Of a stretch of 64,000 bases of DNA, positions 1 through 64,000 are shown in pieces. The notes under the pieces were generated by a model. That model was not told the DNA's origin. It searched no databases and was given only the letters and a program-made list of their open reading frames with translations. The number at the start of each line of letters is the position of its first letter. Position 1 is the stretch's first letter. The stretch covers positions 1-64,000 of the forward strand of contig WVSM01000004.1 in NCBI GenBank assembly GCA_015689645.1. Direction: 5' to 3'. The DNA comes from Rhodobacterales bacterium HKCCE4037 (lineage in GTDB: Bacteria > Pseudomonadota > Alphaproteobacteria > Rhodobacterales > Rhodobacteraceae). Position numbers and translations under genes: made by a program.

Positions 1-82
1 TTGTCACAGGGACACCCGGGGCCTTCCCCCGCCCCGGACACCTGAAACCGAATAACGATTTGATCTACTGGAGAACCTGACA

Positions 83-343
83 ATGACCATGATCCAAAAC
101 TTCGCAAAATCCGAATCCGGCGCCGTGACGGTTGACTGGGTTGTTCTGACCGCTGCCCTCGTGGGCCTGGGCCTGGCCGTCATGGCCGTCGTGTCCGGCG
201 GTGTCGAGAACCTCTCGAATGACATCGGCCAGTCGCTGGCGAACGCCAACCCCGAGACCGATCCGTTCTCGACCAACTACACCTTCACCGGCACCGGCGA
301 CCAGACGATCTCGGCAACCGCACCGACCGCGTCGACCGACTAA
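83..343 (+). CDS. Flp/Tad-type pilin-like protein, copy 1
   Basis: 86-residue small pilin-like protein, probably a major or minor subunit of the Tad pilus. It has a short basic N-terminus, then ESGAVTVDWVVL followed by a hydrophobic stretch of about 20 residues. This matches class IVb prepilins, which CpaA/TadV cleaves after Gly just before the hydrophobic helix. Asp takes the place of the usual Glu at position +5 of the mature protein. The C-terminal half is Ser/Thr/Asn-rich and polar. A GGAG ribosome-binding site lies about 10 bases upstream. It sits at the head of a complete Tad gene set, which supports the role. Which of the three copies is the major pilin cannot be told from sequence. 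Confidence 0.8.
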   Translation: MTMIQNFAKSESGAVTVDWVVLTAALVGLGLAVMAVVSGGVENLSNDIGQSLANANPETDPFSTNYTFTGTGDQTISATAPTASTD

Positions 344-366
344 GATCACGCCGACCGATTATCGAT

Positions 367-397
367 GGGCCGTCCCGATCCCCGGGGCGGCCTTTTT
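367..397 (+). terminator. Rho-independent terminator after pilin copy 1
   Basis: A GC-rich inverted repeat (GGCCGTCCC against GGGGCGGCC, with one mismatch) is followed directly by TTTTT. It lies 24 bases after the pilin stop, so each pilin copy carries its own terminator. Confidence 0.85.
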
Positions 398-616
398 CGT
401 TGGTGATACGGTGTCGTGGCTGGACGGATCGGGGCTGCAGATGTTCGCCTCGCGCCGCGCAATCTCCTCGGAGAAATCGCATAATAATCAATCTAACGCC
501 CAATTCGCGCCCTGATTCACCGCGATACCTCTCCTTGTCACAGGGACACCCGGGGCCTTCCCCCGCCCCGGACACCTGAAACCGAATAACGATTTGATCT
601 ACTGGAGAACCTGACA

Positions 617-877
617 ATGACCATGATCCAAAACTTCGCAAAATCCGAATCCGGCGCCGTGACGGTTGACTGGGTTGTTCTGACCGCTGCCCTCGTGGGC
701 CTGGGCCTGGCCGTCATGGCCGTCGTGTCCGGCGGTGTCGAAAACCTCTCGAACGACATCGGCCAGTCGCTGGCGAACGCCAACCCCGAGACCGATCCGT
801 TCTCGACCAACTACACCTTCACCGGCACCGGCGACCAGACGATCTCGGCAACCGCACCGACCGCGTCGACCGACTAA
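617..877 (+). CDS. Flp/Tad-type pilin-like protein, copy 2
   Basis: 86 residues, identical in protein sequence to the copy at 83-343 and differing from it only by two silent changes. It has the same ESGAVTVDWVVL cleavage region and hydrophobic helix. It lies in the second unit of the tandem duplication with its own leader, ribosome-binding site and terminator, so it is probably expressed the same way. Two identical pilin genes could raise dosage or provide material for gene conversion. Confidence 0.8.
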   Translation: MTMIQNFAKSESGAVTVDWVVLTAALVGLGLAVMAVVSGGVENLSNDIGQSLANANPETDPFSTNYTFTGTGDQTISATAPTASTD

Positions 878-900
878 GATCACGCCGACCGATTATCGAT

Positions 901-931
901 GGGCCGTCCCGATCCCCGGGGCGGCCTTTTT
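901..931 (+). terminator. Rho-independent terminator after pilin copy 2
   Basis: Second copy of the hairpin at 367-397: the same GC-rich arms followed by TTTTT. Confidence 0.85.
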
Positions 932-1093
932 CGTTGGCGCTATTTTCCGAAAAATACACGAAATGAGCCTGTGTAAGACACCGCCCGGCCCAAATCCTGA
1001 CACGAGCGTCCGGATAGTCATACAAGCTCGTTCGCGGGACGTAGCGAATACGGTCACAGGGGTTCATGCCCTTCAACATTCTCTCGGAGCCAT

Positions 1094-1354
1094 ATGATGT
1101 TCTGTCACAATCTTACCCTGCTGCGGCACGTTCAGCGCTTCTGCAAGACCGAATCCGGTGCGTTCACCGTTGATTGGGTGGTCCTGGTGGCAGGGCTTGT
1201 CGGCCTCACCTTCGCGGTCATGATCGTCGTCTCCGGCGGGGTCGAGAATGGCTCGAACGACCTCAGCCAATCCCTGGCCAATGCCGAGCCGTCGGACGAT
1301 CCGTTCTTGAACAACACGGACCTTTCGTCGCCCGACGACATTGTAATCGAATGA
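1094..1354 (+). CDS. Divergent third Flp/Tad pilin-like protein
   Basis: 86 residues, the same length as copies 1 and 2 and clearly related: TESGAFTVDWVVLVAGLVGL, then VVSGGVEN and NDLSQSLANA. The N-terminus is longer before the cleavage region and the C-terminal tail is acidic and different. It is likely a Tad pilin paralog, perhaps a minor subunit. Start codons at 1094 and 1097 are adjacent; CGGAG upstream fits either. It is older than the near-identical duplication beside it, judged by divergence. Confidence 0.75.
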   Translation: MMFCHNLTLLRHVQRFCKTESGAFTVDWVVLVAGLVGLTFAVMIVVSGGVENGSNDLSQSLANAEPSDDPFLNNTDLSSPDDIVIE

Positions 1355-1357
1355 GCG

Positions 1358-1384
1358 ACCTGTCCGCCACGGCAACAGGTTTTT
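1358..1384 (+). terminator. Probable terminator after the third pilin
   Basis: ACCTGT (1358-1363) pairs with ACAGGT (1375-1380), with a small inner CCG/CGG pairing, followed by TTTT. It starts 3 bases after the pilin stop. The stem is short, so the call is moderate. A second inverted repeat, CATGGTC/GACCATG, lies at 1401-1426. Confidence 0.5.
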
Positions 1385-1516
1385 CGCGGGCGCGTGCCGC
1401 CATGGTCATTTCTCGACACGACCATGATTTCGCCGCTTTTTCGGGCAACAATTTCAACAGGTAACCGGCTTTATCGCCGTTTCAGCGAACGAAGCCAAAT
1501 ATAAAGAGGTGGGCTT

Positions 1517-2344
1517 ATGCGTATCGTTTTCATCCTAGTGCTGGCAGTGGGCGTTGGCCTTGCCGGTTTTGCCGTGTCCATCGCAAAGGACCGGTTCGAC
1601 CAGTACCAGGCCGCCCTGGCCGAACAGCAGAACGCGATTCTGCCGACCACGCAGGTTGTGATCGTCAACCGCCAGCTGGCGTATGGCGATCAGGTCACCC
1701 CGGCTGACGTGCAACTGGTGCGTTGGCCTGCGGAATTCGTGCCCTTCGGTGCGTTCACGTCGATGGCCGAACTCTTTCCCGAAGGTGAAGACGGCGCATC
1801 GCGGACGGTCATCCGCATGATGGAACAGCACGAGCCGATCCTGCTGACGAAGGTGACGGCCCCCGGCGAAGATGCCGGTGTTCAATCCCGCCTCGCGAAC
1901 GGAATGCGGGCAATCTCCCTCAGCGTGAATGTCAACTCCGGCGTGTCGGGCTTCCTGCGCCCCGGTGACCGCGTTGATGTCTACTGGACCGGTACCGGCC
2001 GGGGCGGTGAAGGCATTACCCGGCTCATCCGTCGCAACGTTCAGATCATCGCGATCGACCAGATCACCGATGAGCAGCGCAACAGTCCCACGCTCGCGCG
2101 CACCATCACTGTGACCGCGTCGCCCGAGGACATCGCCGCCCTCACCCAGGCGCAATCGACGGGCGCCCTGACCCTGGCCCTTGTCGGTGTCGGAGACGAC
2201 AGCGAAAGCGGAGAGGTGGAGGTTTCGACCAATTCTCTGCTCGGCGAAATCGAAGAGGTCGCAACCGAAGGCCCCGAGGTCTGTACCGTTCGCCGCCGCA
2301 ACGGCAGCGAGGTTGTGATCGAGCAGGTGACCTGCGTGAATTGA
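1517..2344 (+). CDS. cpaB: Tad pilus assembly protein CpaB/RcpC
   Basis: 275 residues. CpaB/RcpC is a periplasmic, inner-membrane-anchored component that associates with the secretin channel of Flp pili. An N-terminal hydrophobic anchor (about residues 2-21) is followed by a SAF-like region (VVIVNRQLAYGDQVTPADVQ) and the RcpC region with RAISLSVN, GFLRPGDRVDVYWT and a C-terminal part rich in acidic residues. Length and order fit the family. GAGGTGGG precedes the start at good spacing. It follows the pilins but is closed by its own terminator before cpaC, so in this genome it appears not to be in the same transcript as the secretin gene. Confidence 0.92.
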   Translation: MRIVFILVLAVGVGLAGFAVSIAKDRFDQYQAALAEQQNAILPTTQVVIVNRQLAYGDQVTPADVQLVRWPAEFVPFGAFTSMAELFPEGEDGASRTVIRMMEQHEPILLTKVTAPGEDAGVQSRLANGMRAISLSVNVNSGVSGFLRPGDRVDVYWTGTGRGGEGITRLIRRNVQIIAIDQITDEQRNSPTLARTITVTASPEDIAALTQAQSTGALTLALVGVGDDSESGEVEVSTNSLLGEIEEVATEGPEVCTVRRRNGSEVVIEQVTCVN

Positions 2345-2362
2345 TCCACAGAATTATCCACA
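2342..2362 (+). promoter_or_regulatory. Pair of DnaA-box-like sequences
   Basis: TTATCCACA at 2354-2362 is an exact consensus DnaA box. TGATCCACA at 2342-2350 differs from it by one base and lies in the same orientation 12 bases away. The first overlaps the cpaB stop codon. Whether DnaA binds here is inference. Confidence 0.4.
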
Positions 2363-2373
2363 ACGCTGGATGT

Positions 2374-2400
2374 GGCGCCCCGAAATGGGGCGCCATTTTT
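2374..2400 (+). terminator. Rho-independent terminator between cpaB and cpaC
   Basis: Perfect 8-bp stem GGCGCCCC/GGGGCGCC with loop GAAAT, followed by ATTTTT. A strong intrinsic terminator. Confidence 0.9.
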
Positions 2401-2551
2401 CGTGCGTGACGTTCGACCGTTGTCGATTAGGCACATTAAAAAAGGTGCACAACACCGTGATTCTTGCACGAAAAACGGAAATGGGGCATGGTGCCGCAAA
2501 GGGCGGATAACAATCATTGCCCACAACAGTGACATAGAGGCAGGTCACATC

Positions 2552-3949
2552 ATGAGCATGACAGGTTTTCTGCGTGCATGCCTTCTGGGCTGCGCAACAC
2601 TACTTTTCCAACCGGCATTGATGGCCGAGGCGCAGGCATTGCGCGTCGTCGAAGGTGAAAGCACGGGCACGCTGCGGGTGCCGATGAACAGGGCCGTGGT
2701 CGTCGAAAGCGACATGTTGTTCGCCGAGCTTTCCGTGGCCAACCCGGCCATCGCGGATATTGCAACGCTGTCGGAACGGTCGATTTACGTCCTGGGCCGT
2801 GCCCCCGGGCGTACCACCATGACGCTTCTGGGCCCCGACGGTTCTTTGATCGCCAACGTCGAGATCCAGGTCATCCCCGATGTTGCCGAACTGCGCGAAC
2901 GCCTGCGTGAGATCCTTCCCGGCGAACATGTCGAGGTGCGCACCGCCGCCGACGGCATCGTGCTTTCGGGCACGGTCAGCTCGGCCCTCGCGGTTGACCG
3001 CGCGATGGAACTGGCGGGCCGCTACGGTGCCGTCTCCAACCTCATGATGGTCGGCGGCCAGCAGCAGGTGATGCTTCAGGTTCGTTTCGCCGAGATGCAG
3101 CGTTCTGTCCGGCAGGATTTGTCGGCGTCCCTCGGCATCGGCGCGACGAGCGGGAACTTCGGCACGACGCTGGGTGCCGGCACCGATAGTGCCGCGACGT
3201 TCGGCAACGGCAACGGCCTTGGTGCCGGAACGCTCAACGGCCGCCGCGGTGGCCTCGGTGTCAGCTTTGCCGCCGGTGGTTTGCAACTGTCGGTCCTGCT
3301 GGAAGCGCTGGAATCGAATGGCCTTGTGCGCACGCTGGCGGAGCCGAACCTGACAGCCCTGAGCGGTCAGACCGCCGATTTCCTAGCAGGCGGCGAATTC
3401 CCGGTTCCGACCGAATCCGAATCCGGCGGCGTCACGGTCGATTACCGACCGTTCGGTGTGCAACTGAACTTCACACCCACCGTCGTGGATGGCGATATCA
3501 TCAACCTCAGCCTCGAGGCGGAGATCTCGTCGATCGGTGAAGCCTTCGCCGGCACCTCCGCACCGTCGGTCAGCACACGCTCGGCCTCGACGACTGTCGA
3601 GCTGCGCGATGGCGACAGCTTCGCAATCGCCGGATTGTTGCAGGATGACTTCCGAAGCTCCATTGGCCAGGTTCCGTGGCTCGGCGATCTGCCGGTGCTC
3701 GGTGCGCTGTTCCGGTCGGCCAGTTACCAGCGCCAGCAATCGGAACTGGTGATCATCGTCACGGCCCACCTTGTCAGCCCGGTACGCGGCGATGCCCTCG
3801 CCTTGCCGACCGACCGGGTGCGGATCCCAACCGAGCAGGAGCTGTTCTTCCTGGGCGAGGTCACCGGCCGCGCCCCCGCTGTCGGAACACCTGCCGGCGA
3901 AGTGGCGCAGCAGGATTTCTCGGGATCCTATGGCTACGTTCTGGACTGA
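2552..3949 (+). CDS. cpaC: Tad secretin CpaC/RcpA
   Basis: 465 residues from the chosen start. CpaC forms the outer-membrane secretin channel through which the Tad pilus passes. A signal peptide of about 29 residues ends near AEAQA. The N-terminal pilus-assembly/BON-like region (about 35-190) precedes the secretin domain, recognisable by GVQLNFTPTV, STRSASTTVELRDG, SFAIAGLLQDDF, PWLGDLPVLGALF and ELVIIVTAHLV. The frame is open 60 codons further upstream, but that stretch holds the cpaB terminator. ATG 2552 has GAGG upstream and gives a proper signal peptide. The next gene's ribosome-binding site overlaps this stop. Confidence 0.94.
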   Translation: MSMTGFLRACLLGCATLLFQPALMAEAQALRVVEGESTGTLRVPMNRAVVVESDMLFAELSVANPAIADIATLSERSIYVLGRAPGRTTMTLLGPDGSLIANVEIQVIPDVAELRERLREILPGEHVEVRTAADGIVLSGTVSSALAVDRAMELAGRYGAVSNLMMVGGQQQVMLQVRFAEMQRSVRQDLSASLGIGATSGNFGTTLGAGTDSAATFGNGNGLGAGTLNGRRGGLGVSFAAGGLQLSVLLEALESNGLVRTLAEPNLTALSGQTADFLAGGEFPVPTESESGGVTVDYRPFGVQLNFTPTVVDGDIINLSLEAEISSIGEAFAGTSAPSVSTRSASTTVELRDGDSFAIAGLLQDDFRSSIGQVPWLGDLPVLGALFRSASYQRQQSELVIIVTAHLVSPVRGDALALPTDRVRIPTEQELFFLGEVTGRAPAVGTPAGEVAQQDFSGSYGYVLD

Positions 3950-3959
3950 GGAGGCCACG

Positions 3960-4592
3960 ATGACGCAGAAACTTCCCTCACGGCGCGCGCTTCTGGCAGG
4001 CATGGGATCGACGCTGGCACTTTCGGCCTGCACCGGAACCTATCCCGTCGAAACCGGTCGCCCGCTAGGCTCCGAACTCGACGAGGCGGGCAATTTCGGC
4101 GATCCTACGCGCCAGAACATCGGCGTGCACAATGGCGATATCAACTATGCCGCCCTTCTGGGCGAACGCTTTGCTGCCGAGGTGCCGACGACCATCAACT
4201 TCGCCTTCAACTCGGCCGAACTCGACGCCACGGCGCGCAACATCCTGGCACAGCAGGCGCATTTCATCCGGGCTTTCCCAGAGGTGCGCTTCTCGGTTTA
4301 CGGCCACACCGACGCCGTCGGCAGCAACGCCTACAACCAGCGACTTGGCCTGCGCCGGGCGCGGGAAGCGGTGAATTACCTGGTGTTCCAGGGCGTCAAC
4401 CGGGGCCGGCTTCAGGCGCTCGTGTCGCTTGGGGAAACGCAGCCGATCGTTCCGACCGAGATGGAAGAGCGCCGCAATCGCCGCACCGTGACCGAGGTCA
4501 GCGGCTTCGTGCAAACCAGCGACCTCGTTCTCGACGGACGCTACGCCGAGATCATCTACCGCAACTATCGCTCGGGCGGCGGGGGCGGATAA
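3960..4592 (+). CDS. OmpA-family lipoprotein of the Tad locus
   Basis: 210 residues. The N-terminus PSRRALLAG...LSAC combines a twin-arginine-like pair (residues 8-9) with a lipobox Cys at 24, so it is probably a lipoprotein, possibly exported by Tat. The C-terminal OmpA/MotB domain (about 80-190) shows NFAFNSAELD, VYGHTDAVGSNAYNQRLGLRRA and RRNRRTV, the peptidoglycan-binding signature. It sits between cpaC and cpaE, where other Tad loci have cpaD, so it likely anchors the secretin to the cell wall (inference). GAGGAGG overlaps the cpaC stop and fixes the start at 3960. The tail is Gly-rich. Confidence 0.85.
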   Translation: MTQKLPSRRALLAGMGSTLALSACTGTYPVETGRPLGSELDEAGNFGDPTRQNIGVHNGDINYAALLGERFAAEVPTTINFAFNSAELDATARNILAQQAHFIRAFPEVRFSVYGHTDAVGSNAYNQRLGLRRAREAVNYLVFQGVNRGRLQALVSLGETQPIVPTEMEERRNRRTVTEVSGFVQTSDLVLDGRYAEIIYRNYRSGGGGG

Positions 4593-4620
4593 CGCCAACC
4601 CCAATAAAACAAGCGTCTCG

Positions 4621-4649
4621 AACCGCGTCGGAGCCCCTCCGGCGCGGTT
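4621..4649 (+). terminator. Hairpin terminator after the OmpA lipoprotein gene
   Basis: A 13-bp stem (AACCGCG-T-CGGAG against CTCCG-G-CGCGGTT, one T-G wobble) is followed by TTCATTT. The U-tract is weak. The 286-base gap 4593-4878 also holds a CCGGGC-AA-GCCCGG inverted repeat at 4846-4859 just before cpaE. Confidence 0.65.
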
Positions 4650-4878
4650 CTTCATTTGGAGACAAAGCCCCCACGAGCCGTGGAATTGTAAACGTATTCC
4701 CTTTTTTGTGTCCCATTCTCGCCGTTTTTTCCCAGCACGTTCACCCTTGGGAAGGACCGGAATGACATGAGTCGTTCCGATCCCGTCTCGGTAAGTGGTT
4801 CGGCTGATTGAGCAGTTAAGCCGCCACCTGTGTTCGAAATATGATCCGGGCAAGCCCGGGCAGATTGGGAATTGAGGA

Positions 4879-6141
4879 ATGAGCAGCGGATTGGCACTGA
4901 AATCCGAACCAGCCCCCATCGTCGCTTGCACGGTGTCGAGTATGGTTCACCACTTCGGTCTCTTGATCGAAGACATGGAAAACGAACTTGGCGAAGCCTG
5001 GGGTGACCTGGGATTCGACGAGGCTCGTGAGTTCATCAACGCGCTCGAACCCGGAAATCTTGAATTCATCGCGCTTGCCGTCCGGGAAGAGGATGAAACC
5101 GACCTTGGCCGTGTGGGTGAGGTGATCCGCGCCGCCCGCTCCAAGGACATCAAGGTCATCCTGATCCCGGAAAACCTTACAACCGCAGGCCTGCGCGAGT
5201 TGCTGCGCCTCGGCGCCGACGATTTCGTGCCTTATCCGCTGGCCGAAGGGGCGCTGCACGACGCGATCGTGAAGATCCGCACCGAAGTGCAAGTCCCGCC
5301 CCCTCCGCAAGCGACCAGCCCCGAAGCGCCGCGGGTTGCGACCGGTCAGCGCCTCGACGGGCAATCGGCGATCTTCGCCGTCCAGAATCTCGCCGGCGGC
5401 ACCGGGGCCACCACCCTTGCCGTCAACATGGCGTGGGAACTGGCCAACATCGACAAGACCAACCCGCCATCGGTCTGCGTCATAGACCTCGATCTGCAGA
5501 ACGGTTCGGTCGCGACCTACCTGGATCTGCCGCGCCGCGAGATCATGCTGGAGATGCTGCAAGACGCCACCTCGATGGACGCCCAAGGCTTCAAGCAGGC
5601 GCTGGTCGGTTTTGAAGACAAGCTCTCGGTCTTCACAGCCCCGTCCGAGATCGTGCCGCTCGATATCATCGGTCCCGAGGAAGTGACCGCGGTGCTCGAC
5701 CTGGCCGCTGAATGCTTCGACATCGTCATCATCGACATGCCGCGCACCATGGTCATGTGGACCGACACGGTTCTGAACCGCGCCGACATGTATTTCGCGA
5801 CGCTGGAACTGGACCTGCGCTCGGCCCAGAACGCGATGCGTTTCATCAAGGCGCTGCGGTCCGAGGACCTGCCCCTCGACAAGGTGCAGTATGTCCTCAA
5901 CCGCGCGCCCGGAATGACCGACCTGAACGGCAAGACCCGGATGAAGAAGATGGCCGAAAGCCTCGGCGTCAGCTTCTCCAACATGTTGCCGGACGGCGGC
6001 AAGCAGGTCGTGCAGAGCTGCGACAACGGCGAACCCCTGGCGGAATCGGCCAAGAAGAACGCGCTGCGCAAGGAAATCTCCAAGCTGGCTGAAGGGCTTT
6101 ACAAGGCCATGGTCGGCGAGGCCAAGGCAAAGGGTAAGTAG
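4879..6141 (+). CDS. cpaE: Tad localisation ATPase CpaE/TadZ
   Basis: 420 residues. CpaE/TadZ proteins are MinD/ParA-like and position the Tad machine at the pole. An N-terminal receiver-like region (about 20-130) is followed by a Pro-rich linker and the ATPase domain. The P-loop reads AGGTGATTLAVN (about 170-180), without the Lys expected in GKT, as in other CpaE proteins. Other motifs are VCVIDLDLQNGSVATYLDL and IVIIDMPR. The stop is immediately followed by the cpaF start. GAGGA lies directly against the ATG, unusually close; a TTG at 4891 is an alternative start. Confidence 0.93.
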   Translation: MSSGLALKSEPAPIVACTVSSMVHHFGLLIEDMENELGEAWGDLGFDEAREFINALEPGNLEFIALAVREEDETDLGRVGEVIRAARSKDIKVILIPENLTTAGLRELLRLGADDFVPYPLAEGALHDAIVKIRTEVQVPPPPQATSPEAPRVATGQRLDGQSAIFAVQNLAGGTGATTLAVNMAWELANIDKTNPPSVCVIDLDLQNGSVATYLDLPRREIMLEMLQDATSMDAQGFKQALVGFEDKLSVFTAPSEIVPLDIIGPEEVTAVLDLAAECFDIVIIDMPRTMVMWTDTVLNRADMYFATLELDLRSAQNAMRFIKALRSEDLPLDKVQYVLNRAPGMTDLNGKTRMKKMAESLGVSFSNMLPDGGKQVVQSCDNGEPLAESAKKNALRKEISKLAEGLYKAMVGEAKAKGK

Positions 6142-7632
6142 ATGTTCTCGAAGTATAAGAAATCTTCCGGAAATGGCTCCATTTCGCCTTTGGCAGACAT
6201 TACGAAATCCGCCAAATCGGAAGAGCGTGCCACGCCGCCCGCACCGGCTGCGAAAACGGTGGAGGCCCCTGCCCCCAAGGTAGCCCGTCAGCCCGCCAAG
6301 CTGTCCCCGGTGCCCAAAGCCGCACCGGTCGCCGCGTCCGAGGACAAGGATCTCAAGCGTCGGCAGCGCCTCGACGAGATCAAGACCGAGATGCACCACC
6401 GGCTTCTCGACAACCTCAACCTGTCCGCCCTCGAAAACGCCAAGGACAGCGAATTGCGCGCGGAAATCACCGCGATCACCAGCGAACAGCTGGCCGAGAT
6501 GGGCGTGGTCCTCAACCGCGAGGACCGGCAGACGCTCAACACCGAACTCTTCGACGAAGTGACGGGCCTTGGTCCGCTCGAACCGCTTCTGCAGGACGAA
6601 ACCGTCAACGATATTCTGGTCAACGGTCCGAACCGCGTGTTCATCGAACGTGCGGGCCGGCTGGAACTGTCCGACGTGCGCTTCAAGGACGAACGCCACC
6701 TGCTGCGCATCATCGACAAGATCGTGTCCGCCGTGGGCCGCCGCGTCGATGAATCGAACCCTTACGTCGACGCCCGTCTCAAGGACGGCTCTCGTTTCAA
6801 CGCCATGGTTCCGCCCGTCGCCGTCGACGGCTCTCTGGTCTCCATTCGTAAGTTCAAGAAAGAGAAACTGGGCATCGACGACCTGGTGAATTTCGGTGCC
6901 TTCTCGGAAGAAATGGCCGCCTATCTCCAGGCCGCCGTCGCCTGCCGCCTCAACGTCATCGTCTCCGGCGGTACCGGTTCCGGTAAGACGACCACGCTCA
7001 ACGCGCTGTCGTCCTTCATCGACAACAAGGAACGCGTTCTGACGATCGAGGATACGGCGGAACTTCAGCTTCAGCAGATCCACGTGGGCCGGATGGAAAG
7101 CCGCCCGCCCAACGTCGAGGGCAAAGGCGCCGTCACGCAGCGCGACTGTCTGCGCAACGCGCTCAGGATGCGTCCTGACCGCATCATCGTGGGTGAAACG
7201 CGCGGCGAGGAAGTGATCGACATGCTGCAGGCCATGAACACGGGTCACGACGGCTCGATGACGACGATCCACGCCAACAACGCCCGCGACGCCTGCTCGC
7301 GCCTTGAGAACATGGTCGCCATGGCCGGGATCGAGATGCCGCTGAAGGCCGTCCGCGCCCAGATCTCCTCGGCCGTGCACCTGATCGTGCAGGCCTCGCG
7401 CCTTCAGGACGGCTCGCGCCGCATGGTCTCGATCACCGAGGTGACGGGCATGGAAGGCGAAGTCATCTCCATGCAGGAGGTGTTCCGCTACCAGCGCACC
7501 GGCCTGGAACCCGATGGCAAGATCATCGGCCATTTCACCGCCTGCGGCGTGCGCTCGCATTACTCCGAACGGTTCCGGCAGTGGGGCTACGACCTGCCCA
7601 ACGCCATCTACGAACCCATCGCAGCCCAATAA
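6142..7632 (+). CDS. cpaF: Tad pilus secretion ATPase CpaF/TadA
   Basis: 496 residues. Hexameric type II/IV secretion ATPase that powers Tad pilus polymerisation at the inner membrane. The N-terminal about 70 residues are Ala/Pro/Lys-rich and disordered. The conserved core has [14 protein letters not shown] and NDILVNGP, Walker [10 protein letters not shown] near residue 275, [12 protein letters not shown] and the [14 protein letters not shown] box. It starts on the base after the cpaE stop and is followed 12 bases later by tadB, so cpaE-cpaF-tadB-tadC is very likely one transcript. Confidence 0.96.
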
Positions 7633-7644
7633 GGAACGCGGATC

Positions 7645-8613
7645 ATGCAACTGTCCATCGAACCGCTTATCTACATCGGCATCTTCGTCGGTGTGATCAT
7701 GCTGGTGAACGGCATCTACCTGCTGGTGTTCGGCAAGTCGATCAGCCTCAATGCCCGTGTGAACCGCCGGCTGACGATGCTGGAAAGCGGCACCAGCCGC
7801 GAGGATGTGCTCGCCAAGCTTCGCAAGGAACTCGACCAGCACAAGGGTGGGGTCAGCCTGCCCTTCTACCAGATGATCGCCGACAAGGCGCAGCGCGGCA
7901 ACATTGCGTTCTCGCCCAACCAGCTGATGCTGATGATGCTGGTGGGCTCGGTCGTGGCCTTCCTTCTGATGACCATCCTGACCGGCGCCTCCCTTCCGTT
8001 GCGGGCGCTTGCCTCCGTCGGCATGGGCGTGGGCGGCGTGTTCTTCTGGGTCAACAGCAAGGCCAAGAAGCGTATCGCCATGTTCGAGGAACAGCTTCCC
8101 GATGCCGTGGAACTGATGGTGCGTTCGCTGCGCGTCGGCCATCCCTTCGTGTCCGCCATCAACACCGTCAGCCGCGAGATGTCCGACCCGATCGCCTCGG
8201 AGCTTGGGATCATCGCCGACGAATGCGCCTATGGCCGCGACGTGGCCGAGGCGATCCAGTCCATGGCCGACCGGCTCGACATCCAGGATTTGCGGTTCCT
8301 CGCCGTGGCGGTGGGCATCCAGCAGACCTCCGGCGGTAACCTGGCCGAGATCCTCCAGGGCCTCGCCAACGTGATCCGCGCCCGCTTCAAGCTGTTCCGC
8401 AAGGTGAAGGCCATCACGGCCGAGGCGAAATGGTCCGGCAACTTCCTGTCGGTCTTCCCGATCCTCGCCCTGATCGGCATCAACGTGATGCAGCCCGACT
8501 ATTATTCCGAAGTGATCGGCACGCCGGTGTTCATTCCTGCCTGTGCGGCCGTGGCCGTGATGCTGGCGCTCAACATGATCATCATGCGCATGCTGGTGAA
8601 CATCAAAGTCTGA
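7645..8613 (+). CDS. tadB: Tad inner-membrane platform protein TadB
   Basis: 322 residues with a type II secretion F (T2SSF) domain. TadB and TadC form the membrane platform that couples CpaF to pilin assembly. Hydrophobic segments lie near residues 6-27, 90-130 and at the C-terminus. Between them is the cytoplasmic helical domain with FEEQLPDAVELMVRSLRVGH and QQTSGGNLAEIL, the typical TadB signature. The C-terminal segment ends NMIIMRMLVNIKV. An AAGGA-like ribosome-binding site follows the cpaF stop. Confidence 0.94.
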   Translation: MQLSIEPLIYIGIFVGVIMLVNGIYLLVFGKSISLNARVNRRLTMLESGTSREDVLAKLRKELDQHKGGVSLPFYQMIADKAQRGNIAFSPNQLMLMMLVGSVVAFLLMTILTGASLPLRALASVGMGVGGVFFWVNSKAKKRIAMFEEQLPDAVELMVRSLRVGHPFVSAINTVSREMSDPIASELGIIADECAYGRDVAEAIQSMADRLDIQDLRFLAVAVGIQQTSGGNLAEILQGLANVIRARFKLFRKVKAITAEAKWSGNFLSVFPILALIGINVMQPDYYSEVIGTPVFIPACAAVAVMLALNMIIMRMLVNIKV

Positions 8614-8656
8614 AGACGAACAGGGCCAGTGGGCCCGTTAAGGAAAGAGCAGTCCG

Positions 8657-9640
8657 ATGGAATTCATTTCTGGTCTCTTTGGTCGCGCGAACGACTTCCT
8701 CGTGGAGCAACTGGGCGAACTTGGCCCCCTGATTGCCGTGGGCGGCCTGGGTCTGCTGTTGGTTGTTTTCGCGCTTCCCTCGCTGCTCAAGAAGCAGAAG
8801 GACCCGTTCAAGTCACTGCGCGAATCGCGCACAGCCGAAGGCGCGACCGGCAAGAAGGACGGGCTGCGCCAGTCCGGCAAGAACGAGAAGCTCGATCGCT
8901 TCGCCCAATACCTCGAACCGCAGGACGAGAAAGAGCTCTCGGCCACCCAGTTGATGATGATCCGCGCAGGTTATCGCGCGAAATCGTCGATCCAGATGTT
9001 CAACTTCGCCAAGCTGGCACTTGGCATCGGCGGCCTGCTGCTCGGTACGCTCTACGTGCTGGTGACAGGCGGCGGCGGCTCGGCCCAGAACTCTGCCCTG
9101 ATGGTGCTGGTGCCCGGTCTCGTGGGCTACTACGGGCCGAAATACTGGGTGCAACGCCGGGTGCAGGCGCGGGAAGAACAGATCAACGCCGGCTTTCCGG
9201 ACGCGCTCGACCTGATGCTGGTCTGCGTCGAGGCCGGCCAATCCCTCGACCAGGCGATCATCAAGGTGGCGCGCGAGATCAAGCATTCCTACCCTGCGCT
9301 GGCCGAGGAATTCGAGATTGTCAGCTACGAGATGAAGGCCGGCAAGGACAAGACCAAGGTTCTGCGCGACATGGGCGACCGGGTCGGCATCCAGGACGTG
9401 AACTCGTTCATCACCACGCTGATCCAGTCGTCGACCTTCGGTACCTCGATTGCCGAGGCGCTGCGCGTCTACGCCGACGAAATGCGCGACAAACGGGTGA
9501 TGCGGGCCGAGGAAAAAGCCAACAAGCTGCCCACCAAACTGACGCTCTTCACGATGATGTTCTGTGTGCCGCCGCTGCTGATCATCCTGATCGGGCCCTC
9601 GGTCTACGGCATCGCGGTCGACCTTAACGGCGGCGGCTGA
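8657..9640 (+). CDS. tadC: Tad inner-membrane platform protein TadC
   Basis: 327 residues, the second T2SSF-domain platform protein. It has a hydrophobic segment near 20-38, one or two near 107-140 and a C-terminal pair near 290-325. The domain signature is GFPDALDLMLVCVEAGQSLDQAI and SFITTLIQSSTFGTSIAEALR. It follows tadB by 43 bases with AAGGAAAGAG upstream. A short GCCCG-TCTT-CGGGC hairpin follows the stop but has no clear U-tract. Confidence 0.94.
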   Translation: MEFISGLFGRANDFLVEQLGELGPLIAVGGLGLLLVVFALPSLLKKQKDPFKSLRESRTAEGATGKKDGLRQSGKNEKLDRFAQYLEPQDEKELSATQLMMIRAGYRAKSSIQMFNFAKLALGIGGLLLGTLYVLVTGGGGSAQNSALMVLVPGLVGYYGPKYWVQRRVQAREEQINAGFPDALDLMLVCVEAGQSLDQAIIKVAREIKHSYPALAEEFEIVSYEMKAGKDKTKVLRDMGDRVGIQDVNSFITTLIQSSTFGTSIAEALRVYADEMRDKRVMRAEEKANKLPTKLTLFTMMFCVPPLLIILIGPSVYGIAVDLNGGG

Positions 9641-9738
9641 CGGCCCGTCTTCGGGCTTCGGTCCAAGAAAAAACATGCAACGGGCGCCCGCATCGCATAT
9701 GCTGGCGCCCGAGCAGTTTTCAAAGCAAAGGCGCGCAA

Positions 9739-10311
9739 GTGCCCCGCATTTTCATCCTGATCCTCGCGCCACTGGCGCTGTCTGCCTGTTTCGGCGCGCC
9801 ACGTCTGGACAGCGGCATTCCCGATCTCGAAGGTCTGAACATCCCCGACACCGTTGACGGCTACGAAGAGGGGGTCGATGGTCTGATCGTCGGCGACCGC
9901 CTGATGGCGAACGGCGAATACGAGCTGGCCCTGCGCTCCTACTACCGTGCGGCGGCCGAGGATGGTCTCAACATCGACCTTGTGACCGCCATCGGTGCCG
10001 CGAACCTCGCCCTGGGGCGTCTCGGGCAGGCAGAAGACCAATTCCGCGGCGCACTGGAAATCGATCAAGAATTTGTGCCAGCCCTCAACAACTTGGGGGC
10101 GACCCTTATCGAGAGGGGCGAATATGGGGAGGCGCGGCGCATCCTCGAACAGGCATTTGCCCTCGATAGTGGCAGTTCGGAAACGATTCGCGACAACCTG
10201 CGTCTCGCTATATCTCTGCAGGAAAATCAGGTATATTCTGAGCCAGAGCAAAACCGACCCGGGCTGATCCGGCGTGGCGGCGGGCGCTACACCCTGACCG
10301 CTGGCCTCTGA
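9739..10311 (+). CDS. TPR lipoprotein of the Tad locus (TadD-like)
   Basis: 190 residues starting at GTG. The signal peptide ends in a lipobox (LALSAC, Cys17), so this is a predicted lipoprotein. Tetratricopeptide repeats span about residues 50-160 (NGEYELALRSYYRAA, GRLGQAEDQFRGALEI, GEYGEARRILEQAFALD). TadD/pilotin-like TPR lipoproteins assist secretin assembly in Tad systems. It is one of two consecutive TPR lipoprotein genes between tadC and cpaA, so division of labour between them is likely but cannot be read from sequence. Confidence 0.85.
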   Translation: MPRIFILILAPLALSACFGAPRLDSGIPDLEGLNIPDTVDGYEEGVDGLIVGDRLMANGEYELALRSYYRAAAEDGLNIDLVTAIGAANLALGRLGQAEDQFRGALEIDQEFVPALNNLGATLIERGEYGEARRILEQAFALDSGSSETIRDNLRLAISLQENQVYSEPEQNRPGLIRRGGGRYTLTAGL

Positions 10312-10373
10312 AAGAACCGGGCGGACAACAATGAAGGCGTGGCACAAGATCACGCCAAATGATGAGGCAGAGC

Positions 10374-11216
10374 ATGACCCGTATCCTCCGGTTTACCCCG
10401 GCGGCATTTGCCGTCTTGGCGCTTGCAGCGTGTGACACCACCGATGCGGATGTGAACCGCGCCCTCGATCCGCTCAACGTGATCGACGAAACCAACATGT
10501 CCGACATCATGCTGAACGCCGCCGCCCCCGACGAGGCGGTCAGCTACTTTCAGCGCGCTGTCAGCGAAGACCCCGAGCGCATCGACCTGCAGCGCGGGCT
10601 GGCCACCAGCCTCGTGCGCGCCGGGCGGGCGGGCGAGTCGTTAACGGTTTGGCAAAGGGTCATCGACCATGATGCCGCCATGGACCAGGACCGCGTGGAT
10701 TATGCAGATGCCCTCATCCGCAACGGCGATTGGGCCGGGGCGCAGGCGCAACTCGACGCCACGCCGCCGACCTTCGAAACCTACGAACGCTACCGGCTCG
10801 AGGCGATGATCGCCGACAGCGAAGAAGACTGGCAGCGCGCCGACAGCTTCTACGAGACCGCCGCAGGCCTCACCACCCGTCCCGCCAATGTCTATAACAA
10901 CTGGGGCTATTCGCACCTGACCCGTGGCGATTACGCCGGCGCGGAAGAGCTTTTCCTGCGCGCAATCTCCTACGACCCCGACCTGTTCACCGCCAAGAAC
11001 AACCTTGTTCTGGCCCGCGCCGCGCAGGGCAATTACCAGCTTCCCCTCATCAACATGACGCAGACCGAACGCGCGCAGCTTCTGCACACCGCCGCCCTCG
11101 CCGCGATCCGGCGTGGCGACGTGTCCGAAGGCCGTGGCCTGCTGAACGAGGCGATCGACACCCACCCGCAACATTTCGAGGCGGCGGTCACCGCGTTGCG
11201 CGCGCTGGACGCATGA
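10374..11216 (+). CDS. tadD: TPR lipoprotein TadD
   Basis: 280 residues from ATG 10374, which has GAGG six bases upstream and gives a compact signal MTRILRF...LAAC with lipobox Cys20. ATG 10359 in the same frame would add five residues. TPR units lie at about 50-250, including AVSYFQRAVSEDPERIDL, NNWGYSHLTRGDYAGAEELFLRAI and GRGLLNEAIDTHP. It is longer than the preceding TPR gene and fits TadD, a lipoprotein needed for Tad secretin function. The next gene begins after a 111-base gap. Confidence 0.85.
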   Translation: MTRILRFTPAAFAVLALAACDTTDADVNRALDPLNVIDETNMSDIMLNAAAPDEAVSYFQRAVSEDPERIDLQRGLATSLVRAGRAGESLTVWQRVIDHDAAMDQDRVDYADALIRNGDWAGAQAQLDATPPTFETYERYRLEAMIADSEEDWQRADSFYETAAGLTTRPANVYNNWGYSHLTRGDYAGAEELFLRAISYDPDLFTAKNNLVLARAAQGNYQLPLINMTQTERAQLLHTAALAAIRRGDVSEGRGLLNEAIDTHPQHFEAAVTALRALDA

Positions 11217-11327
11217 TCCCCGCCTGAACCGGAGCATTTTTCACGGAAACGAACCCAATCTTGCCCCTATTCGGCCCGATTTAATCGGCACAAATCGGCA
11301 AAACCGTTTCCAATTCGGGGAAAGAGC

Positions 11328-11855
11328 ATGAGTTTCGACGTCGCCCTCACCGCCAGCCAGGCCTGGATCTTCCTGCCCATCTGCCTGCCGATCGCCCTCT
11401 GGGCGATCTACACCGACCTGACCGAGCTGAAGATCAAGAACGTCGCCGTGCTTGCGCTGTTCGCGGGCTTCGTCGTCCTGGGCCTCTTCGCCCTGCCCCT
11501 TCCGGAATACGCGTGGCGCTTCAGCCACATGGCCGTGGTCCTGCTGATCGGCTTCGTGCTGTCCTCCCTCGGCGTACTCGGCGCCGGTGACGCGAAATTC
11601 GCGGCCGCCATGGCGCCATTCGTGGCGCTTCCCGATGCTGGCCTCGTGCTGCTCATCGTCACCATGTCGGCCTTCGCCTTCATGATCGTGCACCAGGTCG
11701 CGAAGCGCATCCCCGCCGTCGTCGCCGCCACGCCCAACTGGGCCTCGTGGGACACCGGGCGCCGCTCGATCCGCAAGCAGGCCTTTCCCTATGGCGTCGG
11801 CATCTCCACCGGCCTCATCGTCTACATGATCCTCGGCATCACCGGCACCGCATAA
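11328..11855 (+). CDS. cpaA: Prepilin peptidase CpaA/TadV
   Basis: 175-residue polytopic membrane aspartic protease (A24 family) that removes the leader of the Flp pilins. The two catalytic Asp residues are in YTDLTELKIKN (about residue 27) and in the GxGD motif GAGDAKFAAA (about 84-93). There are five to six hydrophobic segments. The family is often short in Tad systems and lacks the N-terminal methylase domain of PilD, as here. It is followed 12 bases later by the AAA+ ATPase gene, so the two are probably cotranscribed. Confidence 0.93.
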   Translation: MSFDVALTASQAWIFLPICLPIALWAIYTDLTELKIKNVAVLALFAGFVVLGLFALPLPEYAWRFSHMAVVLLIGFVLSSLGVLGAGDAKFAAAMAPFVALPDAGLVLLIVTMSAFAFMIVHQVAKRIPAVVAATPNWASWDTGRRSIRKQAFPYGVGISTGLIVYMILGITGTA

Positions 11856-11867
11856 GGACGCGCTCCC

Positions 11868-13190
11868 ATGAATATGCAGGTCACCGACAATTCCGCCAAT
11901 TTCGCGCCGCCGCCGCTCCGCAAACTGACGGACACCGGCCTCACGCCCGTCATGATGCGCGACATCGTGCTGAAGACCATCTTCCGCAAGAACGTCGAAC
12001 AGGTGTCCGAGATCGCCAAAGCCGTCTGCCTGCCGATCCCGCTCACGACCGAGCTGATCGACATGCTGCGCGACCAGAACCTGCTGCAGGCGACGGGCAC
12101 GCTGCACGCCACATCGTCGTCCGAGATGGGCTTCCAGTTGACCGACGGGGGCAAGGCCCGCGCGCTCGATGCGCTCAGCCAGTCGGAATATTACGGCGCC
12201 ATGCCGGTGCCGCTCGAACATTACAAGGTGCAGGTCAAACGCCAGTCGATCCGCGACATCAAGCTGACCCGCGACATGCTGGAGGCCTCAATGGGCCACC
12301 TGATCCTGCCCGACGGGCTGATCGACCAGCTTGGGCCTGCCGTCGGCTCCGGCCGCTCGGTCCTGATGTACGGCCCGCCGGGCAACGGTAAATCCTCCAT
12401 CGCCGAAGGCATCCGTGCCGCGATGGGTGACAACATCTACGTCCCCCATGCACTCGCCTATGCCGGACAGGTCATCACCGTGTTTGACCCGATCGTGCAC
12501 ACGCCCGTCATGGCGTCCGAGACGCCCGAGCAGACCAGCCTGCGCCGCGCCTCGTCGAAATTCGACACGCGCTACCTGCTGTGCACCCGGCCCACCGTGA
12601 TGACGGGCGGTGAACTGAACCTCTCGATGCTCGACCTCAACTACAACGCGGTCAGCCGGACCTACCAGGCATCGCTGCAACTCAAGTCCACCGGCGGCGT
12701 CTTCATCGTCGACGACCTTGGCCGCCAGGAAGAGCCGCCGCAGGCGCTCATCAACCGCTGGATTGTTCCGATGGAGGTCAACTACGACATCCTCGCGCTG
12801 CAATCGGGCGAGAAGTTCGAAGTGCCCTTTGACACGCTCGTGGTCTTTTCGACCAACTTCCACCCGAACGAGATCTTCGACCAGGCGGCCCTTCGCCGGA
12901 TCTTCTTCAAGGTGAAGATCGACGGTCCCAACCAGGAGCAATTCCTGAGAATCTTCGCCATGGTCGCCAAGAAGAAAGGCGTGCCGTTGGATGAGGCCTC
13001 CCTCATCCACATGCTGAAAAAGAAGTATCCCACGATCGACAACGTCTACGCGAACTACCACCCGGTGTTCCTGTGCGACCAGATCAAGGCGATCTGCGAT
13101 TTCGAGGGCATCCCCTACCAGATGCGTCCCGAATTCATCGACCGCGCCTGGGAAAACCTCTACGTCCGCGAAGAGACGATCGTTCACTAG
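11868..13190 (+). CDS. AAA+ ATPase associated with the Tad locus
   Basis: 440 residues, function not established. An N-terminal region of about 120 residues is winged-helix-like in appearance (LKTIFRKNVEQVSEIAKAV). It is followed by a linker and an AAA+ domain: Walker A GPPGNGKSS (about 169-177), Walker B GGVFIVDDLGRQ and a sensor stretch VVFSTNFHPNE. An arginine pair ALRRIFFKV follows. I see no transmembrane segment, so it should be cytoplasmic. It sits 12 bases after cpaA and is the last gene of the Tad block, which suggests a role in assembly or regulation of Tad pili (inference). It does not resemble CpaF or CpaE. Confidence 0.85.
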   Translation: MNMQVTDNSANFAPPPLRKLTDTGLTPVMMRDIVLKTIFRKNVEQVSEIAKAVCLPIPLTTELIDMLRDQNLLQATGTLHATSSSEMGFQLTDGGKARALDALSQSEYYGAMPVPLEHYKVQVKRQSIRDIKLTRDMLEASMGHLILPDGLIDQLGPAVGSGRSVLMYGPPGNGKSSIAEGIRAAMGDNIYVPHALAYAGQVITVFDPIVHTPVMASETPEQTSLRRASSKFDTRYLLCTRPTVMTGGELNLSMLDLNYNAVSRTYQASLQLKSTGGVFIVDDLGRQEEPPQALINRWIVPMEVNYDILALQSGEKFEVPFDTLVVFSTNFHPNEIFDQAALRRIFFKVKIDGPNQEQFLRIFAMVAKKKGVPLDEASLIHMLKKKYPTIDNVYANYHPVFLCDQIKAICDFEGIPYQMRPEFIDRAWENLYVREETIVH

Positions 13191-13221
13191 AGCGGACCGC
13201 CCGTTGCGCCGGGCCGGAGGC

Positions 13222-14739
13222 TTACCGGCCCGGAAGCTCCGTCGCCAGCGGCAGTTCCTTCAGCCGGGTCGAAACGATACAGGCCAGAAGCGCCATACCC
13301 GCGCCGATGAAGAACACCGGATGCAGCGCCTGCGACATGCCCGCGATCACCAATTCGCGCGCGCTTTCGGGCAGCGCGTTGACCATGGCCGGGCGCATGG
13401 AACTCAGGCCGTGGCCGGCGCTTTCCGGCAACACGCCCTCCAGGTTCCGCGACAGGCCGGCCGCGAAAATCGCCCCGAAGAGGGCCGTTCCGATCGCCCC
13501 GCCAATCAGGCGGAACATGTTGGCGCTGGCCGTGCCCACACCCAGCATGGACATCGGCACCGCGTTCTGGATGGCAGCAACGCCGATCGAAAAGACCGGC
13601 CCAAGCCCGATGCCCACGCCCAGAAGCGCCGCGCCGATCAGCCACAGCGAACTGTGCCCGTCGATCGTGGCCAGGTAGAGCATCGAGACGGACAGCAGCC
13701 CGGTCGACAGGATCGGCATCACCCGGTAGCGCCCGGTCCGCGCCATGGCGACGCCTGCCAGGTTCGACGACACGATCAGCCCGGCCATCATCGGCAGAAG
13801 GAACAGGCCTGACACCGTGGGGGTGACGGCCTTGGCCACCTGCAGGAACAGGGGCAGGAAAGTGATCGTCCCGAACATCGCGGTGCCCACCATGAAGCCC
13901 ACCGCGTTCACCACGACGAAGGTGTTGTTGGTAAACAGGCCAAGCGGCAGGATCGGCTCGGGCGCGCGCCGTTCGGCCATGACGAACCCGACCAGCGACC
14001 CGATGGCGACCGCGATCAGCGCCGCCATGCCGAGGCTTGCCCAGGGAAGGAGGTTGCCGCCCATGTTCGAGATCAGCACCGCCGAGGACAGGAACAGCGC
14101 CAGAAGCGCGCCGCCCGCGTAGTCGATCGACCGCTTGCCATGCCCCGGCATGCCCGGAAGCGCGATGGACAGCACGATCAGCGCCGCCAGCCCCACGGGA
14201 AGGTTCACGAAGAAGATCGAATGCCAGCCAAGGGTCTCCACCAGCACGCCGCCCAGGAGCGGGCCGATGGCCGTCGAGATACCGAAGGCCGCGCCAAGGA
14301 TGCCTTGCGCCTTGCCCCGCTCGCGCGCCGGAAGAACGTCGGCCACGACCGCCATGGCCAGCACGATCAGGCTGCCCGCGCCCATGCCCTGCACGGCGCG
14401 ACCTGCAATCAGCATCCCGAAGTTCCAGGCCGTGCCGCCAATGATCGCGCCCACGACAAAGACAAAGATGGCGCCCTGCATGACGATGCGACGCCCGTAA
14501 AGGTCGCCCAGTTTGCCCGAAATCGGCGCGGCGACGGTCGAGGCCAGAAGATATGCGGTGATCGCCCACGAAAGATGCTCCAGCCCGCCAAGATCGGCAG
14601 TGATGATCGGCAAAGCGGGCGAGACGATCGTCTGCCCAAGCGAGGCGAACAGCAGCGTGATCGCCACCGAGATCAGGACCAGCCTGACGGGAACGCCTTC
14701 GCGCATATCTTCAGAAGACTGGTTGGGCATGGACGTCAT
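13222..14739 (-). CDS. MFS multidrug exporter, DHA2 (EmrB/QacA) type
   Basis: 505 residues. Major facilitator drug:H+ antiporter with about 14 hydrophobic segments. Motif A reads GKLGDLYGRRIVM after TM2, and the family motif GPLLGGVLVE lies in TM5. The frame extends 25 codons upstream, but ATG 14739 has GGAGC about 9 bases before it and starts just ahead of TM1. It is divergent from a MarR-family gene across a short AT-rich gap, the usual layout for a repressor controlling an efflux pump. Substrate unknown. It is convergent with the AAA+ ATPase gene, with a GGGCCGG/CCGGCCC stem at 13211-13231 overlapping its stop. Confidence 0.9.
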   Translation of the reverse strand: MTSMPNQSSEDMREGVPVRLVLISVAITLLFASLGQTIVSPALPIITADLGGLEHLSWAITAYLLASTVAAPISGKLGDLYGRRIVMQGAIFVFVVGAIIGGTAWNFGMLIAGRAVQGMGAGSLIVLAMAVVADVLPARERGKAQGILGAAFGISTAIGPLLGGVLVETLGWHSIFFVNLPVGLAALIVLSIALPGMPGHGKRSIDYAGGALLALFLSSAVLISNMGGNLLPWASLGMAALIAVAIGSLVGFVMAERRAPEPILPLGLFTNNTFVVVNAVGFMVGTAMFGTITFLPLFLQVAKAVTPTVSGLFLLPMMAGLIVSSNLAGVAMARTGRYRVMPILSTGLLSVSMLYLATIDGHSSLWLIGAALLGVGIGLGPVFSIGVAAIQNAVPMSMLGVGTASANMFRLIGGAIGTALFGAIFAAGLSRNLEGVLPESAGHGLSSMRPAMVNALPESARELVIAGMSQALHPVFFIGAGMALLACIVSTRLKELPLATELPGR

Positions 14740-14812
14740 GTCGAAAAAGCTCCGACCCCGAGAGTCGGCGCTGGCGCGACGGCAGGCAGGGGTGTAAAAA
14801 CGTGAGACAGGC

Positions 14813-14851
14813 ACTTATGTGCATTTAGCATTTATATGTCATCAGCATGTA
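14813..14851. promoter_or_regulatory. AT-rich divergent control region between exporter and MarR genes
   Basis: The 133-base gap between the divergent starts contains an AT-rich island with TGCATTTAGCA (TGC-N5-GCA dyad) and several ATGT/CAT steps. This is the likely place for both promoters and a MarR operator. No long perfect dyad is visible, so the exact operator is not assigned. Confidence 0.35.
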
Positions 14852-14872
14852 ACTTCGTCAAGGCGGGAGTCC

Positions 14873-15484
14873 ATGGCGCATCGCGACGAGAAACTGAAAT
14901 CCGAACTGGCTGACGCGGGCTTTGGGCCCGGTCTTCTCGACGTGGCGTTCGAGGTGGACGGGATCCTGCAAAAGTGGCGCCGCCGCCATGTGAAGCGAGA
15001 GCTTGGGACACGTGCGCTCAAGGAGCTGGGGCTTGACCTCGACCTTGCGCAGCTGGACGCGCTGATGGCCGTCTGGGCCCCGACGAATGAGTTCGATGAT
15101 GCGCCCGGTGGCGAGACCATGGTCCAGACCGTGGCCCAACGGCTCGGCATCGACCCGTCGCGCGCCAGCCGTCTGACCGGCGACCTGATCCGCCGCGGCC
15201 TGATCCGCCGCTCGGTCAGCCAGATCGACGGGCGCCGCACGATCCTTGAGCCGACCGACCTTGGCAACCAGGTCGCCAACGCGGTGCGGTTCTACAAGTT
15301 CGCTGCCTTGGGCGACTTCTTCTCGGGCTGGACAAAGGACGAGATCGCGACCTTCCTGCCCCTCCTCGATCGCTTCACCTCATGGTCCGAACAAAGCGAC
15401 CGTTTCCCGCGCCACCTGCGCGACCGGATCGAAGAGCTCAGCTCGGAATTGCCACCGCTCGATCAGGCGGACGACTGCGCCTGA
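14873..15484 (+). CDS. MarR-family transcriptional regulator
   Basis: 203 residues. The winged helix-turn-helix is at about 75-130: VAQRLGIDPSRASRLTGDLIRRGLIRRSVSQ then the wing DGRRTILEPT. An N-terminal helix and the C-terminal helices would form the dimer interface. Longer than most MarR proteins (140-160) because of N-terminal and C-terminal extensions. GGGAG precedes ATG 14873; the frame is open 18 codons upstream without a ribosome-binding site. The divergent DHA2 exporter next door is the likely target. Confidence 0.88.
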   Translation: MAHRDEKLKSELADAGFGPGLLDVAFEVDGILQKWRRRHVKRELGTRALKELGLDLDLAQLDALMAVWAPTNEFDDAPGGETMVQTVAQRLGIDPSRASRLTGDLIRRGLIRRSVSQIDGRRTILEPTDLGNQVANAVRFYKFAALGDFFSGWTKDEIATFLPLLDRFTSWSEQSDRFPRHLRDRIEELSSELPPLDQADDCA

Positions 15485-15551
15485 CAGCGAAAGTGTCGGA
15501 GCCTGCGCAAGCTGTCTGGTCGCGGCCGGACCCCCGCACTATCTTTCGGGC

Positions 15552-17963
15552 ATGACCGCGCTTCCCCCCGAAATCTCTGGCTGGTTCGACGCGAGGGGAT
15601 GGGACATCCACCCCCACCAGCGCGAGATGCTGGCGCTTTCGGATCAGCCCTGCCAGCTCCTCATCGCCCCTACCGGCGGCGGCAAGACGATGGCAGGGTT
15701 CCTGCCCACTCTGGCCGAGCTGTCAGACGGGGCGCACCAAGGCCTCCACACGCTTTACGTCAGCCCGCTCAAGGCCTTGGCCGCCGACATCAAGCGCAAC
15801 CTGACCGGGCCCATCGACGAGATGGGCCTGCCGATCCGCGTCGAGGATCGCACCGGCGATACGCCGTCCAGCCGCAAGAGGCGCCAGCGCGCGGACCCGC
15901 CGCATATCCTGCTGACGACGCCGGAAAGCCTCGCGTTGCTGATCTCCTACGAGGACGCCCACCGGACCTTCGCGGGCCTGCAACGCGTCATCGTCGACGA
16001 GATACACGCCCTCGCGGAAAGCAAACGGGGCGACCAGCTCATGCTCGCCCTCTCCCGCCTCTCCGCCCTCCGGCCGAGCCTGCGGCGCGTGGGGCTGTCG
16101 GCGACCGTCGAAGATCCGCAGGCGGTTGCGCGTATCCTCGCCAAGAATCCTGATCCCTGTTCAGTCCTGCAGGCCGACCCTGGACCCGACCCGGATATTC
16201 GCATGCTGACGACCGAGGCCCCGCCCCCGTGGTCCGGCGGCGGAGGAAAATACGCGATGGAGGCCGTGCTCGAACAGGTGAAGGCCCACAACACCACGCT
16301 CATTTTCCACAATACCCGCGCGCAGGCGGAGATTTTCTTCCACCATCTCTGGCTCGCCAACGAGGATCAGATCCCCATCGGCATTCATCACGGTGCGCTG
16401 GCGCGGGAACAGCGCGAGCGGGTCGAACAGGCCATGGTGAACGGCCAGCTCAAGGCCATCGTCTGCACCGGCTCGCTCGATCTGGGGATCGACTGGGGCG
16501 ATGTGGACCTCGTGATCCAGGTGGGCGCGCCGAAGAACGTCAAGCGCCTCGTGCAGCGCATCGGGCGGGCGAACCACCGTTATAACGCGCCCTCCAAGGC
16601 GCTGATCGTGCCCGCGAACCGCTTCGAGGTGATCGAATGCGTCGCCGCCCTGCAGGCGGTGCGCGAACGCACGCTCGACGGCGATATCGACCATTCCGGC
16701 CCGCTCGACGTACTCTGTCAGCACATCCTGATCCGCGCCTGCGCCGGCCCCTTCACCGCTGATGACCTGTTCGCCGAGGTCCGCACCGCCGGCGCCTATG
16801 CCGACCTGCCGCGCGCCACCTTCGACCGATGCCTCGAATTCGCGGCCACCGGCGGCTATGCGCTGCGCGCCTACGACCAATGGCAGCGGCTCGTCGAAAA
16901 AGACGGCATCTACCACCTGCGCGATCCGCGCGCCACAGCGCGCATCCGCATGAACATCGGCACCATCGTCGATGCCGACAAGATGGCCGTCCGGCTGCAA
17001 AAATCGCGCGGCGGCAAGCCCCTGGGCGAGGTGGAGGAGTATTTCGCCTCCATGCTGCGCAAGGGCGACACCTTCCTGATCGGGGGCGAGATCGTGCGGT
17101 TCGAAGGGATGCGGGAGATGGTGGTGGAGGTCGCGCGCACGCCCTACCTGAAACCCAAGATCGCCACCTTCATGGGCACCAAGTTCGCCACATCCACCCA
17201 GCTGTCCGATCGCATCCTCGCCATGTTCCGGAAGGACGACTGGCCCGAGCTGCCGAACCACACCCGCGACTGGCTGCGTCTCCAACGGGAGGTCTCGCGC
17301 CTGCCCGAACGCGACCGGCTGCTGGTGGAGACCTTTCCCCATGACGGGCGCGAGCATCTTGTCGCCTACGGGTTCGCCGGCCGGAACGCGCAGCAGACGC
17401 TCGGCCTTCTGCTGACCCAGCGGATGGAGGAACAGGGCCTGAACCCGATGGGCTTCGTCTCCACCGATTACGCGACGCTGATCTGGGGCCTCGATCAGAT
17501 CCGCGACGTTGCGCCCCTGTTTCACCGCGAAAACCTGATGGCCACGATGGAGACATGGCTGTCCGACAACGCCGTGATGAAACGCACCTTCAAGGGCAGC
17601 GCCATCATCGCCGGTCTGGTCGACCGCTCCCTGCCCGGCGGCAAGCGCAAATCGGGGCGGCAGGCGACATTCTCGACGGACATCCTTTACGACACGCTTC
17701 GCAAGTATGACCCCGATCACGTGATGCTGGAGATCACCCGCAACGAGGCGATGCGGGGCCTCGTCGACTTCGGCCGGATCGAGGAGATGCTGGACCGTAT
17801 CGGCGACCGCATCGACCACACGGCGCTCTCCCGCGTGACGCCGCTGGCCGCGCCGCTGTTTCTTGAACCTGGGCGCATCCCGATACAGGGCATGGCGAAC
17901 GAACGGCTGTTGCAGGACGAAGCGACCCGGCTGATGGAGACCGCCGGCCTGAAGGTGGAGTGA
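15552..17963 (+). CDS. Lhr-like ligase-associated DEXH-box helicase
   Basis: 803 residues. Superfamily 2 DNA helicase of the Lhr type found with bacterial ATP-dependent DNA ligase repair genes. Motifs in order: Q-like motif near 20, Walker A APTGGGKT (about 38-46), DEIH box (about 149), SAT (VGLSATVEDP), domain 2 with GIHHGALAREQRERVE, TGSLDLGIDWGDVDLVIQ and QRIGRANHRY. The C-terminal half matches the winged-helix and Lhr core regions. The frame is open far upstream, but that part overlaps the MarR gene; ATG 15552 begins the conserved sequence, with a poor ribosome-binding site. Its stop is followed closely by pdeM. Confidence 0.92.
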   Translation: MTALPPEISGWFDARGWDIHPHQREMLALSDQPCQLLIAPTGGGKTMAGFLPTLAELSDGAHQGLHTLYVSPLKALAADIKRNLTGPIDEMGLPIRVEDRTGDTPSSRKRRQRADPPHILLTTPESLALLISYEDAHRTFAGLQRVIVDEIHALAESKRGDQLMLALSRLSALRPSLRRVGLSATVEDPQAVARILAKNPDPCSVLQADPGPDPDIRMLTTEAPPPWSGGGGKYAMEAVLEQVKAHNTTLIFHNTRAQAEIFFHHLWLANEDQIPIGIHHGALAREQRERVEQAMVNGQLKAIVCTGSLDLGIDWGDVDLVIQVGAPKNVKRLVQRIGRANHRYNAPSKALIVPANRFEVIECVAALQAVRERTLDGDIDHSGPLDVLCQHILIRACAGPFTADDLFAEVRTAGAYADLPRATFDRCLEFAATGGYALRAYDQWQRLVEKDGIYHLRDPRATARIRMNIGTIVDADKMAVRLQKSRGGKPLGEVEEYFASMLRKGDTFLIGGEIVRFEGMREMVVEVARTPYLKPKIATFMGTKFATSTQLSDRILAMFRKDDWPELPNHTRDWLRLQREVSRLPERDRLLVETFPHDGREHLVAYGFAGRNAQQTLGLLLTQRMEEQGLNPMGFVSTDYATLIWGLDQIRDVAPLFHRENLMATMETWLSDNAVMKRTFKGSAIIAGLVDRSLPGGKRKSGRQATFSTDILYDTLRKYDPDHVMLEITRNEAMRGLVDFGRIEEMLDRIGDRIDHTALSRVTPLAAPLFLEPGRIPIQGMANERLLQDEATRLMETAGLKVE

Positions 17964-17998
17964 AACCGGGCTTGCCCCTCGCACACGCCTCAGAATAT

Positions 17999-18013
17999 GA
18001 ACGAAACATGAAC
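17999..18013 (+). promoter_or_regulatory. GAAC-N7-GAAC, possible LexA box over the pdeM start
   Basis: GAAC, seven bases, GAAC, covering the ATG of pdeM at 18008. The direct repeat is the alphaproteobacterial LexA recognition form (GTTC-N7-GTTC on the other strand). The position in a DNA-repair pair is suggestive, but eight fixed bases are expected about twice by chance in a window this long. Confidence 0.3.
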
Positions 18014-18688
18014 GGCCTTCCTGTCATCTTTCAAGACCAATCGCTTGTGGCGCTGGCCTCGGGCGCGCTCTGGTGGCCGTCGGAACGCACGCTTGTGGTC
18101 AGTGATCTGCACCTCGGAAAGGCAGAACGCATGGTGCGGCGCGGCGGGCCGATGCTGCCGCCCTACGAGATTGCCGAAACGCTCGACCGGCTGGTCGGTG
18201 AATGCGAAGCGACCGGTGCCAAGCGTGTCATCTGCCTTGGCGACAGCTTCGATGATCTCGCCGCCGCTGAGGCGACGGCAGAGGCCGTTGCCGCCCGACT
18301 TTCCCCCGCGATGGCCGGGCGTCACTGGGTTTGGATCGAGGGCAACCATGATCCGGGTCCGGTCGCGCTTGGCGGCGACCACCTTGGCGAATTGCGGATC
18401 GGACCACTCAACTTTCGCCACATCGCGGGGCAAGGGGCACAGGGCGAAATCTCTGGCCATTACCATCCCAAGGCGCAGGTCGTGGCGCGGGGCCGCACCC
18501 TTTCGCGCCCATGTTTCCTTATGGATTCCGCCCGGATGATCCTGCCCGCGTTCGGCACCTATACCGGCGGATTGCGCAGCACCGACCCAACGCTTTCCGG
18601 CCTGATGGACCTGGACGCAACCGCGATCCTCCTGGCGCGACCGCCGGTTCGTATCCCGATGCCGCGCGCCGGGACCGGACCGGCCTAG
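18008..18688 (+). CDS. pdeM: Ligase-associated metallophosphoesterase PdeM
   Basis: 226 residues from ATG 18008. Calcineurin-type phosphoesterase: DLHLGK, GDSFDD, GNHD and GHYHPK are the metal-ligand motifs in order. ALWWPSERTLVVSDLHLG is typical of the ligase-associated subfamily. A GTG at 17960 overlapping the helicase stop is an alternative start. The family normally begins near MNG, as at 18008. It is paired with the Lhr-like helicase, but the ligase and exonuclease partners are not in this window. Its last four bases (CTAG) are shared with the convergent LytTR gene. Confidence 0.9.
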   Translation: MNGLPVIFQDQSLVALASGALWWPSERTLVVSDLHLGKAERMVRRGGPMLPPYEIAETLDRLVGECEATGAKRVICLGDSFDDLAAAEATAEAVAARLSPAMAGRHWVWIEGNHDPGPVALGGDHLGELRIGPLNFRHIAGQGAQGEISGHYHPKAQVVARGRTLSRPCFLMDSARMILPAFGTYTGGLRSTDPTLSGLMDLDATAILLARPPVRIPMPRAGTGPA

Positions 18689-19515
18689 CGGCCATCCTGC
18701 AACGGGATTCCGATCTGCTTCAATTCCGCCGCATGCGTCGAACTGACCGGAAGGCTGGTCCCACATTCCAGCGTCACCGAGTATTTTCGGCCCGATTGCT
18801 CGAAACGCTCAATCTCGTCTTTCGCAACCCAATGGGAGCGATGCACTTGCACCCCGTCCGCGGAGCCGAGTTGGATGAGGGCATCACTGAACCGCATGCG
18901 GACAGAGGTTTCTCCGCGCTCGGTATAAATCTTCAATTGGTGTCCCGCCGCCGAAACGCGCCGAATGGGCCCGCGCTTTTCCGGCTCGACGTGGCGCAGA
19001 AGCGGCTGAACCTCGACCACGTCGGCCTGCCTGGGGCCGGGGGCCACGACATCGGGACCGGTCACAGGGTGCACCGCAGCCTGCATCTCGGCCTGCATGC
19101 GGTAATTCAACCGTATCAGCACCGGGACGAAGCAGACCAGCCAGACGACCAGCAGATGCTCCACCAGGTAGTCCCAACTCGCCAGCGACGCATTCAGAAG
19201 CTGGATGTTCAGCCACCAGATCACCGGGCCGATCCCGAGTCCGATCGCGATCGCTCCACAGGAATCCCTCAAAAACTCGGAGCCGGAAATCAGGCCGCGC
19301 ACAGTCTTGCGTATCCAATAGGCCGGCATCAAGCTGCCGAGAATGAGGGCGCTCCAATAAAGGAACCTCTGCCCAAGCGTGAATCGCTCGAATGTGGAAA
19401 ACGGCCCGACCATGGAGACGACGAGAATGGCGATCACGCAAATGGAAAGTCTGATGAGCCAGTTGCGGCGGCGGTTCAAAGAGTCAGTCACGTCATGATC
19501 GGATAGGGTATTCAT
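18685..19515 (-). CDS. Membrane-anchored LytTR-domain regulator
   Basis: 276 residues. Four hydrophobic segments in the first 140 residues (IRLSICVIAILVVSMVG, FLYWSALILGSLMP, AIAIGLGIGPVIWWL, VEHLLVVWLVCFVPVLI) are followed by a linker and a LytTR DNA-binding domain (about 180-270: RRVSAAGHQLKIYT, RMRFSDALIQL, GVQVHRSHWVAKDEI). LytTR proteins bind DNA repeats; membrane-bound forms without a receiver domain are known. No partner kinase is nearby. ATG 19515 is chosen; a GTG at 19527 is possible. The stop is shared with pdeM. Confidence 0.85.
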   Translation of the reverse strand: MNTLSDHDVTDSLNRRRNWLIRLSICVIAILVVSMVGPFSTFERFTLGQRFLYWSALILGSLMPAYWIRKTVRGLISGSEFLRDSCGAIAIGLGIGPVIWWLNIQLLNASLASWDYLVEHLLVVWLVCFVPVLIRLNYRMQAEMQAAVHPVTGPDVVAPGPRQADVVEVQPLLRHVEPEKRGPIRRVSAAGHQLKIYTERGETSVRMRFSDALIQLGSADGVQVHRSHWVAKDEIERFEQSGRKYSVTLECGTSLPVSSTHAAELKQIGIPLQDGR

Positions 19516-19603
19516 CGAGTGCCGCACGTCAGTTCGAACCGAGAGTAATCGGCAGACTCACGTTGCGACAAGAAATTTTATTGCGAGAGGTGAACCGTTT
19601 AGC

Positions 19604-20035
19604 ATGTCAGCGCAAACATTCGACCGTATTCATCGGAGTTTCGCCCGCCAGGGGATGATGCAGACCCTTGGCGCCCGGATGGAGCACATCTCGGAAGGCA
19701 AGGCCGTTCTGTCGATGGAGATCGCCCCTCATGTCTGCCAGCAGCATGGCGCGGTCCATGCGGGTGCGACCTTCGCGATCGGGGACAGCGCCTCGGGCTA
19801 TGCCGCGCTGACCCGGATCGCCCCGGAAATGGAAGTGATGACCGTCGAGATGAAGGTCAACCTGCTGGCCCCGGCGATTGGCAAGCGGCTGATCGCGACC
19901 GGCCAGGTGGTGAAGGCCGGTCGTCGCCTCGTCGTCACGCGTTGCGACGTGGAGGCCGAGGGTGAGGATGGCACCCGCAGGATCGTGGCGATCCTGCAAG
20001 GCACGATGATCCCTGTCGACACGCCCTTGGCGTGA
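19604..20035 (+). CDS. PaaI-family hotdog thioesterase
   Basis: 143 residues. Hotdog-fold acyl-CoA thioesterase of the PaaI/YigI type: QQHGAVHAGATFAIGDSASGYAA is the HGG-like active-site helix, and EMKVNLLAPAIG the following strand. Typical length. Substrate unknown; these enzymes hydrolyse short or aromatic acyl-CoAs. It stands alone on the plus strand between two minus-strand groups and converges on folD. Confidence 0.88.
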   Translation: MSAQTFDRIHRSFARQGMMQTLGARMEHISEGKAVLSMEIAPHVCQQHGAVHAGATFAIGDSASGYAALTRIAPEMEVMTVEMKVNLLAPAIGKRLIATGQVVKAGRRLVVTRCDVEAEGEDGTRRIVAILQGTMIPVDTPLA

Positions 20036-20068
20036 TGCCCCCCGGGCGACACGTCGACTTGAGACGGC

Positions 20069-20968
20069 CTAGACGGTCAGGCCCTGCGGCTCTTCCAATC
20101 CATTGGCACGGCAGCACGCCGTCAACGTATTGGCCAGCAAGCACGCGATCGTCATCGGCCCGACACCGCCCGGCACCGGGGTGACCGCCGCCGCAACCTC
20201 AGAGGCTTCGGCGAAATCGACATCCCCCAGCAGCTTGGTCTTGCCGGGCTTGTCTGGATGGGGAATGCGCGTGATGCCCACGTCGATCACCACGGCCCCC
20301 GGCTTGACCCAGTCGCCTTTGACCATCTCGGCGCGGCCTACGGCGGCGACGAGGATGTCGGCCCGGCGGCAGACCTCGGCGAGGTCTTTGGTCCGCGAAT
20401 GGGCGATGGTCACGGTGCAGTTTTCCTGCAGCAGAAGCTGGCCCATCGGCTTGCCGAACAGGTTCGAGCGGCCGATCACCACGGCCTCCTTGCCCGACAT
20501 GTTGCCGACCTGATCGCGCAGCAGCATCAGGCAGCCAAGCGGCGTGCAGGACACGAGGCCCTTCTCACCGCTCGCCAGAAGGCCCGCGTTCACCACGCTC
20601 AACCCGTCGACGTCCTTGGCGGGGTCGATCCGGGCCACCACACGGCGCTCGTCCAGATGGTCGGGCACCGGGAACTGGCACAGGATGCCGTGGACGGTCG
20701 GGTCGGCGTTCAACTGGTCGATCAGCGCAAACAGGTCTTCCTCGGACGTGTCTGCCGGCAGCTTGTGCTCGAACGAGGCCATGCCGACCTCGACCGTCTG
20801 CTTGTGCTTGGCCGCGACATAGACCTCGCTCGCCGGATCCTCGCCCACGAGGATCACCGCCAGACCCGGCGTGATGCCATTCTCCGTCTTCAGGCGCGCG
20901 ACATGTTCGGCGATCTGGCCGCGCACATTGGCCGCGAAGGCCTTTCCGTCAATCACGCTCGCCGTCAT
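20069..20968 (-). CDS. folD: Bifunctional methylene-THF dehydrogenase/cyclohydrolase FolD
   Basis: 299 residues. Interconverts 5,10-methylene-THF, 5,10-methenyl-THF and 10-formyl-THF using NADP. Signature sequences: [16 protein letters not shown] with the catalytic Tyr/Lys, [22 protein letters not shown] in the Rossmann part and [16 protein letters not shown]. The start overlaps the fhs stop by one base, so fhs-folD are co-translated and together link formate to the one-carbon pool. Confidence 0.96.
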
Positions 20969-22644
20969 CAGAACAGACCTTCGATCTGGCCGTCGTCGTT
21001 GAGGTGGATGTTCTCGGCGGACGGCACGCGCGGAAGGCCGGGCATGGTCATGATCTCACCGCAGACCACCACGACGAAGCCCGCCCCGGCACTCAGCCGC
21101 ACTTCGCGCACCGGCACCGAATGGCCCGTGGGCGCGCCACGCAGGTTCGGGTCGGTCGAGAAGCTGTATTGCGTTTTCGCCATGCAGACCGGCAGGTTGC
21201 CGTAGCCCTGCTCTTCCCAGAGCTTCAGCTGATCGCGGATCTTCTTGTCCATCAGCGCCTCGTCCGCGCGGTAGATGCGCTTGGCGATGGTCTGGATCTT
21301 CTCGGCCAGCGGCATCTCGTCGGGATAGATCGGCGAGAAGTTGGCGACTTCCGCATCGGCCAGTTCGGCGACCTTGGTTGCCAGATCGGCCGAGCCTTCG
21401 CTGCCCAGTTCCCAATGGCGGGACAGCACCGCCTCGGCGCCGTGGCTCTTGACGTAATCCTTGATCGCCTGGATTTCGGCATCGGTGTCGGTGACGAAGT
21501 GGTTGATCGCCACGACCACCGGCACGCCGAAGCTTTTCAGGTTCTCGATGTGACGGCCGAGGTTCGGGCAGCCCTTCTTGACCGCGTCCACGTTCTCGGC
21601 CCCGAGGTCGGCCTTTGCCACGCCGCCGTTCATCTTCATCGCGCGCACCGTGGCCACGCAGACCACCACCGACGGGGCAAGCCCGGCTTTGCGGCACTTG
21701 ATGTTCATGAACTTCTCGGCGCCGAGGTCCGCGCCGAAGCCCGCCTCCGTCACCACGTAATCGGCCAGTTTCAGCGCGGTGGACGTGGCGATGACCGAGT
21801 TGCAGCCATGTGCGATGTTGGCGAAGGGGCCGCCATGCACGAAGGCGGGGTTGTTCTCCAGCGTCTGCACGAGGTTCGGTTGCATCGCGTCCTTCAGCAG
21901 AACGGTCATTGCGCCATCGGCCTTGATGTCGCGCGCGAAAACGGGCGAACGGTCGCGGCGGTAGGCCACGATCATGTCGCCAAGCCGTCTCTGCAGGTCC
22001 TTGAGGTCGGTCGCGAGACACAGGATCGCCATGACTTCGGAGGCCACGGTGATGTCGAAGCCCGCTTCGCGCGGGAAGCCGTTCGCCACCCCGCCAAGCG
22101 AGGCGGTGATCTGGCGCAGCGCGCGGTCGTTCATGTCGACCACGCGGCGCCACACGACGCGGCGCACGTCGATTTCAAGCTCGTTGCCCCAGTAGATATG
22201 GTTGTCGATCATCGCCGACAGCAGCGAGTGGGCCGAGGTGATGGCGTGGAAATCCCCGGTGAAGTGAAGGTTCATGTCTTCCATCGGGACGATCTGCGCC
22301 ATGCCGCCGCCGGCAGCACCGCCCTTCATGCCGAAGTTCGGCCCCAGCGACGCTTCGCGGATGCAGATCATCGCCTTCTTGCCGATGCGGTTCAGGCCGT
22401 CACCCAGACCCACGGTCGTCGTGGTCTTGCCTTCGCCCGCCGGCGTCGGGTTGATCGCCGTCACGAGGATCAGCTTGCCGTTCTTGCGGTCCTGCACCGA
22501 GTTGATGAAGCTCTGCGAAACCTTCGCCTTGTCGTGGCCATAGGGCAGCAGATCGTCGCTGCCGATGCCGATCTTTTCCCCGATTTCCTGGATCGGCTTC
22601 TTGTTCGCCTCGCGGGCGATTTCGATGTCGGATTTGTAACCCAT
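20968..22644 (-). CDS. fhs: Formate-tetrahydrofolate ligase
   Basis: 558 residues. ATP-dependent synthesis of 10-formyl-THF from formate. The P-loop region is [20 protein letters not shown]. Other family stretches are [47 protein letters not shown] and [15 protein letters not shown]. The frame is open 54 codons upstream; ATG 22644 with GGGAG upstream starts the conserved [10 protein letters not shown]. In roseobacters Fhs with FolD handles formate from methylated compounds (inference for this strain). Confidence 0.97.
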
Positions 22645-22871
22645 GGCGCGCGTCTCCCTCGGGACTGTCTGTAACCTGCATAGGCCTATACCGGGCCACA
22701 TCGGGCGGGCTAGGGCCATTTCCGACATTTCGGAAAAGCAACCCGTCACGGGAGGCGGCGAAGGTTTCCAAAAGGAAAAAACGGCCACGCGGGAACCGGA
22801 TCGCAAATTAAACCGTTTCTTAATCGAACCGGGGTCATATCCCCGCGTCGTCTGCTGCTAGGAGGGATTCG

Positions 22872-22958
22872 ATGCAAATTCATGCAATCAGTCTGATGAT
22901 CTATACCGGCCTCGCCCTTGGAATGTCTGCGGGCATCGCGTTGATGGCGGTGGCGTGA
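22872..22958 (+). CDS. 28-residue hydrophobic micro-protein
   Basis: A short open frame, MQIHAISLMIY then a small-residue-rich hydrophobic stretch to the C-terminus (LALGMSAGIALMAVA). It would make a single-pass membrane peptide. An excellent AGGAGG lies at 22860-22865, seven bases before the ATG. The upstream 200 bases, shared with divergent fhs, contain the AT-rich stretch TTAAACCGTTTCTTAA that could carry its promoter. No function can be given. The ribosome-binding site and hydrophobicity make it more than a random frame. Confidence 0.55.
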   Translation: MQIHAISLMIYTGLALGMSAGIALMAVA

Positions 22959-23043
22959 CGGGTAAGCCCCACTCCACCCTCACGTTCTTCCGCCATCCGT
23001 GTTAACCTGCTTTCCGTGTGAACCACGAACGCAGGAGGGCCGC

Positions 23044-23334
23044 ATGGCCGACAAGAACGACTACATGGCTCAAGCCAAGGCCCAGATGGAAACCTGGGCT
23101 GCCGAGATGCAGAAAATGCAGAGCCAGATGATGAAGGCCGGCAAGGACGCGCAGGACCAGATGGTCAAGCAGATGGAAGCGCTGAACGAACAGCGCAAGC
23201 AGGCCGAGAAGCAGATGGAAGAACTCGGCAAGGCCAATCTCGAAAATGCCAAGCAGATCCAGGCCAGCATGGAAAAGGCCTGGGCCGACATGGAAAAGCA
23301 GATGTCGGATGCCCGCAAGAAGATGATGGGCTGA
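23044..23334 (+). CDS. Phasin-like coiled-coil protein
   Basis: 96 residues, very rich in Met, Gln, Lys, Glu and Ala, and predicted as one long amphipathic helix/coiled coil (AQAKAQMETWAAEMQKMQSQ and following). The composition is like small phasin-family or Rhodobacteral coiled-coil proteins that coat polyhydroxyalkanoate granules, but no diagnostic motif is present. CAGGAGG precedes ATG 23044; the frame is open 15 codons upstream. A triple palindrome follows the stop. The function is uncertain. Confidence 0.7.
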   Translation: MADKNDYMAQAKAQMETWAAEMQKMQSQMMKAGKDAQDQMVKQMEALNEQRKQAEKQMEELGKANLENAKQIQASMEKAWADMEKQMSDARKKMMG

Positions 23335-23350
23335 CCGAACGCCTCACCGC

Positions 23351-23420
23351 GCAAGGCTTTTGCAAAAGCCTTGGTCACGTCCTTGCAAGGACGTCGGCAA
23401 GAGCCTTGCAAGGCTCTTGC
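23351..23420. repeat. Three consecutive perfect palindromes centred on TTGCAA/TTTGCAAA
   Basis: Palindrome 1 spans 23352-23373 (22 bp, half-site CAAGGCTTTTG). Palindrome 2 spans 23377-23394 (18 bp, half-site ACGTCCTTG). Palindrome 3 spans 23397-23420 (24 bp, half-site GCAAGAGCCTTG). Each is perfect, and the last two share CCTTGCAAGG at the centre. They lie between the phasin-like gene and the ftsH terminator and have no U-tract of their own. They could form cruciforms or hairpins, or be a palindromic intergenic repeat family. Confidence 0.9.
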
Positions 23421-23448
23421 GATCCACCGCAGGAGCATCGACAGCCAA

Positions 23449-23476
23449 GAAAAAACCCGGCCTCGCGGCCGGGTTT
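23449..23476 (-). terminator. ftsH Rho-independent terminator
   Basis: 10-bp stem (AAACCCGGCC at 23453-23462, GGCCGGGTTT at 23467-23476) with loop TCGC. On the minus strand a run of T follows, 29 bases after the ftsH stop. Confidence 0.9.
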
Positions 23477-23505
23477 CCTGTTTTCCGATTAACTCGCCCC
23501 TGCGA

Positions 23506-25416
23506 TCAGCTCGGCTCCGGCTCCATGTCGCCCGAGGGCTTGGATTTCGGCGGCAGCTTCGGGATCGACGTGACCGACGGCGTTCCGCCAGACGTCGGAG
23601 CCTCATCATCGTCGTCGCCACGGTTCAGCGGCTCACCCGCGATCACCTTGGTGATCTCCTTGCCGGTCAGCGTCTCGTATTCCAGCAGACCCTGCGCCAG
23701 CCGCTCCAGGTCTTCCCGCTTCTCGGTCAGGATGCGCTTGGCGGTGTTGTAGCCTTCGTCCACCAGTTCCTTGACCTTGTCGTCGATGATCTTCTGGGTC
23801 GCCGCGGAATGGCTCGTGCCACCGCTGTACTGGCCCAGGTACGACTGCTGCTCATTCGCGTAGTCGATGTAGCCAAGCTCCTCGGCATAGCCGAACTGCG
23901 TGACCATCGCGCGCGCGATCTTCGAGACCTGCTGAATGTCCGATGCCGCGCCCGAGGTGATGTTCTCCTTGCCGAACACCAGCTCCTCGGCCACACGTCC
24001 GCCCATCGCCATCGCGATCTTGGACGTGTACTTGCGGTAGCTGACCGAAAGCTGGTCACGCTCAGGCAGCGACAGCACCAGACCCAGCGCACGGCCGCGC
24101 GGAATGATCGTCGCCTTGTGGATCGGATCGTGATCGGGGACGTTCAGGCCGACGATCGCATGGCCCGCCTCGTGATAGGCAGTCAGCTTCTTCTCGTCGT
24201 CGGTCATGACCATCGAGCGCCGTTCGGAGCCCATCATGACCTTGTCCTTGGCGTTCTCGAAATCCTCCATGGTCACGAACCGCCGGTTCACGCGGGCGGC
24301 CATCAGCGCCGCCTCGTTCACGAGGTTGGCGAGATCCGCACCCGAGAAGCCGGGCGTGCCGCGCGCGATGATGCGCAGGTCCACGTCGGGGCCAAGCGGC
24401 ACCTTGCGGGCGTGGACGCCGAGAATGCGCTCGCGACCCTTGATGTCGGGGTTGGGCACCTGAACCTGGCGGTCGAACCGGCCCGGACGCAGCAGCGCCG
24501 GGTCCAGAACGTCGGGGCGGTTGGTGGCCGCGATGATGATGATGCCTTCGTTGGCCTCGAAACCGTCCATCTCGACCAGAAGCTGGTTCAGCGTCTGCTC
24601 GCGTTCGTCGTTGCCGCCGCCGTAGCCAACTCCACGGGAGCGGCCCACGGCGTCGATCTCGTCGATGAAAACGATGCACGGCGCATTCTTCTTGGCCTGC
24701 TCGAACATGTCGCGGACGCGGGAGGCGCCGACACCCACGAACATCTCGACGAAGTCGGAGCCCGAGATGGTGAAGAAGGGCACGCCCGCCTCCCCCGCGA
24801 TGGCGCGGGCGAGAAGCGTCTTACCGGTGCCCGGAGGGCCGACCAGCAGCGCGCCTTTCGGGATCTTGCCGCCGAGGCGCGAGAATTTCTGCGGGTTGCG
24901 CAGGAATTCGACGATCTCTTCCAGCTCGTCCTTGGCCTCGTCGATGCCTGCGACGTCGTCGAAGGTCACGCGGCCGTGCTTCTCGGTCAGCAGCTTCGCC
25001 TTGGATTTGCCGAAGCCCATCGCGCCACCACGGCCACCGCCCTGCATCCGGTTCATGAAGAAGATCCAGATGCCGATCAGCACCAGAACCGGCAGCCAGA
25101 GCGACAGGACACTCAGGAAGCCTGAGGTCTGTTGCGGCTGCGCCTCGATGCGGACATCGTTGTTCAGAAGCGTCTGCGTTGTTTCCGCATCGGCCGGTGC
25201 GACGGTGGAATACGTGCCGTCGTTGGTGGTGAACTGGACGTTCTCACCGTCCAGCGTGGCACTGATGACGCCACCGTTTTCAACCTGTTGCACGAAATCG
25301 GAGTAAGCCACCGTGCGGCTGTTCACCTGGCTCTGACCACCTGAGAACAGGTTGAAAAGCGCCAGGATCAGCAGGAACAGGATGACCCAGAATGCGATGT
25401 TTCTCGCGTTACCCAA
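23506..25416 (-). CDS. ftsH: ATP-dependent zinc metalloprotease FtsH
   Basis: 636 residues. Membrane-bound hexameric AAA+ protease for membrane and regulatory proteins. TM1 is at about 6-23, a periplasmic domain follows, and TM2 is at about 103-121. Walker A GPPGTGKT is near 191, Walker [12 protein letters not shown], the SRH region with RPGRFDRQ, and the zinc motif HEAGH is near 413. The start is a TTG ([10 protein letters not shown]) with GAGGAGAT upstream; earlier codons have no conservation. The C-terminus is Pro/Ser-rich. It is last in the ruv-tol-tilS-ftsH block. Confidence 0.97.
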
Positions 25417-25492
25417 GGGAGATCTCCTCGAAACGAGTAAGGGCGGGCCACGGCCCGTGTTACCAGACAAGATAAGGGTTGAGGGGCCGAGT

Positions 25493-26881
25493 TCAACGCG
25501 AAACGAGGAATGTGATGAATTGTCCCGCCGGGGGGCGGAGTAAGACACTGTGGGTCGGACCAAATCCAAGCCCTGCACAGGCAACCAGACGCTCCCCCTC
25601 GAAGATCGAAGGCAACGCCAACGCTGCGCGCTGCGATAATCCGCCTTTTGGTTTCTCTGGAACTTGCTGCCAGCCGTCTGGACCAAGTGCCCGCACGAAG
25701 AAAGTGTCGGGTCCTTGAACGGACAGGCTCCACCTATTGTCCCAGAGTGACCCGAGAGGCGCGTAAAGGTCCTTTACGGCGTTGTATTCTCGCATAACCC
25801 GAACATTTGCTTTCTCCGCGATCGCACGAACCCCGTGCAAGGTTCCACTGCCACCTGCAAGGACAACCTCCAAGAGGTCTTCCATGGGCGCGGACCGGGG
25901 ACGGTAAGGGTTGGACGAAACCCATTGCAACGCAGCCGCCAGAAGTCGCATCTGAGTGTCACGTTCGATCGCAGCAAATGCGTCACGGTCGAACAAAAGG
26001 TCGCCGCTAGGCACCGAGCCAAACAAGCCCCCGCTTGGTACACCCGCGATGACGTCCTCGGCTACGACGTCCCTTGCAACATCGACGGCCCGGACTGCCA
26101 AAGCCTCTGAAGCGCGCGACATGCGCGTGGCGGTCTCAGACAAGGTGCCAATGTCGAGTCCCAAACTCACTATTGCCTGCCGAGTGCGAGCCCGGTCAAA
26201 GCGAGGGTCCTCGTTGGATGGGTCGTCCACATAAGGCACCTTCAGCGTGTCGATGTGGTGGCGAAGATCGGACCGTGAGACTCTTAAAAGCGGACGGATC
26301 AGGTGGAAGCCCTGAAGGCCGGACGGGACGCCAAGGGTCCGCTGGTGCCATTTTGGAGGCGGCACGGTCTGGGTGACATCCTCGGGCGGCAACGGCGACA
26401 TCGACCCACGATGCGGTTTCACGTGGCGGCTTTCCGCCATCGCCGACAGCCCCTCCACCCCCGACCCGCGGGCCAGCCGCATCAGGAAAGTCTCGGCCAC
26501 GTCATCCTGCGTGTGTGCCATCAGCACGTGTTCGATCCCGCCGCGCCAGCGGTCGATCAGCTCCAGCCGGGCGCGGCGCGCTGCGTCCTGCAAGTTGCCC
26601 TGCCCGTCCCAGTGCCAGCGCAGCGTCGCATGCGGATGCCCGAGCAACGCGCATTCGCGGGCGACCATCTCCGCCTCGTCCGCGCTCTCTTCCCGCAACC
26701 CGTGATCCACCGTCACGACCCACAGCTTGACGCCGAAGACACGCGCCCAGTCGTGGGCCAGCGCCAGCATCGCCATGCTGTCACCGCCGCCCGAAACGGC
26801 AAGTGCAATATCCGTGGGGAAGTCAGGCCCGAGCAGCGCGCCCATGCGGGCGGCAAACCGCTCGGGCAGCGTGTCGTTCAC
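25493..26881 (-). CDS. tilS: tRNA(Ile)-lysidine synthase TilS
   Basis: 462 residues. Converts C34 of tRNA-Ile(CAU) to lysidine so it reads AUA. N-terminal PP-loop ATPase domain with [20 protein letters not shown] (about 22-42), VDHGLREES and [18 protein letters not shown]. The C-terminal part is divergent. The start is GTG 26881, overlapping the cpoB stop as GTGA, which is the common tilS position after cpoB. An earlier ATG at 26971 would lie inside cpoB. Pairing of tilS with ftsH is a widespread arrangement. Confidence 0.94.
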
Positions 26882-27744
26882 TGGCAGCCAAGCCGCCCGC
26901 GTTCCGCCTGTGCCTCGGCCACCGAGGGGCTTCCGGGGTAGCGCACGGCCACTTCGGCCAGCGTCAGGCAAGCCTCTTCCGTCTGGCCGATCTGCGCCAG
27001 CGCCACGCCAAGCGAGGTCAGCGCAGACGGCGCGCGCTGGCCATCGGGCGCGGCGGAGAAACTGTCAAGGAAGGCGCGCGCCGCGGGGCTCCACCGGCCC
27101 TGGTTGGCCTCGGCCTCACCCCGCAGGTAATGCGCATCCGCCGATAGCGGGCTGCCGGGATAGGTTTCGGTGAAGCCCTGGAACATGATCGCCGCATCGG
27201 CGAACTGGCCAGCCTCGAAGGCGGTGCGGGCGCGGTTGAAATCCTCTTCCTCGGCCACGGCAAGGTTCGCACCGCCCGCCACGGAACCGGCCACGGCGTC
27301 AGGCAGGGTCGACGACGCGATATCGCCGATCGGGGCCGGTGCCGGGTTGCCACCACCCGTGGCAGGCGTGACGCCCCCCAGCGAGGGCGTGTCGCCGAGC
27401 GAGCCGATGTCGCAATCGGATTCCAGCTCGCACAGCCGGAATTCAAGGTCGCCGATCCGGTTGGTCCCGTCGCGCACGACGCTGTCGATGTCGATCTGGA
27501 TGCGTTCGGTCAGCGCGGTCAGGCGCTGAACCTCGGCCTCGATCGCGTTGACCCGGTCGATCGTGCTGCCGGTGCCGCCGGACCCGCCCGCGCCGCCGGT
27601 GGTGTTCAACTCACCGCGCAGGCGCTGGATTTCCACGAACAGGACCGAAAGCTCCTGCCGGATGTCGGCAAGGGTCTGCGCCCGGTCCTGCGCCAATGCG
27701 GGACCGGCCACCAGAAGCGCGCAAAGGACAAGGACCAGCCGCAT
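26878..27744 (-). CDS. cpoB: Tol-Pal system protein CpoB (YbgF)
   Basis: 288 residues. Periplasmic partner of TolA that couples outer-membrane constriction to septal peptidoglycan synthesis. Signal peptide MRLVLVLCALLVAGPALA. N-terminal coiled coil (about 25-105), a Gly/Pro-rich linker, then C-terminal TPRs (about 165-285: FNRARTAFEAGQFADAAIMF, GSPLSADAHYLRGEAEANQG). Cysteines near 106-113 and at the extreme C-terminus could form disulfides. It begins three bases after the pal stop. Confidence 0.93.
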   Translation of the reverse strand: MRLVLVLCALLVAGPALAQDRAQTLADIRQELSVLFVEIQRLRGELNTTGGAGGSGGTGSTIDRVNAIEAEVQRLTALTERIQIDIDSVVRDGTNRIGDLEFRLCELESDCDIGSLGDTPSLGGVTPATGGGNPAPAPIGDIASSTLPDAVAGSVAGGANLAVAEEEDFNRARTAFEAGQFADAAIMFQGFTETYPGSPLSADAHYLRGEAEANQGRWSPAARAFLDSFSAAPDGQRAPSALTSLGVALAQIGQTEEACLTLAEVAVRYPGSPSVAEAQAERGRLGCQ

Positions 27745-27746
27745 AC

Positions 27747-28265
27747 TTAGGCCCCCAGACCGGCGGAAATCACCGTCACCGCGCGTCGGTTCTGGCTGTA
27801 GCAGGCTTCGGTCGAGCAGATCTCGATCGGGCGCTCCTTGCCGTAGGAGATGGTGCGCAGCCGGCTGGCCGGCACCCCTTGCGAAATCAGGTATTCCTGC
27901 ACCGCGGCGGCACGTCGTGCGCCAAGGGCGAGGTTGTATTCCCGCGTGCCCTGCTCATCCGCGTGACCTTCGATCAGCGCGGTGAATTCGGGGTTGGACA
28001 GCAGCCACTGCGCCTGGCCGGCGAGCGTCGCCTGCGCCTGCGACGACAGGGTCGACTGGTCCACCGCGAACAGCACGCGGTCGCCGATCACCTGGTTGAA
28101 ATAGGCCGGGCTTGACGGATCGCCGATGCCGCCGGCTCCGGCCCCTGCGGCGCCAAGCCCGCCCGCCGCATCATCGCCGCGGAAGCCGCCCTGCGAACAG
28201 GCGGCCAGCGCCATCGTGCCAACAAGAAGGACAACGGGGGCCTTGCGTAGGAAAGAAATCATCAT
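27747..28265 (-). CDS. pal: Peptidoglycan-associated lipoprotein Pal
   Basis: 172 residues. Outer-membrane lipoprotein of the Tol-Pal complex that binds peptidoglycan. The signal peptide ends LAAC (lipobox Cys23). A Gly/Ala-rich linker is followed by the OmpA-like domain (about 65-165) with FAVDQSTLSSQAQ, IEGHADEQGTREYNLALGARRA and RLRTISYGKERP. A start at either 28265 or 28262 is possible (MM). It lies between tolB and cpoB as expected. Confidence 0.96.
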   Translation of the reverse strand: MMISFLRKAPVVLLVGTMALAACSQGGFRGDDAAGGLGAAGAGAGGIGDPSSPAYFNQVIGDRVLFAVDQSTLSSQAQATLAGQAQWLLSNPEFTALIEGHADEQGTREYNLALGARRAAAVQEYLISQGVPASRLRTISYGKERPIEICSTEACYSQNRRAVTVISAGLGA

Positions 28266-28334
28266 GTGCTCTGATCCTCGGATCTTTGTGTTTTCGCAGC
28301 CATACCACGCTCAGCGGGCCTAGGCCAATATTCG

Positions 28335-29663
28335 TTAACTCTGAAGAGGTCCCCAGGCCGGGTCCGATGCCATGCCGGGCGTTGCGACCCGTTGCAGGTT
28401 CCGCCCCGAGATATCGACCGAGTAGACCGCCGGTGCCCCGTCGTCGCCCGGGGTTTCGCGGGTGAACATCAAGACGCGTCCGTTCGGTGCCCAGGTCGGC
28501 CCTTCGTCGAGGAAGGACGAGGTCAGAAGCCGCTGTTCCGAGCCATCGGTGCGCATCACACCGATGTGGAACCGCCCATCCGCCTGGTAGGTGAAGGCGA
28601 TGTAGTCGCCGCGCGGCGACCAGACCGGCGTGCCGTAGCGCCCGTCCCCGGTCGAAATCCGCCGCCCCTCGCCACCTCCGGCGGGCATGACGTAGATCTG
28701 TTGCTGGCCGGTGCGATCGCTCTCGAACACGATCTGGCTGCCATCGGGGCTGAACGACGGGGCCGTTTCAATGGAAGGCGACGACGTGAGTTGCTGGCGC
28801 GAGCCGGTTGCAAGGTCGATCCCGTAAATGTCGGAATTGCCGCCCTGTTCAAGGCTCAGCACCACGGTCTGGCCCGACGGTGCGAACCGCGGGCTGAAGG
28901 TCATCGTGCCGCCGGAAATGGCCTCCAGCGGACGGCGCTGCACCGAGGCCACGTCCATCACGTAAACCTGCGGCGAGCCGCTCTCGTAGCTGGTGTAGAG
29001 GATGCGGTCGCCCTGCGGCGAGAAGCGCGGGGCCAGAACCAGCGCGCGGCTGTCGGTTAGGTACTGCACGTTGGCCCCGTCGTAATCCATGATCGCCAGC
29101 CGCTTGAGACGGGCGTTCTTCGGACCTTCCTCGTGGATGAAGGCAACGCGGGTGTCGAAATAGCCGCTTTCGCCGGTGATCCGGCTGTAGACCTGGTCGG
29201 CCACGGTGTGTGCCATGCGCCGCCAGCTGTCGACGGGACCGACGAATTGCAGCCCCTCGCCAAGCGGGGCCTGGCTGAAGACGTCGAACAGACGGAACCG
29301 CACCGCGATCTGTCCGTCGGCGCGGTTCTCGACTTCGCCGGTGATCAGCGCCTGCGCGTTGATCGCCTGCCAATCGGGATAGCTGACCGGCGCGTTGAAG
29401 CTGGTGACCTGGCTAATGTAGGCGTCGGGCGGGATCTGCCGGAACAGGCCGGTGCCGCGCAAATCGGCGGCGATCACCCGGCTGATGTCCGCGGCCACTT
29501 CGCCCTGCCCGATGAAGGTGGGCAGCGCGAAGGGCAAGGGCTCGATCACGCCTTCGGTGATTTCCAGCCGCAGGGGGCCGTTCTGCGCCAATGCCACGTG
29601 GGGCAGCGCGCTCGAGGCCAGAAGCAGGCCAGATGTTCCGATGAAATTCCGGCGTGTCAGCAT
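28335..29663 (-). CDS. tolB: Tol-Pal beta-propeller protein TolB
   Basis: 442 residues. Periplasmic propeller that binds Pal and TolA. The N-terminal domain (about 30-165) precedes WD40-like repeats with [44 protein letters not shown] and [13 protein letters not shown]. The signal sequence is [17 protein letters not shown]...VALA, a twin-arginine type with RR followed by NF, so export by Tat rather than Sec is likely. A 172-base gap separates it from the TolA-like gene upstream. Confidence 0.95.
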
Positions 29664-29835
29664 AACGCCACCTCTCTCTCAAATTGGTGCGGGCAGACCC
29701 GCCTTCCAGATAAGTTCTGTTTACTCATTGTCATCTTACCACGCCTGGTGCCGGGGCAAAGTTGATGTCGCCGTCCCCGCCCAACGGGCGAACGCGGGGC
29801 GGGCCGTTTTGGATCCACTGATGGCAGGGAGCTGA

Positions 29836-31359
29836 TCATCTCAGGCGGACTCCGTCGCGGTCGAAGACAAGGGTTGCAGGTTGCGTCGCGGGTTGCGCCT
29901 CAGACGCTTCGGCACAGGCGACGAGCGCGGTGCGCGCGGCACCGTAAGCCTCGGAAGCAGAGGACGACAGCACCCGGGCAAAACCGATCAGGCGGATGCT
30001 TCCGGCGGCGGGCATGTTCATCTCGTCGAGCGCCACCTCGACCGAGAGGCTGGCCCACCCCGCCTCGGCGCTCAGGTTGGCGTATTGCCAGCAGATCGCG
30101 GCCTCGCTGATCATCCGGTCCAGCGCGGCAAAGTCCGGTTCGGGCAGGTCCGGCGCGGTGTCCAAACCATCCGGCAGATCTTCCGCCAAGGGCATGTCCG
30201 GCATGGCGAGCGGCGCGATGCCCAAGGGTGCCGGGCGCGGGTCCGTCAGCAGCACGGCGGCCATCGGCTCGGACGCCGGCGGCTGCGGTTGCGCCGTCTG
30301 GTCGAGCGCGTCCGGCCCATGGGGAAGCGCCCCCTGCGGCAGCGCCGAATAGGGGAATGCATCGGGCGACGGGACCGACAAGGAGGCCGGCGCGCGGGCG
30401 CGGATGGGCACGGGGCTCTCGCCCGGCAACAGAACGGCGGAAAGCGGGCTGGCGTGTGGGGCCAGCGGTGCCGAAACGCCCTCCTGCGCCGGGGGACCTT
30501 CGGGCCGCGGCCGTGACAGCACCGGTGCGGAATCCTCCTGCGGAACAAGAAACGCCGCGGGCTGAACGGCGGGGCGGCGATTGCCCTGCACCCCCGGCAA
30601 CAGGACCGCCGAAAGGGCCGCCGGCTGGTTCATCGGTGACATGCGCGACACGGCCTGCACCACGTTGGGGATTGGCGCACTCGGCCCCGACTGGCCGGCG
30701 GCGATCAGCGCCGGGTCAAAGGCAACGCTGCCTTCGGTCGCCATGCCCTCGTCCGCGCCCGCTTGCGGGGCGGTCGCCATGATTTCACGGGCCTCACCGG
30801 CCAGTTCCACGGCAAGCGTCTCGGCCATGGCGACGGCGTCGAAGGTTTCACCGACAGCATCGGCTGCGGCGACGGCGGGCGTGTCCTGCGGCTCGACCAC
30901 AGCGGGTTCGGCGTCCCGCAGCGCCTCGATCACCGCCACCTCGATCGGCGGCAGCTCAGAGTCTGTTTCGACCTCGCGCGGCCGTCGCGATGGGCGCGGG
31001 CCGGAATAGGCGGCATCGACGATCAGGGGGCCGGTCCCCGTGACGACAAGGTCCGTCGGGCGCGGCCGCGGCCTTTGTGCCGACGGCAACGGGCGCTGAA
31101 CATCGGGTGCGACGACAGAGGGATGCGACAGGATCACGCCGCGCGTCTCACCGGTTGCATCCAGCAACACGCCCCCGGACCCTCCGGACGCGATCAACGG
31201 GGCAGGCGATGGAGCGCGCGTGACCTCCGCCGCGGTGCCCTGCGGCGCCGGGCGCGCGGAAATCCACATCCCCGGCCTCTCGTTCAGGGCGGTCTGCGCG
31301 GCAAGCGGCGAGGCCGAGGCCATCAGCGACAGGATGATTGCGGACCGGACCATGCTCAT
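29836..31359 (-). CDS. Secreted Pro/Ala-rich protein with a TolA-C-terminal-like domain
   Basis: 507 residues, not a named family to me. An N-terminal signal peptide (MSMVRSAIILSLMASASPLAAQ) is followed by about 390 residues of low-complexity Pro/Ala/Val sequence. Within it a short motif, P(L/M)(S/A)AVLL, recurs three times or so (LSAVLLPGVQ, LSAVLLPGES, MAAVLLTDPR). The last 87 residues resemble the TolA C-terminal domain of the neighbouring tolA: ICWQYANLS against ACWNVGSLS, and AYGAARTALVAC against AYEAARRAILRC at the same spacing. AAGGAGG fixes the start at 31359. It sits between tolA and tolB. It is likely a periplasmic TolA paralog without the membrane anchor (inference). Confidence 0.8.
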   Translation of the reverse strand: MSMVRSAIILSLMASASPLAAQTALNERPGMWISARPAPQGTAAEVTRAPSPAPLIASGGSGGVLLDATGETRGVILSHPSVVAPDVQRPLPSAQRPRPRPTDLVVTGTGPLIVDAAYSGPRPSRRPREVETDSELPPIEVAVIEALRDAEPAVVEPQDTPAVAAADAVGETFDAVAMAETLAVELAGEAREIMATAPQAGADEGMATEGSVAFDPALIAAGQSGPSAPIPNVVQAVSRMSPMNQPAALSAVLLPGVQGNRRPAVQPAAFLVPQEDSAPVLSRPRPEGPPAQEGVSAPLAPHASPLSAVLLPGESPVPIRARAPASLSVPSPDAFPYSALPQGALPHGPDALDQTAQPQPPASEPMAAVLLTDPRPAPLGIAPLAMPDMPLAEDLPDGLDTAPDLPEPDFAALDRMISEAAICWQYANLSAEAGWASLSVEVALDEMNMPAAGSIRLIGFARVLSSSASEAYGAARTALVACAEASEAQPATQPATLVFDRDGVRLR

Positions 31360-31441
31360 GGGGCCGCCTCCTTCTTTACCGTACACGGGAAAGGCACCGG
31401 AACGGTGCGTGGGGGCAGCTTGTGGGGATCAGGAGACCAGG

Positions 31442-32608
31442 TCATCGCATCCGCATCCCCTGCGGGTTGAACACCAGCTCGACCAGACGCCAGCGACCAT
31501 AGCTTTCGGCGGGCAGGTCGTATCCGTTCGTGCCGCACCGCAGGATCGCCCGGCGCGCGGCCTCGTAGGCCTGTTGCGCGGCGGCCTCGGAGCCGCCGGA
31601 ATACTCCAGCATCCGCAACGTGCCCTCCAGCGGGCGCGCCTCGGGGCTCAGCTCGAAGCCCACGACGACGGTCATGCCCTGCGCCTCGGTCGAGAGCGAA
31701 CCGACGTTCCAGCAGGCGCTGACGGCCACGCGAAACCCTTCGGTCACACCCTGCGACAGAGGCGGGCCGGCAGGGATGGAATCGGCCGCAGGCGTCGGCG
31801 TTTCGATGGCGTCGGCCACCGCTCCGGCAATCGCGTCGGCCAGCGGGTCCTGCGCCGCCGGAGCTTCCTCGACGGGGGGCTCTTGGGCCACCGGCTCCTC
31901 GGCGGGCGTTTCCACCTCGGCGACGGCTTCCTGCACCGGCTCCTCGACCGGGGCGGGCCGCGCAGGGCGGGCCGTCGGACGGACGGAAGCGGTCGGCGCG
32001 CGGGCCGCGGCCGGTTCCTCGGCCTCGGTCACGATCTCGGTCGTGGCTTCCTCGGGCGCGGTTTCGGGCACTTCCTCGACCGGGGTTTCCTCGGCCACGG
32101 CCTCCTCGGTGGGCTGTTCCAGCACGTCAGGTGCGGTTTCCACGTCAGGCTCCGGCAAGGGCGCGGCGATCGGCGCGATGCGCGGGGCTTCCTCGGGCGT
32201 CGGCGTGTCGGACGGGGCCTCGTCCAGCGCGCCGGGCGGCGGGGCCAGCACGGCAACCTCGTCACTCACCTGCGTGTCGGGGATCGGGTCGACCGGCACA
32301 GGATCGCTTTCCGGCGCGGGCGCGGCGGTCTCGGCGGGTTGCTCGGTCGCGGGCGGCGGGGCCTCCTGCGTGGGCACGTCCGGCGTATCGGACACGTCCG
32401 GCACCGTCGGCGCCTCGGGCGCCTCGATCACCGCCGGGTCGGTCGCAGTGCCGCTGGTCAGCGCCTCGAATTCCTCGGGCGAGATCAGCGCCACACCGGT
32501 CACCTCGAATTCCACCTCCGGGCTGCGCTCGAAGAGCAGGCCGCCGAACGCCACCCACGCCAGAAGCGCAATGTGGATCGCGGAGGAAGCGTAGAGAGAC
32601 CGGCGCAT
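31442..32608 (-). CDS. tolA: Tol-Pal inner-membrane protein TolA
   Basis: 388 residues. Single-pass protein linking TolQR to TolB/Pal. N-terminal anchor MRRSLYASSAIHIALLAWVAFG, with the Ser-His pair (SSAIH) typical of TolA/TonB anchors. A long Pro/Glu/Ala-rich periplasmic stretch follows (about 50-290). The C-terminal domain (about 297-388) has CW at its start, AYEAARRAILRC, and ends ELVFNPQGMRMR. The start at 32608, 8 bases past the tolR stop with GGGGAG upstream, is preferred over 32629. It is Pro-rich instead of the Ala/Lys helix of enteric TolA. Confidence 0.93.
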   Translation of the reverse strand: MRRSLYASSAIHIALLAWVAFGGLLFERSPEVEFEVTGVALISPEEFEALTSGTATDPAVIEAPEAPTVPDVSDTPDVPTQEAPPPATEQPAETAAPAPESDPVPVDPIPDTQVSDEVAVLAPPPGALDEAPSDTPTPEEAPRIAPIAAPLPEPDVETAPDVLEQPTEEAVAEETPVEEVPETAPEEATTEIVTEAEEPAAARAPTASVRPTARPARPAPVEEPVQEAVAEVETPAEEPVAQEPPVEEAPAAQDPLADAIAGAVADAIETPTPAADSIPAGPPLSQGVTEGFRVAVSACWNVGSLSTEAQGMTVVVGFELSPEARPLEGTLRMLEYSGGSEAAAQQAYEAARRAILRCGTNGYDLPAESYGRWRLVELVFNPQGMRMR

Positions 32609-32615
32609 GGGTGGA

Positions 32616-33089
32616 TTACTCCCCCTCACCGTCCAGCGTGGGGCCGCCGGAATCCGTCACCAGGCCGATCTCGCGGAAACCTGCGGCATTGAGCGCGCCC
32701 ATCACCTGCATGACCTGCTCGTAAGGGATGCCGCCGTCGGCCCGCACGAAGATGCGCGGGCTGTCGCGCTCGGCGGCAATCGCCTGAAGGCGCGGGATGA
32801 TCTCGTCGCGGCTGACTTCCGTGGTCTGCAGCATGACGCGCCCGTCGGCGGCCAGCGTCACGGTCAACGGCTCCTCATTCTCCGATGGCAGAGCCTCGGC
32901 GGAGGTGTCGGGCAGGTCGATGGGCACACCGACCGTCATCAGCGGCGCGGCCACCATGAAGATGATCAGAAGACAGAGCATCACGTCCACGAAGGGCGTG
33001 ACGTTGATCTCGGACATCGGGCGGGCGCGAGACCGGCCCCTGCCCCGGCGGCGACGCTGACCGCCGCCCGTCTGGACGGAGGCGCCCAT
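32616..33089 (-). CDS. tolR: Tol-Pal proton-channel protein TolR
   Basis: 157 residues. ExbD/TolR family. A basic N-terminus (QRRRRGRGRSRARP) is followed by MSEINVTPFVDVMLCLLIIFMV, whose Asp is the proton-conducting residue. The periplasmic domain ends at about 145, followed by an acidic tail. Its ATG overlaps the tolQ stop by one base. Confidence 0.96.
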   Translation of the reverse strand: MGASVQTGGGQRRRRGRGRSRARPMSEINVTPFVDVMLCLLIIFMVAAPLMTVGVPIDLPDTSAEALPSENEEPLTVTLAADGRVMLQTTEVSRDEIIPRLQAIAAERDSPRIFVRADGGIPYEQVMQVMGALNAAGFREIGLVTDSGGPTLDGEGE

Positions 33090-33781
33090 CAGTCGAGCTG
33101 CCTGCTCAGCAGGGTGGAAAACTCATCCGCAAAGCCCTCGAAGGTCGCCACGATCTCGTCGGCATCACTCGACAGCTTGTTGTAGAGGATGACCGCCGGG
33201 ATCGCCGCCAGAAGGCCCAAGCCCGTGGCCAGAAGCGCCTCGGCGATACCGGGGGCGACGACTGCGAGCGAGGTCTGGCCCGAGATCGCGATTTCCTGGA
33301 ACGACCGCATGATGCCCCAGACCGTGCCGAACAGGCCAACGAAGGGCGCGGTCGCGCCGGTTGTGGCCAGGAAGTTCAACCCGTTGGTCATGCGCTGGCT
33401 TTCGCGCGCGATGGCCACGTCCATCGAGCGGTCGACGCGCTGCTGCACACCGGGGATCAGCGCCCCGTCATCGCGCAGGGACCGCCGCCATTCGGTCATG
33501 CCCGCCACGAAGACCCGCTCGGACGCGGATCGCGGGTTGTCGGCCACCTGGTCGTAAAGCTCGTCCAGCGGCTCCCCCGACCAGAAGGCATTGTCGAAGG
33601 CGGCGGCATTGGCGCGCGACCGCCGGAACATGGCGAATTTCGTGAAGGCGATCGCCCAGACCCAAACGGAGGCGGCGATCAGCGCCACCATCACGAGTTG
33701 GACGATGAAACTTGCACGGAAGAAAAGCGCAAAGAGGGTAAAATCCGCCTCCTGCGCCAAAGCGAGCGTTTCTTGTTCCAT
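33089..33781 (-). CDS. tolQ: Tol-Pal channel protein TolQ
   Basis: 230 residues. MotA/TolQ/ExbB family proton channel. Three membrane segments: about 22-45 (FIVQLVMVALIAASVWVWAI), about 140-165 (TGATAPFVGLFGTVWGIMRS) and 175-200 (ATGLGLLAAIPAVILYN). The proton-path Thr is in TTGATAPFVGLFGTVWG. A 111-base AT-rich gap to ybgC (33782-33892) could carry a tol promoter. Confidence 0.96.
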   Translation of the reverse strand: MEQETLALAQEADFTLFALFFRASFIVQLVMVALIAASVWVWAIAFTKFAMFRRSRANAAAFDNAFWSGEPLDELYDQVADNPRSASERVFVAGMTEWRRSLRDDGALIPGVQQRVDRSMDVAIARESQRMTNGLNFLATTGATAPFVGLFGTVWGIMRSFQEIAISGQTSLAVVAPGIAEALLATGLGLLAAIPAVILYNKLSSDADEIVATFEGFADEFSTLLSRQLD

Positions 33782-33892
33782 GAGCGAATTGCTGTCCTTT
33801 GCCCGGCCTCAAACCTATGGGCGCGATTTTTTGTGCGCCTCATTTGAAGACAAGTTTATCAGCAATAAAGGGGTATGGCGAACACTTCTGCG

Positions 33893-34303
33893 TCAGGCGC
33901 CATCACTTGCCGTAAGCGCTGTGACTTTTGCGCGAATATCCGCCGGAAGCCGGGCCGCGCGGCCTTCGGTGGTCAGCACGACCACCTTGATGCGCGCCTC
34001 CATCAACACCTCCTCGCCGCGCAGGATACGTTGCGGCATGTCGAAGGAGGCGCCTTTCAGGGCATCGACGCGGGTCTCCACGACCAGTTCATCATCGTAG
34101 CGCGCGGGCTTGAGATAATCGGCCTCCACCCGGCGCACGGCGAAGACAAGGCCCGCCGCTTTCATGTCGAGCTGGCTGATGCCCGCGGCGCGCACCATCT
34201 CGGACCGGCCCCGTTCAAGGTACTTGAGATAATTGGCGTAATAGACGATCGCGGCGAGATCGACGTCTTCGTAATACACGCGCAGGGGCCAGTGGTGGAT
34301 CAT
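33893..34303 (-). CDS. ybgC: Tol-Pal-associated acyl-CoA thioesterase YbgC
   Basis: 136 residues. Hotdog thioesterase at the head of tol operons. VYYEDVDLAAIVYYANYLKYLERGR carries the active-site Asp and is the 4-hydroxybenzoyl-CoA thioesterase signature. The start ATG 34303 overlaps the previous stop as ATGA and begins the conserved WPLRVYYED. The frame stays open 59 codons upstream, within the preceding gene. Confidence 0.95.
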   Translation of the reverse strand: MIHHWPLRVYYEDVDLAAIVYYANYLKYLERGRSEMVRAAGISQLDMKAAGLVFAVRRVEADYLKPARYDDELVVETRVDALKGASFDMPQRILRGEEVLMEARIKVVVLTTEGRAARLPADIRAKVTALTASDGA

Positions 34304-34929
34304 TGCAGGGCACCGATGCGGGCCGACAAACGAAGCGCCATGGCCGGTTCCGTCGACGCCACCGGCAATATCGGGTCGTAGCCTGCCCGGATCACGTCGG
34401 CGATGTCCGGGCGCAGGACCGCCGCGCCGTTCTCCAGCACCGCCAGCGGTGAGGTCCCGAGGAACGCCTGGTCCGACCACAGCAGGATCGTCTGCACCAC
34501 CTGAGACAGGGCAATCGTCTCCGCTGGTGCCGCGCTCATCGCGTCGTCCATGCGGACAAACACAAATGCCGCCTTGATCCCGCCATCCGGATCGAACCGG
34601 AAGCTGCGATATTGGTTCGCATCGGCCCCTTTCAGGCGCTCGACCAGCGGGCCGAGGTCGGGGATCAGCCGGTCGAGGCCCGGCACACCGGTCAACTCAT
34701 CCCACTCGCGGATGAAGAAGACCATCAGGTTCGCGCCAAGCTCGGGGTCATGCTCGGCCATCTTGTGATCGGCCAGCGCAACGACGGCTTCGATCGCGCC
34801 TTTCAAAATGCTGACCGTCGCGTCCTCCACCCCGAACACCACCGGCACGATGGGCCGGCCCCAGCGCGCGAAGAGGAACGTTCCGTCGGCGCGGGTGAAC
34901 AGCGCCTCGATCTCGGCGGGATCACTCAT
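34300..34929 (-). CDS. Conserved protein of unknown function between ruvB and ybgC
   Basis: 209 residues, not recognised. No signal peptide or long hydrophobic segment, so probably cytoplasmic. Features include LFARWGRPIVPVVFGVEDAT, a DPELGANLMVFFIREWDEL stretch, and FDPDGGIKAAFVFVRMDDAM. The acidic and hydrophobic pattern suggests an alpha/beta fold. ATGA overlaps with both neighbours make co-translation with the ruv and tol genes likely, but give no clue to the job. Confidence 0.7.
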   Translation of the reverse strand: MSDPAEIEALFTRADGTFLFARWGRPIVPVVFGVEDATVSILKGAIEAVVALADHKMAEHDPELGANLMVFFIREWDELTGVPGLDRLIPDLGPLVERLKGADANQYRSFRFDPDGGIKAAFVFVRMDDAMSAAPAETIALSQVVQTILLWSDQAFLGTSPLAVLENGAAVLRPDIADVIRAGYDPILPVASTEPAMALRLSARIGALQ

Positions 34930-35750
34930 TGCAAACCGTCTGCTATCGCCGCGCGGAATGCAGAATCGTCGGCGAGGCCAAACGTCCGGTCGGCCATGCC
35001 GGAGGACCGGATAACGGCTGCCACCGCCCCGTCACTCACCCTTATTCCGATCGCCCCCATCTCGATCCCGCAGGCATGGGGCATGCAACCGGTCGCAACG
35101 ACCCAGTCGCCCTGCTGCGCCACACCGCCCCCGACCAGGAGCCTTTGCCATAGCTCCTGCATTTCGAAGGTCTGCATCGCGGACGCGAACCGCGCCCGCT
35201 CGCTCGCGTCTTCAAGGATCGCGGCGCCGTGCTCGCCCACCCAGCGCGTGACGTCCGCCCCCGCCCCGGCAGCCGGTTCGGCAGGGGCGTAGCGGAACGT
35301 CTCGGTATAGGCGTCACCCTGCCAGCGGATCGTCACGAGCGGCACGAGGATATTCGGGTCCATCCGGTCGATCTCGATCCAGTCCTCCTCGGCCCGGATA
35401 TCCAGCATCAGCCCGTCGCAATCGCTGAACGGCTGGCCCACATCGACCCTCTCCGCACTGACGCGCAGGATGTACGACGCCCCGCCGCAGGAATTGCCGC
35501 CATGGTGGTGCGTGGCCAGAACCCAGTCGAAGCCCGCGTCGGTCTCGCGATGCCAGTTCACCCACCAGCGTCCGTCCTCGGGCAGCGGCAATTGCGCCTG
35601 GTTGTGCCACAGCGTGAACTGGTAATCCGCACCGACCGCATGGATTTCTCCGAACCGCGTCGTGACCCGTTCGGCATAGTCCAGCTCCACCTGCGCGCAG
35701 AGCGGGGCGGCGAAAAGGCAGGCCGCGAACAGCGCGAAAAACCGTGTCAT
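34926..35750 (-). CDS. Secreted protein of unknown function after ruvB
   Basis: 274 residues. A cleavable signal peptide ([20 protein letters not shown]) makes it periplasmic or exported. Notable are [20 protein letters not shown] and [21 protein letters not shown], with four cysteines that could form disulfides. I do not recognise the family. The start at 35750 overlaps the ruvB stop as ATGA and gives the signal peptide directly; an upstream extension in frame runs into ruvB. Co-translated with ruvB and the next unknown gene. Confidence 0.75.
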
Positions 35751-36775
35751 AACAAGTCCCCCTGCTCCGGGCGGCGCGGGGCCGCAAGCCCCAGGTGCGA
35801 CCATCCCTTGTGCGCCAGCATCCGGCCACGCGGCGTGCGCGCGATCAACCCCTGTTGCAGGAGGAACGGCTCGATCACCTCCTCCAGCGCATCGCGCGGC
35901 TCGGCCAGCGCGGCGGCAATCGTTTCGATCCCGACCGGCCCACCATGGTAATTCTCGGCGATCAGGCCAAGGTAACGCCGGTCCGCGCCGTCCAGACCCA
36001 GCGCATCGACACCCAGCCGCGTCAGCGCCGAATCCGCGATCTCGCGCGTCAGGCGCCCGTCCCCTTCGACCACCGCAAAATCCGTGACCCGCCGCAGCAG
36101 ACGTCCGGCGATGCGCGGCGTGCCCCGCGCGCGTTTGGCGATCTCGCGCGTGCCATCAGGCTCGGCCTCGATCCCGGCCAGCCGCGCGCCCCGCGCGACG
36201 ATCCGGTCCAGCTCATCCTCGGTATAGAAATTCAGTCGCGTGGGGATGCCGAAGCGGTCACGCAAAGGCGTCGTCAGCAGGCCAAGCCGCGTCGTCGCGC
36301 CGACCAGCGTGAAGGGCTGCAACTCGATCCGCACCGTCCGCGCGGCCGGGCCTTCACCGATCACCAGATCAAGTTCGAAATCCTCAAGCGCGGGATAGAG
36401 CACCTCCTCCACCGCCGGGTTCAGCCGGTGGATTTCGTCGATGAACAACACGTCGCGCGCTTCGAGATTGGTCAGGATCGCCGCGAGGTCCCCCGCCTTG
36501 GCCAGCACCGGGCCGGAGGTCATGCGGAAGCCGACGCCCAACTCCTTCGCCATGATCTGCGCCAGCGTCGTCTTACCGAGGCCGGGGGGCCCGTGGAACA
36601 GCACGTGGTCCATCGCCTCGCCCCGCCGCCGCGCGCTTTCTATGAACACCCGCAGGTTGGCGCGCGCCTCCTCCTGCCCCGTGAAATCGTCGAGCGACTG
36701 CGGGCGCAGGGCGCGCTGGTCATCCTCCGGCAAGCGGTCCGGGCGCAGGGTCGGGTCGGGGTCGGTCATGTCCAT
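35747..36775 (-). CDS. ruvB: Holliday junction branch-migration helicase RuvB
   Basis: 342 residues. AAA+ motor of Ruv[11 protein letters not shown] opens the domain; Walker A is [14 protein letters not shown] (about 59-70), Walker [12 protein letters not shown], then [18 protein letters not shown] and [14 protein letters not shown]. The C-terminal winged helix ends TPRGRM. Part of ruvC-ruvA-ruvB. Confidence 0.97.
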
Positions 36776-36803
36776 CGCTTATGTCCCGTCGCGCGTCGCG
36801 CCG

Positions 36804-37460
36804 CTAGTCCTTCGGCGCCAGCAACCGCAGCGCCGCGCGGATCAGCGCGGGGGTGTCGCTCTCTCCATCCGCCGCTTCGGCCACGGCACGGGCGGCGTCG
36901 GCGGGGGCGTATCCAAGGTTTTGCAGGGCCGACAGCGCTTCGGCCTGCGCGTTGGACGCTGCCGCGCGCGGCTTCGCTGCGGGCGCATCGTCCAGCACCA
37001 CGGGCTCCGCCGGGTCATCACCCATCGCCGCGCCCAGGCTGCCGCCCTGCGCCATTGCCGCCGGGGCCTTGTCCTTAAGTTCGTTGACCACGCGCTGCGC
37101 CAGTTTCGGGCCGACACCGGGGGCGGCCTTGACCGCTGCCGCATCGCCAAGGGCAATCGCGCGGGCCACGCCCTCGGGGCCAAGCGTGCCGAGGATCGCC
37201 ATCGACGCCTTGGCCCCCACCCCCTGAACCGAGATCAGCAGGCGGTGCCATTCCCGTTCATAAGGTGTGGTGAAGCCGAACAATTGCAGCAGATCCTCGC
37301 GAACCAGCAACTCGGTATAGAGCGACACCGCCTCACCCGGTCCTGGAAGCCCGGCGAGCGTCCGGTCCGAGCAATGCACGACATAGCCGACCCCGCCCAC
37401 GTCGATCAGCGCATGATCGCTGGCGCGGTAATCGAGCCGTCCCGTCAACTTGCCGATCAT
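36804..37460 (-). CDS. ruvA: Holliday junction-binding protein RuvA
   Basis: 218 residues. Tetrameric junction-binding subunit. [12 protein letters not shown] start, domain I to about 60, helix-hairpin-helix motifs [17 protein letters not shown] and [21 protein letters not shown], then an Ala-rich linker and C-terminal domain [16 protein letters not shown] that contacts RuvB. Start ATG overlaps the ruvC stop as ATGA. Confidence 0.96.
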
Positions 37461-37960
37461 GCCGCGCCCCCGATCGCGGCGGCGAGCCGGTTCGACGTCG
37501 CCGCATGAAAGGAATGGCAGATCGCGATGGCCAGCGCGTCGGCGGCATCCGGACCTTCGGGCGCGCAGCCCGGCAGTTGCAGGCGGACCATGTGGTCGAT
37601 CTGCCGCTTGTCCGCATGGCCCACGCCGACCACGGCTTTCTTCACGGCATTCGGGGCATATTCCGCAACGCTCAATCCAGCCTGGGCGGGCACCAGCATC
37701 GCGATCCCGCGCGCCTGCCCGAGCTTCAGCGTCCCCGCCCCGTCGCGGTTCACGAAGGTCTGTTCGACCGCCGCCGCCTCCGGCGCGTAGCGGGCCACGA
37801 CCTCGGACAATTGCTGATGCAGGGACAGCAGCCGTGTGGCCAGGTCGGTGCCCGTGCTCTTGCAGGTTCCGTTGGCGACATGGGACAACCGCCCGTTCGC
37901 CGCATCGACCACGCCCCAGCCCAGGCATCTGAGGCCGGGGTCGATTCCGATAATCCGCAT
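37457..37960 (-). CDS. ruvC: Holliday junction resolvase RuvC
   Basis: 167 residues. Endonuclease with catalytic acidic residues: Asp7 ([15 protein letters not shown]), Glu near 68 (AAAVEQTFV) and the C-terminal pair in [14 protein letters not shown]. The chosen start has an AGAGCAGG-type site upstream and is the standard N-terminus; the frame extends 40 codons further into intergenic sequence without a supporting start. Confidence 0.96.
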
Positions 37961-38321
37961 GTCCTGCTCTTCCCGCCTGTGACCGGAGGTTTTCAAGCGC
38001 ACTAGCACGAAACGCGAACATCGCCAAGCACGGTGACGCGGATGGCGAATTTCGCACCCGGAATGTCGCTTCGCGAACACGCAGTCAATTTACGACATTT
38101 CGCGATCAATTTTCGACACTTCGGATCGCAATTTTCCGTTAAAAAACGGTTACTTATAGACATTTTCAGGTATGCGGAAATTGCATGTGACCCTTGCAAA
38201 AAAGCTGTCTTGCGGAGTGCATTTGCGACCTCTAGATGCCGTTCGACTTGAAGCGCCGGGTTCGGTGGCTTCGGGACTTTCACATCACAAGCAGAACACG
38301 AAACCGGAAAGGATGAGAGCC
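37961..38321. other. 361-base intergenic region with 21-bp direct repeats
   Basis: Between divergent ruvC and the DUF1127 gene. Two imperfect direct repeats of 21 bp lie at 38085-38105 and 38106-38126 (TCAATTTACGACATTTCG against TCAATTTTCGACACTTCG), with a partial third (CGCAATTTTCCG). An inverted repeat CCGTT-AAAA-AACGG follows at about 38137, then an AT-rich stretch TTACTTATAGACATTTTC. Likely holds promoters and factor-binding sites; no coding potential seen. Confidence 0.6.
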
Positions 38322-38525
38322 ATGGCCTCCATCACCAATCGCCCGCTCGGCGCGGGGTTCAATGCCACCCGGGTCCTCTCCGGTATGGTCGCAAAAATCG
38401 CAGCCTGGAACGACGCCCGCGTCACGCGCAAGGCGCTGTCCGCGCTGACGAACCGCGAACTCGATGACCTCGGGCTGACCCGGGGCGACATCGACGACGT
38501 CGTCGCAGGCCGCACCGTTCGCTAA
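38322..38525 (+). CDS. DUF1127 small protein
   Basis: 67 residues. The C-terminal part carries the DUF1127 signature RKALSALTNRELDDLGLTRGDI, an arginine/acidic helix found in small alphaproteobacterial proteins of phosphate and carbon metabolism regulation. Basic N-terminus. AAGGATGAGAG precedes ATG 38322; ATG 38313 is an alternative. A strong terminator follows, so it is a single-gene transcript. Confidence 0.88.
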   Translation: MASITNRPLGAGFNATRVLSGMVAKIAAWNDARVTRKALSALTNRELDDLGLTRGDIDDVVAGRTVR

Positions 38526-38549
38526 GGCATTCGCCTCTCGGGCAGAAAG

Positions 38550-38587
38550 AAGGGCGACCGGTGGGACAGCCGGTCGCCCTTTTACTT
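38550..38587 (+). terminator. Rho-independent terminator after the DUF1127 gene
   Basis: 11-bp perfect stem AGGGCGACCGG/CCGGTCGCCCT with an 8-base loop and TTTTACTTT after it. Confidence 0.92.
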
Positions 38588-38635
38588 TGCCCTATCCTCC
38601 GCGCCCGTTGCTGGCGGGCCCGACATAAGGTGATT

Positions 38636-39022
38636 TCACAGGCCCTGCGCCGCCAGTCCGCCCCGCACGAAGACGTTGAAGTCTTCATAGCGGTCGACCA
38701 TCCAATTGGTCAGCGCGTCGGGCAGCAGGATCAGGCCCGCGATGCGTTCGAAGCTGGAACCGGTCAGAAGGCTTTGCACCTCAAGGGTGTAGACATCGAC
38801 CCCGAGGAACCAGATCAGATAGGCCTTGACCGCAACGGCCACGAAGAGGCCGGCGATGATACCCTTGAGCGGGAACGCGAAGCGGAGGCGGGACGAAGGG
38901 CGACCGATTGCCGTGACGACACCATCGGGGTGCACCACGAATCCCATGCCTTTGCGCCGCCCACGACGGGAGCGCTGGATGCGGTTCAACCGGGACTGGA
39001 ACTGTTCGTTATCGTAACTCAT
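38636..39022 (-). CDS. Small membrane protein of unknown function
   Basis: 128 residues. A basic N-terminal stretch (RIQRSRRGRRKG) is followed by one clear hydrophobic segment (LKGIIAGLFVAVAVKAYLIWFLG, about 52-74) and a second possible one near 90-108. No recognised family. It stands between the DUF1127 terminator and prmA. Confidence 0.6.
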   Translation of the reverse strand: MSYDNEQFQSRLNRIQRSRRGRRKGMGFVVHPDGVVTAIGRPSSRLRFAFPLKGIIAGLFVAVAVKAYLIWFLGVDVYTLEVQSLLTGSSFERIAGLILLPDALTNWMVDRYEDFNVFVRGGLAAQGL

Positions 39023-39129
39023 TGGGCAGCTCTAATACAAAATTGCCGCCCCCACCGGGAATTTACGTAGCAATTCGTTGACCAAATTGCGACAACTTTT
39101 AGGCAATCGCTCCCTGGCCTGGGGCCCCG

Positions 39130-40002
39130 TCAGTCCAGCCGTTGCAGCGTGAGGGTTGTCCATTCGCCGATCTCGTCTCGGGCGTTCAAGGTGAAGCCCT
39201 CGCCCTCGTAAGCGGCAATGACCTCATCGGCCTGCGGATTGAGAATGCCGGACAGGATCACGTGGCCACGGGGGGCCGTATGCGCCGCCATGGACGGTGC
39301 CAGATCGACCAGCGGACCCTTCAAAATATTAGCCAAAACAAGATCATAGGGCCCGGCCTTGTGCAGGGTTTCATGCTCGAACCCGGCCGCTTCGATACAA
39401 TCCACCAGCTCGGCCACGCCATTCGCACGGGCATTCGCGGCAGCAACTTCGACCGCCTGCGGATCAATGTCGGAGGCCATGATCTTGCGCCCCAGAACCT
39501 TCGCCGCAGCGATCGCCAGCACAGCTGTTCCGCAGCCGATATCAGCCACCGCGTTCGGGGACGCGCCATCCGTAAACAGTTTGTCCACGGCCTCGAGACA
39601 CCCTTTCGTGGTGCCATGATGCCCGGTTCCGAAGGCCATCGCGGCCTCGATCAGCAGCGGGACCGACTCGGAGGGCACGCGATCCGCATCGTGGCTGCCG
39701 TAGACGAAGAATCGCCCCGCCTCGACCGGATGCAACTCACGCCGGACATGGGCGACCCAATCCGTCTCGGGCAGTTCCGAGACCACGAAATCCTTCGCCC
39801 CGTAGGCCGCCGACAGGATCGCCAGCGCGATCTCGTCGGGCGTCTCGATGAAATAGGCGCCCACTTCCCACAGGCCCGAGCCATCCTCCATCTCGAAGAC
39901 GCCGACACCGGTGGGCGTCGGGTCGATCTCTTCCAATGCCGCGCCAAGCGCCTCGGCCTTGGGTTTGTCAGCAAGCGTCGTCAGGGCAGTCCAGGTGGGC
40001 AT
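39130..40002 (-). CDS. prmA: Ribosomal protein L11 methyltransferase PrmA
   Basis: 290 residues. SAM-dependent methylation of ribosomal protein L11. Conserved AMAFGTGHHGTTKGCL before the SAM motif VADIGCGTAVLAIAAAKVLG (about 155-175), DIDPQAVEVA and VLANILKGPL. The start ATG 40002 has GAGAGG upstream; the frame is open 32 codons further. Divergent from the three-paralog cluster. Confidence 0.93.
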   Translation of the reverse strand: MPTWTALTTLADKPKAEALGAALEEIDPTPTGVGVFEMEDGSGLWEVGAYFIETPDEIALAILSAAYGAKDFVVSELPETDWVAHVRRELHPVEAGRFFVYGSHDADRVPSESVPLLIEAAMAFGTGHHGTTKGCLEAVDKLFTDGASPNAVADIGCGTAVLAIAAAKVLGRKIMASDIDPQAVEVAAANARANGVAELVDCIEAAGFEHETLHKAGPYDLVLANILKGPLVDLAPSMAAHTAPRGHVILSGILNPQADEVIAAYEGEGFTLNARDEIGEWTTLTLQRLD

Positions 40003-40137
40003 CTCGGGCCTCTCGCAATTCCATGCCGGTGCGGTAGCGCCTTCGCAGGCGTTTGGCAAACGGGCGGTGGATTTCCGCACTTTGGGAACAGGGCCCACAC
40101 CGGTTAACCTCAGGCCACTTCATCAAGGAGCCCCTTC

Positions 40138-40557
40138 ATGCTTCGTGGACCCCGTGGCCTGATCGTCACCCTCGTTGGCGCCGCCATCATCATCGCGCTC
40201 GCCATCGTCTTCGGCTTCCGTGGCCAGAAATCCGACGTCGAAACCGCGCGCGCTTTCCTCAACCACCTTGCCGCCGCCGAGGTGTCCGAGGCCCACGCGC
40301 TTCTGCACGCCTCCATCACCGACCGCCTGCCGGAGGCCGAATTGCGCAGCGCCACCGCCGGGATGCACGCCTTCGAGGACATCAACTTTCCCGGCTTCAG
40401 CTTCCAGACAACCAACGGCACACGCACGACGGAACTGACCGGCTCCGGCACCACCGCCGACGGCTGCGAAAGCGCGCTGACCTTCGAACTCCTGAACGGC
40501 GTCATCACCTATTTCAACATCGAGCCCCTCTGCCTCGGGGCGCCCACCGACGCATGA
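40138..40557 (+). CDS. Membrane-anchored paralog 1 of 3
   Basis: 139 residues, unknown function. An N-terminal anchor (about 8-27) is followed by an extracytoplasmic domain. Shared features of the family are a helix like ARAFLNHLAAAEVSEAHALL, then a Cys pair exactly 22 apart (Cys110 in GCESALTFELLNG and Cys132 in IEPLC), probably a disulfide. AAGGAG upstream; the stop overlaps the next start as ATGA. Confidence 0.8.
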   Translation: MLRGPRGLIVTLVGAAIIIALAIVFGFRGQKSDVETARAFLNHLAAAEVSEAHALLHASITDRLPEAELRSATAGMHAFEDINFPGFSFQTTNGTRTTELTGSGTTADGCESALTFELLNGVITYFNIEPLCLGAPTDA

Positions 40558-40970
40558 GACAGGCGATCCTCCCCCTCTCGCTGGTCTTCGGCAGCCTCGC
40601 GCTTGTTGCCGCGTTCGTCTGGTGGATCTTCGAAAGCCAGCGCGAGGACGTCGCCGTCGCACGCAGTTTCCTGACCAATTTGGCCACGCAGGACTTCGAC
40701 GCCTCGCGCGCCCTGATGACCCCGCTCCTGTCCGCCACCCTGACCGAGAGCGAAATCAACCGCGCCTTCGGCCGGCTGGAGGAATGGGACCGTCTGCGCA
40801 TCGGGCAACGGTCCTCGACCACCTCCGGCGGGTCGCGCCAGACCGAGATGTGGGGCTTGGGGACCACGATCTCCGGCTGCGAGAGCGAGCTTTACGTCCG
40901 CACGCGGGACGGCCTGGTCGATGCCATCAACATCACGCCAATCTGTCCCTCCCCCAGCGTCGATGCCTGA
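40554..40970 (+). CDS. Membrane-anchored paralog 2 of 3
   Basis: 138 residues. Same layout as its neighbours: an anchor at about 5-26, ARSFLTNLATQDFDASRALM, and the Cys pair 22 apart (Cys109 in GCESELYVRTRDG and Cys131 in ITPIC). Start overlaps the previous stop as ATGA, so the two are co-translated. Tandem duplication followed by divergence is the likely origin. Confidence 0.8.
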   Translation: MRQAILPLSLVFGSLALVAAFVWWIFESQREDVAVARSFLTNLATQDFDASRALMTPLLSATLTESEINRAFGRLEEWDRLRIGQRSSTTSGGSRQTEMWGLGTTISGCESELYVRTRDGLVDAINITPICPSPSVDA

Positions 40971-40998
40971 GCGGCGCACAAACCCGAGGCCCTCCCCC

Positions 40999-41421
40999 AT
41001 GTCCGAAGAACAGCGCACCGGAAAGATCCCCCTTCGCGTCGTCCTCATCATCCTTGGCGTGGTTGTCCTGCTGGTGGGCTATTGCACCTTCTCCAGCAAC
41101 CGCGACGCCGCCACGATGGACACGTTCATCGACCACCTCGTCGCCGGTGAATACGATGCGGCGGCCGGTCTCTGGACCGACCGCTTCGCCGGGGATTTCC
41201 GCGCCGCGATGACACCCGAGGTCGGAGCCGACATCACCGCAAGCGCCCCCTACGAGATCGAATGGAACGGCTCGGGCGTCAGCGGGACGGAATCCTATTC
41301 CATCTATGTCGCCACCGGCACCACGCCGGATGCGCGCGGCTGCGTTCTGGAACTGGAGGTGTCGTTCATCAACGGCCTCATCAATTCGCTCAACAGTGAT
41401 GAGATCTGCGGGGAGGAGTAA
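40999..41421 (+). CDS. Membrane-anchored paralog 3 of 3
   Basis: 140 residues. Anchor at about 12-28 (LRVVLIILGVVVLLVGY), then MDTFIDHLVAGEYDAAAGLW and the Cys pair 22 apart (Cys115 in GCVLELEVSFING and Cys137 in DEICG). ATG 40999 with GAGG upstream is chosen; ATG 40963 is possible. It ends one base before the convergent stop codon of the MFS gene. Role unknown; the three together look like one operon. Confidence 0.8.
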   Translation: MSEEQRTGKIPLRVVLIILGVVVLLVGYCTFSSNRDAATMDTFIDHLVAGEYDAAAGLWTDRFAGDFRAAMTPEVGADITASAPYEIEWNGSGVSGTESYSIYVATGTTPDARGCVLELEVSFINGLINSLNSDEICGEE

Positions 41422-42669
41422 TCACTCCGCCGGCTGTGCGGCCCGCGCGCTGAACACGGTCTCGTTGCCCGGAACCGGGTGACGCGGCACCAGGCACGAC
41501 AGGCCCAGAGACACGCAGGCCATCCCGGCCGCTACGATGAACACCGCCGTGGGCGAACTCAGCCACAAGTAGCCAAGCAGGAACGGCAGGAACACCGCCG
41601 CGATATGGTTGATCGTGAAGGCCACGGCCGCCGTGGGCGCGATGTCCTCCGGGTCGGCGATCTTCTGGAAATAGGTTTTGATCGCCAGCGCCAGGGCAAA
41701 GAAGATGTGGTTCACAACGTAAAGCCCTGCGGCCAGCTGGAAACCCCAGTCGAACACGTAAAGCCCCGCGTAAAGCACGAAGATCATGCCAAGCCCGGTG
41801 TATTCCACCATGAGCGCCAGACGCTCGCCGAACCGCCCGACAACATGGCCAAGCACCGGCGCGACGGCCATGTTGACCAGCAGCGTCACCATGTAGAGCG
41901 CCGTGATCTGGTGCACCTCGAACCCGAAGCGCTCGACCATCATGAAGCCCGCGAAGACCATGAAGATCTGCCGCCGCGCGCCCGACATGAATTGCAGCGC
42001 GTAATACAGCCAGTAACGTCGCCGCAGCACCATTGTCTTGCGCTGCGGGTTTGGGCTCTCGAATTGCGGGTAGATCAGGAAGCAGGCCAGCGCCAGCAGC
42101 GCCGTCGCCCCGCCCGAGATCCAGTATACGAAGTCATAGCTCAGGTCGTAGGCCCGCCATGTCACGACGATGGCGGCGTAAGCCAGCAGCGTCGCGCCCG
42201 ACCCGATCGCCAGCAGATAACCCAGAACCTGCGGCGCGCGGTCCTTCCTGATCCACTGCAATTGCAGGGATTGGTTGACCGTCTCGTAATAGTGGAAGCC
42301 GATCGAACTCAGTAGCGTCACGATCAGCAGCCCGCCAAGCGAGGGGAACTGCGCAGTCAGCGCCGTGGCCACGCCCAGCAGGACCAGCGACACGAGTCCC
42401 AGCACCTGCTCGCGGATGAACAGCAGCAGGAAAATGACGCCAATCGCCAGAAAACCGGGGATCTCGCGCACCGTATGCAGCCAGCCGATGTCGGATCCGT
42501 CGAAACCGGCCATCTCGATGACGAAATTGTTCAGAAGCGCCGACCATGTGGCGAAGGCCACGGGCATCGCAAAGGCCATGACGGACAGCAGTGCCAGGGG
42601 GCTGCGCCAGAAGGGCAGCTTGCGCCCCTCGTCCAGGGACATGATCGTCAGGGAGTCGCCTATGGCCAT
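41422..42669 (-). CDS. MFS transporter of unknown substrate
   Basis: 415 residues with about 12 hydrophobic segments. Stretches such as IGWLHTVREIPGFLAIGVIFLLLF and VAFTINHIAAVFLPFLLGY are typical MFS helices. No specific motif gives the substrate. ATG 42669 precedes the first membrane segment closely; an AAAGG lies upstream. It lies downstream of homospermidine synthase in the same direction, with a 245-base gap (42670-42914) that holds no clear feature, so a shared function is not certain. Confidence 0.85.
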   Translation of the reverse strand: MAIGDSLTIMSLDEGRKLPFWRSPLALLSVMAFAMPVAFATWSALLNNFVIEMAGFDGSDIGWLHTVREIPGFLAIGVIFLLLFIREQVLGLVSLVLLGVATALTAQFPSLGGLLIVTLLSSIGFHYYETVNQSLQLQWIRKDRAPQVLGYLLAIGSGATLLAYAAIVVTWRAYDLSYDFVYWISGGATALLALACFLIYPQFESPNPQRKTMVLRRRYWLYYALQFMSGARRQIFMVFAGFMMVERFGFEVHQITALYMVTLLVNMAVAPVLGHVVGRFGERLALMVEYTGLGMIFVLYAGLYVFDWGFQLAAGLYVVNHIFFALALAIKTYFQKIADPEDIAPTAAVAFTINHIAAVFLPFLLGYLWLSSPTAVFIVAAGMACVSLGLSCLVPRHPVPGNETVFSARAAQPAE

Positions 42670-42914
42670 GAAGATGCCTTTACGCCTGTTCAACGGGAAA
42701 GGCGAGGCAGGGAATGACCGGGCATTGGTGCGCCATTGCACAGGTCAAAAGGGCAGGCCTCCGCCACGGCGATCCGGCGCGCGGACCCCGCCCTCTTTGT
42801 TCCATGAAAATGCAAATCGACGCCCTCCGCAGGCACAAGCGTCCGCAGACGTGGCGCCCTGCGGGAGGGTGGGCGGGGCGATGGCGACAGCCGAGCGTCG
42901 TCCCGCCCGTCCGA

Positions 42915-44336
42915 TCAACTCGCCAGAACGTTGCGGAAGGCCCAGGGCTCGTTCTCGTCGATATCCTCCGGGAACATCTCCCAGCGATCCTGAAGCGGCG
43001 TCCAGTCGGTGTAATGCGCCTCCACCGGGCCGAGGTAGGGGCGCTGCACTTCAAGGCATCTCGCGTGGTCCATTTCGTCCGCCTCCACGATCCCCGCGCC
43101 GGGATTTTCCAGCGCCCAGACCATGCCGGCCAGCACGGCGGAGGTCACCTGCAATCCGGTCGCGTTCTGATACGGCGCAAGGTCCCGCGTTTCCTCGTTC
43201 GAAAGGCGCGAGCCGTACCACAGCGCGTTCTTTTCATGCCCGTAGAGCAGCACGCCCAACTCGTCGATGCCCTCCACGATCTCGTCCTCGCCAAGAATGT
43301 GATGCTCCGTCTGCGTCACGCCCGAGCCGAACATCTCGTGCAGGCTGAGGACCGCATCGTCGCAAGGATGGTAGGCGTAATGGCAGGTCGGGCGATATTC
43401 CGGCTCATGCCCCTCGCCCACGGTGTAATAGTCGGAAATCGACACGGCCTCGTTATGGGTGACGAGGAAGCCGAACTGCGGCCCGGGCGTCGGGCACCAC
43501 GTATGCACGCGGGTGATCGCGCCCGGGCGCTCCATCCAGATCGCCGCCTTGCAGCCCGTCTCCTGCCGGTGGCCGTTCTCGGGGAACCACGGCTCATGCG
43601 TGCCCCACCCAAGCTCGGCGGGCTGGAAACCTTCGGCGATGAAGCCCTCCACTGACCACGTGTTGACGAAGACATTGCGCGGACGCGGCGTGCGGCGGGC
43701 CTGCGTGTCGCGCTCCGCGATATGCACACCCTTCACGCCAAGGCCCTGCATCAGCGCGGCCCATCCTGCGCGATCCGTCGGCGCTGTGGCGTCGCGGCCG
43801 AGATCCTTGGCCAGCGTCAGGAGCCCTTCCTTGACGAACCAGCTCACCATGCCGGGATTCGCGCCGCAGCAGGACACCGCCGTTGTGCCGCCGGGATTGG
43901 CGGCCTTCTCGTCCCGCACGCGCTGGCGCAGGGCGTAGTTGGTGCGGGCGGCGTTATCCTCGGTTCCGAAGTAATAGCCCGCCCAGGGCTCCACCACCGT
44001 GTCGATATAGGGCACGTCGATCTCGCGGCAGAATTTCATCAGGTCGAGCGAGTCCGTATCGACCGACAGGTTCACGCAGAAACCCTTGCCCGGCTCCAGA
44101 AGGCCACCCAGAACCTCGCGATAATTGTCGGAGGTCAGGGCGGTATCGACGAAGTTCAACCGATGCTGGCGCAGGAAGTTGTGCTGCCGCGCGTCCGGCT
44201 CGATCACGGTGAACCGGTCGGCGTCATATTCGAAATGCCGCTCGATCAGGGGCCAGGTCCCTTTGCCGATGGACCCGAAGCCGATCATCACGATCGGCCC
44301 GTCGATTTTTGCGTAAACCGGATATGCGTCGGTCAT
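42915..44336 (-). CDS. hss: Homospermidine synthase
   Basis: 473 residues. NAD-dependent synthesis of sym-homospermidine from putrescine, the main long polyamine of many alphaproteobacteria. Rossmann motif VMIGFGSIGKGTWPLI at the N-terminus; TVIEPD, VDTVVEPWAGYYF and TAVSCCGANPGMVSWF are family stretches. The start at 44336 has GGGAGGGGAC upstream; an open frame extends 40 codons further. About the normal length of bacterial Hss. Confidence 0.93.
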   Translation of the reverse strand: MTDAYPVYAKIDGPIVMIGFGSIGKGTWPLIERHFEYDADRFTVIEPDARQHNFLRQHRLNFVDTALTSDNYREVLGGLLEPGKGFCVNLSVDTDSLDLMKFCREIDVPYIDTVVEPWAGYYFGTEDNAARTNYALRQRVRDEKAANPGGTTAVSCCGANPGMVSWFVKEGLLTLAKDLGRDATAPTDRAGWAALMQGLGVKGVHIAERDTQARRTPRPRNVFVNTWSVEGFIAEGFQPAELGWGTHEPWFPENGHRQETGCKAAIWMERPGAITRVHTWCPTPGPQFGFLVTHNEAVSISDYYTVGEGHEPEYRPTCHYAYHPCDDAVLSLHEMFGSGVTQTEHHILGEDEIVEGIDELGVLLYGHEKNALWYGSRLSNEETRDLAPYQNATGLQVTSAVLAGMVWALENPGAGIVEADEMDHARCLEVQRPYLGPVEAHYTDWTPLQDRWEMFPEDIDENEPWAFRNVLAS

Positions 44337-44831
44337 TGTCCCCTCCCGCAGCGGAATCGAAGTTCCGCCGGTGATAGGGAATAAAGGCGCGAAATGAAAC
44401 CTTTGCCCGGACATACGACCGCACCGGAGCACGGTTCGCCCGGCCGGTTTTCGCAACGGCTCGGGCTGGGACGGTCTTCATCGGCGGGCCGACGCGGAAA
44501 GAGCGAACAGGAAGGGCAGCGCTGCCCGAAAGCGACCGAAAACCGCCGGGTGCCACCCCGATGGCTGGAAAGTTGCGCGATCCCCGGCGCGTGATGGGCG
44601 CCGTCGATCGTCCTGTCGTTTGGCGGGTTGATGGCCCGCCGGCCTAGGCTGACACGGGGTTATGCCGCGGTAGGGTTAAGGAAGCGTTATCGCCGGACGA
44701 AAAGGCCGCGCGACGGGGAAAATCGACACGTTTCGGCCGGAAACCTACGGGTTTCCTTCCCTGCCCCAACCTTGCCAGACGCCGCCATCGTGCCGCAGGA
44801 TCGGATCATTCCAATTGAACGAGTTTGCCCC
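44337..44831. other. 495-base intergenic region before the TPR gene
   Basis: Between divergent hss and the TPR gene. It contains a perfect 14-bp palindrome GGGCAGCGCTGCCC at 44514-44527. A short plus-strand open frame (44394-44594) has no ribosome-binding site or recognisable motif. Both promoters must lie here. I see no further gene. Confidence 0.5.
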
Positions 44832-46031
44832 ATGCGCCCTTTCATCGCCTCAGCCGCCGCCGTTCTGTTTTCCACCGGCATCGCCCAAGCCCAGGCCACG
44901 CCGGACGAGATTTGCCTGTTCCAGGAAGAAAACTGGACCGAGGTCATCGAGGCCTGCACAGACGCGATTGCCGCAATCGACGATCCCGTCGAACAGGGCC
45001 GCTACGTCCTCCACCGGGCAATTGCCCACGAGGCACAGGGGGATCTGGACGCTGCCATTGAGGATCAGGTTCGTGTCGGCGACTACCGCCCCGATTGGTT
45101 CCGGGGCTATTCGAATGCGGCGAGCCTCGCCTTCACCCTCGGCGATACGGAGGCGCACCTTCAATGGGCGCAGGCTGCCATCGACGCCGAGCCGGAGAAC
45201 CCGCGCGCTTACGGCGAGATGCTGTTCGCGCTGGTGGACGGGGACGATCCGGCGCTGTGCGAGGATCTTGCCGGGCAAGTGATGGACCTCCTGCCCCATC
45301 CCGTCGACTGGCCTTTCATGGCGGCGCGCGACGAACACCTCATGGGCAATCTCGGATACTGCATGCAGACACTCGGGCGCGACTCGCTTGCGCTTCAGGC
45401 CTACCGCGCCGCCGAAGCCCAGGGGCTGGACACGGCTTGGCTCTATTCGAACATGTCCTACCTCGCCTATTTCCGCCTTGAGCGCGCCGACCTAGGGGCG
45501 GAGTACGCGACCCGCGCGGTCGAACTGGGGGGACGGTCGCTCTACGATGCCGACACGCTGGTCTATTCGCTGGTTGATCTGGGCGATCTCGACGGCGCGC
45601 TGGAGGTCGTGCGCAGCTATGCCGATCTGTTGGATGAGCAGGAGGAGGAGTGGGGCACGCGCAACGTGGTCGGGTGGGCGCTGTTCCTCGACGGACGACT
45701 GGAAGAAGCGTCGGAGGTGATGGAGGCCTGGGCCGTCTGGGCGGAAAATGAAATCGCGGAGGGGCGCGTCACACAGGGCCATATCTGGGACACGGTCGCC
45801 CATATCCGCGCCGGGCTGAACGATACCGAAGGCGCATCCGCCGCCTTTCGTCGGGTCATCGAGGAATACGAGGAATCCGAGCGCGCTTACGAATTCTATG
45901 GCTCGCAGCTGACCGCGATGGGGTTCGATATCGGTGAGGGAGAGGCCGGGTTGCTGGAGGCGCTGGATGCCTGCGCCGCCACGGGTCCCGCCTGTCGGTT
46001 CGAGGAGGAAAATCCGGAACCGACCGAGTAA
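44832..46031 (+). CDS. Secreted TPR protein of unknown function
   Basis: 399 residues. Signal peptide MRPFIASAAAVLFSTGIAQAQA. TPR-like repeats cover most of the rest (RYVLHRAIAHEAQGDLDAAI, AYRAAEAQGLDTAWLYSNM, LVDLGDLDGALEVVRSYAD). Acidic overall. An open frame extends upstream, but ATG 44832 gives the signal peptide. A terminator shared with convergent rpsD follows. Confidence 0.8.
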   Translation: MRPFIASAAAVLFSTGIAQAQATPDEICLFQEENWTEVIEACTDAIAAIDDPVEQGRYVLHRAIAHEAQGDLDAAIEDQVRVGDYRPDWFRGYSNAASLAFTLGDTEAHLQWAQAAIDAEPENPRAYGEMLFALVDGDDPALCEDLAGQVMDLLPHPVDWPFMAARDEHLMGNLGYCMQTLGRDSLALQAYRAAEAQGLDTAWLYSNMSYLAYFRLERADLGAEYATRAVELGGRSLYDADTLVYSLVDLGDLDGALEVVRSYADLLDEQEEEWGTRNVVGWALFLDGRLEEASEVMEAWAVWAENEIAEGRVTQGHIWDTVAHIRAGLNDTEGASAAFRRVIEEYEESERAYEFYGSQLTAMGFDIGEGEAGLLEALDACAATGPACRFEEENPEPTE

Positions 46032-46052
46032 GCAACACCTTCAGCCAATGTA

Positions 46053-46080
46053 AAAGGCCGCCCGGTTGGGGGCGGCCTTT
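46053..46080. terminator. Bidirectional terminator between TPR gene and rpsD
   Basis: 11-bp stem AAAGGCCGCCC/GGGCGGCCTTT with loop GGTTGG. A/T runs on both ends let it serve both convergent genes. Confidence 0.88.
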
Positions 46081-46103
46081 CTGAATTCTGGTCGGTGGGA
46101 AGA

Positions 46104-46724
46104 TCAGTTCTTCGCGTAGAATTCCACGACGAGGTTCGGTTCCATCACGACCGGGTACGGCACATCGGCCAGGCCGGGGGTACGCACGAACTTCGCGGTC
46201 ATCTTGGAATGGTCGGCCTCGATGTAATCGGGGACGTCACGTTCGGCCAGTTGAGCGGCTTCGAGCACGACGGCGAGTTGTTTGGACCGGTCGCGGACCT
46301 CGATCACGTCACCTTCCTGCACGCGGTAGGAGGGGATGTTGACCTTCTGACCATTCACCTTGACGTGGCCATGGTTCACGAACTGGCGGGCCGCGAAAAC
46401 GGTGGGCACGAACTTGGCGCGGTATACGACGGCGTCGAGGCGGCGCTCGAGCAGGCCGATGAGGAATTCACCGGTGTCGCCGCGCAGACGCTCGGCTTCG
46501 GCATAGATGCGGCGGAACTGCTTCTCGGTCAGGTCGCCGTAATAGCCCTTGAGCTTCTGCTTGGCGCGAAGCTGCAGGCCGAAATCGGAAAGCTTGCCCT
46601 TGCGGCGCTGGCCGTGCTGGCCGGGGCCGTATTCGCGGCGGTTGACCGGGGACTTCGGGCGACCCCAGATGTTTTCGCCCATGCGGCGGTCGATCTTGTA
46701 CTTGGCAGACGTGCGTTTGGTCAC
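46104..46724 (-). CDS. rpsD: 30S ribosomal protein S4
   Basis: 206 residues. Primary 16S rRNA-binding protein. [34 protein letters not shown] and the S4 RNA-binding domain [31 protein letters not shown] are diagnostic. AAGGAGAT precedes the ATG. Leader 46725-46913 contains a palindromic repeat; an S4-binding autoregulatory structure could also lie there, but I cannot show it. Confidence 0.98.
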
Positions 46725-46745
46725 GGCTGATCTCCTTTTTGAGGC

Positions 46746-46791
46746 ATTTCAGCCTGATCCGAAAACCGGTTCCCACTTTTCGGGCTGAAAT
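46746..46791. repeat. RIME-like palindromic element in the rpsD leader
   Basis: Outer arms ATTTCAGCC/GGGCTGAAAT and inner arms CCGAAAA (46759-46765)/TTTTCGG (46777-46783), around CCGGTTCCCA. The inner sequence is the one I know from widely repeated intergenic elements of alphaproteobacteria (Rhizobiales RIME type). Only one copy is in this window. Confidence 0.75.
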
Positions 46792-46913
46792 CGCGTCTCC
46801 GCTTCACCCGATGTGCAAACCCGCCCGGAGGCCTCGTGCCGATGTAAAAGGGCGTTGTCCTCTAAGCCGGGGCTTCGACAGGCATCCCCTTGCGGGGGCC
46901 ACCAACACCAAAT

Positions 46914-46940
46914 GAAAACCCCGGAGCCTTGCGGTCCGGG
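46914..46940 (-). terminator. Terminator of the Hint-domain gene
   Basis: On the minus strand, CCCGGA (46935-46940) pairs with TCCGGG (46920-46925), followed by GTTTTC. It lies 35 bases past the stop of the gene at 46975. Confidence 0.7.
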
Positions 46941-46974
46941 ATTGGCGGGCTTTTAGGGTCGGATCAGGGGGCTG

Positions 46975-48057
46975 TCAATGCGCGGCGCCAACAATCGGCC
47001 TGGTCGGCGCGCCCTCGATCAGGATGGCGGCTTCGGCCCGGCTGAGCATCCGCCGCGCGGGCGCACCGTAGGCATGCGGGCTGTCGGCCAGTTCGGGTCG
47101 CATCTCCAGCAGGCTGGAGCGCTGGATGTTGGACAGATGCTCAAGCCCCATGAAGCCGGGATGGAAGGTTTCGACTTCGAGGCCATTGGCCCAGACCACC
47201 TCGTGCCGGTCCAGCATGAGGTGAATGTAGAAGGTCTCGCGCAGGGAATGGTCGACGGTCACGCGGCTATCGCCCACCAGATCGGCGGCGCGCACCAGAA
47301 CCTCATGCTCGCCCCAGAGGTCGAGCGCGGCGCGGCCGGTCACCAGAACGCGGTGTTCGGGACTGACGATCAGGTCGCCGTCAGGGCGGTCGATGCCGAG
47401 CGCACCTGCACGCATCCGGATCGGGCGCTGGTCGGGCATCGCGAAGAGGCGCGCGCCGGACATGCGACGATGGCCGGACCACAGGACCTCTTGCGGGCCA
47501 TTATCACGGGTCAGCACGCGGTCGCCCTGCCCCAGCTCCTCGATGGCGATGTCGCCGTCTTCGGTGCGGATGCGGGTGCCGGGCGTGAAGCAGATCACCG
47601 CCGGATCCTCCGCCGGCATCGGTTTCAGCGTTTCCTCGTTACGATGCACGATGGTCAGTTCGCGGCCCGGCGGCGGCGGATCGCCGGCAAACATCAGAAG
47701 CGGTGGCGTCGCATCATCCAGCAGGATCGGCACGATGGTGAAGAACCGCGCGCCGTCGGAAACGATGAAGGCTCCACGGTAAAGGGGATCGGCTTCGGTT
47801 GCGGCAAATTCGGCGGGGCTCGGCGCCGGGTGCTGCAACAATTTGCGCACAACGCGGGCCGCACGGCGACGAAGCTCATCCTGGTCTCGGCTGGCGGTCA
47901 GAAGAAGCGCCGCGGGATCTCCGTCCAGCGGTTGGAGCGTCCCATGCCAGCTCCAGTTCATTCCTTCGGCCAATTCTTGTTGTGGTTCTGCCGGAAACCC
48001 TTCGATGCAGGTCTGCGCCCATGCGATCACGAACGCGCCCTGAAAGCCCGTAGCCAT
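46975..48057 (-). CDS. Hint (hedgehog/intein)-domain protein
   Basis: 360 residues. The Hint_2-type domain begins at Cys156 (ICFTPGTRIRTEDGDIAIEEL) and continues through GDRVLTRDNG, VLWSGHRRMSG, VSPEHRVLVTG and VWANGLEVETFHPG. The N-terminal 150 residues are unrelated to known domains and have no signal peptide. Roseobacter genomes often carry such single Hint-domain proteins; self-cleavage at the Cys is plausible, but there is no C-extein Asn/nucleophile pair visible. Function unknown. Confidence 0.85.
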   Translation of the reverse strand: MATGFQGAFVIAWAQTCIEGFPAEPQQELAEGMNWSWHGTLQPLDGDPAALLLTASRDQDELRRRAARVVRKLLQHPAPSPAEFAATEADPLYRGAFIVSDGARFFTIVPILLDDATPPLLMFAGDPPPPGRELTIVHRNEETLKPMPAEDPAVICFTPGTRIRTEDGDIAIEELGQGDRVLTRDNGPQEVLWSGHRRMSGARLFAMPDQRPIRMRAGALGIDRPDGDLIVSPEHRVLVTGRAALDLWGEHEVLVRAADLVGDSRVTVDHSLRETFYIHLMLDRHEVVWANGLEVETFHPGFMGLEHLSNIQRSSLLEMRPELADSPHAYGAPARRMLSRAEAAILIEGAPTRPIVGAAH

Positions 48058-48196
48058 GTTGATTTGCCCCGCCTCGGAGTTTTTGACGTGTTTGGCCGAT
48101 GGTTTGTCCCCGACCTTGCTCAGGAGGCTAGCAGAGGTGATTCGTTTCAGGCAAGTCTCTGATTCGATTACCCTCGAAACAGATTCGCGGGCTGTG

Positions 48197-49123
48197 TCAG
48201 AAGCGCAGCATCAGGGAAATCGAGCCGACAAGCTGGCCTTGATCCTGACCGACGAATTCCTCGGACAAATACGTGACGCCGTAGGAAAAATCGGCCGGTC
48301 CGATCCCGTAGTGGGCCGCCCCCCGCACACGGTAGCGCATATCTTCGTGGTCCGGCCCGATCGACGGCAGAAGCTCGGTGTCATGGACATAAGCCACGTC
48401 GGCGCCGGCCGCGAAGCTCCATCCGCCGACGGTGCCGCCTGCGATCGCCACGACACGCTGGCCAGTGATCGGGTCGCGGATCAGGAAGGATTCCGGGTCG
48501 AACGCACCAAAGCGAATGTCCGCGCCGACGCGGGCGAGGGTTTCCACACCGGTCTGCACCTCCGCAAAGGGACGCAGGCTCGAAGTGCCGAGATCGTAGC
48601 TGCGCGCCGCTTCGCCGGTGACGTTGAGGTAGATTCCATCCTCGATCATGAAGTTCGAGAGGTCGACGTCAGAGCCGCCGAAGGTGCGATGGATCGAGTC
48701 GTGCAGGCCCATAAGCCCGGTCTGTTCGCCGAGAATGGCGACGTCGGCCCCAAGCGCCACTTCCAGACCGCGGAAATCGAAATGCGTGGTGGCCCCGAAA
48801 TAGAGCGCGGGGGCATAGCGGCGGTCACCGGGAGCGGGATTGGCAAGGTTGTCCGGGGCGATGATCTCGGCCCGGGCGCGTGCTTCGATCAGTTCGAAGG
48901 GTCGCGTCGGCAACGTGCCGGTCCAATCGGGTGCCCAGAAGGCGCTGACCTGAAATCCGCCGGTGCGCCAGCGGTCGTATCGGTCGCCAACCGGCATGCC
49001 GAACCAATCGTTGGTGAAGATCTCGACCACGCCTTGGTATTCATAGGCACTGGTCTGCGCGGCCAGCGGCGTCGCCGCACATGCTGCGATAAGGGCCGCG
49101 GCCCGGAGGGGGATTCCGTTCAT
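48197..49123 (-). CDS. LpxR-like lipid A deacylase (DUF2219), outer membrane
   Basis: 308 residues. Signal peptide to about residue 22 (LAAQ). NDWFGMPVGDRYDRWRTGGFQVS resembles the LpxR N-terminal strand with the conserved NDxF-type start. LGEQTGLMGLHDSIHRTFGG resembles the LpxR loop with the catalytic region. Alternating strands and a terminal Phe (LMLRF) fit a beta-barrel. LpxR removes the 3'-acyloxyacyl group of lipid A in other bacteria; activity here is inferred. Confidence 0.7.
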   Translation of the reverse strand: MNGIPLRAAALIAACAATPLAAQTSAYEYQGVVEIFTNDWFGMPVGDRYDRWRTGGFQVSAFWAPDWTGTLPTRPFELIEARARAEIIAPDNLANPAPGDRRYAPALYFGATTHFDFRGLEVALGADVAILGEQTGLMGLHDSIHRTFGGSDVDLSNFMIEDGIYLNVTGEAARSYDLGTSSLRPFAEVQTGVETLARVGADIRFGAFDPESFLIRDPITGQRVVAIAGGTVGGWSFAAGADVAYVHDTELLPSIGPDHEDMRYRVRGAAHYGIGPADFSYGVTYLSEEFVGQDQGQLVGSISLMLRF

Positions 49124-49277
49124 AAGTCCTGCTCAATGCTCGCCTGTTTCGGCATTTCCTGCCGATGATTTGTGGCGAAATTAGTGCATTGGCGGGGAAT
49201 GCGCCGGATTTTCTGAGATTTGTGAACAATCGCAGCGCCGTATGCGGCTTATCTGCGACACCCAAGGAAGACCAAGT

Positions 49278-49304
49278 GCAGCCGCCACGGATGGTGACGG
49301 CTGC
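49278..49304. other. GCAGCCG/CGGCTGC hairpin between SDR and LpxR-like genes
   Basis: 7-bp stem with a 13-base loop, in the 203-base gap 49124-49326. It lacks a clear U-tract in either direction, so it may be a weak terminator for the SDR gene or a leader structure. Confidence 0.4.
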
Positions 49305-49326
49305 ATGATTTCGTGGAAACCTAGAT

Positions 49327-49926
49327 TCAGTTGGTCTGCATCTCAGCCACGTGGCCGTCGAGACGGCCTTTCAATGCGGCATCGGCCAGAACGGCCGCCA
49401 CGTCGGCGCGACGCGCTTCGCCGGACGGGTCGACACCCTCACCAAGGCGGATGTCGCCGGTTTTTGCATCGTCGGTCAGCGCGATTGGGCGAAGGATCGC
49501 GTAGGTGACCCCCGATGCTTTCAGATGCTCGTCGGCGTCGTGCTTCGCCTTGAGGTAATGCGCAAGGTCCCCGGACGGATCGCTCTGATCCGCACCGTAC
49601 GAGCTGAGCATCACGAAGCGTTCGACCCCGGCACGTCTTGCAGCGTCGATCAGCGCGATGGCGCCGTCACGGTCGACCTTGTCGGTCATCTCGGGCCCGG
49701 TGGAGCCGCCCGATCCGGCGGCAAAGACAACAACGTCAGCCTCCGCGCAGACGTCCGCTGGGAGATCGGTCAGGTCAGCCACCCGTGTCTTGGTGCCGAC
49801 GGGCAAGACGTTCGTGTCCGAGCTGTCGCGCACCAGCGCAATGGGAGTGTGGCCTTTTTCGAGGATTTCAGCGGCCAGCAGTCGGCCGGTTTTGCCGGTG
49901 GCGCCGGCGATCAATACATGGGTCAT
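49327..49926 (-). CDS. NAD(P)-binding epimerase-like protein (atypical SDR)
   Basis: 199 residues. Rossmann start MTHVLIAGATGKTGRLLAAE with GxxGxxG, VVVFAAGSGG and FVMLSSYGAD (no YxxxK pair in the usual place). This resembles the SDR_a5/YwnB-like NAD(P)H-binding family. Substrate unknown. AAAGGAA precedes ATG 49926. Confidence 0.85.
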   Translation of the reverse strand: MTHVLIAGATGKTGRLLAAEILEKGHTPIALVRDSSDTNVLPVGTKTRVADLTDLPADVCAEADVVVFAAGSGGSTGPEMTDKVDRDGAIALIDAARRAGVERFVMLSSYGADQSDPSGDLAHYLKAKHDADEHLKASGVTYAILRPIALTDDAKTGDIRLGEGVDPSGEARRADVAAVLADAALKGRLDGHVAEMQTN

Positions 49927-50073
49927 CTTCGTATTCCTTTCGCGATTGCGGTTCGCGAAGGGAACGGCCGCACGACGGGTGTTGTTCCATCGGTTTCGCC
50001 GACGCACAAAGAAGGTGGCCTGCGAGGGCGGTCTTTCGTGGCTACTGCCCGTCAGAGCAACGGCCGGGGGTCG

Positions 50074-52344
50074 TCAGCCGCATTTCGAATGACCGCAGGA
50101 GGCGCAGGTCAGGCAGCCTTCGACCATCCGCATGTCGTATTGCCCGCACGAGGGGCAGGCCGGGCCGGGGCGTTTGCCGATGTTGACCACCTGCGCCTGC
50201 GGGTCGGACTTAAGCCCCATCCCCTCGCCCGCGAGGAAGCCGGTCGCGATCATGTGCTTCTCGATCACCCCGCCGATGGCCGCGAGGATCGAGGGCACGT
50301 ATTTGCCCTGCATCCACGCGCCCCCGCGCGGGTCGAAGACGGCCTTGAGCTCCTCCACCACGAAGGAAACGTCGCCGCCGCGCCGGAACACCGCCGAAAT
50401 CATCCGGGTCAGCGCCACGGTCCAGGCGAAATGCTCCATGTTCTTGGAGTTGATGAACACTTCGAACGGACGGCGGTGGCCGTTGAGAACGATGTCGTTG
50501 ATCGTGATGTAGAGCGCGTGTTCGCTGTCGGGCCATTTGACCTTGTAGGTATTGCCTTCGAGCTCCGAGGGCCTGTCGAGCGGTTCGGACAGGAAGACGA
50601 CCTCGCCGGTCGCGGCCTCGGCGGCCTCGATGGCCTGCGGTTTCTGCTCGGCCTCGGACACGGACAGAACCGACCCCGTCACATCGTTCGGGCGATAGGT
50701 CGTGCAGCCCTTGCAGCCGGTCGCGTAGGCCTGCGCGTAGACGTCCTTGAAGGCCTCGAAGGAAATGTCTGCGGGCACGTTGATCGTCTTGGAAATCGAC
50801 GAGTCCACCCAGGGCTGCGCGGCGGCCTGCATCGCGACGTGGTCCATCGGCGCAAGGGTCTGGGCCGTCACGAAATACTCCGGCAGCGGCGTGTCGCCGT
50901 GGAGATCGCGCCATGCCTGGACGGCGAAGTCGACAACTTCCTCCTCGGTGCGGGTGCCGTCTGGCTGAAGCACCTTGCGGGTGTAGGAATTGGCGAAGAT
51001 CGGCTCGATCCCCGAGGAGACGTTCCCTGCGAAAAGCGAGATCGTGCCCGTCGGCGCGATGGAGGTCAGGAGCGCGTTGCGCAACCCATGCTCAGCAATC
51101 AGCGCCTGCACGTCATCGTCAAGGCGTTGAACCATGGGCGCTTTCGCATAGGCCACCGCATCGAACAGCGGGAAGGCCCCCTTCTCCGCCGCCAGCATCG
51201 CGGAGGCCCGGTAGGAGGCGTTGGCGATCCGCGCCATCCAGTGCTCGGTCAGCGCAACCGCCTCGTCCGAGCCGTAGCGGACGCCGCACATGGCCAGTGC
51301 GTCCGCAAGTCCGGTGACCCCCAGCCCGATCCGGCGCTTGGCTTGCGCCTCCGCCGCCTGTTCAGGCAGCGGGAAGCGGGAGGCGTCGACGACGTTGTCC
51401 ATCATGCGCACGGCGGTGGCGACCAGATCGTCAAGCGCGGCATCGGGGATCGTGCCGCCATCGAACGGCTTTTCCACCAGCCGCGCGAGATTGATCGACC
51501 CAAGCAGACAGGCGCCATAGGGCGGCAGGGGTTGCTCGCCGCAGGGGTTCGTGGCCGCGATGGTCTCGGCGTAGTTCAGGTTGTTCTCGGCATTGATGCG
51601 GTCGATGAAGATCACGCCCGGCTCGGCGTAATCGTAAGTCGCGCGCATCATCTTGTTCCACAGGTCGCGGGCCCGAACGGTGCGGTAGACCTTGCCGTCA
51701 AAGACGAGGTCCCACGGCGCGTCCTGTTCGACCGCCTCCATGAACGGGTCGGTCGCCAGCACGCTGACGTTGAACATGCGCAGGCGGGCGGGATCCTGTT
51801 TTGCCTCGATGAAAGCCTCGATATCGGGATGGTCACAGCGCAGCGTCGCCATCATCGCGCCCCGGCGGGAGCCTGCGGACATGATCGTGCGGCACATCGC
51901 GTCCCAGACGTCCATGAACGACAGTGGACCCGAGGCATCCGCCGCCACGCCGCTGACCGCCGCACCCTTGGGCCGGATGGTCGAGAAATCGTAGCCGATC
52001 CCCCCGCCCTGCTGCATCGTCAGCGCGGCTTCCTTGAGCGCGTCGAAAATACCGCCCATGCTGTCCGGCACGGTCCCCATGACGAAGCAGTTGAACAGGG
52101 TGACCGAGCGCCCGGTACCCGCGCCCGCCACGATGCGGCCCGCCGGCAGGTACTTGAAATCGCTCAGCGCGTCGTAGAACGGACCTTCCCACGCCTCCGG
52201 ATCGGCCTCCGCCCCGGCCAATGCCTTTGCGATGCGGCGCCAGGTATCCTCGACCGAGGTGTCGAGGGGCGTGCCATCCGCCTGCTTGAGGCGGTATTTC
52301 ATGTCCCAGATCTGCTCGGCGATGGGGGCGGCGAAGGCGGTCAT
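50074..52344 (-). CDS. nrdJ: Adenosylcobalamin-dependent ribonucleotide reductase (class II)
   Basis: 756 residues. Reduces ribonucleotides to deoxyribonucleotides by a cobalamin radical, without O2 or a second subunit. FNCFVMGT, TMQQGGGIGYDFS, AETIAATNPCGEQPLPPYG (with the active-site Cys-Glu), SIAPTGTISLFAGNVSSGIEP and the C-terminal CPSCGQY...CLTCASCGHSKCG, probably the redox or zinc Cys cluster, are typical. ATG 52344 starts the conserved sequence. No B12 riboswitch is visible in the 167 bases upstream. Confidence 0.95.
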   Translation of the reverse strand: MTAFAAPIAEQIWDMKYRLKQADGTPLDTSVEDTWRRIAKALAGAEADPEAWEGPFYDALSDFKYLPAGRIVAGAGTGRSVTLFNCFVMGTVPDSMGGIFDALKEAALTMQQGGGIGYDFSTIRPKGAAVSGVAADASGPLSFMDVWDAMCRTIMSAGSRRGAMMATLRCDHPDIEAFIEAKQDPARLRMFNVSVLATDPFMEAVEQDAPWDLVFDGKVYRTVRARDLWNKMMRATYDYAEPGVIFIDRINAENNLNYAETIAATNPCGEQPLPPYGACLLGSINLARLVEKPFDGGTIPDAALDDLVATAVRMMDNVVDASRFPLPEQAAEAQAKRRIGLGVTGLADALAMCGVRYGSDEAVALTEHWMARIANASYRASAMLAAEKGAFPLFDAVAYAKAPMVQRLDDDVQALIAEHGLRNALLTSIAPTGTISLFAGNVSSGIEPIFANSYTRKVLQPDGTRTEEEVVDFAVQAWRDLHGDTPLPEYFVTAQTLAPMDHVAMQAAAQPWVDSSISKTINVPADISFEAFKDVYAQAYATGCKGCTTYRPNDVTGSVLSVSEAEQKPQAIEAAEAATGEVVFLSEPLDRPSELEGNTYKVKWPDSEHALYITINDIVLNGHRRPFEVFINSKNMEHFAWTVALTRMISAVFRRGGDVSFVVEELKAVFDPRGGAWMQGKYVPSILAAIGGVIEKHMIATGFLAGEGMGLKSDPQAQVVNIGKRPGPACPSCGQYDMRMVEGCLTCASCGHSKCG

Positions 52345-52511
52345 GGGGGATCCGTTTGGTGAGTGACGCAAGATTTTCGCCCCGCAGAATCGTAAGACGC
52401 GAGGCCAGGCAACATGTATAGCACGAGACCCCTACAGGTTGAAGCCGGACCCGAGCGCGATACAATATTCGGTATTCATGGTGAATGACTGAAGATTCTG
52501 TGGAGCAACCT

Positions 52512-52952
52512 GTGAGCAAGCCTGTGGGTAACCTGAACCTCATCAAGCTTTGTGTGGGCGCCGAGAAAGTCGAAGACCTGCTGGACTGGCAGGCGACCGC
52601 GCGGGCCAAGGGGCCGGATGGCCTGCCGCGTCACGTCACGCGGATGTGGCCGAAGCGGGCCGACGAGGTGCTGGCGGGCGGATCACTTTACTGGGTGTTC
52701 AAGGGGCTGGTGCTGTGCCGCCAGCGTATCCTGCAGTTCGACCCGGTGGACCGGGGCGACGGCATCAACCGCTGCGGCATCGTGCTGGAGCCGGAGGTTG
52801 TCCGCGTCGCGCCGACACCCAAGCGTCCGTTCCAAGGCTGGCGCTACCTGCCCGGCAGCGATGCGCCGCGTGATCTGCCGAAAGGCCGTGATGCGCAGGA
52901 GCCTCTGCCGCCGCAACTCGAAAGCGCATTGGCCGAAATTGGGGTGCTGTGA
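52512..52952 (+). CDS. DUF1489 family protein
   Basis: 146 residues from GTG 52512. NLIKLCVGAEKVEDLLDWQ and the central SLYWVFKGLVLCRQRILQF are typical of DUF1489, an alphaproteobacterial family of unknown function. GGAG lies before the GTG; an ATG at 52485 is in frame but has no ribosome-binding site. It is divergent from nrdJ. Confidence 0.82.
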   Translation: MSKPVGNLNLIKLCVGAEKVEDLLDWQATARAKGPDGLPRHVTRMWPKRADEVLAGGSLYWVFKGLVLCRQRILQFDPVDRGDGINRCGIVLEPEVVRVAPTPKRPFQGWRYLPGSDAPRDLPKGRDAQEPLPPQLESALAEIGVL

Positions 52953-52962
52953 GCGCATGAAA

Positions 52963-52990
52963 AAAGCCGGGCGCGAGTGCACCCGGCTTT
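52963..52990. terminator. Bidirectional terminator between DUF1489 and the beta-barrel gene
   Basis: 9-bp stem AAAGCCGGG/CCCGGCTTT flanked by A6 on one side and CTTTC on the other. It serves both convergent genes. Confidence 0.85.
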
Positions 52991-53009
52991 CTTCGAGAAT
53001 ATTAGCTAC

Positions 53010-54002
53010 TCAGAACGAGTTGAGCACTGCTTCCAGGGCCGAACGATAGTCGCCGCGTGCGGACCGAGTGTTGGAGTTCAGCGCAGTGGTCGAACCGTTG
53101 CCAATCGGAATCGTCACGCCGAGGGCAAAGCGGTCGATGGTCGGCTCAATGGTGATCCCGTTTGCCAGGTCAATGTTCGTACGCGAGTATTCAGCGCTCA
53201 AAACCAGAGGAAGCGACCCCTGCATAGAAAGGTCGTATGATGCGCCCAGAGTCAGGTTGGTGGCCTGGATGTCTTCTGCAGTTGGGATGGCGTCGCTGAG
53301 ATCGAGGTTCAAAAGACCTGCAGCACCGTAGAGGCCGATTCCGTTGCCGAGGTCGTACTCTGCACCAACCGAGAACGCGCTGATCGGGATGTCAGTGCCA
53401 CCAGCCGAAATATTAGTGTAGTAGAACGCGCCAAAGATATCGAGTTCGGGCATGGCCTGGTACGATCCCGAGATACCGAAGTCGGTGATATCCAGGTTAT
53501 CGCCAATGACATCGTTCGGGTCATCCAGTTCGGTCATACCGTAGAACACTTCGACATGGCCTTGGCCGAAGTCATATCCGCCGAAGATGCCGTAGTTCGT
53601 GAGATCGGCACCGATCGCGATACCGCCCGGGCTAACGTCGAGATCATACATCCGTACATACGCACCGACATATCCGCCGTTGCCGAGGTTGTAGGTGGGC
53701 TCGACGTAGAAGCTCATCAAGTCGATGTTCAAGTCGGTGGTATCGATCGACAGATCGCCGGAGTTTATCGCTGCACCGATTCCGACCGAGAAGTTCTCGT
53801 CGAAATGAATGTCACCGTCAAAATCGAGCGAATAACCATTAAGAGAAATGTCATCGAACGGTGGTCCAGCACCATCGATATTGATGTTGTTGAAGTTCGC
53901 GCCGACGGTCACGGTGCCGTCAAATTGGAGGCCTTGGGCTGCAGCGAGGGAGGGCAGTGCCACTACGGCACCAGCCAACAGAATTGGGCGGATCATATCC
54001 AT
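53010..54002 (-). CDS. Outer-membrane beta-barrel (porin-like) protein
   Basis: 330 residues. Signal peptide to about residue 22 (LAAAQ). The rest is Gly/Asp/Asn/aromatic-rich with regular amphipathic strands (FDGTVTVGANFNNINI, GGYVGAYVRMYDLDV, LGNGIGLYGAAGLLNLDL). It ends in a terminal Phe (LEAVLNSF), the outer-membrane insertion signal. Some base composition is more AT-rich than neighbours, as often in porin genes. A CtrA-type box lies upstream. Substrate unknown. Confidence 0.78.
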   Translation of the reverse strand: MDMIRPILLAGAVVALPSLAAAQGLQFDGTVTVGANFNNINIDGAGPPFDDISLNGYSLDFDGDIHFDENFSVGIGAAINSGDLSIDTTDLNIDLMSFYVEPTYNLGNGGYVGAYVRMYDLDVSPGGIAIGADLTNYGIFGGYDFGQGHVEVFYGMTELDDPNDVIGDNLDITDFGISGSYQAMPELDIFGAFYYTNISAGGTDIPISAFSVGAEYDLGNGIGLYGAAGLLNLDLSDAIPTAEDIQATNLTLGASYDLSMQGSLPLVLSAEYSRTNIDLANGITIEPTIDRFALGVTIPIGNGSTTALNSNTRSARGDYRSALEAVLNSF

Positions 54003-54076
54003 GTTCCTTGTTTCAATTTTTGATTAAGGCCGGCGGGGGCAGATTTTGGTAATTCCCGTCAGCCGTCGTCTATGGG

Positions 54077-54091
54077 TTAACAATACGTTAA
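54077..54091. promoter_or_regulatory. CtrA-type box TTAA-N7-TTAA
   Basis: TTAA, seven bases CAATACG, TTAA: the full CtrA consensus. It is 75 bases upstream of the beta-barrel start. I found no other exact copy among the intergenic TTAA sites I scanned. Confidence 0.6.
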
Positions 54092-54191
54092 TTCCCCGGG
54101 TCCCTTCAACGTGCGGGAAACCAGACCGTGCGTTTTTGACGGTTTGGCTTTGGGTGTTGCGCAAATGCTACGAAATTGACGCAACGGCGCC

Positions 54192-54875
54192 TTACCGGAG
54201 CCTTTCTTCCAGTTTTCCTAGCGCCGCACGACTCGAGTCGGTCCAATGCGCTCCCCGTGATCGGAACAGCGTGGCCTCGGAGCGGTGAATCAGCCCGTCC
54301 TCCAGAATCGCAAGGTGGTTGGCCCGCAGCGTTTCGCCGGTCGACGTGATGTCCGCAATCGCTTCGGCCGTGCCGTGGGCCACGGTGCCTTCGGTCGCAC
54401 CCTGGCTGTCGATCAACTGGTAATCGGCGACGCCCGCATCGCGGAGGAAGTCCCGGACCAGGCGGTGATACTTGGTGGCGATCCGCAACCGGTGGCCATG
54501 GGTGGCGCGGAAATCGGCGGCGACGGCGTCCAAGTCTTCGAGCGTGCGAACATCTACCCACCACGCGGGCACGGCGATGATAAGGTCGGCATGACCGAAA
54601 CCCATCTCGGCCAACACTTCGACCGCTTGATCCCAAGCCGGAATACGCTCCTGCACGAGGTCGCTGCCTGTCACGCCGAGGTGGATGCGACCGGCGGCCA
54701 GTTCGCGTGGGATTTCCCCGGCGCTCATCAGGCGCAGGTCGATGGGCATGTCCGCAACCTCGGCGCCGTAGTCGCGGTCCGATCCGGTGCGGCGCATCTC
54801 GATCCCGCGCGCGGCAAACCACTGAAAGGTCTTTTCCATCAACCGGCCCTTGGAGGGCACGCCAAGCGTGATCAT
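54192..54875 (-). CDS. hisG: ATP phosphoribosyltransferase HisG, short form
   Basis: 227 residues. First step of histidine biosynthesis. Short HisG lacking the C-terminal regulatory domain. [45 protein letters not shown] and EAIADITSTGETLRANHL are typical. Start overlaps the hisZ stop as ATGA; HisZ is its obligatory partner. Confidence 0.96.
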   Translation of the reverse strand: MITLGVPSKGRLMEKTFQWFAARGIEMRRTGSDRDYGAEVADMPIDLRLMSAGEIPRELAAGRIHLGVTGSDLVQERIPAWDQAVEVLAEMGFGHADLIIAVPAWWVDVRTLEDLDAVAADFRATHGHRLRIATKYHRLVRDFLRDAGVADYQLIDSQGATEGTVAHGTAEAIADITSTGETLRANHLAILEDGLIHRSEATLFRSRGAHWTDSSRAALGKLEERLR

Positions 54876-55969
54876 GCCCGAGCCTCCCGCAGCGCGTGGA
54901 CCTGTTCGGGCCGGATCACGCCACCCACCGCCGGAATCTCGCGTCCGCCGCCAAGCTGGCGGGTCAGCGCATCGTAGCGCCCGCCGGTTGCCAGCGGCGG
55001 CTCACCGGGGACCGGGCCGAGAAGGCCGAAGACGAAACCGTCGTAATATTCCATCTGCGTCCGCCCATAAGAGGCCTCGAACAGGATGTCGTTCACGGCC
55101 ACGCCCGCCTCCGACAGCGCATCTATACGGTCGGCGAAGCGGGTAACGGCAGGTTGCAGACCGGGCAGATCGACGGCGAAATTGCGAAGCGCGCTGGTCG
55201 CGTCCGAAAGCTGCACCTTTAGTGACAGGAGACTGACGAGAACCTCGGCCTCGGTTGCGTCGATAGGCGCGGCCTCGGCTTCCGCGCGCAAGCGCTCGAG
55301 GCGGGCGGCCAGGTCATCGGTGGTGCGCAAGCCGATCGGCGGGCCGGCCTTGGCGATCAGGGCGGCGAGGCCCTGTTCCTCGGCGGCCTTCAGGTAGTCC
55401 GCGCGCCCCTTGGGGGCAGGAACGGCGCCGGTGAACCGGTCCAGCAGCGCGCGGAAGCGGCGCGGGCGCCAGACGTGGCGGCGCAGGGCGGCCTTGCGGG
55501 CATCGGTCGTGTCGAGCGCTTCGATGGCGGCCAGCAGGATGCCGATGTCACCTGTCACGGCACGGATCGGCAGGCCGTCGAGCGCCTTGAACATGAGCGC
55601 GAAGACCTCGGCATCGGCCATGAGCGGCGCGGCGCGGTCGAAGACCTCGTAGCCCAATTGCAGGTATTCCGTGGGCCGCCCGCTGCCCGCATCCTGCATC
55701 CGGAAGACCTCGCCCAGATAGGTATAACGCGCAGGCTCCGCCCCGCCCGCCATGTGCATCTGCACCACGGGCACGGTGAAGTCAGGACGCAGCATCATCT
55801 CGCCCCGGTCGGGATCGTGGGTGGTGAAGGCGCGGCTGCGGATATCCTCGCCATAGAGGTCGAGCAGCGTGCCGGCGCTGACCAGCATCGGCGCTTCGAC
55901 CGGCACGGCGTCGGTAAAAATGGCCTGAAGCGCCTCCGCCTCCGCCCGGATGTCGGATTTGAGCGTCAC
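54872..55969 (-). CDS. hisZ: ATP phosphoribosyltransferase regulatory subunit HisZ
   Basis: 365 residues. HisRS paralog without tRNA charging that activates short HisG. The GTG start (55969) overlaps the hisS stop as [31 protein letters not shown] and [15 protein letters not shown] match the HisRS-like fold. Between hisS and hisG, as in many alphaproteobacteria. Confidence 0.93.
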
Positions 55970-57444
55970 TGGTGGCGCGCGATCATGGCCTGCACCTCGG
56001 TCACGAGGTCGGCAAGCGGGATTTCCGTCTGCGCGGGCTGGCTCTTCCATTCCTCCAGCGTCGCTTCTTCGGCAAGCTTGGCGCCAAGGATCAGGTCCTT
56101 GAGTTGCACGACGCCGCGCGCGGCCTCGTCCGATCCCTGGATGACCGCAACCGGCGAGCGGCGCTTGTCGGCGTATTTGAGCTGGTTGCCGAAGTTCTTG
56201 GGGTTGCCCAGGTAGACCTCGGCCCGGATGCCCGCCTGCCGGAGGGTCGAGGCCATGGCCTGGTACTCGGCCATCCGATCCCGATCCATCACGGTCACGA
56301 TCACGGGACCCGCGTCCTCCCCCTTCAGCTTGCCGGTAGCACGCAGCGCGGCGAGCAGGCGGTCGACACCGATGGAGACGCCGGTGGCCGGCACCTCCTG
56401 CCCGGTGAAGCGTTTGACGAGATCGTCGTACCGCCCACCGCCCGCGACGGAGCCGAACTGGACGGTCTGGCCCTTCTCGTTCTGGACGTCGAAGGTCAGC
56501 TCGGCCTCGTAGACCGGGCCGGTATAATAGCCGAGGCCGCGCACGACGGAGGGGTCGACGATGATGCGGTCGGGGCCGTAACCTTGGGCGGCGAGGAGGT
56601 CGGCGATTTGGGAAAGTTCCTCGACGCCCTGTGTCCCGGTTTCGGAGCCTTCTGTCAGGGCCTTGAGATTACCGATAGTGGCCGAATTATCCCCAGCGGT
56701 TGCTTGCACAAACGCAAGGATCTTGTCGGCCTGTTCGGCGGAAAGCCCGGCACCCTTGGTGAAATCCCCGCTTTCATCCTTGCGGCCATCCCCAAGCAGA
56801 TCGCGCACGCCCTGCTCGCCCAGACGGTCCATCTTGTCGATGGCACGGAGGACGATGCCGCGTTCGGTCTCCTTGTCGTCCCCGGCCAGACCGGCCACTT
56901 CCATGACGCCGTTCAGCACTTTGCGGTTGTTCACGCGGATCACGTAATCGCCGCGCTCGATGCCCACGGCCTCGAGGCAATCCGAGAGCATCGCGCAGAT
57001 CTCGGCGTCGGCGGCGACCGAGGCGCTGCCCACGGTATCCGCGTCACATTGGTAGAACTGCCGGAAGCGGCCCGGCCCCGGCTTCTCGTTCCGCCAGACC
57101 GGCCCCATCGTGTAGCGCCGGTAGGGCGCGGGCAGGTCGTTGCGGAATTGTGCGGCGACGCGGGCGAGCGGCGCGGTCATGTCGTAGCGCAGCGCCAGCC
57201 AGGTCCCATCTTCTTCGAAAGCGAAGACGCCCTCGTTCGGGCGGTCCACGTCGGGAAGGAATTTCCCCAGCGCCTCGACCGTCTCGACCCCGGAGGTTTC
57301 CAGCGGGTCGAAGCCATAGCGATGATAGACCTCGGCGATCTTTGCCAGCATCTGCTGACGCTCGGTCACTTCCGCGCCGAAATAGTCGCGGAACCCTTTC
57401 GGCGTTTCGGCCTTCGGGCGGGACTGTTTTTTCTGCTTTGCCAT
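55966..57444 (-). CDS. hisS: Histidine-tRNA ligase
   Basis: 492 residues. Charges tRNA-His. [20 protein letters not shown], the motif 2 region [34 protein letters not shown], and [14 protein letters not shown] plus the C-terminal anticodon domain [13 protein letters not shown]. Start ATG 57444 gives a Lys/Gln-rich N-terminus [11 protein letters not shown]. Downstream hisZ and hisG are co-translated. Confidence 0.97.
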
Positions 57445-57516
57445 GGGCGGGTGGGCCTTAAATTCGGGTCGCGCATCCTCTAACGGGTGGGGGGCGAAGG
57501 GGCAAGGAGAGGACGC

Positions 57517-57714
57517 ATGGATCAGCGATTGGAAGAACAGGTGGCGCATCTGACCAAGGCGGTCGACGACATGTCCGAGGTGGTGGCCCGGCAGGATCGG
57601 GAGATCGCCGTGCTGACCCGGCGGGTCGAGATGCTGATGAACCGCGAGGCGGAGCGGGAAGCGGACCAAGGCGGCACCGTGCCGCTGGCCGATCAGAAGC
57701 CGCCGCATTGGTGA
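57517..57714 (+). CDS. slyX: SlyX-family small coiled-coil protein
   Basis: 65 residues. [23 protein letters not shown] with the terminal PPHW is the SlyX pattern: a short coiled coil ending in PPH. AAGGAGAGG precedes ATG 57517. Function of SlyX unknown. Divergent from hisS. A G/C-run hairpin lies after the stop. Confidence 0.9.
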
Positions 57715-57803
57715 GAGGCTGCGGTTGGGGGGCCTGCCCCCACCCCCCCGGCATTTTCAAGGAACAAAGAAGGCAGGAAAGCCGCGTTAACCTTAAAGGT
57801 TCG

Positions 57804-59024
57804 TCAAGCGGCCATGGGGACGGCGCGGCGCGGGCGGGAGCGGGTCAGGATATAGAGCATCACCGCGACGTTGAGCGCGTTGAAGGCGATCCCGTTGAGG
57901 AAAGCGAGTTGGTAGGAGCCCGTCGCGTCGTAGATCAGGCCCGAGAGCCAGCCGCCAAGCGCCATGCCGACGATCGTGGACATGATGACGAAGCCGACGC
58001 GCGCGCCCGCTTCCCGTGCGGGCAGGTATTCGCGGACGATGACGGCGTAGGACGGCACGATGCCGCCCTGGCTGAGGCCGAAGACGAGGCTCACGATATA
58101 GAGCGGGGTCAGGCCGGTCGTCGGCAGGTAGAGGAACAGGGCCGACATCTGCAGGGTGGACCCGATCAGAAGCGTCATCACCCCGCCGAGCCGGTCGGCC
58201 AGCAGGCCGGAGACGAGGCGCGAGGCGACACCACCCAGCAGCATAAGGCTCAGCATCTCGCCGCCCACGGCGGGTCCGTAGCCAAGGTCGACGCAATAGG
58301 CGACGATATGGACCTGCGGCATCGACATGGCGACGCAGCAGCCGATTCCGGCCATCGCAAGCAGCGCGGTCAGCATGCGCGGGCTGAGGCCGGCGGTCTT
58401 CGCACGGGCGGCGGCGGCGACTTCGGACAGGGCCATCGCCTCGAGCGGGAGCCTGCGGCGCAGAACCGCGCAGGCGGGCAGCATCACGATCACGCAGGAA
58501 AGTGCGAGGATCAGGTAGGCGGCGCGCCAGCCGTCACTGGCCAGCGTGCCGGCCAGAAGGAAGGGCCAGATCGCACCCGAGAGGTAATTGCCCGAGGCGG
58601 CGATGGCCACGGCCAGCCCGCGGCGGCGCAGGAACCATTGCGAGATGTCGGCGATCAGCGGGCCGAAGCTGGCGGCCGAGCCGAAGCCCACGGCAAATTG
58701 CGCCAGCGCCAGAAGCCAGATCGACGGCGCGGAAAGGGCCAGCCCGTAGCCCGCACCCATCAGCACGGCGGACCCGGCCAGAGACCACGCCAGGCCAAAG
58801 CGGTCCACTGCCCGGCCGATCAGGAAATTGCCGAGGGCGAATCCCGCCATGGTCAGCGTGTAGGGCAGCGCCGCCTCGGCCCGACCGACCCCGAATTCCG
58901 CCTGCACGTTGGGCAGGATCAGGATGATCGCCCACATCCCCGCATTGCCGATCAGCGAGACCAGCAGGGCGAGGCCGAGCCGGCCCCACGAGGCGCGGCT
59001 GTCGAGGAGATCATCGTTGTCCAT
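57804..59024 (-). CDS. MFS permease, monocarboxylate/oxalate-type (MCT/OFA-like)
   Basis: 406 residues and about 12 hydrophobic segments. ALPYTLTMAGFALGNFLIGRAVDRFG and LMLLGGVASRLVSGLLADRLGG fit the motif A regions of this MFS branch. AVGFGSAASFGPLIADISQWF resembles MCT/OFA proteins. Substrate not assignable. Convergent with slyX. Confidence 0.85.
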   Translation of the reverse strand: MDNDDLLDSRASWGRLGLALLVSLIGNAGMWAIILILPNVQAEFGVGRAEAALPYTLTMAGFALGNFLIGRAVDRFGLAWSLAGSAVLMGAGYGLALSAPSIWLLALAQFAVGFGSAASFGPLIADISQWFLRRRGLAVAIAASGNYLSGAIWPFLLAGTLASDGWRAAYLILALSCVIVMLPACAVLRRRLPLEAMALSEVAAAARAKTAGLSPRMLTALLAMAGIGCCVAMSMPQVHIVAYCVDLGYGPAVGGEMLSLMLLGGVASRLVSGLLADRLGGVMTLLIGSTLQMSALFLYLPTTGLTPLYIVSLVFGLSQGGIVPSYAVIVREYLPAREAGARVGFVIMSTIVGMALGGWLSGLIYDATGSYQLAFLNGIAFNALNVAVMLYILTRSRPRRAVPMAA

Positions 59025-59150
59025 GCGCGGACCGTAGGCGCGTTCCCGGGCGGGGAAAAGTCAAAGATTGTCGGCAGAAACGCGGTGCGCGGGCGGCGTC
59101 ATGAATTGTTGAATTGACAGCAGGTCTAAGGCACGGCCTATGTTTGCGCC

Positions 59151-59573
59151 ATGATGAACACACGCATGACCCCCGCCCTCACCCTTGCCCTTGTCTGCCT
59201 TGCCGCACCCGCCTTCGCCGAGCCCGAATGCTCGGGCGGTGGATATGCCGCAGATGCCCTTGTCGTGCCCGCGACCGAGATCGGCACCGTCACCTCGGCC
59301 ACGCAATATGCGTGGGACGGGGGCGGACGGCTCGTGAACGTCTGTAACCTGCTGACCGACAGCGGCTTCTTCGCCACATGGTCGCTGTTCTCCGGCGAAG
59401 TCGATGCCAATTACCCCGGCATCTGCGTCTCGCTGACCAACGATGCGGGTGAGGAGTGGTATTCGTGCCAGACGCCCGATGCGACCACCGCCGCCTTCGA
59501 TGCGGCGGCCGGCACGGACGAAGCGATCCTGCGGTTCGAGGAATGGTCGCCGGAAGCGCCGACGCTTCAGTAA
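59151..59573 (+). CDS. Small secreted Cys-containing protein of unknown function
   Basis: 140 residues. Signal peptide (MMNTRMTPALTLALVCLAAP), mature protein with four cysteines (ECSGGG, LVNVCNLL, GICVSL, YSCQTP) likely in two disulfides. Motif YAWDGGGRLVNVCN. No family recognised. A start at 59151 or 59154. Terminator follows. Confidence 0.75.
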   Translation: MMNTRMTPALTLALVCLAAPAFAEPECSGGGYAADALVVPATEIGTVTSATQYAWDGGGRLVNVCNLLTDSGFFATWSLFSGEVDANYPGICVSLTNDAGEEWYSCQTPDATTAAFDAAAGTDEAILRFEEWSPEAPTLQ

Positions 59574-59593
59574 GACCATCTGCATTTCGAGGA

Positions 59594-59621
59594 GGCCCCG
59601 TGCACCGCGCGGGGCCTTTTT
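59594..59621 (+). terminator. Terminator after the small secreted protein
   Basis: Stem GGCCCCG/CGGGGCC with a 9-base loop, followed by TTTTTCTT. Confidence 0.9.
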
Positions 59622-59625
59622 CTTG

Positions 59626-62600
59626 TCAGACCTCTTCCACGTCAATCACCCCTTCAAGGCTACGCAGCGCACCCTTGATCTGGGGGGAGACCGGGAAGTT
59701 GTCGCCCAGTATCACCTCGACTTCGCCGGGCAGGTCCGGGGCCATGAGGCACAGGTGAATTGGGCCTTTCGCGGCTTTGCCCGCGTCGGCGGCGGTGCGT
59801 TCCATCAGGCTTTCGACCGATGCGATGCCAAGCGGATCGTCGATGAAGACGCGCAGCCCGCTCGCCTCGCCCGCGATGGCGTTGTCCACGGGCGTGATCG
59901 CGCGCGCCAGAAGTTTCAGTTGGTCAGCCTCCAGCGTCGCTTCGGCCTGTATCTGAACGTTGCTTCCGGTTTCCAGGAACTCGCGGCTCGCTTCCAGCGC
60001 CTCGGAAAAGACGGTGATCTCGTAGAGTCCGGTCGGGTCCGAGAGGGACACGAAAGCGAAGCGGTTGCCGCGCTGGCTTTTGCGCTCCTGTTTCGCGCTG
60101 ACTGCCCCTGCCATCTTGGCCACGAACGGGCCTTGCTGCACCCGTCGTTCGACCTCGGCCAGAGTCATGACACCCCGCCGTTTGAGGGCTGGCAGGTAGT
60201 CGTCGAGCGGGTGGCCGGAGAAGTAGAAGCCCACGGCCTGATGCTCCGCCGCCAGCCGTTCATTGGGCAGCCAATCGGGCGCGTTGGACAGGCGCGGTTC
60301 CGGCAGGTCCTCGCCCGCATCTCCGAACAGCGAGACCTGGTCAGAGGCCGCCTGATCGTGCACCGCGCCGGAATAGGCGCTGAGCGCATCGAGACTGTCC
60401 ATGACCCGGCGGCGGTTGCGGTCCAACTCATCGAAGGCCCCGGCGCGGGCGAGCATTTCGAGCGACCGCTTGCCGACGCGCTTGAGGTCCACCCGGCGGG
60501 CGAGATCGAAGAGGGTCGCGTAGGGCTTTTCGCCCTTCTCGGTCTGGCGGCCTTCCACGATCATCTTCATCGCCTCCACGCCCACGTTCTTGAGCGCGCC
60601 GAGGGCGTAGAGGATCTTTCCGTCCTTCACCGTGAAGGTCGCCGCCGAACGGTTCACGCAAGGCGGCAGCGTTTCGATACCCAGCCGGTCGACCTCCTGC
60701 TTGTAGACGCCAAGCTTGTCGGTGAGGTGGATGTCGCAGTTCATCACCGCGGCCATGAATTCGACCGGGTGGTTCGCCTTCAGCCATGCCGTCTGGTAGC
60801 TGACGACCGCGTAGGCGGCGGCGTGGGACTTGTTGAAGCCGTAGTTGGCGAATTTGTCGAGAAGGTTCCAGACCTCCAGCGCCTTCTGCTCGTCCACGCC
60901 ATTCTCGGCCGCGCCCTTCAGGAATTTCGGACGCTCCGCATCCATGGCTTCCTGGATCTTCTTGCCCATCGCGCGGCGCAGAAGGTCGGCGCCGCCAAGG
61001 CTGTAGCCCGCCATTTCCTGCGCGATCTGCATCACCTGTTCCTGGTAGACGATGATGCCCTGCGTTTCGTCGAGGATATGGTCGATCGACGGGTGCAGCA
61101 GGTCGCGTTCCGAAAGGCCGTTCTTGACTTCGCAGAACTTCGGGATGTTTTCCATCGGGCCGGGACGGTAGAGCGCGACGAGCGCGATTATATCCTCGAT
61201 GCAATCGGGCTTCATGCGGCGCAGCGCGTCCATCATGCCCGAGCTTTCCACCTGGAATACGGCGACCGTCTTGGCAGAGGCATAAAGCTCGTATGTCTTC
61301 TTGTCGTCGAGCGGGATCGCGTTGGCCTGGTTCTCCGTCCCCGGCTCCGGCTCGTAGAGGCGCGTGCCGTCCGGGCCCTCGTGGAGCTGGCGACCGGAGG
61401 CGTGGATCAGGTCGATGGCGTTCTGTACAACGGTCAGGGTCTTCAGGCCGAGAAAGTCGAACTTCACCAGCCCGGCGGGCTCCACCCATTTCATGTTGAA
61501 CTGCGTGGCCGGCATGTCCGAGCGCGGGTCGCGGTAGAGCGGCACTAGCTCATCCAGCGGGCGGTCCCCGATCACGACACCCGCCGCATGGGTGGAGGCG
61601 TTGCGAAGCAGCCCTTCCACCTTTTCGGCGTAATCCATCAGGCGGCGCGTGGGGTTCACCTTACCGTCGCGCTTGTCCTGTTCGGTCTCGCGCATCTCTT
61701 CGAGGAAGCGCGGTTCATCCTTGATCGCCTGCGCGATGGAGACGGGCTTCACGCCCTCGACGGGGATCATCTTCGACAGCCGGTCCACCTGACCGAACGG
61801 CAGTTGCAGGACACGGCCGACATCGCGGACGGCAGCCTTGGACAGCAGCGCACCGAAGGTGATGATCTGGCCCACACGGTCGCGTCCGTATTTCTCCTGC
61901 ACGTAGCGGATCACGTCTTCCCGGCGATCCATGCAGAAGTCGATGTCGAAGTCGGGCATGGAGACCCGTTCGGGGTTCAGGAAGCGTTCGAAAAGCAGGC
62001 TATATCGAAGCGGGTCGAGGTCGGTGATCGTCAGCGCATAGGCCACGAGGCTGCCCGCCCCCGACCCCCGGCCCGGGCCCACGGGGATATCGTTGTCCTT
62101 GGCCCATTTGATGAAGTCGGCCACGATCAGGAAGTAGCCGGGGAAGCCCATGCCTTCGATGATCCCAAGCTCGAAATCGAGCCGGGCCTGGTAGTCCTCG
62201 ACGCTCGCGGCATGCGGGATCACGGCAAGCCGCGCCTGAAGCCCCTCGTTCGCCTGCCTGCGCAGTTCCTCCACCTCGTCTTCAGCGAAGGTCGGCAGGA
62301 TCGGGTCGTGGGTTTCGGCCCGGAAGGCGCAGCGGCGAGCGATCTCGACGGTATTTTCCAGCGCCTCGGGCAGGTCGGCGAAAAGCGCGGCCATCTCCTC
62401 GGGTGTCTTGAAATAATGCTGTGGCGTCAGGCGGCGGCGCGGCTCGGACTGGTCGACGTAGGCGCCCTGCGCCACGCAGAGCATCGCGTCGTGGGCCTCG
62501 TACATGTCGGGCTTGGGAAAATAGACATCGTTCGTGGCGACCAGCGGCAGGCCGAGCTCGTAGGCCAGTTCGACATGTCCGCGTTCGGTCAGCTTCTCGG

Positions 62601-63159
62601 CCTCGGGCAGGCCGCCGTCGCCCGGATGACGCTGCAACTCGACGTAAAGGCGGTCCGGGTAGATCGCGGACAGCGTTTTCAGCAGCGCCTCGGCCTTGGG
62701 ACGCTGCCCACCGCGCAGGTGCAGGCCCACAGGCCCCTCCGGTCCGCCGCTCAGGCAGATCACGCCGTCCGAATGGGCTTCAAGTTCCGACATGGTCACG
62801 TGGGGAACGGACCCGTCGCCGCGCAGGTAGAGCGCGGAATTCAGCTTCATCAGGTTCTCGTAACCCTTGCGGTTCTGGGCCAGCAGAACCACCGCTGCAG
62901 GCGCGCGCGGCTTCTCACCCGGCGCGGCAACCTCGTATTCCAGATCGACCTGGCATCCGACGATCGGCTGCACGCCGCCCTTCTTCGCCATCTCGGAAAA
63001 TTCGAGCGCACAGAACATGTTGTTCGTGTCCGTGACGGCAACCGCAGGCATCCCCGCATGGGCCACCATGTCGGGCAATTTCTTCACGCGCATCGCACCT
63101 TCCAGTAACGAATACTCGGTATGCAGGCGCAGATGGATAAAGCGTGGCGATTTGGTCAT
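59626..63159 (-). CDS. dnaE: DNA polymerase III subunit alpha
   Basis: 1177 residues. Replicative polymerase catalytic subunit. The N-terminal PHP domain opens FIHLRLHTEYSLLEGAM; the polymerase active site has PVGPGRGSGAGSLVAYAL and MPDFDIDFCMDRR (about 395-410, catalytic Asps); KFDFLGLKTLTV, FVSLSDPTGLYEITVFSE (OB fold) near the C-terminus. Start ATG 63159 follows the common MTKSPRFIHL. Normal length for DnaE1. Confidence 0.97.
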   Translation of the reverse strand: MTKSPRFIHLRLHTEYSLLEGAMRVKKLPDMVAHAGMPAVAVTDTNNMFCALEFSEMAKKGGVQPIVGCQVDLEYEVAAPGEKPRAPAAVVLLAQNRKGYENLMKLNSALYLRGDGSVPHVTMSELEAHSDGVICLSGGPEGPVGLHLRGGQRPKAEALLKTLSAIYPDRLYVELQRHPGDGGLPEAEKLTERGHVELAYELGLPLVATNDVYFPKPDMYEAHDAMLCVAQGAYVDQSEPRRRLTPQHYFKTPEEMAALFADLPEALENTVEIARRCAFRAETHDPILPTFAEDEVEELRRQANEGLQARLAVIPHAASVEDYQARLDFELGIIEGMGFPGYFLIVADFIKWAKDNDIPVGPGRGSGAGSLVAYALTITDLDPLRYSLLFERFLNPERVSMPDFDIDFCMDRREDVIRYVQEKYGRDRVGQIITFGALLSKAAVRDVGRVLQLPFGQVDRLSKMIPVEGVKPVSIAQAIKDEPRFLEEMRETEQDKRDGKVNPTRRLMDYAEKVEGLLRNASTHAAGVVIGDRPLDELVPLYRDPRSDMPATQFNMKWVEPAGLVKFDFLGLKTLTVVQNAIDLIHASGRQLHEGPDGTRLYEPEPGTENQANAIPLDDKKTYELYASAKTVAVFQVESSGMMDALRRMKPDCIEDIIALVALYRPGPMENIPKFCEVKNGLSERDLLHPSIDHILDETQGIIVYQEQVMQIAQEMAGYSLGGADLLRRAMGKKIQEAMDAERPKFLKGAAENGVDEQKALEVWNLLDKFANYGFNKSHAAAYAVVSYQTAWLKANHPVEFMAAVMNCDIHLTDKLGVYKQEVDRLGIETLPPCVNRSAATFTVKDGKILYALGALKNVGVEAMKMIVEGRQTEKGEKPYATLFDLARRVDLKRVGKRSLEMLARAGAFDELDRNRRRVMDSLDALSAYSGAVHDQAASDQVSLFGDAGEDLPEPRLSNAPDWLPNERLAAEHQAVGFYFSGHPLDDYLPALKRRGVMTLAEVERRVQQGPFVAKMAGAVSAKQERKSQRGNRFAFVSLSDPTGLYEITVFSEALEASREFLETGSNVQIQAEATLEADQLKLLARAITPVDNAIAGEASGLRVFIDDPLGIASVESLMERTAADAGKAAKGPIHLCLMAPDLPGEVEVILGDNFPVSPQIKGALRSLEGVIDVEEV

Positions 63160-63280
63160 AGCGGCACAATATGTGCGCCCTTCACGACTGAAAAGGGCTG
63201 GACCGCCACAATATGCCATAGCATGAGGAACCATGACCTGCCGGCGAAGTTAGTGGCATGTTAACAAGGAAAAAGACCCG

Positions 63281-63427
63281 ATGGACCGCCTGCTCGTAAA
63301 CTCGCTGACAACTGTTGGAATCGCCCTCTCCCTGCTGCTGGTGACCGGCGTGGTTCAACTGGAACCTGTTCAGGCAAGCACTCCCCCTCTGCAAGGTAAT
63401 GCAAAGCTCGCCGATCTGGCTGAGTGA
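63281..63427 (+). CDS. 48-residue secreted or membrane-anchored peptide
   Basis: MDRLLVNSLTTVGIALSLLLVTGVV is a signal-peptide or anchor-like N-terminus, followed by a short polar tail (QLEPVQASTPPLQGNAKLAD). AAGGA lies about ten bases upstream. No relatives recognised. Divergent from dnaE. Confidence 0.5.
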   Translation: MDRLLVNSLTTVGIALSLLLVTGVVQLEPVQASTPPLQGNAKLADLAE

Positions 63428-63447
63428 TGCTTAATATCGGCTTTAGT

Positions 63448-63500
63448 TAGCCGAACGGCTATCTAAATCGTCGCACCCATGTTAGTTAGCCCTATGGCTA
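63448..63500. promoter_or_regulatory. Two TAGCC-N4-GGCTA operators of the ArsR gene
   Basis: Site 1 is at 63448-63461 (spacer GAAC), site 2 at 63487-63500 (spacer CTAT). Both have identical arms; centres are 39 bp apart. Site 2 covers the ATG at 63494. Strong candidates for autorepression. Confidence 0.7.
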
Positions 63501-63832
63501 ACCAACTTGATTCGATATTCGCAGCTCTCTCCGACCCCACAAGGCGCGCCGTCATCGCGCGCCTCGGACAGGGCGAAGCTGCCGTGAAAACGCTTGCCGA
63601 GCCCCATGACATGGCGCTCCCGAGCTTCCTCAAACACATCGACACGCTGGAGCGCGCGGGCCTTGTCCGGTCCCGCAAGGACGGCCGGGTGCGCGTCTGC
63701 ACCCTGCATCCGGAGGCTCTGGCCGTCGTCGAAACCTGGATCGACCAGCAGAAACGCCTGTGGGAAGGGCGGCTCGACCGGCTGTCCGCACTGGCTGAAC
63801 AGATCGCCTCAGATGGAAAGGACATCCAATGA
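63494..63832 (+). CDS. ArsR-family winged-helix regulator
   Basis: 112 residues. MANQLDSIFAALSDPTRRAVIARL and LAEPHDMALPSFLKHIDTLERAGLVRSRKDGRVRVCTL form the typical winged helix, without the metal-binding Cys of ArsR/SmtB. This subgroup regulates SRPBCC/AHSA1 genes. Start ATG 63494 lies in the dyad. The stop overlaps the next start as ATGA. Confidence 0.9.
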   Translation: MANQLDSIFAALSDPTRRAVIARLGQGEAAVKTLAEPHDMALPSFLKHIDTLERAGLVRSRKDGRVRVCTLHPEALAVVETWIDQQKRLWEGRLDRLSALAEQIASDGKDIQ

Positions 63833-64000
63833 CTTCGGAACCGAACATCACCCACGACAGCTTTACCCTGACGCGCGAGATTGCTGCATCCCCGGCACAG
63901 GTCTTTGCCTGTTGGGCAGACCCGATGCTCAAACGCCGGTGGTTTGTGGAATCGGACGGGCCGGAATGGCAGACGGCGGACTACGCCCTCGATTTCCGCA
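63829..64000 (+). CDS. SRPBCC (AHSA1-like) domain protein, cut by window end
   Basis: First 57 codons visible. FTLTREIAASPAQVFACWADP and KRRWFVESDGPEW are the SRPBCC/AHSA1 start. Co-translated with the ArsR regulator (ATGA overlap), a common pair. The ligand is unknown. Confidence 0.85.
   Translation, partial: MTSEPNITHDSFTLTREIAASPAQVFACWADPMLKRRWFVESDGPEWQTADYALDFR

Follow-up and report, generated by a model that had tools for sequence, protein, structure and literature searches.

An additional gene, here called L, lies between tolA and tolB on the same strand in all 13 genomes of the genus Roseicyclus that were compared, and the C-terminal domain (CTD) of its product is, on the evidence of alignments and profile comparisons, a homologue of the CTD of TolA (TolA-III). 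Where TolA carries an inner-membrane anchor, L looks to carry a signal peptide instead. We regard it as an even call that L acts as a soluble, force-uncoupled TolA-III, which would compete with or tune the contact between TolA and TolB in the machine that draws the outer membrane inward during division.

Gene L lies within the tol operon

Open reading frames and Pfam matches in the window (the whole 64,000-nt stretch of DNA that was analysed) gave the gene order tolQ-tolR-tolA-L-tolB-pal-cpoB on the minus strand, with the following features:

33089..33781, minus: tolQ (Pfam MotA_ExbB)
32616..33089, minus: tolR (Pfam ExbD)
32608-31442, minus: tolA, with anchor MRRSLYASSAIHIALLAWVAFGG, acidic Pro/Ala linker and CTD at 31759-31445 (position and sequence)
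31360..31376, minus: ribosome-binding-site-like AAGGAGG, directly 5' of the L start (sequence)
31359-29836 (ATG at 31359), minus: gene L, putatively secreted TolA-CTD paralogue, 507 aa plus stop (open reading frame, BLASTP, profiles)
31297..31359, minus: predicted signal peptide of L, residues 1-21, ending ...SPLAA/QTAL (hydropathy and inspection by eye, 13 L)
30109..31293, minus: Pro/Ala-rich linker of L, 395 residues (composition and conserved blocks)
29839..30108, minus: TolA-III-like CTD of L, residues 418-507, with Cys423 and Cys482 (BLASTP, profiles)
29747..29839, minus: remains of another, decayed TolA-CTD gene (S), between L and tolB (alignment with loci L028, L029 and L030)
28335..29663, minus: tolB (Pfam TolB_N and PD40)
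27747..28265, minus: pal (Pfam OmpA)
26878..27744, minus: cpoB/ybgF (Pfam TPR families)

The GC content of the three codon positions was 0.75/0.58/0.82 in L and 0.77/0.55/0.86 in tolA, a closeness that is as expected for a native coding frame. Of S, the window retains the 3' end and the start, the latter overlapping gene L at its end; ~390 nt of the middle are gone when compared with the relatives. The preliminary description of this DNA had spoken of an "extra Tol gene"; one intact extra gene does stand there, but the singular says too little, since the decayed S remnant lies there too. That description held neither this decayed copy, nor the up to two CTD genes per operon in the genus, nor the similar genes found elsewhere.

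L combines a signal-peptide-like N-terminus with a Pro/Ala-rich linker

The layout of L is a signal-peptide-like N-terminus, the 395-residue linker and a CTD of ~90 residues. The N-terminus of the window's L, MSMVRSAIILSLMASASPLAAQ, resembles a cleavable signal peptide by hydropathy and by eye, in agreement with what had been claimed, and inspection of the same sequence revealed no lipobox. Across the 13 L proteins the leaders were short and hydrophobic and, by eye, had a signal-peptidase-like site at their end; six had a strict A-x-A there, and the remaining L read LAA/Q. Every one of the 13 TolA proteins of the genus opens with a hydrophobic helix that bears the His motor motif S/G-x-x-H. 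This motif was absent from the leaders of all 13 L and of the seven S proteins checked (one S protein carries GTEH further on, beyond the leader), and an inner-membrane anchor of the TolA or TonB type, which we looked for in the 13 L by hydropathy and motif, was not found. The linker, which bears out the Pro-rich stretch noted previously, contains 65 Pro and 69 Ala and no Cys; its acidic and basic residues number 47 and 23, as against 57 and 5 in the linker of the window's TolA.

The C-terminal domain of L is homologous to TolA-III

The last 90 residues of L aligned to the last 105 residues of the neighbouring TolA with 27/90 identity (BLASTP E 5e-8), sharing CW, AYxAARxA and the second Cys, and with one gap of five residues located C-terminal to the second Cys; the TolA-like end and the shared residues given in the preliminary description were thus both recovered. 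Not one of 5000 shuffles reached the score of this pair, either in local or in end-free global alignment (z 14.9 and 14.1, respectively). When profiles were compared with profiles, L matched 86 TolA rows, from which the TolA proteins of the genus had been left out, with 97.2% probability (E 4e-11), and an 80-row family TolA profile, built from other genera and families at loci where just one gene separates tolR from tolB, with E 4e-13, while five column-shuffled controls and one reversed control gave E 0.17-0.73 against the latter. The 80-locus profile detected L in 13/13 genomes of the genus (E 2e-4 to 2e-8, the E being that of the whole frame), and a TolA and S profile from which L was withheld recovered it in whole-genome searches of the 13 (E 2e-11 to 1.3e-6), with matches in each genome to tolA, L and, in eight of them, S, and to nothing elsewhere.

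Among 99 TolA CTDs both Cys were present in 86 and neither in 13, a single Cys being found in none (allowing one alignment column), and both are present in all 13 L. This co-occurrence suggests a disulphide in the L domain, which in the window's L would join Cys423 and Cys482. The sequence TLxFDxxGV, found in 13/13 L (LVFDRDGVRLR in that of the window), resembles the last strand and tail of TolA, ELVFNPQGMRMR. The loop leading from the last helix to the last strand is five residues shorter in L than in TolA, and L lacks the LPxExYxxW motif of TolA; the surface that meets the partner may therefore differ. In the S proteins the loop is retained and the MRLR-like tail is lost.

Curated family models provided no argument either way, since they matched neither the window's L nor its TolA: Pfam at E up to 1 gave no family for the window's L, TPR included, Pfam and NCBIfam (TIGR02794) gave no match for this L or for the window's own TolA, and Pfam gave none for two more L and two more TolA CTDs. 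Structure prediction placed the elements of the L CTD in the order helix-strand-strand-helix-strand at low confidence (pLDDT 48, pTM 0.36); this is the element order of TolA-III and TonB domains. The models of six L CTD sequences and of full-length L were of low confidence, the groove cannot be placed in them, and they carry no weight in what follows. A Foldseek search of the PDB with the low-confidence L CTD model had a best E of 0.21; TolA was absent from the 50 matches listed, and the matches to unrelated folds (Ohr, acetyltransferases and others, E at least 0.21) were treated as meaningless. Searching the sequences of solved structures gave no match with the L profile and one antibody match with the TolA/S profile (E 0.68), which was taken as chance.

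L is conserved and under purifying selection within the genus

The interval from tolR to tolB spans 2.6-3.4 kb in the genus, as against less than 1.5 kb in 61 of 67 other genera of the family. The start of L overlaps the stop of the preceding gene in 8 of the 13 genomes, or in nine if an upstream ATG in locus L039 is counted. At that locus (genome G120; 5397-5550, tolB-forward orientation) the L frame extends upstream, before the signal peptide, to an ATG overlapping the tolA stop, and this extension is possibly the fused leftover of a deleted S gene. S itself, a short further TolA-CTD gene, is present in eight of the 13 genomes and missing in five, and its place varies: it lies between tolA and L at L031, L035, L036 and L038, and after L at L028, L029, L030 and L032. 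In a collection of named species the L profile found five loci, all of them from Roseicyclus and within the 13 (G124, G128, G129, G130 and G131).

The L proteins of the other genomes are 39-58% identical to that of the window, and the frame is open in 13/13. Positions of the CTD that are invariant over the 13 include ICW, VxVxLDxxNxP, SIxLxGF, AA--AL--CA-A and TLxFDxxGV. A motif RPGxW(I/V), in which R28, P29, G30 and W32 are invariant in the 13, directly follows the signal peptide at the mature N-terminus, and the linker holds conserved blocks around APVLSRPxPxGP and FPxSALP, with SAVLLP recurring. For both the CTD and the linker, dN was lower than dS in every estimable pair (six pairs, one CTD pair being without a dS estimate, and four having a much larger dS than the two close pairs). 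In the two close pairs dN/dS was 0.018/0.051 and 0.023/0.197 for the CTD, 0.060/0.229 and 0.105/0.376 for the linker, and 0.003/0.154 and 0.008/0.304 for tolB, which is under stronger constraint than L. Purifying selection thus acts on L.

The TolA-binding segment of TolB, 20 residues in length, is identical in 12 of the 13 genomes and differs by one residue in L037. Within this segment, near the mature N-terminus, LRLEI (29559-29573, minus strand) is found in 13/13 genomes, and the same position reads LRIEI, LRIDI or LRITI in the eight readable of ten relatives printed. A duplicated TolA-binding segment in TolB was not seen by eye. The genus name Roseicyclus refers to a ring; literature on the shape of Roseicyclus gave nothing useful on a link to cell shape, and the idea was dropped.

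Loci L036 (genome G126) and L038 (genome G127) diverge locally within tolA. Over ~300 nt of the TolA CTD (~4457-4757 of L036, tolB-forward) their nucleotide identity is 55-77%, compared to 84-97% in the flanking tolA, tolR and S stretches, and dS is 1.29 in the TolA CTD, 0.47 in the TolA linker and 0.30 in tolB. Judged by this pattern, a local allele replacement has taken place in the TolA CTD. The L linker is also down to 73-77% in places between these two loci, so the TolA CTD is not the sole site of the drop in identity.

Extra TolA-III genes recur in the family

Scoring the best five candidates per genome, the L profile matched 58 of 295 genera of the family, its own included. In the 57 matched among the 294 other genera the score was at most 44 bits, compared to 598 for L, and the matches covered the C-terminal profile positions 344-493; a second L was therefore not found among these 294 genera (best five candidates per genome). 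Absence of the gene near tolA in close relatives, which would have spoken against the preliminary description, was not observed within the genus. Cross-checking 18 of the matched genera, we found that 17 matches were the TolA CTD adjoining tolB and one, in G076, a separate secreted protein. A single-sequence search with L in 120 genera of the family gave seven matches, one being L itself and the rest weak, with that of G004 covering the linker only.

A whole-genome search for the CTD in 119 other genera (best 40 candidates per genome) detected one or more copies in 111 of them; six genera have two or more. By position, the extra copies lie between tolA and tolB in G002, G004, G025, G032 and G063, and elsewhere in G076; one of the two extra copies of G004 is anchored. 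Among other genera of the family, 115 had a tolB match, and the tolB region was read for 68 of these, several whose tolB lies close to a contig end (G084 and G091 among them) being omitted; among genomes of the class from other families, 174 had such a match and 20 were read. An extra CTD gene was found in the tolQR-tolB region of 3 of 67 other family genera (L055, L070 and L104) and in none of 19 other families of the class, represented by one genome each. Loci L092 and L115, where no tolQ or tolR was found beside tolB, were left out of this operon count, and a second match at L090, in another frame over tolA (E 0.001), was dropped from the counts, as were second partial matches within the same frame. 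At L095, L110 and L111 the second open reading frames had no TolA-CTD match. Extra, mostly anchorless TolA-III genes thus recur in the family, a statement that concerns genes and is not a count of origins.

Their layouts differ. At L104 (G004; 3720-6914, tolB-forward) two anchored TolA-type genes are followed by a secreted-looking gene of 259 codons before tolB. A reverse-strand frame of 139 codons at L138 (G032) encodes a signal peptide and, almost immediately after it, a TolA CTD, and its predicted product is a natural minimal soluble TolA-III. The G076 gene (L003:1414-2403, minus strand) lies far from the tol locus and adjoins an open reading frame of 165 codons; its product, of 329 residues, begins like a signal peptide and contains a TolA CTD.

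In a tree of 124 CTD rows and 106 columns, made by a quick method, L formed one clade (100), with no resolved join to TolA and a stem of 2.31 changes per column. The S proteins of both positions grouped at 89, and with L055 and L070 weakly at 82, and the TolA CTD of L036 paired with that of L032.

Proposed role of L and alternative explanations

L would derive from a TolA-type protein, or from a CTD gene descended from one, and with a signal peptide instead of an anchor it would be exported and soluble in the periplasm. Its last beta strand would answer, by its place at the domain end, to the strand of TolA-III that TolB binds in E. coli and Pseudomonas, and L may accordingly bind the same partner segment, most likely the TolB N-terminus. 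In E. coli TolA, residues D418 and K420 and strand beta3 belong to the TolB site (PMC4339652), and in Pseudomonas the TolB N-terminus binds by beta-strand augmentation at low affinity (Kd ~40-200 uM; PMC7391070), so a soluble competitor could matter. Having no TolQR coupling, L cannot pull; uncoupled from TolQR and proton flow, it would compete with or buffer the force-bearing TolA, and would so set the amount of TolB that is detached from Pal by pulling; the long linker of L would keep the domain mobile or tether it through the conserved short motifs. Competing with TolA contacts or bridging them, as the preliminary description suggested, is plausible. In Rhodobacter sphaeroides tolQRAB is a single CenR-activated unit, and raised TolQRA-B levels were proposed by the authors to stop the normal TolB-Pal interaction (PMC10470753), so dose matters there. 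A wider reading, which we think fairly unlikely, is that soluble TolA-III constitutes a recurrent, unrecognised control layer of Tol-Pal, in which anchorless copies, evolved or retained beside tolA by lineages of the family, would clamp TolB without force, as a brake or reservoir governing how fast Pal is released where the cell divides, with the L linker adding an outer-envelope tether.

The same domain could have changed its partner: unlikely in our view, yet deserving consideration, is that the L CTD has exchanged TolB for some other protein of the envelope (CpoB, an outer-membrane protein, or a factor of the divisome or of peptidoglycan), the linker being a bridge and L an adaptor recruited to Tol-Pal. 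The altered loop before the last strand, the conserved linker blocks and RPGxW(I/V) motif, and the long stem in the CTD tree, by which the function may have moved far from TolA, all fit such a switch, and TolA-II is known to contact CpoB and TolA to contact PBP1B (PMC7391070); the last strand and tail of L, however, remain TolA-like. We give less weight to soluble L and S being decoys that soak up filamentous phages or bacteriocins for which TolA-III is the periplasmic receptor. Both g3p and colicins are known to target TolA-III, for which colicin N and g3p are rivals of TolB (PMC4339652, PMC7391070); the TolA CTD allele swap between L036 and L038, the gain or loss of S across the genus and its decayed copy in the window would fit the decoy reading. 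Yet none of the 13 genomes of the genus had a Zot (inovirus) match, L is present in every one of them with a CTD that is conserved rather than diversifying, and the identity drop between L036 and L038 reaches into the L linker.

Very improbable, finally, is that L is a tolerated, functionless by-product of tandem tolA duplication and decay. The adjoining S did decay in the window and is missing from five of the 13 genomes, and genera differ in their extra copies, but L is open in all 13 with dN below dS in CTD and linker, and keeps its invariant residues at 39-58% protein identity to the window's L. A soluble competitor or buffer for TolB remains the simplest reading.

Comparison with known systems

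A natural, conserved, force-uncoupled TolA-III would, if true, be a tool for separating force from TolB sequestration in Tol-Pal function, and L would show that a component has been gained by this operon, the genes of which have known or predicted essentiality in related alphaproteobacteria (PMC10470753). No description of a protein like L appeared among the matches listed in the open-licence literature (titles and starts of abstracts), and the parts covered of a 2025 survey of Tol force transducers, which reports a strongly conserved tol-pal operon order in Proteobacteria, make no mention of soluble TolA copies (PMC12204202).

L shares with TolA the homologous CTD, the Cys pair, the Pro/Ala-rich middle and the operon position, and differs from it in having a signal peptide instead of the inner-membrane helix and motor motif, a less acidic linker and a loop shorter by five residues. 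Levengood-Freyermuth and colleagues reportedly found in 1993 that soluble TolA-III fragments in the E. coli periplasm disturb Tol function; these fragments, like L, are TolA-III without an anchor, but they are laboratory constructs, whereas L, S and their relatives are natural genes, L and S within the operon. TonB and its paralogues are anchored transducers that work with the ExbB/ExbD motor. Paralogues of the TonB/HasB type resemble L in their related C-terminal domain and in arising by transducer duplication (PMC12204202), and differ from it in that L is without an anchor and its gene lies within the tol operon. CpoB/YbgF is a TPR and coiled-coil protein, unlike L, in which no TPR was found, but it is encoded in the tol operon, is soluble in the periplasm and modulates the machine (PMC7391070), and L is proposed to do alike.
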